Assembly: GCA_002011495.1 (NCBI GenBank)
Contig: MTNR01000026.1
Coordinates: forward strand, 1 to 33,460
Length of the DNA stretch: 33,460 nucleotides
DNA from: Dehalococcoides sp. JdFR-56
GTDB lineage: Bacteria; Chloroflexota; Dehalococcoidia; Dehalococcoidales; RBG-16-60-22
Reading direction: 5' to 3'
Of this stretch, positions 1 to 33,460 are shown in pieces. Both the position numbers and the translations under genes were made by a program. The notes beneath the pieces were generated by a model, which did not search any database, had not been told where the DNA came from, and saw only the letters and a program-made list of their open reading frames with translations. Within the stretch, counting starts at the first letter, position 1. Each line of letters starts with the position of its first letter.

Positions 1-401
1 CCAGCCCGCACTCCGTTGTCCATTATGAGAGTGAGGATTGCCCTGTCTCTGGGGTCTTGAGCGGACTCAAGGAGCCTCATCAGCTCGTTGGGCTCAAGGG
101 TCGCCATGAGCGTCTTCGGACGGCGCGGCGGTTTGATGGCGTCCATGGGATTAGGAATTCTATGGCGGCTGCTGATGAAGCGGAAGAAGGTCTTGAGGGC
201 CCGGTATACGTCAAATTTGGTTTCCGGACTGCCGTGGACCGTTGCCAGAAACATCTCGATGGGCTCAGGTCTGCGTGGAAGGGTAGGGCACGATTTAGCG
301 AAGGGGAGTAACCTGTCCTCGTACCATTCAATGGTGGCAGGGCTCAGGTTAGCCGCGGTCCGGCTGGCGATGAACTCGCGGAGTGCAAGCTCAGTCCGCA
401 T
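1..401 (-). CDS. Tyrosine recombinase (phage-type integrase), 5' part, cut by the window edge
   Basis: Open reading frame on the minus strand starting at ATG 401 and running off the left edge; 133 codons are visible without a stop. The product starts MRTELALREFIASRTAANLS and has the alpha-helical SAM-like core-binding domain of tyrosine recombinases (about residues 3-90, with the YEDRLLPFAK and YRALKTFFRFI segments). The catalytic domain begins at about residue 103 (LEPNELMRLLES). The fragment ends in DNGVRAG, which matches the box holding the first catalytic Arg (usually TGLRxGE). The remaining catalytic residues lie outside the window. An AAGGAGG ribosome-binding site sits at 409-415, seven bases before the ATG. 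The gene reads away from the neighbouring tRNA-Asp, the usual arrangement at the end of an element integrated in a tRNA gene. Site-specific recombination is known for the family; the target is inferred. Confidence 0.85.
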   Translation of the reverse strand, partial: MRTELALREFIASRTAANLSPATIEWYEDRLLPFAKSCPTLPRRPEPIEMFLATVHGSPETKFDVYRALKTFFRFISSRHRIPNPMDAIKPPRRPKTLMATLEPNELMRLLESAQDPRDRAILTLIMDNGVRA

Positions 402-443
402 AGTGGTACCTCCTTAGTGATACCAACAGGGAGGTTACCACTA
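401..443 (-). promoter_or_regulatory. Inverted repeat covering the integrase ribosome-binding site
   Basis: Positions 401-413 (TAGTGGTACCTCC) are the reverse complement of 430-443 apart from one extra T. In the minus-strand mRNA this makes a 13-bp stem with one bulge and a 16-nt loop. The 3' arm contains the Shine-Dalgarno GGAGG, the spacer and the first base of the start codon, so the folded mRNA would hide the start site. TAGTGRTACC also occurs as a direct repeat (401-410 and 415-424), so the region could instead be an operator. Confidence 0.6.
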
Positions 444-480
444 ATCTGGGCGATACGATACGGCGAGAAAGCCTAGGATG

Positions 481-615
481 TTCGGCCGATGGCAGTTGGA
501 TATTGGCATTTTGGCCAATGGGGTTTTCAGGCCTTGTGGGGATGTGGATAGCCCCATATCGGCGTTTCGGCCATTGGCGTTTTGTACTACTTGGGTCGGC
601 TATTTGGCCGATGCG
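481..615. repeat. Cluster of GGCC-centred repeats and GGC-N6-GCC palindromes between integrase and tRNA
   Basis: Four related 13-mers in direct orientation lie at 481-493 (TTCGGCCGATGGC), 510-522 (TTTGGCCAATGGG), 566-578 (TTCGGCCATTGGC) and 603-615 (TTTGGCCGATGCG). Three of them are the right halves of palindromes with a six-base centre: ATTGGC-ATTTTG-GCCAAT at 502-519, ATCGGC-GTTTCG-GCCATT at 558-575 and GTCGGC-TATTTG-GCCGAT at 595-612. They could be arm-type integrase sites or excisionase/repressor sites. Nothing coding is seen between 402 and 645. Confidence 0.6.
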
Positions 616-645
616 GGGACTATTTCTGTGGTAGAATGAATTGGT

Positions 646-722
646 TGGCGACCCCGAGGGGATTTGAACCCCTGATCTCCACCGTGACAGGGTGGCATGT
701 TAGTCCGCTACACCACGGGGCC
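646..722 (-). tRNA. tRNA-Asp (anticodon GTC)
   Basis: The minus strand folds into a full cloverleaf: acceptor GGCCCCG with CGGGGTC, D stem GTGT with ACAT, anticodon stem CCACC with GGTGG around the loop CTGTCAC (anticodon GTC), T arm AGGGG-TTCAAAT-CCCCT, discriminator G and an encoded CCA. G73 and the GTC anticodon fit aspartate. The 3' end faces the integrase, so this gene is the likely attachment site of the element to its left. Confidence 0.96.
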
Positions 723-789
723 GCTATGATTTGGCTGGATTTGTAGAAAGCGTTTTAAGCTATTCGGGAATTACTTTTTTGCCTAATAG

Positions 790-819
790 AGTCTAGCAAA
801 GGTGGGATGAGGGTGTCAA
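790..819 (-). promoter_or_regulatory. Promoter of tRNA-Asp
   Basis: On the minus strand a consensus -35 TTGACA (814-819) and a -10 TAGACT (790-795) preceded by TGC are 18 bp apart. Transcription would start near 783 and give a 5' leader of about 60 nt before the tRNA. Confidence 0.65.
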
Positions 820-850
820 GTTTGAGGGGTGGGGGCTTGGGCCGTGGGCA

Positions 851-879
851 TTGTTTGTCTTTTGGGATTATGGTATAAT
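851..879 (+). promoter_or_regulatory. Promoter of the rpsF operon
   Basis: TTGTTT at 851-856 and TATAAT at 874-879 are 17 bp apart. TG before the hexamer (TGGTATAAT) gives an extended -10. Start would be near 886, leaving about 20 nt of leader with the rpsF ribosome-binding site. Confidence 0.7.
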
Positions 880-906
880 GGGCAATAAAATTTTCAAGGG
901 AGGGAC

Positions 907-1242
907 ATGGCGTCTAACAGCGTTAAGGAAGGACCAAAGGTAGAAGACAAGCAGCTCCGTGATTACGAGCTGGTCTTTATCGTTAGTCCGGAGGTTGGGG
1001 AGGAGGCCCTTGAAGCCATAGTTGGCAGCGTGAAACAGTTCATTACTGACAAAGGCGGAGTTATCTCTGATGAGGAGCGGTGGGGCAAGCGGAGATTAGC
1101 CTATCCAATAAAACGCTTTCGGGAGGGTAATTATGTGCTGACCCGCTTTAAGATGAAGCCTGCCTGGAGCAAGGAGCTGGAAGCGAACTTGAAAATTGCG
1201 GAGGGGATTTTACGGCATCTGCTGGTAAGACTGGACAGTTGA
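907..1242 (+). CDS. rpsF: 30S ribosomal protein S6
   Basis: A 111-residue protein with the S6 fold: after a charged N-terminal extension of about 17 residues the family begins at DYELVFIVSPEV, followed by the GGVISDEERWGKRRLAYPIK segment and the FKMKPAWSKELEANLKIAEGILRHLL helix. S6 binds the central domain of 16S rRNA together with S18, whose gene lies two genes downstream. The ATG at 907 has AAGGGAGGG just upstream. It is first in a rpsF-ssb-rpsR cluster, the order conserved across most bacteria, and has its own promoter at 851-879. The N-terminal extension is slightly longer than in the classical protein. Confidence 0.96.
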   Translation: MASNSVKEGPKVEDKQLRDYELVFIVSPEVGEEALEAIVGSVKQFITDKGGVISDEERWGKRRLAYPIKRFREGNYVLTRFKMKPAWSKELEANLKIAEGILRHLLVRLDS

Positions 1243-1302
1243 AACTGGGAGGTTACCCAGCCCCTGCCGAGGTGTGGGGCGGGTAGAAGGAGTTGAGCAG
1301 CC

Positions 1303-1740
1303 ATGCCAAGCTTGAATAAGGTGATCATTGTGGGGAATGTTGGTGGCGAACCTGAGATGCGCTTTACCCCCAACGGGAAGCCAGTAACCTCGTTTCGTGT
1401 GGCGACCAACTGGGTAACAACCACTCCTGATGGTGAACGTCGGCAGGAGACGGAGTGGTTCAACGTGGTAACTTGGAATCGGCTGGCGGAGCAGTGTAAC
1501 CAGTTTCTGGTTAAGGGCTCGCTGGTTTATGCTGAGGGCAGGTTGCGTACCCGCACCTGGGAAGGCCAGGACGGGCAGCAGCACTCTAGGGCTGAGGTGA
1601 TCGCCAGCAGGGTCATCTTCCTTGACCGGCGCGGAGCCGCGCCACTTCCTGAGGAGAGGGTGGAGGAAAGCGGCGGCGTTGGGGGGAAGCTGGAGGAGGG
1701 CGATGCTGCTGAGCTTGAGCCCGATGACATCCCATTTTAG
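1303..1740 (+). CDS. ssb: Single-stranded DNA-binding protein
   Basis: A 145-residue SSB. Residues 1-108 form the OB fold (SLNKVIIVGNVGGEPEMRFT at the start, ETEWFNVVTWNRLAEQC in the middle, LVYAEGRLRTRTWEGQDGQ near the end). A short acidic linker (about 112-139) leads to the C-terminal tip DDIPF that recruits repair and replication partners. It coats single-stranded DNA as a tetramer during replication and recombination. The linker is short compared with E. coli SSB, as in many Chloroflexota and Firmicutes. The start ATG 1303 has AAGGAG at 1286-1291. It lies 60 bp after rpsF and 12 bp before rpsR, in one transcription unit. Confidence 0.96.
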   Translation: MPSLNKVIIVGNVGGEPEMRFTPNGKPVTSFRVATNWVTTTPDGERRQETEWFNVVTWNRLAEQCNQFLVKGSLVYAEGRLRTRTWEGQDGQQHSRAEVIASRVIFLDRRGAAPLPEERVEESGGVGGKLEEGDAAELEPDDIPF

Positions 1741-1752
1741 TTAAGGTAAGGT

Positions 1753-2034
1753 ATGACGGAAGCAAAGGAAACGAAGACCAAGAAAAGCAAACCAAGATAC
1801 ATACCCAAGCGCAAGGTCTGCGCCTTCTGCCGGGACAAGACTGAGGTCATAGATTACAAAGAGCCAGAGAAATTGCGCCCGTATGTGGCGGATAGGGGCA
1901 AGATCGCGCCACGCCGCAAAACCGGCACCTGCGCCAAGCATCAGCGCCTTCTGGCCACCGCGGTGAAGCGGGCACGGCACCTGGCGCTACTGCCACACGC
2001 GCCCGGGCATGTCCGTGAGGCAGAGGCCGGATGA
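1753..2034 (+). CDS. rpsR: 30S ribosomal protein S18, zinc-binding form
   Basis: A 93-residue S18 with the family core [19 protein letters not shown] and the basic [28 protein letters not shown] helix. C23-x2-C26 and C60-x2-H63 form the zinc-site pattern of the C+ version of S18. It sits on the 30S platform with S6. The start ATG 1753 follows AAGGT, 12 bp after ssb. The C-terminal tail ([10 protein letters not shown]) is slightly extended. Confidence 0.96.
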
Positions 2035-2046
2035 GTGACTAAAGTT

Positions 2047-2092
2047 TATCCCCCTTTCCTTTCTGCTCTTAAAGAGCGAGGAGGGGGCGATA
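2047..2092 (+). other. Long hairpin between rpsR and rpmH
   Basis: The stem runs from TATCCCCC (2047-2054) to GGGGGCGATA (2083-2092), with an inner perfect hairpin GCTCTTAAAGAGC. Only a poor U-run (GTTTGTTCC) follows, so it is a weak terminator at best. It could be an mRNA processing or attenuation element separating the rpsF unit from rpmH-rnpA. Confidence 0.45.
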
Positions 2093-2117
2093 GTTTGTTC
2101 CTATTAGGGAGCCGAAA

Positions 2118-2258
2118 GTGCCCAAGAGAACTTATCAGCCGAAAAGAATTCCGAGAAAGCGTGAGCATGGCTTTCGGGCGAGGATGAGCACCCGGGGCGG
2201 ACGTGCCGTCTTAAAGGCAAGGCGGCTCAAGGGCCGCAAGCGGTTGGTGGTGGTTTGA
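2118..2258 (+). CDS. rpmH: 50S ribosomal protein L34
   Basis: A 46-residue, very basic protein starting with GTG 2118. Translation gives the L34 hallmarks: [20 protein letters not shown], then [20 protein letters not shown], ending LVVV. AGGGAG at 2105-2110 is the ribosome-binding site. It lies in its usual place directly before rnpA. L34 sits deep in 23S rRNA. The gene is short and easily missed, but the family match is close to complete along its length. Confidence 0.94.
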
Positions 2259-2297
2259 TGCGGGAAAGCACTGTCCCGGGTTAAGGGGAGGTGAGCC

Positions 2298-2660
2298 GTG
2301 AGGGGGGAGCAGTACCTGACCAAATCCGCCCAATATGCCTTGGTGTATGAGAAGGGCAAAACCTGGATGGATGACCTGGTGGTGATGAAGACCTTGCCCA
2401 ATGGGCTCGGTATATCCAGATATGGCTTTTCCATCAGCCGGCGAGTGGGCAAGGCAGTGGTGAGGAACCGGGTGAAGCGTTTGCTGCGGGAGATATTAAG
2501 GCTCACACCCCTGCAGCCGGGGTGGGACATTATATTCGTGGCCCGGCCGCGGGCGGCTGAGGCTAAATACAGCGAGCTTGAGAAATCGGTGAAGGGGCTG
2601 TTATCACGGGCCCGGTTATTGGCGGAGAAGTATGAAGAAGTTGGCCTTAGGACTAATTAG
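2298..2660 (+). CDS. rnpA: Ribonuclease P protein component
   Basis: A 120-residue protein subunit of RNase P, which removes 5' leaders from pre-tRNAs together with the M1 RNA. The N-terminal part ([18 protein letters not shown]) precedes the signature RNR box, here [24 protein letters not shown] at about residues 46-69, and the [14 protein letters not shown] strand. The start is GTG 2298, with AGGGGAGGTGAG just upstream. The 3' end overlaps yidD by 29 bp, which suggests translational coupling. Confidence 0.95.
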
Positions 2661-2841
2661 GCTTTATCAGTTGACCATATCACAGGTGATGCTGCCCACC
2701 TGCCGTTTTGCCCCTACTTGCTCTCAGTACACCTATGAGGCGATCCAAAAGCATGGTTTTCTCAAAGGGGTCTGGCTGGGCATAAGACGACTGGCTCGCT
2801 GTCACCCTCTCCATGAGAGTGGCTATGACCCGGTATCATGA
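2632..2841 (+). CDS. yidD: Membrane protein insertion efficiency factor YidD
   Basis: A 69-residue YidD with the family core [30 protein letters not shown], three conserved Cys (two in CRFAPTC, one in [14 protein letters not shown]) and an amphipathic N-terminal helix. YidD lies at the inner face of the membrane and helps YidC-dependent insertion. It starts inside rnpA (29-bp overlap), as in most bacteria. Unusually the next gene is a propeller lipoprotein, and yidC follows only after that. Confidence 0.95.
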
Positions 2842-2890
2842 AGCGGGGAGCGCCTTCTGGTGGGCGGCTTCTATGAAGGGAGTAAAATAA

Positions 2891-4027
2891 GTGCCACGTA
2901 GGCAACTACTTGCTAAGACGCTGCTCTTACTGCTGGTGCTTCTAGTCCTGGGCAGCGGGCTCATCGTTTTCGGCTGTGCCCAGACCGGCGCTGTACCTAG
3001 GGGATGGTCAGGGGTGGAGGTGGCTGATGGTGCCTTGTTTCTGGGCTCTATGTCGGGCAATGTTGTCGCCATTGATAGCACTACCCAAGAGCGTCTCTGG
3101 CCCTCGGATGTCTCCTTTGAAGTCAAGCGAGAAAGTGGGGGTTTTGGCTGTGCGCGGGCGCCAGAGGTGGTGGCCATATACGGGACCCCTGAGGCGGGTG
3201 GAGAGCTGGTCTATGCCGCCGGCTATAATGGCAAGGTTTACGCCATCAATGCCCAGACCGGCGCTCTGAGGTGGGTGTATCCCCGTGAGGGGGAACTGGA
3301 ACCCATCATTGGCGGGCCGGCGGTGGGCGCGGGCAAGGTCTACATCGGCAGCTCAGATGGCAGGGTGTACGCGCTGGATGCAGCTACCGGGGATAGAGTG
3401 TGGGTGTTTGCCACCGGAGATAAAATCTGGTCAACGCCCGCAGTCAGTGGGGATACGGTGTACATCGGTTCCTTTGATAAGAAGCTCTACGCCCTGAACG
3501 CGGCCGATGGCCAAAAAAGGTGGGAGTTTGAGACGGAAGGGGCGATTGTAGCTACACCTCTGATCGATGGTGACACGGTTTACATTGGCTCCTTTGACCG
3601 CTATCTCTATGCGTTGAGCGTCAGCGACGGCCGCCTGAAGTGGAAGTTCCAGGCGGGTAACTGGTTCTGGGCGCGCCCCGTGGCCGCCGATGGCATAATT
3701 TACGCTGGCTCCGTTGATGGCAAGGTTTACGCCCTGAGGGCGGAGAGCGGGGATAAGGTGGCTGAGTTTGAGATGGGGAGCCCGGTCAGCTCATCACCGG
3801 TAGTGGTTGGCGACGCAGTCATCGTGGCCACGGAGGCTGGTGGGGTATATTCGCTTGATGCTGAGACAAAGCAGAAGAAGCAGCTCGCCGAACTTGAGGA
3901 GGAAGTGTACGCGCCACTGGCGGCGAGCGGTGGGGTGGTTTACATCCACAGCGATAAGGACGTCCTCCACGCGGTGAATGCCCGCTCAGGAGCGATACTC
4001 TGGAGTCTTCCCCTAAAGAGCGAGTGA
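2891..4027 (+). CDS. PQQ-like eight-bladed beta-propeller lipoprotein
   Basis: A 378-residue exported protein. The N-terminus has basic residues, a hydrophobic stretch (about 9-27) and a lipobox ending at Cys29 (IVFGC), so it is probably lipid-anchored on the outer face of the membrane. The rest is eight repeats of the PQQ-propeller type, e.g. KVYIGSSDGRVYALDAATG, TVYIGSFDKKLYALNAADG and TVYIGSFDRYLYALSVSDG, each closing with a Trp or Phe. This is the architecture of BamB and of PQQ-domain scaffolds. No catalytic site of a quinoprotein dehydrogenase is evident. It lies between yidD and yidC with 50 and 11 bp gaps, so it is probably co-transcribed. A role in membrane protein insertion or folding is inference from context. 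Start is GTG 2891 with AAGGGAG upstream. Confidence 0.82.
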   Translation: MPRRQLLAKTLLLLLVLLVLGSGLIVFGCAQTGAVPRGWSGVEVADGALFLGSMSGNVVAIDSTTQERLWPSDVSFEVKRESGGFGCARAPEVVAIYGTPEAGGELVYAAGYNGKVYAINAQTGALRWVYPREGELEPIIGGPAVGAGKVYIGSSDGRVYALDAATGDRVWVFATGDKIWSTPAVSGDTVYIGSFDKKLYALNAADGQKRWEFETEGAIVATPLIDGDTVYIGSFDRYLYALSVSDGRLKWKFQAGNWFWARPVAADGIIYAGSVDGKVYALRAESGDKVAEFEMGSPVSSSPVVVGDAVIVATEAGGVYSLDAETKQKKQLAELEEEVYAPLAASGGVVYIHSDKDVLHAVNARSGAILWSLPLKSE

Positions 4028-4038
4028 GGTAGGCTAGA

Positions 4039-4986
4039 TTGAGTATTGGTGAAATCTGGAATCTCATCATCCTCTCGCCGGTGATCAATATCCTTATCGT
4101 CGTCTCTGGGTATTTGTTCAATAGCTTCGGGCTGGCCATCATCGCCCTCACCATCATCGTTCGGACGCTGACTCTGCCCCTCACCCTGAAGCAGCTACGG
4201 GCGACCAAGGCCATGCAGGAGCTCCAGCCCAAGCTCTTGGAGCTTCAGAAAAAATATGGCCGGGACCGGGCCAGGCTGGCGCAGGAGCAGATGCGGCTGT
4301 ATAAGGAGTCGGGGGTAAGCCCGGCCGGGTGCATGCTGCCCATGCTGGTGCAGCTGCCCATCTGGATAGCCCTCTTCCAGTCCATCATCAGGGTTCTGGC
4401 CGTCGTTCCTGAGGATTTCTTAAGTTTATCCCAGCATCTTTACACCTCTTGGCCAATGGTGTTCTCCCTGGTGCCGCTGGACAGCCAGTTCCTCTGGCTG
4501 GACCTGGCCATGCCAGATAGGTTTCTTCTCCTGCCCCTCCTGGTGGGGGGCACCATGTGGCTCCAGCAGAAGATGGTGATGCCCCGGACGGTTGACCCCA
4601 GGCAGCAGGCGCAGAGCACCATGATGCTCTGGATGATGCCGCTCATGTTTGCCTTCCTGACCACCCAATTCCCCAGCGGCTTGGCCCTCTACTGGGTGGT
4701 TTCCAATATAATCAGCATCATCGTTCAGTATAAGATTACCGGGTGGGGAGGGCTGCTGCCGGCTGAGGCCAAGAAGCAGGCCGGGAAGGATAAGAAGTAC
4801 ATCAAGCACATCAGCAAGGTGGAGGAGAAACCGACCGATTATGCTGATGTGGGCGCCGATATTGGGGCTGATGTGGGTGCTGATATCGAGGAAGGGAAAA
4901 CGGGCGCGGCGCGCCCTCGCTATCAGCCGAGCCTCAGGGCGATCAAGCGCCATTCCAAAAAGGGCAAACGGCCCAGGGGGAAGTGA
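4039..4986 (+). CDS. yidC: Membrane protein insertase YidC/Oxa1 family
   Basis: A 315-residue insertase core without the large periplasmic domain of proteobacterial YidC. It has a first hydrophobic region (about 8-50), then the conserved IIVRTLTLPLTLKQLRATKAMQELQPKL stretch with the functional Arg and the cytoplasmic coiled hairpin (to about 92). Further membrane segments follow (GCMLPMLVQLPIWIALFQSI, FLLLPLLVGGTMWLQQKM, MMLWMMPLMFAFL and GLALYWVVSNIISIIVQY). The tail is hydrophilic: an acidic 8-residue duplication ADVGADIG/ADVGADIE (24-bp repeat at 4843-4866 and 4867-4890) and then a very basic end. Basic YidC tails bind ribosomes. Start is TTG 4039 with GAGGTAGG upstream, 11 bp after the propeller gene. 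Confidence 0.94.
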   Translation: MSIGEIWNLIILSPVINILIVVSGYLFNSFGLAIIALTIIVRTLTLPLTLKQLRATKAMQELQPKLLELQKKYGRDRARLAQEQMRLYKESGVSPAGCMLPMLVQLPIWIALFQSIIRVLAVVPEDFLSLSQHLYTSWPMVFSLVPLDSQFLWLDLAMPDRFLLLPLLVGGTMWLQQKMVMPRTVDPRQQAQSTMMLWMMPLMFAFLTTQFPSGLALYWVVSNIISIIVQYKITGWGGLLPAEAKKQAGKDKKYIKHISKVEEKPTDYADVGADIGADVGADIEEGKTGAARPRYQPSLRAIKRHSKKGKRPRGK

Positions 4987-5002
4987 TGGAGCGAGGTGAC
5001 TT

Positions 5003-5509
5003 GTGGAGATGGCTGAAGATAAAGAGGATGTCACCGAAGTAGCCAGAGAGGTTCTGGAGACGCTGCTTGACCTGCTCGGGGTCTCGGCAAGGGTTACTCC
5101 TCTCCCCGGGTTTCTGGTGGAGGAGGCGGCGCCAGCCCCCACCTCGGTAACCCTCAACGTGGAGGGTGAGGACCTGGGCATTCTCATCGGGCGGCGGGGG
5201 CAGACCCTCTCCTCGCTGCAGTATCTGGTCCGGATCATCGTTGGGCATCAGACAAAGACGTGGCTGCCCATAGTCATTGATGTGGAGGGCTACAAGCAGC
5301 GGCGCTGCAATGCCCTGCAGTCTCTGGCCTGGCGCATCGCCGAGCAGGTGAAGACCACCAAGACGCCCTTTACCCTGGAGCCGATGCCCGCTTTCGACCG
5401 GCGCATCATTCATCTCACCTTGGCCACCCATCCCGATGTTTACACGGAGAGCAGCGGGGAGGGTGAGGCACGCCGGGTGGTCATCCTGCCCAAGGTACCG
5501 CCTGATTGA
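5003..5509 (+). CDS. jag: KH/R3H RNA-binding protein (Jag/KhpB family)
   Basis: A 168-residue protein with a KH domain, including the GxxG loop in LGILIGRRGQTLSSLQYLVRII (about 53-74), and a C-terminal R3H domain (MPAFDRRIIHLTLATHPDVYTES, about 131-153) with the Arg and His that name the domain. It lacks the separate Jag N-terminal domain found in Firmicutes. Jag/KhpB binds RNA and affects cell elongation and division in the species studied. It follows yidC in its usual position. Start could be GTG 5003 or ATG 5009; GAGGTG at 4993-4998 serves either. The stop codon overlaps the -35 box of the next promoter. Confidence 0.9.
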   Translation: MEMAEDKEDVTEVAREVLETLLDLLGVSARVTPLPGFLVEEAAPAPTSVTLNVEGEDLGILIGRRGQTLSSLQYLVRIIVGHQTKTWLPIVIDVEGYKQRRCNALQSLAWRIAEQVKTTKTPFTLEPMPAFDRRIIHLTLATHPDVYTESSGEGEARRVVILPKVPPD

Positions 5510-5534
5510 CTCGGGCCGCCAAATATGCTAATCT
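5506..5534 (+). promoter_or_regulatory. Promoter of the ileS T-box leader
   Basis: TTGACT (5506-5511) and TAATCT (5529-5534, preceded by TGC) are 17 bp apart. The -35 overlaps the stop codon of the upstream gene. Predicted start is near 5541. Confidence 0.65.
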
Positions 5535-5540
5535 TTTAGC

Positions 5541-5828
5541 TTGAAAGGCAGTGACGGAGACGAGTAGGGGAGATGGCGGTCTCCCAGCGAGTCTGGTACG
5601 GTGGAAGCAGATGGGACCGGCTCCCTGAAAATCCCTCCCGAGCCGCCAACCGAACGGTGTTAGCGTTTTGGCCTAGCACCCAGTAGACTTGGCCGGTGAC
5701 GTCAGCCGTTATCCGAGACGAGGGCATAAGCTTAGTGCCTTTAAGGAGTGCCCCCTTTTAAAGTGGGGGAAGTAGGGTGGTACCGCGGGTTTAATATTTC
5801 CCGTCCCTAGTGGGCGGGATTCTTATTT
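5541..5828 (+). promoter_or_regulatory. T-box riboswitch, isoleucine-specific
   Basis: The leader has all the parts of a transcriptional T-box: the Stem I start GACGGAGACGAGTA with its AGTA bulge (5563-5566), the specifier region CTGAAAATCCCTCCCGAGC with ATC (Ile) at 5631-5633, the CCGTTATC element before the terminator, and the T-box AGGGTGGTACCGCG at 5774-5787 that pairs with the ACC end of uncharged tRNA. A terminator follows at 5799-5828. Uncharged tRNA-Ile should stabilise the antiterminator and switch on ileS. The specifier agrees with the downstream gene. Confidence 0.93.
5799..5828 (+). terminator. Terminator of the ileS T-box
   Basis: CCCGTCC (5800-5806) pairs with GGGCGGG (5812-5818) around a five-base loop, followed by ATTCTTATTTT. 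The 5' arm would be sequestered by the T-box sequence in the antiterminator state. Confidence 0.8.
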
Positions 5829-5844
5829 TAAGGGAGTCTTGGCT

Positions 5845-8800
5845 ATGTTTCGTCCGGTGGGTCAGCTCAATTTGCCTCAGCTTGAGGAGAGAATCCTGGG
5901 CTGGTGGCGCCAGAATAAGATTTTTGAGAAAAGCGTGGAGAACCGCCGGGGACGTCCTCGCTTCAATCTGTATGAGGGCCCCCCTACGGCCAACGGCAGC
6001 CCAGGCATCCATCACGTCCTCTCCCGCATCTTCAAGGACGTCATCCCCCGCTACAAGGCGATGAAGGGCTACTACACCCCGCGCATCGCCGGCTGGGATA
6101 CCCACGGGCTGCCCGTGGAGCTAGAGGTGGAGAGGGAGCTCGGCTTTTCCGGCAAAGCCCAGATTGAGGAATATGGCATCGCCCGGTTTAACGCCCGCTG
6201 CCGGGAGAGTGTCTTCCGTTACCTGAAAGACTGGGAGGCGATGACCGAGCGCATCGCCTTCTGGATTGACCTAGAACATCCCTACATCACCATGGAGAAC
6301 AGCTATATTGAGACCGTCTGGTGGGCGATAAAGCAGATGTGGGATAAGGGGCTGATTTATCAGGGCTACAAGGTCACCCCTCACTGCCCCCGCTGCGGCA
6401 CCTCCTTAAGCTCCCATGAAGTCGCCCTGGGATATCAGGATGACGTGCCCGACCCCTCAGTTTACATAAAGTTCAGGATTGTCCTCTCCTCACTGGTTGG
6501 TTCCGAGGTTCGGGAGCGGCTGCGTCAGCTTTTCTCCGCTTCAGCCAAGCCCGCCTATTTTCTGGCCTGGACGACGACTCCTTGGACGCTGCCGGCCAAC
6601 ACTGCCCTGGCGGTTGATGCCGGGGCTGAGTATGTGGCTGTGGAGACGGACGAAGAATACCTTATCTTGGCCTCGGCGCTGCTTGGGGCGGTGGGCCTGG
6701 AAGGTGCCAAGGTGGTGGAAAAGATGGAGGGGAAGGAGCTGGTTGACCTGAGGTATGAGCCACTGCTCAATCCTCATCAGTTCGGGATAGAGCGCCAGCG
6801 CTTTGTCACCGTGAGGGATGAGGCCACGGGAACCGAGTATGTGGAGCTAGTGCCTCAGGCGCCGGATCCAAACCTCACCTACCGCGTTATCGCCACCGAT
6901 TTTGTCTCCCTTGAGGATGGCACCGGGATTGTCCATGAAGCGCCGGCCTACGGTGATGTGGACTACGAGGCGGGGAAGGAGCAGGGGGTGGACTTTGTCC
7001 ACACCGTGGATTTGCAGGGCAAGGTCATCGGCACCTATCCCTTTGCCGGCAGGTTCGTCAAGGAAGCTGACCCTCTGGTGATTGAGGAGCTGAAGAAGAG
7101 AGGGCTCCTTTTCCGCAGCGAGATGATTCGCCACACCTACCCCTTCTGCTGGCGCTGTGAGGCCCCCTTGCTTTACTACGCCAAGCAGACCTGGTACATC
7201 AGAACCACGGCGGTGAAAGACCGCCTCATCTCCGGCAATGAGGAGATAAACTGGTACCCGGAGCATATTAAGTACGGCCGCTTTGGGGACTGGCTGGAGA
7301 ATAACGTGGACTGGGCCTTCTCCCGAGAAAGGTACTGGGGGACACCGCTGCCCATCTGGCGCTGTGAAGCCTGTAACCACCTTGAATGTATCGGCGGCCT
7401 TGAGGATTTGAAACATAAGCCCGGTTTCTCTGGATTTAAGGAGCCTCTGGATCTGCACCGCCCCTACGTGGATGAGCTCACCTTCGCCTGTTCGCAGTGC
7501 GGGGGCGAAATGAGGCGGATACCTGAGGTGATTGACTGCTGGTTTGATTCCGGGGCCATGCCCGTTGCCCAGGTGCACTACCCATTTGAGAACCAGACCC
7601 TGCTTGAGGACGGGCGCTTCCCCGCGGACTATATCTGCGAGGCGGTTGACCAGACCCGCGGCTGGTTCTACAGCCTGCATGCCATCTCCACCTTGCTCTT
7701 CGGCCGCCCTTGTTTCAAGAACGTCATCTGCCTGGGGCATATCCTTGATGCCAAGGGCGAGAAGATGAGCAAGGCCAAGGGGAACGTGATTGAGCCGTCA
7801 ACGGTGATTGACAAATATGGTGCCGATGCCCTGCGCTGGTATCTCTTCACCTCCTCGCCGCCGGGCAACGTGCGCCGCTTCAGCAGCGATATGGTGGCTG
7901 AGGTTACCCGCCGCTTCTTGCTCACCCTGTGGAATGTCTATTCCTTCTTCGTCAATTACGCTAATATTGACAAGTTTCAGCCCGGCACGGAGGAGGTGCT
8001 CTCCCATTCCGAGCTTGACCGGTGGATTATCTCGGAGCTCAATCAGCTCATCGCTGATGTGGATAGCGCGCTAGAGAATTATGACCCTACCGGGGCGGGG
8101 AGAAGGATAGAGAGCTTTGTGGATGACCTCTCCAACTGGTACGTGCGGCGCAGCCGCCGCCGCTTCTGGAAGAGCGAAAATGACGCTGATAAACTGGCGG
8201 CCTATACCACCCTCTATCAGTGCTTAGTGACTCTGTCCAAGCTGCTGGCGCCGTTTGTGCCCTTCCTGGCGGAGGAGATATATCAAAACCTGGTGGGCTC
8301 GGCGTTCCCTGGGGAGCCAGCGAGCGTGCATTTGACCGATTTCCCGGTGGCAGACCCGGCCAAGATTGACAAGCACCTGGCGGCTGACATCCGCCTGGTG
8401 ATGCGCGTTTCCAGCCTGGGTCGGGCGGCGCGGAGCCAGGCTGGCATCAAGGTGCGTCAGCCTCTGGCCAGGCTGCTGGTCAAGGCGAGAGCGGGAAGGC
8501 AGCGGGAGGCGCTCAAGCACCTCGCCTCCCAGGTGCTGGAGGAGGTTAACGTCAAGGAGCTGGCTATCGTTGATGATATGCCGGTGGCCAAACACAAAGA
8601 CTGGCCTCTGGTCACCGAGGGTGACCTGACGGTGATGCTGGATACCGATATCTCTCCGGAGCTAGCGGCGGAGGGGATGGCGCGCGAGATCGTGCGCCGT
8701 CTGCAGACCATGCGCCGCACCGCTGGGTTTGACATCGCTGACCATATCATCACCTACTATCAGGGTGAGGCCTACGTGCGGCAGGTGATGGGTGACTTTG

Positions 8801-8928
8801 CCCAGTACATCAAGCAGGAGACGCTATCCGAGCAGCTGGTGGAAGGGGTCCCTGAGGAGGGAGTGTATCGGGAGAGTTACAAGCTCGATGGCCATGAGCT
8901 GACCCTGGGGGTGAAAAGGCTGGCTTAG
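5845..8928 (+). CDS. ileS: Isoleucyl-tRNA synthetase, IleRS2-like, with swapped GIHH signature
   Basis: A 1027-residue class I synthetase that charges tRNA-Ile. The Rossmann domain starts with FNLYEGPPTANGSP. Where the class I HIGH box is expected, the sequence reads GIHH (residues 54-57, bases 6004-6015): the first and third positions are exchanged. The editing domain lies at about 180-400 (LAWTTTPWTLPANTALAV, GTGIVHEAPAYGDVDYE). The second signature is KMSKAKGN (7762 onward), followed by the anticodon-binding helical domain and a C-terminal region. Cys pairs (CPRCG, CWRCEAP, CEAC, CSQCGG) may bind zinc. Segments such as HPYITMENSYIETVWWAIKQ favour the eukaryote-like IleRS2 class. ATG 5845 is preferred over TTG 5839 because GGGAG at 5832-5836 is correctly spaced only for the ATG. 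The stop overlaps the convergent htrA stop. Confidence 0.96.
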   Translation: MFRPVGQLNLPQLEERILGWWRQNKIFEKSVENRRGRPRFNLYEGPPTANGSPGIHHVLSRIFKDVIPRYKAMKGYYTPRIAGWDTHGLPVELEVERELGFSGKAQIEEYGIARFNARCRESVFRYLKDWEAMTERIAFWIDLEHPYITMENSYIETVWWAIKQMWDKGLIYQGYKVTPHCPRCGTSLSSHEVALGYQDDVPDPSVYIKFRIVLSSLVGSEVRERLRQLFSASAKPAYFLAWTTTPWTLPANTALAVDAGAEYVAVETDEEYLILASALLGAVGLEGAKVVEKMEGKELVDLRYEPLLNPHQFGIERQRFVTVRDEATGTEYVELVPQAPDPNLTYRVIATDFVSLEDGTGIVHEAPAYGDVDYEAGKEQGVDFVHTVDLQGKVIGTYPFAGRFVKEADPLVIEELKKRGLLFRSEMIRHTYPFCWRCEAPLLYYAKQTWYIRTTAVKDRLISGNEEINWYPEHIKYGRFGDWLENNVDWAFSRERYWGTPLPIWRCEACNHLECIGGLEDLKHKPGFSGFKEPLDLHRPYVDELTFACSQCGGEMRRIPEVIDCWFDSGAMPVAQVHYPFENQTLLEDGRFPADYICEAVDQTRGWFYSLHAISTLLFGRPCFKNVICLGHILDAKGEKMSKAKGNVIEPSTVIDKYGADALRWYLFTSSPPGNVRRFSSDMVAEVTRRFLLTLWNVYSFFVNYANIDKFQPGTEEVLSHSELDRWIISELNQLIADVDSALENYDPTGAGRRIESFVDDLSNWYVRRSRRRFWKSENDADKLAAYTTLYQCLVTLSKLLAPFVPFLAEEIYQNLVGSAFPGEPASVHLTDFPVADPAKIDKHLAADIRLVMRVSSLGRAARSQAGIKVRQPLARLLVKARAGRQREALKHLASQVLEEVNVKELAIVDDMPVAKHKDWPLVTEGDLTVMLDTDISPELAAEGMAREIVRRLQTMRRTAGFDIADHIITYYQGEAYVRQVMGDFAQYIKQETLSEQLVEGVPEEGVYRESYKLDGHELTLGVKRLA

Positions 8929-10070
8929 GGCGGCGGGCTTTCCGCCAGCACCGCGGTGGTGGTGTATCTAGAATCACCCCGCCAGAAGATTATCTCCACC
9001 TCCTGCCCGATTTCAGAGCGGTGAATGGCGCGTATCAGCTCTGCGGTGGTGGCTATCTCCTGGCCAGCAAAGCCGGTGATGACGTCCCCTGGCTTGAGTC
9101 CCGCCTGGTCAGCGGGGCTGCCGGCAACGACCTGGGTTATCAGGACGCCTTCCCTCACCGTCAGGCCAAATCTCATGACGGCGAACTCATCCACCGTGGT
9201 CAGCACCACGCCGAGCCAGGGCCGGGTGACGTATCCGTTCTTGATCAGCTCCTCAATGATGGGGATGGCAGTTTCCGTGCTGATGGCGTAGCCCATACCC
9301 TCAACGCCCACCGCGGCTATCTTGGCGCTGGTAATACCGATCACCTCTCCCGCCAGGTTGACCAGTGGCCCGCCACTATTGCCTGGATTGATGGCGGCGC
9401 TGGTCTCAATCAGGTCATACAGAGTTTGCCCGGGCGCTACCGGGACCGAGACGTTCTTGCGGCTGATTATTCCCTCTGTGGCTCTTATTCCCTGGCCCAG
9501 GGCGTTGCCGATGGCGATGACCCAATCGCCTACCCGCAGTTTGGAGGAATCACCTATCTTGAGGGCGGGCAGGTTCTGGGCGTCAATCTTGAGGATGGCT
9601 AGGTCATTGAGGCTATCGGTGAACACGTTATTTATGTCCACGGCATAGGTGGTGCCGTCATCCATGGTCACGCTGATGCTTTGGGCGTTTTCCACCACGT
9701 GGTTATTGGTCACGATAATCCCGTCTTCATCGATAATCCAGCCGGAGCCGGCTCCCTCCTGGGTGAACGGGCGATTGAAGAAGTCAAAGGTGACGAACTC
9801 GGTGCTGATGGCCACCACTGATGGCTTGACCAAGGCCACCACGTCAGCGATGCTAGGCAGTGGCTGCGTTTGGTTCCCCGAGGTGGTCGAGGGCGGGGGT
9901 GTCCAGGCGGGGTTGATCGGCGTTGGTGGCGCTGGCACCGGGGTCACCGGTGCTGGGCTGGGCGGAGGCGGTGGGGGAACCTCAATGTTGGGTACGAGGC
10001 ATCCCGTGCTCAGCGCGAGCAGAATGATGATGAGGAAAAGAGCCAGAAATTTCGCATTTTTTTTGGCCAC
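8925..10070 (-). CDS. HtrA/DegP-type serine protease, lipoprotein
   Basis: A 381-residue trypsin-like protease with one PDZ domain. Residues 1-24 are a lipoprotein signal with lipobox LSTGC (Cys24). A Pro-rich linker (30-75) follows. The protease domain carries the triad His124 (TNNHVVENA), Asp156 (NDLAILKI) and Ser232 (NPGNSGGPL). The PDZ domain is at about 280-378 (AGSPADQAGLKPGDVITGFAGQEI). HtrA proteases degrade or refold damaged exported proteins; lipid anchoring here replaces the more usual N-terminal membrane helix. Start is GTG 10070. No Shine-Dalgarno is seen, and a -10 box ends about a dozen bases upstream, so the mRNA may be nearly leaderless. The stop codon overlaps that of ileS, which reads the other way. 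Confidence 0.93.
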   Translation of the reverse strand: MAKKNAKFLALFLIIILLALSTGCLVPNIEVPPPPPPSPAPVTPVPAPPTPINPAWTPPPSTTSGNQTQPLPSIADVVALVKPSVVAISTEFVTFDFFNRPFTQEGAGSGWIIDEDGIIVTNNHVVENAQSISVTMDDGTTYAVDINNVFTDSLNDLAILKIDAQNLPALKIGDSSKLRVGDWVIAIGNALGQGIRATEGIISRKNVSVPVAPGQTLYDLIETSAAINPGNSGGPLVNLAGEVIGITSAKIAAVGVEGMGYAISTETAIPIIEELIKNGYVTRPWLGVVLTTVDEFAVMRFGLTVREGVLITQVVAGSPADQAGLKPGDVITGFAGQEIATTAELIRAIHRSEIGQEVEIIFWRGDSRYTTTAVLAESPPP

Positions 10071-10081
10071 AGCTAGTTATA

Positions 10082-10112
10082 ATTATATAGCACGCGGCCA
10101 GGAGTATGCAAA
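10082..10112 (-). promoter_or_regulatory. Promoter of the htrA-like gene
   Basis: On the minus strand TTTGCA (10107-10112) is followed after 17 bp by TATATA/TATAAT, preceded by TGC (TGCTATATAAT). The start would lie only 5-8 bases before the GTG at 10070. Confidence 0.5.
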
Positions 10113-10146
10113 ATAAGGGGGCTGGAGGGAACCTCCAGCCCCCTTA
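10109..10146 (-). terminator. Intrinsic terminator of trpB2
   Basis: Perfect 15-bp stem (10114-10128 with 10132-10146) with a GAA loop. On the minus strand it is followed by TTTT, eight bases after the trpB2 stop codon. Confidence 0.85.
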
Positions 10147-10153
10147 AGGCTTT

Positions 10154-11521
10154 TTACGTCCCGGGTACCTTGGGCAGGTGGGTCAGCGCCTCCTTTACCT
10201 TCTCTTCAGGATAGGCGTAATCCTGCATCCTGCCGGAGAGGTACTCGTCATAGGCGGCCAGGTCAAAGTGTCCGTGTCCGCTGTGGGCGATGAGGATGGT
10301 CTTTGCTTCGCCTGACTCACGGCACTTGAGGGCCTCGTCAATGGCCACCTTGAGGTCATGACAGGGCTCGGGGCCAGTGATGATGCCCTCGGTACGGGCG
10401 AATTTCACCCCTGCCTCGAAAACGGCGGTTTGGTGCTCTGCCCTGGCCTCAATCAGGCCCAGGTTGTAGAGGTGGCAGATGATCGGCGCCATGCCGTGAT
10501 AGCGCAGCCCACCGGCGTGGACTGGGGGCGGCATGAAAGTGTGCCCCAGGGTGTACATCTTGAGCAGGGGGGTAAGGCCAGCCTCATCACCGAAGTCATA
10601 GGCGTAGGGGCCCTTGGTCAGGGTGGGGCAAGCCTGGGGCTCAACGCAGATGATGCGCAGGTCCGGTTTTTTGCCGCTGAGTTTGTCTCGGAGCCAGGGC
10701 AGGAACTGCCCGGCGAAGTTTGAGCCCCCGCCGACGCAGCCGACGATGATATCTGGGTAGGCATCGGCCATCTCCATCTGCTTTCTGGTTTCCTCGCCGA
10801 TGATGGTCTGGTGGAGCAGAACGTGGTTGAGCACGCTGCCCAGGGAGTAATGGGTATCATCGCGGCTGGCGGCATCTTCCACGGCTTCGCTGATGGCGAT
10901 TCCCAGGCTGCCCGGGCATTCCGGGTCCTTGGCCAGCACGTCACGCCCAGCTTTGGTGTCCTGGCTGGGGCTGGGCACGACCTCGGCTCCCCAGGTCTCC
11001 ATCATGATGCGGCGGTAGGGCTTCTGGTGGTAGCTTACCCTCACCATGTAAACCTTGAGCTCCAGGCCGAAGAACATGCAGCCCATGGCCAGGGCGCTGC
11101 CCCACTGCCCGGCGCCGGTCTCGGTGGTCAGGCGCTTGATGCCTTCCTGTTTGTTGTAGTAGGCCTGGGCCACCGCGGTGTTCGGCTTGTGGCTTCCCGC
11201 CTGGCTGGTGCCCTCGTATTTGTAGAAGATTTTGGCCGGCGTATCCAGCGCCTTCTCCAGCCGGTGTGCCCGGTGCAGCACCGTCGGCCTCCAGGTGCGG
11301 TAGATGGCCTGCACCTCCTCCGGGATCTCGATATAACGTTCCTGGCTCATCTCCTGCTTGATGAGCTCCATGGGGAAGAGGGGCGCCAGGTCATCAGGAG
11401 TCAGCGGCTTGCCGGTGGCCGGATGTAGAGGGGGTGGCAGCGGCTCGGGCAAATCAGGTAGCACGTTATACCAGTGGGTTGGCATGTCCTTTTCGTCAAG
11501 AATGAACTTTGTTCTCTCCAT
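10154..11521 (-). CDS. trpB2: Tryptophan synthase beta-like protein, TrpB2 type
   Basis: A 455-residue fold-type II PLP enzyme of the TrpB2 group, longer than classical TrpB (about 400). The PLP lysine is Lys112 in [22 protein letters not shown] corresponds to the substrate-binding region with the catalytic Glu of TrpB, and the phosphate loop is [10 protein letters not shown]. TrpB2 condenses indole (or indole plus a serine-type donor) to tryptophan and usually works without TrpA, and no trpA is adjacent here. A tryptophan T-box and a Trp-codon leader peptide precede it, which argues for a true role in tryptophan supply. Start ATG 11521 with AAGGAGGTG at 11526-11534. It is a single-gene unit ended by the terminator at 10109-10146. 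Confidence 0.94.
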
Positions 11522-11549
11522 TTTTCACCTCCTTTTTGGTTTTTACTCC

Positions 11550-11603
11550 CTAGTTCTTTTTCTTGCCCCCGGTAGGGGGCCAGCGCCATGACATGGTGGA
11601 CAT
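11550..11603 (-). CDS. Candidate Trp leader peptide (17 codons)
   Basis: A small minus-strand frame, ATG 11603 to TAG 11550, encodes MSTMSWRWPPTGGKKKN. It has an AGGGAG ribosome-binding site at 11613-11618, nine bases upstream. Codons 6 and 8 are TGG, so Trp starvation would stall a ribosome there. A GCCCCC-TACC-GGGGGC hairpin (11565-11580) begins at the second Trp codon and would be opened by the stalled ribosome. The frame ends 16 bases before the trpB2 ribosome-binding site. Bacillus subtilis rtpA is a known case of a Trp T-box combined with a Trp-codon leader peptide. That the peptide is translated is inferred. Confidence 0.5.
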   Translation of the reverse strand: MSTMSWRWPPTGGKKKN

Positions 11604-11635
11604 GGTTATCAACTCCCTTTTTTTCTTTTCGGCTA

Positions 11636-11946
11636 ATCAAAAAGCCCCCGCCTTGAAGGGGCGGGGGCTCTTCCGCGGTGCCACCCTTCTTGGTCATCTG
11701 GTTTAGGGAGATTGACCATCTCTACCGGGTACGGAGGTGGTGATAAATGCTGCGTCTACCTCGATACCCTGGGATCTGATAACGCTTCCCCTGCGTCAAA
11801 GCCTACTTGCCACTCTTCTGGTAGCTTTCGGTTTGCGGCTCCCAAGTCCATTCAGCCCCGGCGCTGGCATCGGCTCCCACCTTACCCGACTCTCTGGTGC
11901 CCCGCTTTGGAGCTTACTAGTCTTGTTCCCAGCCTTTGCTTATTAT
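11636..11946 (-). promoter_or_regulatory. T-box riboswitch, tryptophan-specific
   Basis: On the minus strand the leader shows the AGTA bulge of Stem I (11915-11918), a specifier region reading CTGAATGGACTTGGGAGCC with TGG (Trp) at 11848-11850, a GCGTTATC element, and the T-box AGGGTGGCACCGCGG at 11673-11687, followed by a strong terminator. Uncharged tRNA-Trp should permit transcription of trpB2. The specifier matches the predicted enzyme. Confidence 0.93.
11638..11669 (-). terminator. Terminator of the tryptophan T-box
   Basis: Perfect 10-bp stem AGCCCCCGCC/GGCGGGGGCT (11660-11669 with 11643-11652), then TTTTT on the minus strand. Confidence 0.88.
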
Positions 11947-11952
11947 GGGGCT

Positions 11953-11981
11953 AGTTTAGCAGCCTGCGGGTATTTTGTCAA
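11953..11981 (-). promoter_or_regulatory. Promoter of the Trp T-box/trpB2 unit
   Basis: Consensus TTGACA (11976-11981) and TAAACT (11953-11958, preceded by TGC) on the minus strand are 17 bp apart. It is divergent from the rpsB promoter. Confidence 0.75.
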
Positions 11982-12031
11982 GGGGGAGAGCTTTGCCAAA
12001 AGCTAGGGGCAGGTTCTTGGGCGCAATACTA

Positions 12032-12060
12032 TTGCTGCTAGGGAAGGGGTGTGCTATACT
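12032..12060 (+). promoter_or_regulatory. Promoter of the rpsB operon
   Basis: TTGCTG (12032-12037) and TATACT (12055-12060, preceded by TGC) are 17 bp apart. Just downstream, GTTAAG (12061-12066) and CTTAAC (12082-12087) form a small inverted repeat at the start of the leader. An S2 autoregulatory role is possible but not shown. Confidence 0.7.
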
Positions 12061-12106
12061 GTTAAGCGGCAAATAAGACAACTTAACTAGAAAAGGGGGC
12101 AAAAAT

Positions 12107-12886
12107 TTGCCAGATGCAACTACCATCAAGCAGCTTTTAGAGGCCGGGGCTCACTTCGGGCATCAGACGGGGCGCTGGCATCCCCGGATGAAAAACTACA
12201 TCTTCACCAAGCGCAATGGCATCCATATCATTGACCTAGAGAAGACCGCTGCCAAGCTGGACGAAGCCTGCAATTTTGTCCGGCAGGTGGTGATGGATGG
12301 GGGCACCATCCTCTTCGTGGGCACCAAGAAGCAGGCGCAGGAATCCATCGCTGAAGAGGCCAAGCGCTGCGGCATGCCTTACGTTGACCAGCGCTGGCTG
12401 GGCGGCATGCTGACCAATTTCGCCACCATCCAGGCCCGCATTGACTACCTCGTCCGTCTGGAGGACCAGCAATCCAGAGGGGAGTTTGGGCACCTCTCCA
12501 AGAAGGAGGTGCTCAAGCTGGAGGAGCAAATCGAGAAGCTAAATAAACAGATGGGCGGGATCAAGGAGATGACCAGTCTGCCCAACGCCCTTTTCATCGT
12601 TGACCCGGTAAAGGAGAAGATCGCGCTGGCTGAGGCCAAGCGCATGGGCATACCGGTGGTGGCTATCGTGGATACCAATTGCAACCCTGATGAGATAGAC
12701 CACCCCATCCCGGCCAATGATGATGCCATCAGGGCCATCAGGTTGATCTGCAGCAAGATTGCGGACGCCGTGCTGGAAGGCAAGGCTGGTTTGGCTGAGG
12801 CCCCAGCTGAGGGGGAGGAAGGTGAGGTGGAGGCTGAGGCAGCCGAGAGCGGCGAACCGCTTATTTTTGTCCCGGAAGAGGAATAA
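12107..12886 (+). CDS. rpsB: 30S ribosomal protein S2
   Basis: A 259-residue S2 with the typical N-terminus ([28 protein letters not shown]), the [13 protein letters not shown] and [13 protein letters not shown] boxes, the coiled-coil insertion (about 105-150) and the [19 protein letters not shown] motif. The last 30 residues are an acidic tail. Start is TTG 12107 with AAAGGGGG upstream. It heads the rpsB-tsf-pyrH-frr-uppS-cdsA unit, where every gap is small. Confidence 0.96.
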
Positions 12887-12899
12887 GGGAGGTAAAGCT

Positions 12900-13403
12900 T
12901 TGGAGATCTCGGTTGAGATGATAAAAGAGTTGAGAGAGCAGTGCGGCGCTGGAGTGATGGAGTGCCGCAACGTCCTGCTTGAGGTGGGTGGGGACATGGA
13001 GAAGGCGCTTCAGGTGCTCAAGGAGAAGGGGCTGCTCAAGGCGGAGAAAAAGGCGGAGCGGGTGACCAAGCAGGGGCTGGTGGAGGCTTACATTCATACC
13101 GGCGGGCGCATTGGCGCGCTGGTTGAGGTGAACTGCGAGACCGATTTTGTGGCGCGGACCGATGAATTCAAGGAGCTGGCGCACGACCTGGCCATGCAGG
13201 TGGCGGCGCTGGCGCCTCGATTTATCTCCGAGGAGGAGGTTCCCAAGGACGCTGAGGTAGAGCCTCAGACAGCCTGTCTGCTTCTTCAGCCCTATATCAA
13301 AGACCCGGCTAAGACGGTTCAGGATGTCATCACGGAGACCATCGCCAAGGTGGGCGAGAACATCAAAGTGAGCCGGTTCGCTAGGTTCGAACTGGGCAAC
13401 TAG
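12900..13403 (+). CDS. tsf: Elongation factor Ts, short form
   Basis: A 167-residue nucleotide exchange factor for EF-Tu. The N-terminal UBA-like module is [33 protein letters not shown] (about 4-36), followed by the basic hinge and the core [30 protein letters not shown]. The length indicates a single core repeat, as in Thermus, rather than the 280-residue E. coli type. The frame is open further upstream into rpsB, but TTG 12900 is the start because GGGAGG at 12887-12892 is seven bases away, directly after the rpsB stop. Confidence 0.95.
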
Positions 13404-13410
13404 GAACAGG

Positions 13411-14133
13411 ATGGCGGAACTCAAATACAAGCGAGTGCTGCTCAAGCTGAGTGGAGAGGCCTTTGGTGGCCAGAATAAGTTCGGCATTGATATCGCTACC
13501 TTGAACCAGGCGGCTCAGCAGATCAAGCAGGCGGTGGAGATGGGGGTTGAGGTGGCTATCGTGGTTGGGGGTGGCAATATCTGGCGGGGTAGCGAGGCCG
13601 CGGCCAACGGCATGGACCGGGTCACCGCTGATTATGCCGGGATGCTGGCCACCGTGATCAATGCCCTGGTGCTCCAGGATGTGCTGGAGAGGGCGGGGGT
13701 GACCACCAGGACGCAGTCATCCATTGAGATAAGCCAGGTGGCCGAGCTCTTTATCCGGCGCCGGGCCATTCGCCATCTGGAGAAGGGCAGGGTGGTCATC
13801 TTCGCCGGAGGCACTGGCAATCCCTACATGACCACGGACACCGCGGCGGCGCTGCGAGCGATAGAGATCGGCGCTCAAGTGCTGCTGATGACCAAAAATA
13901 ATGTTGACGGCATCTACAACGCTGACCCCCGCCGCAAACCTGATGCCAAGAAGTTTGAACGGCTGAGCCACCTTGAGGCGCTGAATCTGCGTCTGGAGGT
14001 GATGGATGCCACGGCGCTGTCTCTGTGTCTGGAGAACAAACTGCCTATCATCGTTTTTGACCTGCGGGCTCACCGCAGCATCGAGAAGGCGGTGACCGGT
14101 GAGCCAATTGGAACGCTAGTATCGAGTGAGTAG
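13411..14133 (+). CDS. pyrH: Uridylate kinase
   Basis: A 240-residue bacterial UMP kinase of the amino acid kinase fold, converting UMP and ATP to UDP and ADP. Motifs are [13 protein letters not shown] at the N-terminus, [11 protein letters not shown] (about 48-58), [20 protein letters not shown] (about 131-150) and the [13 protein letters not shown] loop. Start ATG 13411 is eight bases after tsf; the end overlaps or abuts frr. Cytosolic hexamer, commonly regulated by GTP and UTP. Confidence 0.96.
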
Positions 14134-14137
14134 GAAG

Positions 14138-14695
14138 ATGGCTAGCGAGGCTTTGCAAAAAATCGAGGAAAAGATGCGAGCTTCAGTGGGGGGCTTGAGG
14201 AAAGAACTGGCCACCCTGCGCACCGGGCGGGCGACGCCAGCGCTGGTGGAACACATCAAGGTGGACTATGCGGGCGTGCCCACGCCGCTCAATCAGCTCG
14301 CCAGTATCTCCGTGCCTGAGGCCAGACTCCTTCTCATCCAGCCCTGGGACAAGGGAAGCATCCGCAGCATTGAAAAGGCGATCCTGACCTCTGACCTGGG
14401 CTTAAACCCCTCCAATGATGGCAACGTGATTCGGATAGCCATCCCACCCCTCTCCGAGGAGCGGCGGCAGGAGCTGATCAGGGCGGTGCGCCGGAGGGTT
14501 GAGGAGAGAAAGGTGGCCGTCCGTAACCTGAGACACGATGTCATGAATGACCTGCGCAGTATGGAGAAAAACAAAGAAATCTCGCAGGATGAGCACAGGC
14601 GTGCCCTGAATCAGCTTCAGAAGCTCACCGATGCCTTCATCGCCGAGATTGACCAGATTGGGCGGGATAAGGAGGCGGAACTCAAGGAGAGCTAG
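14138..14695 (+). CDS. frr: Ribosome recycling factor
   Basis: A 185-residue RRF, the standard length when ATG 14138 is used. It shows the L-shaped protein's hallmarks: EEKMRASVGGLRKELATLRTGRATPALVEHIKVDYAG, SISVPEARLLLIQPWD, SDLGLNPSNDGNVIRIAIPPLSEERR and the long C-terminal helix ending in DKEAELK. With EF-G it splits post-termination ribosomes. An in-frame GTG at 14126 overlapping the pyrH stop is an alternative start; neither has a well-placed ribosome-binding site, so translational coupling to pyrH is likely. Confidence 0.94.
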   Translation: MASEALQKIEEKMRASVGGLRKELATLRTGRATPALVEHIKVDYAGVPTPLNQLASISVPEARLLLIQPWDKGSIRSIEKAILTSDLGLNPSNDGNVIRIAIPPLSEERRQELIRAVRRRVEERKVAVRNLRHDVMNDLRSMEKNKEISQDEHRRALNQLQKLTDAFIAEIDQIGRDKEAELKES

Positions 14696-14747
14696 CCAGC
14701 CCTCAAATTACCTCTTGTCAGATAAGCCCCGGAGATAGCATCTCAAG

Positions 14748-15467
14748 ATGAAAGCTAGTACAGGAATCAGGAGCAAGATTACCCGCCTTCCGGTACATGT
14801 TGCCATCGTCCCGGATGGCAATGGCAGGTGGGCGGAACAGCGTGGCCTACCCAGGCTGGCCGGGCACCAGGCCGGGGTGCAGAAGATGCGCGCTCTGGTT
14901 GAGTATCTCAATGAGTGGGGAATAAAGTATGTGACCCTTTATGGTTTTTCCACGGAGAACTGGGGCCGCCCCCGGGAGGAGGTGGAGGGACTATTCCGCA
15001 TCTTAAAGGAGAGAATAGAGAAGGATGTGCCCAAGCTGCACCGGAAGGGGGTTAAGGTACGCCACCTGGGCCGTCTCCAGGATCTGCCCGCCTGGCTGCA
15101 GCGCTCCATAAAACAGGCGGAGGAGCTGACCAAGAATAACACCGGGATGACCCTCAGCCTCGCCTTCAACTACGGGGGGCATCTTGAGATCGTGGATGCG
15201 GTGCGGCGCATCGTGGCTGATGGTATCCCTCCGGAGAAGATAGACGAAAAATTGTTCAGCAGCTACCTCTATACCGCCGGTTTGCCAGACGTGGACCTTT
15301 TGATTCGCACCGGTGATGAGCTGCGCTTGAGCAACTTCCTGATATGGCAGACTGCCTACAGCGAGTACTACTTCACTCAGGTGCTCTGGCCCGACTTTAC
15401 CAAAGAGGACATTGATAAGGCGCTGCTTGCCTATAGCCAGCGGGAGAGGCGCTTCGGCGCGCTGTAA
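14748..15467 (+). CDS. uppS: Isoprenyl (undecaprenyl) diphosphate synthase
   Basis: A 239-residue cis-prenyltransferase that builds the C55 carrier lipid for cell-envelope glycans. The catalytic Asp is in VAIVPDGNGRWAEQRGLPRLAGHQAG. Further boxes are LTLYGFSTENWGRP, SLAFNYGGHLEIVDAVRR and the C-terminal DLLIRTGDELRLSNFLIWQ with YFTQVLWPDF. It lies 52 bp after frr and 8 bp before cdsA, its usual partner. Confidence 0.95.
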   Translation: MKASTGIRSKITRLPVHVAIVPDGNGRWAEQRGLPRLAGHQAGVQKMRALVEYLNEWGIKYVTLYGFSTENWGRPREEVEGLFRILKERIEKDVPKLHRKGVKVRHLGRLQDLPAWLQRSIKQAEELTKNNTGMTLSLAFNYGGHLEIVDAVRRIVADGIPPEKIDEKLFSSYLYTAGLPDVDLLIRTGDELRLSNFLIWQTAYSEYYFTQVLWPDFTKEDIDKALLAYSQRERRFGAL

Positions 15468-15475
15468 TTCGGTCA

Positions 15476-16279
15476 ATGCTCAAAGAAAGGGTCATCACGG
15501 CACTCTGGGGCCTTCCTCTCCTCATCATCGCCGTCTGGTTTGATGAGCCGCTGCCGTGGTTTGCCGTGCTGGTGGCCCTCTGGGGACTGGGGGCGGTCTG
15601 CGAATTCTACCGGCTGGTGGGTGTCTTCAAGGTGCGCTCACTCGCCGCCCTGGGGATATTCGGAACGCTGCTATTCATCCTGAGCCCTTATTGCCCCTAC
15701 GGGCTGACCGTGCCCCTTTTGCTCACCGCTACGGTGGTGCTGCCACTTGGGTGGCTGGTGCTGCGTCCCGAGAAAGAGGGGGCTTTCCTGAGTTGGGCCT
15801 GGACCATCGCTGGGGCTTTATATGTGGGGTGGCTGCTGAGCTATCTGGTGGCCTTGCGGCTGGAGGCGGGGAGAGAATGGGTGTTTCTGGCGCTATTCGG
15901 TACCTTTGGCTCAGATACGGCGGCCTTCTTCGTGGGCCGAGCACTGGGCAGACGCCCTCTTGCCCCACGCATTAGCCCCAGGAAAACCTGGGAGGGCGCC
16001 ATCGGTGGGGTGCTGGGTGCGGTCATCGTCAGCCTGCTTTTCACTTTGCCTACGCCGCTAAACTTGCCCCTGAGCTACGGACAGGCGGTGCTCTTGGGTT
16101 TGCTTATCAGCGTTTTTGGCCAGTTTGGTGACCTGGTGGAGTCATTGCTCAAACGCAATACCGGCGCCAAAGAGTCAGGTAAGCTCTTGCCAGGGCACGG
16201 GGGCTTTCTGGACCGGATGGATAGTCTTGTCTTTGCCGGTGTGGTGGTATATTTATACTACATCTTTGCCGTGGTATAA
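15476..16279 (+). CDS. cdsA: Phosphatidate cytidylyltransferase
   Basis: A 267-residue integral membrane enzyme making CDP-diacylglycerol from phosphatidate and CTP. It has about seven to eight hydrophobic segments, the SDTAAFFVGRALGRRPLAPRISPRKTWEG region and the family signature near the C-terminus (SGKLLPGHGGFLDRMDSLVF) with its metal-binding Asp. Start ATG 15476 is eight bases after uppS. In many bacteria dxr and rseP come next; here the cluster stops and rsmG follows after 84 bp. Confidence 0.94.
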   Translation: MLKERVITALWGLPLLIIAVWFDEPLPWFAVLVALWGLGAVCEFYRLVGVFKVRSLAALGIFGTLLFILSPYCPYGLTVPLLLTATVVLPLGWLVLRPEKEGAFLSWAWTIAGALYVGWLLSYLVALRLEAGREWVFLALFGTFGSDTAAFFVGRALGRRPLAPRISPRKTWEGAIGGVLGAVIVSLLFTLPTPLNLPLSYGQAVLLGLLISVFGQFGDLVESLLKRNTGAKESGKLLPGHGGFLDRMDSLVFAGVVVYLYYIFAVV

Positions 16280-16359
16280 GTTTTCTTCAAAGCTACCGCA
16301 TCTCCTCTCAAACGCTCCAGCAGTGAGATAACCATTACGCTATCTGGTTAGGGTGGTGC

Positions 16360-16365
16360 TATAAT
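16360..16365 (+). promoter_or_regulatory. Extended -10 of rsmG
   Basis: TGCTATAAT at 16357-16365. The predicted start is near 16372, immediately before the in-frame ATG at 16373, so the message may be leaderless. No convincing -35 is seen. Confidence 0.5.
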
Positions 16366-17098
16366 GAGCATCATGGAGAAGCTCGCCGCCGGTGCCGGGA
16401 AATTGGGTTTATCGCTCACTGGCCAGCAGCTTGCGCAATTTGAGATTTACTATCAGGAGCTCGTAGCTTATAACCAGCGGATGAACCTCACCGCCATTAC
16501 TGAGTATGAGGAGGTGCAGCTAAAGCACTTCCTTGATTCGCTCAGCGTGGTTCTGGCACTGGAGCCGCCGCTGGGCGAAGGTTTTTCCCTGATTGACGTG
16601 GGTAGTGGAGCGGGACTGCCTGGTATACCGCTCAAGATTGCGCTGCCCGAGCTCAAGCTAGTGCTGCTTGAGGCCACCGCCAAGAAGGCTGCCTTTCTGC
16701 GGCACGTCAAAGATAAACTAGGGCTGGATGAGGTTGAAGTTGTCTGTGGCCGGGCGGAGGACATCGCCCATGAGGCGGGGTATCGGGAGCAATTTACCCT
16801 CGTGGTTTCCCGGGCGGTGGCACGTCTAGCCACGCTGGTTGAACTCGCGCTACCTTTCTGCGCTCCCGGTGGCAGATTTATCGCCCAGAAAAAGGGGGAT
16901 ATCACCCGGGAAGTAGCTGACGCAGCACGGGCCATTGAGCTTGTGGGCGGCGAGCTCCGGGAGATAAAGGGGGTTGACCTTGAGGAGCTTGCCGATGCGC
17001 GCTGGCTGGTCATCATTGATAAGGTGGCGCCGACGCCGCAGCAGTATCCCCGCCGCCCCGGCATCCCGGCCAAAAGGCCGCTGGGGCGATCTATTTGA
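16364..17098 (+). CDS. rsmG: 16S rRNA (guanine527-N7)-methyltransferase RsmG
   Basis: A 244-residue SAM-dependent methyltransferase. Family features are the N-terminal helix YYQELVAYNQRMNLTAI, HFLDSLSV, the SAM loop IDVGSGAGLPGIPLKIALPE (about 77-96), LLEATAKKAAFLRHV and the VVSRAVARLATLVELALPF motif. It methylates G527 in 16S rRNA; loss gives low-level streptomycin resistance in other bacteria. ATG 16364 overlaps the -10 box, so ATG 16373 (three codons later, MEKLAAG) may be the true start of a leaderless message. The stop overlaps the -35 of the pdxS promoter. Confidence 0.94.
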   Translation: MSIMEKLAAGAGKLGLSLTGQQLAQFEIYYQELVAYNQRMNLTAITEYEEVQLKHFLDSLSVVLALEPPLGEGFSLIDVGSGAGLPGIPLKIALPELKLVLLEATAKKAAFLRHVKDKLGLDEVEVVCGRAEDIAHEAGYREQFTLVVSRAVARLATLVELALPFCAPGGRFIAQKKGDITREVADAARAIELVGGELREIKGVDLEELADARWLVIIDKVAPTPQQYPRRPGIPAKRPLGRSI

Positions 17099-17123
17099 TA
17101 AAAAGCATAATCGGTAGTAAAAT
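17095..17123 (+). promoter_or_regulatory. Promoter of pdxST
   Basis: TTGATA (17095-17100, overlapping the rsmG stop) and TAAAAT (17118-17123) are 17 bp apart. Start would be near 17130, with a GAGGTGAT ribosome-binding site before pdxS. Confidence 0.65.
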
Positions 17124-17167
17124 ATACTCGGCAAGAGCTAATTCCCCCAGAAGCGAGGTGATAGGTT

Positions 17168-18049
17168 ATGGAAACCGGCACTTGGAAGGTGAAGACGGGT
17201 CTAGCCCAGATGCTAAAAGGTGGGGTGATCATGGATGTGGTGAACCCGGAGCAGGCCAAGATTGCCGAGGAGGCCGGTGCCTGTGCCGTGATGGCGCTAG
17301 AGAGGGTCCCGGCTGATATCCGGGCGGCTGGCGGCGTGGCCCGAATGGCTGACCCGACGATTATTGAAGCCATTATGAAAGCCGTCTCCATACCGGTGAT
17401 GGCGAAGTGCCGGATAGGGCATTTTGTTGAGGCTCAGGCGCTGGAGGCCCTGGGCGTGGATTACATTGATGAGTCTGAGGTGCTCACCCCCGCGGACGAG
17501 AGCCACCATATCTGGAAGCACGACTTTAAAGTTCCCTTTGTCTGTGGCTGTCGCAACCTGGGGGAGGCCCTGCGCCGCATCGCAGAAGGGGCGGCCATGA
17601 TCAGAACCAAGGGTGAAGCCGGCACCGGCAATATCGTTGAGGCGGTAAGACACATGCGGGCGGTGATGGATGGCATCCGCGAGCTGGTCAATACCCCGCA
17701 GGAGGAACTGATGGCCAAGGCCAAGGAGATGGGGGCACCTTTTGAGCTGGTTAGCGAGGTGCACCGGACCGGGAAGCTACCGGTGGTCAACTTCGCCGCC
17801 GGGGGGGTGGCCACGCCGGCAGATGCGGCCTTAATGATGCAGCTGGGCGCTGATGGGGTCTTTGTTGGCTCCGGCATATTCAAATCCTCCAACCCAGCCG
17901 CCAGGGCCCAGGCCATTGTTAAAGCGACCACGCATTACCAGGACCCACAGATCATCGCCGAGGTCTCCAAGAATCTGGGTGAGGCTATGCCCGGTTTGGA
18001 CATCAAGCAAATTCCGAGTGAGGAACTACTAGCACCGAGGGGATGGTAG
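17168..18049 (+). CDS. pdxS: Pyridoxal 5'-phosphate synthase subunit PdxS
   Basis: A 293-residue TIM-barrel synthase that makes PLP from ribose 5-phosphate, glyceraldehyde 3-phosphate and ammonia. Signatures are [35 protein letters not shown], the Schiff-base Lys80 in [40 protein letters not shown], and the second phosphate site [30 protein letters not shown]. Ammonia comes from PdxT, encoded one base downstream. The 12-mer ring with attached PdxT subunits is cytosolic. Start ATG 17168. Confidence 0.97.
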
Positions 18050-18050
18050 T

Positions 18051-18629
18051 ATGAGGATTGGCGTCCTTGCCTCGCAAGGAGCCTTTGCCGAGCACATCGC
18101 TAAATTGCGCCAACTGGGAGCTGAAGCTGTGCCCGTCCGCCTGCCCGAGGAACTTGAGGGGTTGGACGGGCTCGTCATTCCCGGTGGAGAGAGCACCTCC
18201 ATCAGCCGGCTGATGCGTGACTTCCACTTGGCGGATAAAATAAAAGAGCGGGCTCAGAGCGGTCTTCCCGTATTTGGCACCTGTGCCGGCATGATCCTGC
18301 TGGCGAAGAAGAACTCAGACGCTTACCCGGAGACGCTGGGGCTGATGGATATCAGCGTCAGGCGCAACGCCTTCGGCCGACAGAGAGAAAGCTTTGAGGC
18401 TGAGCTCTCAGTGCCGGTGCTGGGGGAAAAGCCCTTCCCTGGCGTGTTTATCCGTGCCCCGCTGATTGAGAAGGCGGATGGAAAGGTGGAGATACTGGCT
18501 AGGCTAGGCGATGGCACCATGGTGGCGGCGAGAGAGGGGAGATTGCTGGCGCTGGCCTTCCATCCCGAGCTGACTGATGACCTGAGGTTTCATCAGTATT
18601 TCCTGGATATCGCCTGTGGAAAACGGTAA
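18051..18629 (+). CDS. pdxT: Pyridoxal 5'-phosphate synthase glutaminase PdxT
   Basis: A 192-residue class I glutaminase supplying ammonia to PdxS. It has GVLASQGAF at the start, PGGESTSISRLM (about 44-55), the nucleophile Cys78 in FGTCAGMILLA, and the His171/Glu173 pair in AFHPELTDD. It starts one base after the pdxS stop, so the two are translated together. PLP from this pair serves enzymes such as TrpB2 in this window. Confidence 0.97.
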   Translation: MRIGVLASQGAFAEHIAKLRQLGAEAVPVRLPEELEGLDGLVIPGGESTSISRLMRDFHLADKIKERAQSGLPVFGTCAGMILLAKKNSDAYPETLGLMDISVRRNAFGRQRESFEAELSVPVLGEKPFPGVFIRAPLIEKADGKVEILARLGDGTMVAAREGRLLALAFHPELTDDLRFHQYFLDIACGKR

Positions 18630-18650
18630 AGGGAGCTTAGGAGGGGGTAT

Positions 18651-20168
18651 TTGCAGAAGGTAATTACCGACGACCTTGACGCTCTACTTGATATCCTGCC
18701 ACCGCACATTCGCCAGCCTCTGTGCCAGCAGGAAGACCTTCACGACCTATTGGAGGTGGTCCTAGACCTGGGCCGTCCTCCGGAGGCCCGCTTTCCCCAG
18801 CGGGAGGTAACTCTGGCTCCGCAGGAAGTGAGCGAGGCGGATATTGACTATGTGGTCTCCCGCATCGGCAGCTTCGGAGATGACAACCGAGCCGGGATTG
18901 AGCGCACCCTGCACCGCATCTCGGCGATTCGCAATCGCAAGGGCCGCATCGTGGGGCTCACCTGCCGGGTGGGGCGGGCGGTTTTCGGCACGATAAAGGT
19001 GATTGAGGACCTGGTTGAGTCAGGGAAAAGCGTCATGCTGCTGGGGCGGCCCGGGGTGGGCAAGACCACCATGCTGCGTGAGGTTGCCCGGGTGCTGGCC
19101 GATGACCTCAAAAAGCGGGTGATCATCGTCGATACCTCCAATGAGATCGCCGGCGATGGTGACATCCCTCACCCAGCCATCGGTCATGCCCGGCGGATGC
19201 AGGTGCCTACGCCCACGCTGCAGCATGCGGTCATGATTGAGGCGGTGGAGAACCACATGCCGGAAGTGATCGTGATTGACGAAATTGGCACTGAGCTTGA
19301 GGCTCAGGCGGCGAGAACCATCGCCGAGCGCGGGGTGCAGCTGGTGGGCACCGCGCACGGCAACACCCTGGAGAACCTGATGATGAACCCCACGCTGGCT
19401 GACCTGGTGGGTGGGATTCAATCAGTAACCCTGGGGGATGAGGAGGCAAGGCGCCGGGGTACCCAGAAGTCCATACTGGAGCGGGTGTCACCACCTACCT
19501 TTGATATCGTGGTTGAAATTCAGGAAAGGGATAGGGTGGCGATTCACCCTGACGTGGCCGAGGCGGTTGATGCCATCCTGCGCGGTCATCCTCCGGCCAC
19601 CGAGATCCGCTGGCTGGATGAAAAGGGAGAGGTCAGGGTGGAAAAGCCAGCTGCTCCGGCGAAGAAGGCCAAAGAGGAGGGGCTGGTGCAAGGTGATAAA
19701 CACCGCCTTTACCTCTTTGGGGTCAACCGCTCACGCCTGGAGCAAACGGCCAGAGAGATGAGCTTGAGCCTGGACATCGTGGATAACTTAAAGGAGGCCG
19801 ACCTGTTCATCACCTCCAAGAACTACTACCGGCGCAAGCCGCAAAAGGTGAGGGACGCCGAGGCGATGAACCTGCCCATCTACGTGCTGAAGAGCAACAC
19901 CCCGCCTCAAATCAGGCAGATGCTGCACAATATCTACCCAATGGTGGCTACGGAGAGGCGCAGCTCCTTTGAGCACGCCCTGGCTGAAGCCGAGGCGGCG
20001 GTGGAGAGGGTGAGGGGTGGTGAGGAGTCCGTTGAGCTCAGTCCCCAGAGTGCCTACATCCGCCGCTTGCAGCACCTCATCGCGGAGAGAAATGCCCTCT
20101 CCTCCCAGAGCACGGGCAAGGACCCGAACCGAAGGGTGAGGATTTATAAACCAGAGGCGAAGGCATAA
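18651..20168 (+). CDS. AAA ATPase with R3H domain (Ycf45/SpoIIIAA-like)
   Basis: A 505-residue protein of the Ycf45-like group. N-terminal region (1-110) precedes a AAA/secretion-type ATPase with Walker [15 protein letters not shown] (132-145), the [23 protein letters not shown] segment and Walker [20 protein letters not shown], then [12 protein letters not shown] second module (about 345-430, [23 protein letters not shown]) and a C-terminal R3H-like segment ([16 protein letters not shown]) suggest single-stranded nucleic acid binding. Relatives occur in cyanobacteria, plastids and Firmicutes; their role is unsettled. Start is TTG 18651 with GGAGGGGG upstream, 21 bp after pdxT and 5 bp before tmk, so it is probably in the pdxST transcript. 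Confidence 0.85.
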
Positions 20169-20173
20169 TTTAA

Positions 20174-20806
20174 ATGGCTCTCTTCATCACCTTTGAGGGC
20201 GGGGAGGGGTCTGGCAAGAGCCTCCAGGCTAGAGTGCTGTACCGGAGGTTATCCCGTCTGGGCATTCCGGCGCTGTTAACCCATGAGCCTGGGGCGACTT
20301 CGCTGGGTAGAAAAGTGGCCCGCTGGCTGAAGTGGGGGCGGGATATGGAGATATCGGCCATCGCCGAGCTACTGCTCTTCAACGTTTCCCGTGCCCAATT
20401 GGTCACTGAGGTAATCCGCCCCGGCTTAAAAGAGGGAAGAGTAGTTATCTGTGACCGCTATGCTGACTCAACCACCGCCTATCAGAGCTACGGGCGGGGG
20501 CTGGATCTCACCACGGTCAGGGTGATAAATGGCCTTGCTGTTCAGGGGGTATCCCCTGACCTGACTGTGCTATTGGATATACCGGTTGAGGTGGGGCTTG
20601 CCCGCAAGAGAGCGAGACAACCGGACCGCTTTGAGAGAGAGGATACATCCTTTCACCAGAGGGTGCGGGAGGGCTACCTCGAGCTGGCGGCACAGGATGA
20701 AGAGCGCTGGCTGGTGGTGGACGCCACCCAGCCTAAAGAGAAGATAGCGCAGATTATCTGGCAAAAGGTGAGTGAATTGCTCCCTCGGGCGAAGGAGGGA
20801 GCTTGA
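20174..20806 (+). CDS. tmk: Thymidylate kinase
   Basis: A 210-residue dTMP kinase (dTMP + ATP to dTDP + ADP). P-loop FEGGEGSGKSLQARVL (about 6-21), the DR box VVICDRYADSTTAYQSYGRG, and the LID region KRARQPDRFEREDTSF. Start ATG 20174 lies five bases after the preceding gene. An intrinsic terminator begins at its stop codon. Confidence 0.95.
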   Translation: MALFITFEGGEGSGKSLQARVLYRRLSRLGIPALLTHEPGATSLGRKVARWLKWGRDMEISAIAELLLFNVSRAQLVTEVIRPGLKEGRVVICDRYADSTTAYQSYGRGLDLTTVRVINGLAVQGVSPDLTVLLDIPVEVGLARKRARQPDRFEREDTSFHQRVREGYLELAAQDEERWLVVDATQPKEKIAQIIWQKVSELLPRAKEGA

Positions 20807-20829
20807 GAGAGGTTTAACCTCTCTTTTTT
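20806..20829 (+). terminator. Intrinsic terminator after tmk
   Basis: AGAGAGG (20806-20812) pairs with CCTCTCT (20818-20824) around TTTAA, followed by six T. It starts at the last base of the tmk stop codon. Confidence 0.8.
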
Positions 20830-20859
20830 AATTTTCTCTCCTTGTTTAAAGGGAGAAAG

Positions 20860-21519
20860 ATGAAGTCATCAATTAACTCCCGGAAACCGTCTTTCGCTGA
20901 GGAGAAGAAACTTGCCGCCCAGGGTTACCTGCTTGTTGCCGGTGTGGACGAGGTGGGGCGGGGTGCCCTGGCTGGGCCAGTGGTGGCGGCGGCGGTCATC
21001 CTGCCCGCTAGGCTGAAAAAGGCCCGCTGGCTGGATGAAGTGAGGGACAGCAAGGAGTTGAGCCCGGCCCGGCGCGAGTTTCTCTTTGGGCAGATCATGG
21101 AGATGGCTATCTCAGTGGGTCTGGGCAGGGCGGATTGTGAGATAATCGATGCCCAGGGGATAATTAAGGCAACCCGGCTAGCTATGAAGCAGGCGGTAGA
21201 CCAGCTTTCCCCACCCCCGCAGTGCCTGCTCATTGACTATTTAACCCTACCTGAATCTTCCCTACCCCAAAAGGGGATAATAGATGGTGATTCGGTGTGT
21301 CTCTCCATTGCCTGTGCCTCCATCATAGCCAAAGTGGCTCGTGACCGCCTGATGGTGGAGTTTGATGAGATTTATCCCGGTTACGGGCTGGCGGAGCACA
21401 AGGGCTACGGCACAAGGGAGCACCTCGCCCGCCTGCGCCGGCTTGGCCCATCACCCATTCACCGCCGTTCCTTCCAGCCGGTTAAGGATTTGGTCCCGAG
21501 TAGCTATCCCGAGGTTTAA
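20860..21519 (+). CDS. rnhB: Ribonuclease HII
   Basis: A 219-residue type 2 RNase H that cuts RNA in RNA-DNA hybrids and at single ribonucleotides. The metal site is seen in [34 protein letters not shown] and [33 protein letters not shown] is the C-terminal signature. ATG 20860 is chosen over TTG 20842 because GGGAG at 20851-20855 is well spaced for the ATG. Confidence 0.95.
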
Positions 21520-21550
21520 AGGCGGGGTTACTAACCTCAAGGTTAAAATC

Positions 21551-21916
21551 ATGAAACGCCGGGATGTGGGCATTCTGGGAGAGAAGCTAGCCCAGGATTT
21601 CCTCAAAAAAAGAGGCTTCCGTATCCTGGAGACTAATTACCGCTGCCCTCAAGGTGAGATTGATATCATCGCCAGGGATAAAGACTTCCTCGTTTTCATT
21701 GAAGTGCGGGCAAAGAGGGGCCTTGAGTTCGGTAGCCCTGAAGAATCAATCACACCGGCCAAGATGGAGAGATTGCGGCTGGCGGCGGCACACTACCGGC
21801 AGACCCATGATAATTTGCCCACCTCCTGGCGCATTGATGTGGTGGCGGTGGAGATAGACCAGAAAGATAGGCCATGCCGCATCGAGCTCATTGAGAACGC
21901 GGTCGGCGAAACTTGA
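21551..21916 (+). CDS. YraN-family (UPF0102) putative endonuclease
   Basis: A 121-residue protein of the UPF0102 family with a restriction-endonuclease-like core: GEKLAQDFLKKRGFRILETNYRC, then GEIDIIARDKDFLVFIEVRAKR, which contains the E-x-D...ExR(K) metal-site pattern, and AAHYRQTHDNLPTSWRIDVVAVE. The family's cellular role is still uncertain; it usually lies beside rnhB, as here. The frame is open far upstream inside rnhB, but similarity starts only at ATG 21551. The ribosome-binding site (AAGG) is weak. Confidence 0.88.
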   Translation: MKRRDVGILGEKLAQDFLKKRGFRILETNYRCPQGEIDIIARDKDFLVFIEVRAKRGLEFGSPEESITPAKMERLRLAAAHYRQTHDNLPTSWRIDVVAVEIDQKDRPCRIELIENAVGET

Positions 21917-21923
21917 GGCTGGC

Positions 21924-21952
21924 TTTACCCCCGGTTCCAGCTATGCTAGAAT
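21924..21952 (+). promoter_or_regulatory. Promoter of the ThiD2/translin pair
   Basis: TTTACC (21924-21929) and TAGAAT (21947-21952, preceded by TGC) are 17 bp apart. Predicted start is near 21959, only about nine bases before the ATG. Confidence 0.6.
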
Positions 21953-21967
21953 TAAACCCGCCTAGAC

Positions 21968-22408
21968 ATGGAAACGATACCGAATCAAACGCTGCGCATC
22001 ATTGACGCCAATCTGAATCGCATTGGTGAGGGGCTTCGCGTCCTTGAGGATATCGCTCGTCTGCTACTTGACGATGCCGCCTTAAGCCAGCAGCTCAAGG
22101 ATATGCGGCACCAGATGGTAAAGGTCGATATCTCGCTTGAACGGCAATTCCTCCAGGCGCGAGACTCGGAGGGGGATGTGGGCGTTGACCTTGAAGCATC
22201 TGGCGAGGAAAAATATAAGGACCTCCCGGCAACGGTGGTGGCTAATGCCCGCCGGGTGCAGGAAGCGTTGAGGGTTATCGAGGAGCTAGCCAAAAATCCG
22301 GAGATACCTCTCGAATCGGAGAAATTCAAGCGGGCCCGGTTTAGTCTCTACACCATAGAGAAGGAGTTATTCGCTAAGCTAATGCGCCGGGACGAAGCGC
22401 CAAAGTGA
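21968..22408 (+). CDS. ThiD2-like protein (HMP-P kinase domain), stand-alone
   Basis: A 146-residue all-helical protein resembling the ThiD2 domain usually found fused to the N-terminus of thiamine-phosphate synthase (ThiE). The recognisable stretch is IIDANLNRIGEGLRVLEDIARLLLDD, then LKDMRHQMVK and VVANARRVQEALRVIEELAK. ThiD2 is a monofunctional hydroxymethylpyrimidine-phosphate kinase in thiamine synthesis. Here the ThiE part is absent and no other thiamine gene is in the window, so the exact role is not certain. No clear Shine-Dalgarno; the mRNA leader is predicted to be very short. The stop codon overlaps the GTG start of the translin-like gene. Confidence 0.75.
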   Translation: METIPNQTLRIIDANLNRIGEGLRVLEDIARLLLDDAALSQQLKDMRHQMVKVDISLERQFLQARDSEGDVGVDLEASGEEKYKDLPATVVANARRVQEALRVIEELAKNPEIPLESEKFKRARFSLYTIEKELFAKLMRRDEAPK

Positions 22409-23046
22409 GCAAATTGACCGATAATTTGGACAAAATCGCCGAGGAGATACGCCAGAACCTAGCGGCGAAAGATGCTGCCAGAGAAAAGGCGATACCCTTG
22501 TGCCGGGAGGCCATCCGCTGCTCTAGCCAGGCGATTCGCGCCGTGCACCGTCAGGAGTTTGCCCAGGCTCAAGATTGGCTCAAATCAGCCCGCAGCCGGC
22601 TGGCTGAGGCGGAGGAGGCGGTCAGCGCCTACACTGAGCTCAGCAGCACCGGGTTTGTTCAGGATGCCCAGAAGGAATTTGCTGAGGGGAGCATTCTCCT
22701 GGCGCTGGTAACTGGGGAACAGCTCCCTGACCCGGATAAGCTGGGCATTGGCGCAGCGCCTTACCTCAATGGGTTAGGTGAGGCGGTCGGCGAGCTGCGG
22801 CGTTACCTATTGGATGGCATGAGGCGTGGCGACCTCTCCCAGAGCGAGGAGATATTGCTGGCCATGGATGACATCTACAACGTTCTGGTGACCATGGACT
22901 TCCCTGATGCCATAACCGGCGGGCTGCGCCGTACCACCGATGTCGTCCGTGGGGTGCTAGAGAAAACGCGCAGTGACCTGACCTTGGTCATGCGGCAGAA
23001 AGACCTGGAGAACAAGCTGGAGAAGTTCCAGGGTGATATCCGCTAG
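22405..23046 (+). CDS. Translin-family protein
   Basis: A 213-residue, mostly helical protein. The pattern matches archaeal and bacterial members of the translin family: REKAIPLCREAIRCSSQAIRAVHR near the N-terminus, then PYLNGLGEAVGELRRYLLDGMRRGDL, EEILLAMDDIYNVLVTMDFPDAI and RRTTDVVRGVLEKTRSDLTLVM. Eukaryotic translin binds RNA and DNA and forms the C3PO nuclease with TRAX. The function in bacteria is not established. The GTG start overlaps the ThiD2-like stop by four bases (GTGA), so the two genes are translationally coupled. Confidence 0.78.
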   Translation: MSKLTDNLDKIAEEIRQNLAAKDAAREKAIPLCREAIRCSSQAIRAVHRQEFAQAQDWLKSARSRLAEAEEAVSAYTELSSTGFVQDAQKEFAEGSILLALVTGEQLPDPDKLGIGAAPYLNGLGEAVGELRRYLLDGMRRGDLSQSEEILLAMDDIYNVLVTMDFPDAITGGLRRTTDVVRGVLEKTRSDLTLVMRQKDLENKLEKFQGDIR

Positions 23047-23055
23047 CTTCGGCGA

Positions 23056-23084
23056 TTGACCTCCGCGGGTAAATGCGCTAAACT
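23056..23084 (+). promoter_or_regulatory. Promoter of hppA
   Basis: TTGACC (23056-23061) and TAAACT (23079-23084) are 17 bp apart. The -10 overlaps a small terminator-like hairpin (GCGCT 23075-23079 with AGCGC 23092-23096, then TTTTTT) that could end the upstream unit. Confidence 0.7.
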
Positions 23085-23126
23085 AAACTACAGCGCGTTT
23101 TTTCATGTTGAGCTGCTATCTTAGAG

Positions 23127-23159
23127 GAAGGTGGTTTTAAAAAACCAGCCTTTCTTTTT
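23127..23159 (+). terminator. Terminator-like hairpin in the hppA leader
   Basis: AAGGTGGTTT (from 23128) pairs with AAACCAGCCTT (from 23142) with one bulged G, followed by TCTTTTT. It lies downstream of the promoter and 34 bases before the ATG, so it may act as an attenuator. Confidence 0.55.
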
Positions 23160-23193
23160 GCCAGAAGCTGAGATTTTGGGGAGGTTTTAATTT

Positions 23194-25206
23194 ATGGAGC
23201 CATTGATACTGCGCATACTGGTGTTGGTGGCCGGGGTTTTGGGTCTGGGCTTCGTGGGCTACCTGATAGCCACGGTGCTGCGCGAGAGCCCAGGCACGGA
23301 GAAGATGAGGGATATCTCCCACGCCATCCGGCAGGGGGCTATGGCCTTCCTGCGCCGCGAGTTCACCACGCTGGCTGGGTTTACCGTGGTCGTCTTCATC
23401 ATCCTGGCCGTCTTCATCGAGCCCAAGCCGCTGGTGGCCATCGCCTATGTCTGCGGCACCTTCACCTCGGCCTTCGCCGGCTGGCTGGGGATGAACATCG
23501 CCACCCTGGCCAACGCCAGAACGGCCAATGCCGCCATTGGTGGCTGGGCTAGAGGGCTCAAAATTGCCTTCTCCAGTGGGGCGGTGATGGGCTTTACCGT
23601 GGTTAGCCTGGGTCTATTGGGGCTATCCATCATTGCCTTCATCTGGGAGGACAACCACGTCTGGCTGGGCTTTGCCTTCGGTGCTTCCTCGGTGGCCTTG
23701 TTTTTGCGGGCGGGTGGCGGCATCTTCACCAAGAGCGCTGACGTGGGGGCTGACCTGGTGGGCAAGGTGGAGAAGGGTATCCCGGAGGATGACCCCCGCA
23801 ATCCAGCGGTGATTGCCGACAATGTGGGCGATAACGTGGGCGATGTCGCCGGTATGGGGTCTGACCTGTACGAGTCCTACGTCTCGGCCATCGCCGCCTC
23901 AATGGTTCTGGGGGTGATCGTCCTGGGGGCGGTGAAGGGCATGCTGCTGCCGCTGCTGCTCAGCGGTGTTGGCATCGTGGTTTCGGTCATCGGGGCGCTC
24001 TCGGTGCGGCCGAAGGAGGTTGAGGCTGACTTTGAGAAGCAGGTGGCCCGGGCGCACGCCACCATGAATATGGGGGTGTACGTCAGCAATATCCTGATGA
24101 TAGTGGCCAGCTTCTTTATCATCAAGTTTTACGTGGGCGAGCTTGGGCTTTTCTGGGCATTGATTGTGGGGCTGATTGCCGGCTTTCTTATCGCGCAGGC
24201 GACGGAGTATTTCACCTCAGCCGAGCACAGCCCGACCAAGAAGATAGCCCGAGCGGCCCAGAGTGGGGCGGCGGTTACCATTATTGAAGGTGTGGCCACG
24301 GGAATGATGAGCACCGTTTTGCCGGTGATTTTGGTGGCTATTGCCACGGTGTTCGCCTACATTTTTGGCGGGCTCTTGGGAATAGCTATCGCCTCAATGG
24401 GGATGCTGATCAACCTGGGGATGCTGCTGGCCATGGACTGCTACGGCCCGATAGCGGATAATTCCGCGGGCATCGCCCAGATGGCGGGGCTGGGCAAGGA
24501 AGTGAGGGAGCGCTGCGAGGCTCTGGACTCGGTGGGCAATACCACGGCGGCTCTGGGCAAGGGCTTTGCCATCGCCTCGGCGGCCCTGGCCTCATTAGCT
24601 TGGCTAGCCACCTATTTTGAGGTGGCGGGTATTGACATCGCTAGTCTCACCAGTGTCAGCGTCATCGCCGGCGTGCTCATCGGGGGTATGCTCACCTTCG
24701 TCTTCTGCGCCCTGGCGATGAGAGGGGTTGGTGATGGTGCTTTCGCCATCGTGAGTGAGGTGAGAAGGCAGTTCCGCGAAATTAAGGGGCTGATGGAGGG
24801 TGAGGCCAAGCCTGATTATGTCAGCTGCGTTGACATCGCCACCAAGATGGCACTGAAGTCAATGCTGCTCCCTGGGATACTGGTGCTCTCCGTGCCCCTC
24901 GTCCTGGGCTTTACCCTGGGGCCGGAATCGGTAGCTGGCCTGCTCATGGGGGCCTTGCTCACCGGGTTCCTCATCGCGGTGATGATGGCCAACGCTGGTG
25001 GTGCCTGGGATAACGCCAAGAAATTCATTGAAGCTGGCAACTTCGGCGGCAAGGGCAGTGAGGCCCACAAGGCAGCGGTCATCGGCGATACCGTGGGTGA
25101 CCCATTCAAGGACACGGCAGGGCCATCACTGAACATACTGATCAAGCTGGTGGGCAAGGTGGCGGTCATCTTCGGGCCGGTCTTCATCATGCTGGTCACG
25201 CTGTAA
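23194..25206 (+). CDS. hppA: Membrane-bound pyrophosphatase, K+-dependent type
   Basis: A 670-residue integral membrane pyrophosphatase with about 16 helices that couples PPi hydrolysis to ion export. Active-site motifs are DNVGDNVGDVAGMGSDLYES (from residue 209), DCYGPIADNSAGIAQM, and GDTVGDPFKDTAGPSLNIL near the C-terminus. GNTTAALGKGF (from residue 448) has Ala where K+-independent enzymes have Lys, so this is the K+-dependent class, which includes both H+ and Na+ pumps. The sequence alone does not settle which ion moves. GGGGAGG at 23178-23184 is the ribosome-binding site. It is a single-gene unit with its own promoter and a strong terminator. Confidence 0.95.
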   Translation: MEPLILRILVLVAGVLGLGFVGYLIATVLRESPGTEKMRDISHAIRQGAMAFLRREFTTLAGFTVVVFIILAVFIEPKPLVAIAYVCGTFTSAFAGWLGMNIATLANARTANAAIGGWARGLKIAFSSGAVMGFTVVSLGLLGLSIIAFIWEDNHVWLGFAFGASSVALFLRAGGGIFTKSADVGADLVGKVEKGIPEDDPRNPAVIADNVGDNVGDVAGMGSDLYESYVSAIAASMVLGVIVLGAVKGMLLPLLLSGVGIVVSVIGALSVRPKEVEADFEKQVARAHATMNMGVYVSNILMIVASFFIIKFYVGELGLFWALIVGLIAGFLIAQATEYFTSAEHSPTKKIARAAQSGAAVTIIEGVATGMMSTVLPVILVAIATVFAYIFGGLLGIAIASMGMLINLGMLLAMDCYGPIADNSAGIAQMAGLGKEVRERCEALDSVGNTTAALGKGFAIASAALASLAWLATYFEVAGIDIASLTSVSVIAGVLIGGMLTFVFCALAMRGVGDGAFAIVSEVRRQFREIKGLMEGEAKPDYVSCVDIATKMALKSMLLPGILVLSVPLVLGFTLGPESVAGLLMGALLTGFLIAVMMANAGGAWDNAKKFIEAGNFGGKGSEAHKAAVIGDTVGDPFKDTAGPSLNILIKLVGKVAVIFGPVFIMLVTL

Positions 25207-25229
25207 GCTTGAAGATAAGCTGGAAAGGT

Positions 25230-25262
25230 AAGAAGCGGAGGAGTTATCCTCCGCTTCTTTTT
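25230..25262 (+). terminator. Intrinsic terminator after hppA
   Basis: Perfect 13-bp stem (25230-25242 with 25247-25259) with a GTTA loop and a run of T. It lies between two convergent genes and may serve both. Confidence 0.9.
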
Positions 25263-25264
25263 TA

Positions 25265-25885
25265 TTAACCGTGCAGGAAGGGGTTACCCCGGCGCTCGGC
25301 GCCGATGGTAGTATCCGGCCCGTGGCCAGGATAGACGAGGGTATCATCAGGGAGCACCATGAGCTTGGTCTGGAGGCTATCCATCAGTTGCTGGTAATCG
25401 CCACCGGGCAGGTCATAGCGGCCGATGCCATAGTTGAACAGAGTATCCCCGCTGAACAGGACGCCGTGCCCCAGGAGACAGATGCTCCCCGGGGTATGCC
25501 CCGGCGTGTGGATAACCGAAAAGTGCAGGTCACTGATATCTATGCTGTCTCCCCCTTTGAGCAGCCGGTCGGGCGCAGGCGGCGTGGCGAAGGAAAAGCC
25601 AAAGAGAAAGGCCAAGACCTGCTGGCGGAGAGACTGGGCATCATCAGCGTGAATGGCTACCTCGGCGCCGGTGGCCTCTTTAAGCGCCCTGAGAGCGCCG
25701 ATATGGTCAGGGTGCCCGTGGGTGAGCACGATGAGCTTTATCTTAAGCCCCAGCTCTTTGATGGTTTGCTCTAGTCTTTCCGCCTCATCGGCGGGGTCAA
25801 TTATAATTCCTTCTTTGCTTGATTCGGAGCCAAGGATATAGCAGTTGGACGCCAGCGGACCAACGACCAGTTTCTTTAAAATCAT
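25265..25885 (-). CDS. Metallo-beta-lactamase-fold hydrolase (glyoxalase II-like)
   Basis: A 206-residue MBL-fold protein of the small glyoxalase II-like (YcbL/GloB2) type. The metal ligands are in LTHGHPDHIGAL, HTPGHTPGSIC, FSGDTLF and VYPGHGPDT. N-terminal VGPLASNCYIL is typical of the group. Hydrolysis of a thioester such as a hydroxyacyl-thiol is likely but the substrate is unknown. It lies 130 bp after ruvA on the same strand, with its own promoter (25951-25980). The leader contains a GC-rich hairpin at 25924-25943. No strong ribosome-binding site is seen. Confidence 0.88.
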   Translation of the reverse strand: MILKKLVVGPLASNCYILGSESSKEGIIIDPADEAERLEQTIKELGLKIKLIVLTHGHPDHIGALRALKEATGAEVAIHADDAQSLRQQVLAFLFGFSFATPPAPDRLLKGGDSIDISDLHFSVIHTPGHTPGSICLLGHGVLFSGDTLFNYGIGRYDLPGGDYQQLMDSLQTKLMVLPDDTLVYPGHGPDTTIGAERRGNPFLHG

Positions 25886-25950
25886 CAGGTTTTCCCGTTA
25901 TGAGCTAGGTAAATCAAAGATATCGGCGCCGGTGCCAGCGCCGACTCTGC

Positions 25951-25980
25951 ATTTTACCATCTTGGGGAGCCCGTTCTCAA
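25951..25980 (-). promoter_or_regulatory. Promoter of the MBL hydrolase
   Basis: On the minus strand TTGAGA (25975-25980) and TAAAAT (25951-25956, preceded by TGG) are 18 bp apart. Confidence 0.5.
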
Positions 25981-26015
25981 GGGATGAGAGGGGCATATGA
26001 GACCTTGCTACCTCG

Positions 26016-26600
26016 TCACTTCCCCCCAAAATACGCTAGCGCCAGCTTGATTTTTTCCTCTAGGCTCAGGTCGGAGGAGGGGGGAAGGGTAGCGATGGCT
26101 TTGGCGGCTTCGGCGGTGGAGTAGCCTAGGGAGGTCAGGGCGGCTAGAACCTCGGTGTTTTCCTGGGCAAGCTGGGTGGCGGGGGTAATTATCCAGCCGG
26201 CGCCGATTTTGTCTTTGAGCTCTAGCACGATGCGGTGGGCCACCTTCTTGCCGATCCCGGGAATCGTGGTCAATATATCAGCGTTGCCGGTGGCGATGGC
26301 GGTCACCAGCTGCTCAAGGCTCATCGCGGAAAGCATGGCCAGTGCCATTTTGGGACCTAGACCGGAGACGCTGGTCAGGGTCTGAAACAGAGAGAGCTCC
26401 TCAGGCGAGGCAAAGCCGTAAAGGGCGACGTTATCCTCGCGGAGGTGGAGGTGAGTATAGAGGCGCACCTCACTGCCGATGGCTCCCAGGCTGCTCAAGG
26501 TGGAGGTGGGCATGTAAACCTGAAAGCCGATGCCGCCCACATTTACCACCGCCCAATCGGTGCCCAGCGCCTCTACTTTCCCCTGCAGGCTGGATATCAT
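26016..26600 (-). CDS. ruvA: Holliday junction DNA helicase subunit RuvA
   Basis: A 194-residue RuvA that binds four-way junctions and loads the RuvB motor. Domain I (MISSLQGKVEALGTDWAVVNVGGIGFQVYMP) is followed by the helix-hairpin-helix domain (LTSVSGLGPKMALAMLS, LTTIPGIGKKVAHRIVLELKDK) and the C-terminal RuvB-binding domain (AALTSLGYSTAEAAKAI). Its start overlaps the ruvC stop by four bases. No ruvB follows within the window. Confidence 0.96.
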   Translation of the reverse strand: MISSLQGKVEALGTDWAVVNVGGIGFQVYMPTSTLSSLGAIGSEVRLYTHLHLREDNVALYGFASPEELSLFQTLTSVSGLGPKMALAMLSAMSLEQLVTAIATGNADILTTIPGIGKKVAHRIVLELKDKIGAGWIITPATQLAQENTEVLAALTSLGYSTAEAAKAIATLPPSSDLSLEEKIKLALAYFGGK

Positions 26601-27103
26601 TCTCTCTCCCCTTGTCTAGCGAGCAGGTTGTTCAAATGAGTCTGGCGCAGGTGGCAGATGGCCACGGCCAGGGCATCGGCGGCATCATCTGGCTGGGGGG
26701 CTTGCGCCAGACCAAGCTGGAGCCTGACCATCTCCTGAATCTGCTCCTTGCTGCTGGCACCGTAGTTGGCCACCATCTGCTTTATCTGGGCCGGGGTGTA
26801 TTCATAGGTTGGGATACCCTCGTTGGCGGCGGCAAGCAGGGCGGTGGCTTGGGCCCGGCCAATGGCCAGGGTGGAACGGACATTATGGGCGACAAAGGGC
26901 TGCTCCACGGCCACTGTATCCGGCTGGTGGCGCTGGATGAGCTCCAGAAGTTCGTGGTAAAGATAGCTCAAACGCTCCCCGATGGGGGAGCGCTCTCGGC
27001 AGCTTAAGGCACCATAGTCAATCAGGGCGATGTCATCATTCTGGCTTTCAACCACCCCATAGCCCATAGTTACCGTGCCCGGGTCAATGCCTAACACTCT
27101 CAT
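26597..27103 (-). CDS. ruvC: Crossover junction endodeoxyribonuclease RuvC
   Basis: A 168-residue resolvase. The four-acid active site is seen as Asp7 (LGIDPGTVTMGYG), Glu in TVAVEQPFVAHN, and the DDAADALAVAICH motif near the C-terminus. It cuts Holliday junctions symmetrically. It lies between yebC (16 bp) and ruvA (4-bp overlap) in one unit, a common arrangement. Confidence 0.96.
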   Translation of the reverse strand: MRVLGIDPGTVTMGYGVVESQNDDIALIDYGALSCRERSPIGERLSYLYHELLELIQRHQPDTVAVEQPFVAHNVRSTLAIGRAQATALLAAANEGIPTYEYTPAQIKQMVANYGASSKEQIQEMVRLQLGLAQAPQPDDAADALAVAICHLRQTHLNNLLARQGERE

Positions 27104-27119
27104 CTTCTATCCGAACAGT

Positions 27120-27881
27120 TCAGCCGGAAGCCTGCAACTGGTACTGTTCCAGGACGGCATCGGGGAAGTCAGCGTTACTGGACACGTGCTGCACCTCGTC
27201 CAGCTCCTCCAGCTTATCCAGCAGCTTCAGGGTCTGCGCCGCCGCCTTGTCATCAAGCTTGACCAGGGTCTTGGGCACCTTGGCTAGCTCCGCCGAGGCG
27301 ATGGGGATATTTTTTGCCTCCAGTGCCGAGCGCACCATCTCCATCTCCTCGGGCTTGGTGTAGATCTCCACGCAGCCACTCTCTATCTTGACGTCATCGG
27401 CGCCAGCGTCAATGGCATTTAGGGCTAGGTCATCGGCATCAAGGCTATCCGTCTTTACCGTAATCAGGCCCTTGGTGTCAAAGTTCCAGGCCACGCAGCC
27501 GCTCTCTCCGAGGCTGCCGCCGTGCTTGGAGAAGATGCTTCTCACCTCCTGGATGGTCCGGTTGCGATTGTCCGTCAGCGCCTCCACCAGTATCGCCGTG
27601 CCGCTGGGGCCGTAGCCCTCCAGAACGAGCTCGGTGAGGCTGGTTCCCTCCATCTCGCCTGAGCCCTTCTTGATGGCCCGCTCAATGTTGTCCATGGGCA
27701 TGTTATTATCGCGGGCCCTCTGGATGGCCAGCCGCAGGCGGAAGTTTGCCTCTGGGTTGCTGCCACCCTCGCGCACGGCGACCATGATCTCCCGGGTCAA
27801 TTTGGTGAAAAGCTGACCCCGCCGGGCATCGGCCACGCCCTTCTGGTGTCTGATGGAATGCCATTTAGAGTGCCCTGACAT
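27120..27881 (-). CDS. yebC: YebC/PmpR-family protein
   Basis: A 253-residue member of the YebC family: MSGHSKWHSIRHQKGVADARRGQLFTKL at the N-terminus, NMPMDNIERAIKKGSGE, VEALTDNRNRTIQEVRSIFSKHGGSLGESGCVAWNF. The family was named for transcriptional regulation; recent work links it to translation at proline-rich sequences. It leads the yebC-ruvC-ruvA unit. Start ATG 27881 with GGAAGGTGATG upstream. Confidence 0.95.
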   Translation of the reverse strand: MSGHSKWHSIRHQKGVADARRGQLFTKLTREIMVAVREGGSNPEANFRLRLAIQRARDNNMPMDNIERAIKKGSGEMEGTSLTELVLEGYGPSGTAILVEALTDNRNRTIQEVRSIFSKHGGSLGESGCVAWNFDTKGLITVKTDSLDADDLALNAIDAGADDVKIESGCVEIYTKPEEMEMVRSALEAKNIPIASAELAKVPKTLVKLDDKAAAQTLKLLDKLEELDEVQHVSSNADFPDAVLEQYQLQASG

Positions 27882-27908
27882 TGCTCATCACCTTCCTTTT
27901 GCCTCTTA

Positions 27909-27937
27909 ATTCTAGCACTTGATATGGCTAGGGTCAA
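27909..27937 (-). promoter_or_regulatory. Promoter of yebC-ruvC-ruvA
   Basis: On the minus strand TTGACC (27932-27937) and TAGAAT (27909-27914, preceded by TGC) are 17 bp apart. Confidence 0.75.
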
Positions 27938-27953
27938 AGAAGCAAGCGGCCCT

Positions 27954-28610
27954 CTATCTGGCAGCGGTCTCGGCTGGCAGGACGTTGGCCCCGTATCTGC
28001 GGGCGTGGGCGCGCTTTAACTCCTGCAGGCGTGCCTGGAACGGGGCTGAGGTGATGCTCTCCGTGGACATAATCAGCGCATCTTCCCGATTATCGGTGTA
28101 GTAGCCGGGGCGTATGCCTGTCTGCACAAAACCGAGTTTGTGATAAAGATGCTGCGCCGGGAGGTTGGAGACGCGCACCTCCAGGGTAACGAAATCAGCT
28201 TTAAGTTCGGTGGCGAGGTCAATGATTGATATTAAGAGCAGTTCGCCTATCCCCTGGCGCTGGTAGCGCTTGCGCACGGCGATATTGGTCAAGTGAGCTT
28301 CATCAGCCATAACCCAGATGCTGGCAAAGCCGAGGACGAGCTCCTTATCGGGCGCGGCTTTCTCGCCAAGGGAGCGGCCAAAGAGCTGCCTGAGCCTGGC
28401 GGCTAGACCGAGCCTAGCTTTCTCCGGGGGAGGCTTCGGCTCAGGCTGGTTGGCTTCTTTGAGCTCGCAAGCGACGATAAGGCGAGCCAGCGGGTTTTGC
28501 AGCTCCCGCCGGTAGTCAGGCAGCGGCCACTGGGTGGGGAAGGCTTCCCGGTCAATCTCGTTTACCTGGGGGATATCTTCCTTGCGCATTGGGCGCACAT
28601 AGTACGGCAA
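27954..28610 (-). CDS. rimI: GNAT acetyltransferase, RimI-like with an insertion
   Basis: A 218-residue GNAT protein resembling RimI, which acetylates the N-terminal alanine of S18. YYVRPMRKEDIPQVNEIDREAFPTQWP opens the domain; the acetyl-CoA loop is VRKRYQRQGIGELLL and the C-terminal part AQHLYHKLGFVQTGIRPGYY. RimI is usually about 150 residues. Here a Pro- and basic-rich insert (about residues 51-91) sits between the second helix and strand 3. Start is TTG 28610 with GGAG upstream. Other GNAT substrates are possible. Confidence 0.82.
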   Translation of the reverse strand: MPYYVRPMRKEDIPQVNEIDREAFPTQWPLPDYRRELQNPLARLIVACELKEANQPEPKPPPEKARLGLAARLRQLFGRSLGEKAAPDKELVLGFASIWVMADEAHLTNIAVRKRYQRQGIGELLLISIIDLATELKADFVTLEVRVSNLPAQHLYHKLGFVQTGIRPGYYTDNREDALIMSTESITSAPFQARLQELKRAHARRYGANVLPAETAAR

Positions 28611-28639
28611 GGCTCTGGCTCCGTGAAAAAGTTATAATG

Positions 28640-28645
28640 ATTTTA
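28640..28645 (-). promoter_or_regulatory. Extended -10 of rimI
   Basis: The minus strand reads TGCTAAAAT (28640-28648). A clear -35 was not found. Confidence 0.45.
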
Positions 28646-28765
28646 GCATATTTTGCTCTTATCGGCACTATGGTTGGCTCAAGGTTCCGGACGTTTGCTA
28701 ACTCACCCCTCTATCAAGGGGGATTGAGAGCCATTTTAAAGCTATCTTTTTGCCATCTCATTCGT

Positions 28766-28771
28766 TATACT
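28766..28771 (+). promoter_or_regulatory. Possible -10 of the sigma/anti-sigma operon
   Basis: TATACT at 28766-28771, in the 200-base gap between two divergent genes. No convincing -35, so the operon may use its own sigma factor. The rest of the gap (28611-28813) shows no gene. Confidence 0.35.
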
Positions 28772-28852
28772 ATATGCACAGGGTAACCCCGTGATTACTG
28801 GCTGAACGCTGGCTTGGAGTTTGGCCAAGGTCGGCTAGTGTGGAGTTGTCAG

Positions 28853-29386
28853 GTGCAGGACGAGGAGAGCCTGGTCCGACGGGCGCAGGAGCAGGACCAA
28901 GCGGCTTTAACTGGAATATATGAGGCGAACTTCGATAGGATTTATCGGTATATAGCTCTCAAGATAGGGGATAGGACTGAGGCAGAAGATATGACGCAGC
29001 AGGTCTTTCTCAGCGCCTTTAAGTCCATCTCTTCCTACAAACACCGGGGGACGCCTTTCTCTGCCTGGCTGTTTCGCATCGCCCACAATCAGGTGGTTGA
29101 CTACCTAAGGAAGAAATCAAAGCGGGCCACGGTTCCCCTGGAAAAGGTGCCGGAGCGCGGTGGCGGCGACCCAAGGCTGGAGGTGGAGCAGAGTCTAACC
29201 ATGGAAGAGCTGGCCTCGGCAACCAGCAAGTTGACCCCGGCGCAGCGGGAGGTGCTCTCCCTGCGCTTTGCCGGTGGCCTCTCGGTGGCTCAGGTGGCCA
29301 AAGTTATGGGCAAAAGCGAGGGAGCCATCAAGGCTTTGCAGCATAGCGCCATAGTATCTCTGCGCAAAATATTGGCCGCAGGGTAG
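28853..29386 (+). CDS. ECF-type RNA polymerase sigma factor
   Basis: A 177-residue sigma-70 family protein with region 2 (YEANFDRIYRYIALKIGDRTEAEDMTQQVFLSAF, then AWLFRIAHNQVVDYLRKK) and region 4 (LTPAQREVLSLRFAGGLSVAQVAKVMGKSEGAIKALQHSAIVSLRKIL) and no regions 1 or 3. GTG 28853 is chosen because GGAG at 28842-28845 is seven bases away; TTG 28814 and GTG 28838 are in-frame alternatives. The next gene, five bases later, encodes a membrane protein that probably acts as its anti-sigma partner. Confidence 0.92.
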   Translation: MQDEESLVRRAQEQDQAALTGIYEANFDRIYRYIALKIGDRTEAEDMTQQVFLSAFKSISSYKHRGTPFSAWLFRIAHNQVVDYLRKKSKRATVPLEKVPERGGGDPRLEVEQSLTMEELASATSKLTPAQREVLSLRFAGGLSVAQVAKVMGKSEGAIKALQHSAIVSLRKILAAG

Positions 29387-29391
29387 GAACG

Positions 29392-30393
29392 ATGGGGAAG
29401 GATAAGGAATTTGAAGACATTCTGAATGAATGTCTGGAGCGGATGCTCTCTAGAGGCGAGACCATTGAGCAGTGCCTGGCAAGCTATCCGGAGCAGGCAG
29501 CTGAGCTTGAGCCATTGCTTCAGACGGCGTTGCTGGCTCATGAGGCGCTGGCCATCAAGCCCCGCCCTGAGTTCAGGGAGAGGGCCAGATACCAGCTGCG
29601 CGCCGCGCTCCAGGAGATGGGGGAGAAAAGGCGCCGCTTTTCCCTCTTCAGTTGGCAGCCGCGGTGGGCGACGGTAGTCATCGCCGTCCTCATCCTGCTT
29701 GTGGTGAGCGGGGGCACGGTGGCCGCCGCCAGCGGCAGCATGCCCGATGATGCCCTGTATCCGGTGAAGCTGGCCACGGAGAAGGTGCGATTGGCGCTGA
29801 CTCCTTCGGCGCTGGGCAAGGCGGAACTGTATGCTGAGCTAGCCGATAGGCGGGTGGCCGAGATAGTCAAGATGGCGGATGAGGGGAAGCTGGAGCAGAT
29901 GGAGCAAGCCGTCCAGCGGCTGAGTAGCCAGCTTATGGCGATGGCGAATCTAGTTGGCCTCGGAGAGGCGCAGCCCGGCGTGCCCATGGCACCAGCCCCG
30001 GCTATGGCTCCAGAGGCAGCGCCAGAGCCACCAGCGAGAAAACCCGGGGTGCCGGTGGTGCCGCCGGGGCTCAAGCGGGCACCGCCCATGAGGGAAGTGC
30101 CGGAAGAGACGGAGGTGCAGATGGTTCCGGCACCGCCAATACCTGAACGGTCACCGCTGTCACCTGAGGCCGAAGAGGAGATACCTGAGGAGGGTGCTGA
30201 GCTTGATAAGCAGGCCAAGCTGAGGATGATTGTCATCCGTAATATCGCTAGACACCAGGAGAAGCTCCGTGCCGCGCTGGAGAGGGTGCCAGGGCCAGCT
30301 AGACCGGCCTTGCTGCGGGCGATAGCTGCCTCGAACGCCGAATATGAGCGCGTCCTCAAGGCCCTGGAAGAAGAGGGTAGGGGTAAGGATTAA
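29392..30393 (+). CDS. Membrane protein with DUF5667-like domain, probable anti-sigma factor
   Basis: A 333-residue single-pass membrane protein. The cytoplasmic N-terminus (1-90) has ECLERMLSRGETIEQCLASYPEQAAELEPLLQTA, a pattern common in proteins paired with ECF sigma factors. The membrane helix is at about 93-112. Outside, ALYPVKLATEKVRLALTPSALGKAELYAELADRRVAEI (about 121-158) resembles DUF5667. A Pro-rich stretch (about 195-265) and a C-terminal helical region follow. Its position five bases after the sigma gene suggests it holds that factor at the membrane. No zinc-binding anti-sigma motif (HxxxCxxC) is present. Confidence 0.8.
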   Translation: MGKDKEFEDILNECLERMLSRGETIEQCLASYPEQAAELEPLLQTALLAHEALAIKPRPEFRERARYQLRAALQEMGEKRRRFSLFSWQPRWATVVIAVLILLVVSGGTVAAASGSMPDDALYPVKLATEKVRLALTPSALGKAELYAELADRRVAEIVKMADEGKLEQMEQAVQRLSSQLMAMANLVGLGEAQPGVPMAPAPAMAPEAAPEPPARKPGVPVVPPGLKRAPPMREVPEETEVQMVPAPPIPERSPLSPEAEEEIPEEGAELDKQAKLRMIVIRNIARHQEKLRAALERVPGPARPALLRAIAASNAEYERVLKALEEEGRGKD

Positions 30394-30433
30394 GCGGGGG
30401 TAATATCATCTCCCGTACTGGAAGAAAAAATTC

Positions 30434-30465
30434 AAAAGCCGTCACTAACCAAGTGGTGGCTTTTT
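30434..30465 (+). terminator. Intrinsic terminator after the sigma/anti-sigma pair
   Basis: A 13-bp stem (30434-30446 with 30452-30464) including two G-T pairs, loop AACCA, then TTTTT. Confidence 0.8.
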
Positions 30466-30502
30466 CGTTATATAAGTAGAGAGAAGCGAAGGGAGACAGA
30501 AA

Positions 30503-31276
30503 GTGCTTAAAAAATGGTTGATAATGACGGTGGGTCTGGTATCGGTGCTGGCCATGCTTGGCCTAGCCGGCTGCAGTCAAGGCGCCCCGGTCCTCAGTGC
30601 CACCCCCTCGACAATAAAGGTCAACTTGGGCGGCCAGCAGGAGGGGATCTGGGTCAGTGGCAGCGGGAAGGTAGCGGTGGTGCCTGATATCGCCCAGTTG
30701 AGGTTGGGCATTGAGGCTCAGGAGGCGAGCGTGGCCGAGGCCCAGTCCCGGGCGGCGCAAGCCATGGAGGCGGTGATGGCGGCGCTGGAAAATGGCGGAG
30801 TGGCGGCAAAGGATATAAAGACCAGCTATTTCAATATCCAGCGGGTGACCAGATGGGACGAGGGGAAGGGGCAGGAGGTGGTGATCGGCTACCGGGTGAG
30901 CAACATGGTGACGGTCAAGATGAGGGAGATGGACGCGCTTGGCGCGCTCATTGATGCCGCTGTCTCGGCAGGAGGAGACCTCATCCGCATTGACAGCATC
31001 AGCTTTTCCGTGGAGGACCCCTCCGCCTACTATAAGGAAGCTAGAGAAAAGGCGATGGCTGATGCCCGAGCCAAGGCTGAGCAGCTCGCTGAGCTGGCCG
31101 GAGTAACCCTGGGTAAGCCCACCTACATCTCGGAAAGCACCTACACCTCCTTCCCCACCTATCGTGAGGAGTTTTTGGCGAAGGCAGCTGGGGCACCGGT
31201 GACGCAGACGCCCATCAGCCCCGGCGAGATGGAAATCAGCCTCGGCGTGCAGGTAACCTATGCCATCGCCGACTAA
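30503..31276 (+). CDS. SIMPL-domain (DUF541) lipoprotein
   Basis: A 257-residue exported lipoprotein: signal peptide with lipobox LAGC (Cys24), then a SIMPL domain (about 48-255) with WVSGSGKVAVVPDIAQLRLGIEAQ at the start, IKTSYFNIQRV in the middle and AREKAMADARAKAEQLAELAGVTLGKPTYISE near the end. SIMPL proteins are envelope proteins of mostly unknown role. Start is GTG 30503 with GGGAG seven bases upstream. It lies after the sigma/anti-sigma terminator and 63 bp before the PPW-repeat gene. Confidence 0.88.
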   Translation: MLKKWLIMTVGLVSVLAMLGLAGCSQGAPVLSATPSTIKVNLGGQQEGIWVSGSGKVAVVPDIAQLRLGIEAQEASVAEAQSRAAQAMEAVMAALENGGVAAKDIKTSYFNIQRVTRWDEGKGQEVVIGYRVSNMVTVKMREMDALGALIDAAVSAGGDLIRIDSISFSVEDPSAYYKEAREKAMADARAKAEQLAELAGVTLGKPTYISESTYTSFPTYREEFLAKAAGAPVTQTPISPGEMEISLGVQVTYAIAD

Positions 31277-31280
31277 TCGG

Positions 31281-31309
31281 GCCATTCTCCGGAGATGGCG
31301 GTCTCTTTT
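31281..31309 (+). terminator. Weak terminator-like hairpin after the SIMPL gene
   Basis: GCCAT-(T)-CT pairs with AGATGGC around CCGG, followed at a distance by TCTCTTTT. It may reduce read-through to the next gene. Confidence 0.4.
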
Positions 31310-31339
31310 AAGAAATTGAATTAAGGAAAGGAGGCAAAA

Positions 31340-31927
31340 ATGTCCAGAAAGATGAAGCTCTTGAGCCTGGTGCTGGTGGCGATGCTCTTGATAAGTGTGG
31401 GTGGTGCCACCGTGGCCCTGGCGCAGGAGGATGAAGAGGCTGAGCCGCAGGAGGAGCAAATTGAGACTGAGGTGGTGGAGGAAGCCATGCCCACGATGGC
31501 GCCAGGGGTGTTGTTCGGCCGGGTTGCCGAAATTTTGGGCGTTAGTGAGGAAGAGCTGAAGGAAGCCTTCATCCAGGCGCGCCAGGAGATGATGGAGGAG
31601 AGATGGGAGGAGGCTTTCTACCGGTTACTGGATAAAGCGGTGGAGGAAGGGCTGCTCACCCAGGAGGAGGCTGATGAGATCAAGGACTGGTGGGAGCAAA
31701 GACCGGAGGCGCTGAACCTGGAGATGCTTAAGCGCACCTTCGGCTTTATCGCTCCGCATCTCAAGAACAGGCCAAATGGCGGAGGAAGAAAACATTCAGA
31801 ATTAGGGCCGCCATGGCTGGGAGAGATGGAGCGGCCAGGGATGCCACCTTGGGTGGGAAAGCAGCGCCAACAGGGAGGGCCACCGCCTTGGGTCGGGCAG
31901 ATGCAGTTACCCGGACTAGCTCGCTAA
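31340..31927 (+). CDS. Secreted protein with C-terminal PPW repeats, unknown function
   Basis: A 195-residue protein I do not recognise. It has a clear signal peptide with a likely cut after VALA (residue 28), an acidic segment (29-50), then a helical part (about 57-120) with ILGVSEEELKEAFIQARQEM and LLDKAVEEGLLTQEEADEIKDWWEQRP. That part resembles the short helical repeats found in many exported Gram-positive and Chloroflexota proteins. The C-terminus holds three spaced repeats: PPWLGEM (157-163), PPWVGKQ (169-175) and PPWVGQM (182-188). AAAGGAGG at 31326-31333 is the ribosome-binding site. Its position suggests an envelope-stress role, but that is inference. Confidence 0.72.
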   Translation: MSRKMKLLSLVLVAMLLISVGGATVALAQEDEEAEPQEEQIETEVVEEAMPTMAPGVLFGRVAEILGVSEEELKEAFIQARQEMMEERWEEAFYRLLDKAVEEGLLTQEEADEIKDWWEQRPEALNLEMLKRTFGFIAPHLKNRPNGGGRKHSELGPPWLGEMERPGMPPWVGKQRQQGGPPPWVGQMQLPGLAR

Positions 31928-31949
31928 AGCGGCCTTGCCCAAGCCTTTG

Positions 31950-31980
31950 GGGAGCCTCTCAATGAGGCTCCCTTTTATTT
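31950..31980 (+). terminator. Intrinsic terminator between convergent genes
   Basis: Perfect 9-bp stem GGGAGCCTC/GAGGCTCCC (31950-31958 with 31964-31972), then TTTTATTTT. The run of T overlaps the stop codon of the convergent nuclease gene. Confidence 0.88.
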
Positions 31981-32421
31981 TGCCCACATGCCCCGGCCCG
32001 CGGCTCTAGCCTCTTTCTCCAATTTCTCTAGGTAATCCTGGTATTTGGTATCGGGAGGGTAGGCTCTGGCCTCGGCCAGCCCCCGGCGCACTAGCTCGGC
32101 ATTGACCAAGATGTCATCCACGTAGACGTAGCGCAGCAGCCGGCCGTATTTATCCGTTTCAGACACATCTCGCTCCAGGCGAACCTCTTTCCCCTCCACA
32201 AGCTCTCGGTTAGCCTGCCAGGCTTCCAGGCCATAGGCTTCCGGTACCGGGCGAATTTCCGGGGTATCAATGCCGATGTACCTCACCCGGTAATTGCCCT
32301 CAATGACGATGGTATCCCCATCGATCACCCGGATAACCTTGGCCGTCTGCGGCGGTGCGCCGCACCCGATGAGCGCTAGAAGCAGGATGATGATGGCGGA
32401 AAGCCAGATTCTACCGCGCAT
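31975..32421 (-). CDS. Thermonuclease (SNase)-like lipoprotein
   Basis: A 148-residue staphylococcal-nuclease-fold protein. Starting at ATG 32421 gives a lipoprotein signal with lipobox LIGC (Cys20), and GGAGAG at 32429-32434 is well spaced. The SNase domain has VIRVIDGDTIVIEGNYRVRYIGIDTPE, with the metal-binding Asp and the catalytic Arg and Glu (RYIGIDTPEIR), then the second catalytic Arg in DKYGRLLRYVYVDD and VNAELVRRGLAEA. It would cut extracellular nucleic acids at the cell surface. It overlaps the end of queH by 11 bp. A longer start at GTG 32454 would disrupt the signal peptide. Confidence 0.9.
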   Translation of the reverse strand: MRGRIWLSAIIILLLALIGCGAPPQTAKVIRVIDGDTIVIEGNYRVRYIGIDTPEIRPVPEAYGLEAWQANRELVEGKEVRLERDVSETDKYGRLLRYVYVDDILVNAELVRRGLAEARAYPPDTKYQDYLEKLEKEARAAGRGMWAK

Positions 32422-32965
32422 GGCCACGCTCTCCGGTGTAGCGCTCCCACTCACTGTAAATGCAGCCGCAGTACTGCTGGCGGTAGAGGCCGAGCGGCTT
32501 GGTCAGGTGGCGGCTGTCTGAATAGCGTTTCCTCAAATCAACATAGAGGAACTTTACGCCCGTTTCCTGGGCGATTTCATCGCCAATCTCTCTGATTAGC
32601 TCATGCTTCTGCTGGGGGCTGATGAGCAGGGTGGTGGTGAAGGCGTCGAATCCCATCTGGCGGGCGGTTTGTGCCGTTTTCCCCAGGCGCAGCCGGAAGC
32701 AGTGCTGGCAGCGCTCGGGCTCGCCTTCGTGGCCGACTACCTGGCGGAAGTAGGCTACCATATCATAACCCTGGCTCACGGTGAGGGGCAGGTTCACTTC
32801 CTGGGCTAGGAACTGCATCGCCTCCAGGCGCTGCTGGTGCTCGGTGTAGGGGTGGATATTGGGGTTGTACCACAGGGCGCTGACCTCATACCCCAGCCCT
32901 CGCCAGTAGTTGACGGTATAGGCAGCACAGTGAGCGCAGCAGCAGTGAAGCAGCACCGTTTTCAT
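32411..32965 (-). CDS. queH: Epoxyqueuosine reductase QueH
   Basis: A 184-residue QueH (formerly DUF208), the alternative enzyme for the last step of queuosine synthesis in tRNA. The Cys clusters that bind its metal cofactors are seen in LLHCCCAHCAAY at the N-terminus, ERCQHCFRLRL in the middle and QQYCGCIYSEWER at the end. ATG 32965 is chosen because the family begins there (MKTVLLHCCC). A -10 box lies just ten bases upstream, so the message is nearly leaderless. An in-frame start at 33040 would require reading through the promoter. Confidence 0.93.
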   Translation of the reverse strand: MKTVLLHCCCAHCAAYTVNYWRGLGYEVSALWYNPNIHPYTEHQQRLEAMQFLAQEVNLPLTVSQGYDMVAYFRQVVGHEGEPERCQHCFRLRLGKTAQTARQMGFDAFTTTLLISPQQKHELIREIGDEIAQETGVKFLYVDLRKRYSDSRHLTKPLGLYRQQYCGCIYSEWERYTGERGHAR

Positions 32966-32974
32966 TTCTGCATA

Positions 32975-33004
32975 ATTGTAGCAGCCACCTGCGCTTGCTG
33001 GCAA
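32975..33004 (-). promoter_or_regulatory. Promoter of queH
   Basis: On the minus strand TTGCCA (32999-33004) and TACAAT (32975-32980, preceded by TGC) are 18 bp apart. The start would be within a few bases of ATG 32965. Confidence 0.55.
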
Positions 33005-33046
33005 AAAGCCTGAGACTTGATACTGGCCTTCAGCGCGCATAAATGT

Positions 33047-33052
33047 TAGAAT
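33047..33052 (+). promoter_or_regulatory. Extended -10 of the last gene
   Basis: TGTTAGAAT at 33044-33052. TTGATA at 33017-33022 is too far (24 bp) to be a standard -35. Confidence 0.45.
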
Positions 33053-33083
33053 TAGGACAAATTTTTCTTCAAGGAGGTGGACA

Positions 33084-33460
33084 TTGTTTTACCAAGTAGA
33101 GTATCCACAGCCGGAGCCAGGCCAGAAGCAGATTTCCGCCCTGGTGGTCTTGAACCCCGCCGAGTCCAGGCGGCTTCTGGCCAAAGCCACCGTGGCCCTG
33201 CCCGAGGTGCAGCACGCCTACAAGAACGGTATGGTCATCATCGCCCGTGGCATCACCACCGCCTTCGTCACCGAGGAGCTCTTCGGGGTCAAGGTGGAGC
33301 CCAAAGCTCACCAGACGGTGGGTCTGGTCTGCGGCGGCATCACCAACGCCAACGCTGGACCACCTCCCTGCACCTGGCACGTGATCAGGAAGGGGAAGGT
33401 GGTTGAGGGGGCTGACTCCAATGTGGAGATACTTGATTTTGGCCCTGATGATGTTTTCAT
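33084..33460 (+). CDS. Conserved-looking protein of unknown function, 3' end missing
   Basis: Frame open from TTG 33084 to the window edge, 125 codons visible. AAGGAGG at 33071-33077 lies six bases before the TTG. The product starts MFYQVEYPQPEPGQKQISAL and includes ESRRLLAKATVALPEVQHAYKNGMVIIARGITTAFVTEELFG and the GGITNANAGPPPCTWHVIRKGKVV stretch. No signal peptide and no membrane helix are seen. I do not recognise the family. Confidence 0.75.
   Translation, partial: MFYQVEYPQPEPGQKQISALVVLNPAESRRLLAKATVALPEVQHAYKNGMVIIARGITTAFVTEELFGVKVEPKAHQTVGLVCGGITNANAGPPPCTWHVIRKGKVVEGADSNVEILDFGPDDVF

Follow-up and report, generated by a model that had tools for sequence, protein, structure and literature searches.

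To our knowledge, one operon, rtpA of Bacillus subtilis, has been described in which uncharged tRNA is sensed twice in series, by a T-box riboswitch and then by a translated leader; there the leader stop codon adjoins the Shine-Dalgarno sequence (SD). As summarised in a later paper (PMC11255114, citing Chen and Yanofsky 2003/2004), the rtpA (yczA) operon carries a T-box and then a leader peptide with Trp codons, so that uncharged tRNA-Trp is sensed at the level of transcription as well as of translation. The locus presented here resembles rtpA in that a Trp T-box and then a short Trp-codon ORF precede a Trp-related gene, and we infer that its two elements would be read in the same way. As far as that summary goes, it differs from rtpA in the gene concerned (trpB2 or trpX), in having one Trp codon placed in a conserved hairpin, in an unfixed distance from stop codon to SD, and in a leader that also occurs without a T-box.

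Two other kinds of system are close enough to matter. Leader peptides with cognate amino-acid codons also lie 5′ of biosynthetic genes in actinobacteria, including the trp attenuators, for example that of C. diphtheriae trpB2A, and the cys leader ORFs, a class that likewise has no visible terminator (PMC1262725; PMC4633059). However, the trp leaders of actinobacteria differ from the trpB2 module: their Trp codons number two or three, a terminator is present, and no T-box takes part. From B. subtilis it is known that downstream mRNA is stabilised by a ribosome that has stalled, or by a strong SD that need not be followed by a start codon (review PMC3997798). In systems of this ermC or STAB-SD type, a ribosome bound at an upstream SD or halted within a leader shields the mRNA whatever the distance, as may happen here, but they are macrolide-responsive or constitutive, unlike the Trp-responsive module proposed here (PMC3997798).

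The T-box itself is not new at this position. The same pairing of T-box and trpB-like gene, in the same bacterial class, was published for Dehalococcoides by Wels et al. (2008, PMC2494555), a paper in which the phrase "leader peptide" is absent and in which we found no leader ORF or hairpin described. A literature search, with many subscription papers outside its scope, returned no earlier description of a trpB2 leader. The preliminary description of this DNA knew of no example of two-layer sensing at a trpB2 gene.

The trpB2 locus of JdFR-56

The window, a stretch of 33,460 nt that makes up positions 1 to 33,460 of contig MTNR01000026.1 of Dehalococcoides sp. JdFR-56, carries on its minus strand a T-box, its terminator, a leader ORF with a hairpin, and trpB2, in that order:

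11654..11939, minus strand: Trp T-box riboswitch (Rfam RF00230, 97.5 bits), specifier UGG at 11850-11848
~11639..11670, minus strand: intrinsic terminator of the T-box, GAGCCCCCGCC..GGCGGGGGCTTTTT, assigned from sequence and fold
11613..11619, minus strand: leader SD, AAGGGAG, assigned from sequence; at this position relatives carry a strong SD, most often AGGAGG
11550..11603, minus strand: putative leader peptide ORF of 17 codons, MSTMSWRWPPTGGKKKN followed by a stop; frame, start-to-W8 spacing and SD kept in ~25 families
11565..11580, minus strand: GC hairpin GCCCCC-UACC-GGGGGC, 6 bp, starting inside Trp codon 8 (fold −13.8 kcal/mol; compensatory changes)
10154..11521, minus strand: trpB2, a TrpB-like PLP enzyme and the regulated gene (NCBIfam NF009057, 739 bits; TIGR01415, 661 bits)

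The T-box score exceeds the RF00230 gathering cut-off of 93 bits, and the specifier, which the covariance-model alignment places in the context UGAA-UGG-AC, bears out the Trp T-box ahead of trpB2 that had been recognised from the sequence alone. The leader ORF runs from ATG at 11603-11601 to TAG at 11552-11550, with Trp at codon 6 (11588-11586) and codon 8 (11582-11580), and its stop lies 28 nt 5′ of the trpB2 start; trpB2 has an SD of its own, AAGGAGGTG, immediately 5′ of the gene. The preliminary description had reported this 17-codon frame with a good ribosome-binding site and a GC hairpin beginning at the second Trp codon. Frame and hairpin were confirmed, the former being conserved; the leader SD in the JdFR-56 genome is weaker than those of its relatives.

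Three T-boxes reach the gathering score in this genome, at ileS, trpB2 and trpE. The trpE T-box heads a canonical trp operon (L065 / L003, G000 C16), with trpE directly next and no leader ORF between. The ileS T-box (window 5542-5811, plus strand, 106.8 bits, specifier AUC) is ordinary, and no leader was seen at the ileS T-boxes examined.

Conservation and variants of the leader

In the Dehalococcoidia, an SD-equipped ORF whose Trp codon, usually codon 8, opens a GC hairpin was found in ~70 genomes from ~25 GTDB families, by our own tally and with related genomes taken as separate in the leader counts. Within the order trpB2 was found in 129 of 156 genomes, and upstream DNA from these loci, joined by 40 loci from other orders of the class, gave 168 usable regions. 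A frame made of SD, start, four to seven sense codons and TGG was present in 54 of the 168, as compared to 1.0 expected from dinucleotide shuffles, while control patterns moved by one or two bases matched 4 and 8 times. With the TGG anchored at the hairpin instead, it was in frame with the nearest SD-start at 49 of 50 loci, and the spacing from start to TGG was 21 nt in 37, 24 nt in 6 and 15 nt in 5; for the tabulated leaders the distance from start to Trp was 21 nt in 44 of 54, 24 nt in 6 and 15 nt in 4. Codon differences between close pairs of leaders (91/65/181 by codon position) show an excess at the third position.

These comparisons make it very probable that the short ORF between T-box and trpB2 is a real translated leader. 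Among the features by which an amino-acid leader peptide is recognised, a conserved short ORF, an SD, a cognate codon and a cognate gene were found. A chance reading frame 3′ of an ordinary T-box could be just as short and could be missing, as this ORF is, from several lineages that retain the T-box; it is refuted by the comparative data, namely the 54 loci against 1.0 expected, the 49 of 50 in frame, and the presence of the leader at trpX and without T-boxes, and we give it practically no weight.

A covariance model built from the SD, ORF and hairpin matched 45 of the order's 156 genomes. Elsewhere in the class it matched members of two more families, and direct reading brought in another two. 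At E <= 1.2e-4 its matches in the 156 genomes lay only at trpB2 or 5′ of trpX, a putative Trp ABC-transporter substrate-binding gene that we presume to be such from the Trp link encoded in its leader and from sequence resemblance. Leaders or remnants without a T-box match at E <= 0.01 were found at eight loci, and at five of them the leader is intact (trpB2 of G085, G054, G052, G412 and G359). The leader can be regarded as an independent unit because it also precedes trpX and stands before trpB2 without a T-box in these five genomes. Conversely, several lineages retain the T-box without the leader, so the loss in T-box-keeping relatives that had been named as telling against a leader was seen, but in some lineages only. 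In L179 and L188, leader and trpX are set apart by an insertion of ~110 nt that contains inverted repeats, and a TATAAT-like sequence lies further downstream.

Outside the class, the leader was also read in two MAGs of Desulfobacterota whose trpB2 is closely related (MFPISRRWPRLGP.. and MSPVSRRWPPVGP..); it probably arrived there by transfer together with trpB2. A different stem-loop, such as GGTCCGTGGCAAAAATTGCTGCGGACTG, was observed as a shared feature 5′ of trpB2 in Desulfobacterota MAGs (L248, L250, L252, L256, L258 and L260-L263). Elsewhere in the phylum the sole match to the leader model (G593, L202) lies inside an apparent priA-like coding sequence and was rejected as chance. A weak match, G061:C22, falls inside a recA-like coding sequence and was likewise set aside.

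The conserved parts of the leader are its SD, its start codon, the hairpin and the Trp located there. The alignment of trpB2 leaders that the preliminary description had proposed upheld the start and one Trp codon, while the second Trp and the position of the stop proved variable. The TGG CGC TGG that it had placed in mid-frame is present in the window (codons 6 and 8), but as a tandem it is not conserved: W6 is not generally kept, a second Trp at position −2 occurs in 17 of 54 leaders, and a run of several cognate codons is absent. Every one of the 54 tabulated leaders has Pro after the hairpin Trp, in part because TGGCC was the search motif, and Trp-Pro at the hairpin could also derive in part from the conserved UGGCCC stem. 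In family f81 (L205, L210) a different stem, GGCGCC, goes with Trp-Arg, so that Trp is kept and Pro lost. These two leaders, together with L081 and L138, show compensatory stem changes; in L138 the Trp codon has become UGA and a paired change retains the stem, whereas its sister L142 has UGG. The hairpin is likewise kept without the Trp codon in L087 (Gln), and Trp is kept where the hairpin is lost in L046 (MAATDKMWRGLDK followed by a stop), L090 and L143. The f81 leaders and these hairpin-less ones support Trp independently of the search motif, and the compensatory changes do so for the hairpin.

In several lineages the place of the leader is taken by still shorter ORFs. Start-stop ORFs, in which a strong SD is followed by ATG-TAG or ATG-TAA, occur at 11 loci against 0.135 expected (L211-L214, L217, L209, L230, L093, L098, L100 and L103), 46-61 nt 5′ of trpB2 and with or without a T-box; for these counts chance was dropped as an explanation, though they come from only about three lineages. 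Two-codon ORFs with a strong SD number 9 against 0.2 expected. A minimal version of the leader, MDWG or MNWG and a stop, appears to be present in culturable Dehalococcoides, as assigned by genome features. Two Desulfobacterota loci (L264, L268) have a perfect SD and hairpin and no start codon.

A stalled ribosome as proposed second sensor and the alternatives

On balance, and with modest confidence, we favour an explanation in which the translated Trp leader would add, after the T-box terminator, a second check on Trp-tRNA charging that is made by the ribosome. As established for T-boxes, uncharged tRNA-Trp would allow RNA polymerase to pass the terminator; a ribosome would then initiate at the leader SD and, as the sequences support, arrive at the conserved Trp, in most leaders codon 8, at the foot of the hairpin. 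When charged tRNA-Trp is scarce the ribosome would stall there and hold the hairpin open, whereas with ample Trp it would pass and terminate and the hairpin would close. We consider such a Trp-dependent stall likely, although a charging sensor would be expected to have more than a single conserved Trp codon; the lineages that keep the hairpin without the Trp codon (L138, L087), or the T-box without the leader, also count against it. That Trp is sensed in two layers, as suggested at the outset, is also the best reading because the Trp leader is conserved in close and distant relatives. In the last and weakest step, the stalled ribosome may form a roadblock by which the downstream mRNA is protected or held open, raising trpB2 output, in the manner of ermC and STAB-SD and with no release of a sequestered trpB2 SD; protection of the mRNA as the output is a tentative proposal by analogy, and we think it somewhat doubtful.

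We prefer a roadblock because the start-stop, two-codon and start-less variants would share a held ribosome, because B. subtilis offers a parallel (PMC3997798), and because RNase J is encoded in the JdFR-56 genome (636 bits). The variants suggest that a ribosome held at one place 5′ of trpB2 is the common denominator. Of the features of an ermC or STAB-SD stabiliser, a strong upstream SD and independence of distance are seen, the distance from leader to gene being unconstrained at 58-293 nt (80-293 nt for trpX).

The same variants bear on two alternatives. If the hairpin were the working part, as a protein-binding site, a pause hairpin or an RNA-processing site, the ORF would merely keep it transiently open and Trp-Pro would be largely stem-derived; the compensatory changes at L081, L138, L205 and L210, and the stems retained together with an SD where the start codon (L264, L268) or the Trp codon (L138, L087) is missing, speak for this. 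It is nevertheless improbable given a frame kept at 49 of 50 loci, a fixed spacing from start to Trp, the third-position bias, the persistence of Trp in leaders that have lost the stem (L046, L090, L143), and a module found solely at trpB2 and trpX. Alternatively, the leader could serve as an upstream landing site, with ribosomes that finish the short ORF reinitiating at trpB2 and Trp supply modulating their delivery, which would suit the recurrence of start-stop and two-codon ORFs at the same place and the strong SD throughout. But at almost every locus trpB2 is equipped with a strong SD of its own, trpX lies up to 268-293 nt away, and a biosynthetic gene that received fewer ribosomes during Trp starvation would be responding in the wrong direction, all of which leaves reinitiation quite unlikely.

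Other alternatives depend on where the leader ends or on what the RNA downstream can pair with. By analogy to rtpA, with which the locus shares its list of parts (T-box and Trp leader peptide), a ribosome terminating under ample Trp would cover the trpB2 SD and an upstream stall under low Trp would free it. The 28-nt gap in the window could accommodate this; across loci, however, the distance from stop to trpB2 start varies between −29 and 78 nt and favours no value, and trpX lies 80-293 nt downstream of the leader. Since the stop position is unconstrained, we rejected occlusion of this type, to which we attach little probability, and with it the parallel in mechanism that had been drawn to rtpA. 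In classical translational attenuation, as the erm-leader-like architecture and possible alternative pairings in L006 and L079 might suggest, a ribosome stalled on the leader would release the hairpin's 3′ arm, which would then pair downstream and uncover a sequestered trpB2 SD. Yet the mean accessibility of that SD was 0.57 free and 0.56 with a modelled stalled ribosome, and across 39 leaders the mean z was −0.13 (SE 0.14) for arm with spacer and 0.05 (SE 0.15) for spacer with SD; no excess complementarity was found between hairpin arm and spacer, between spacer and SD, or of the spacer with itself. As modelled stalls leave the accessibility of the SD unchanged, an ermC-type switch was rejected and is very improbable. 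A role for the hairpin as a terminator was rejected because it has no U-run, and since the spacer downstream also lacks conserved pairing, no classical transcription attenuator was found.

A broader form of the roadblock explanation, which we consider possible but on the unlikely side, would make the SD and the Trp codon at the hairpin foot an independent Trp-responsive module for ribosome parking, whose occupancy controls trpB2 or trpX mRNA, and which is stacked on a T-box or stands alone and has repeatedly shrunk to two-codon or AUG-stop ORFs. If this were true, one site would move between regulated and constitutive ribosome parking. The natural variants, without T-box, without hairpin, without Trp or with a start-stop ORF only, are ready-made mutants for separating the parts. 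The comparison also places an arrangement comparable to the tandem of rtpA, widely conserved, in one bacterial class and at two kinds of Trp gene.
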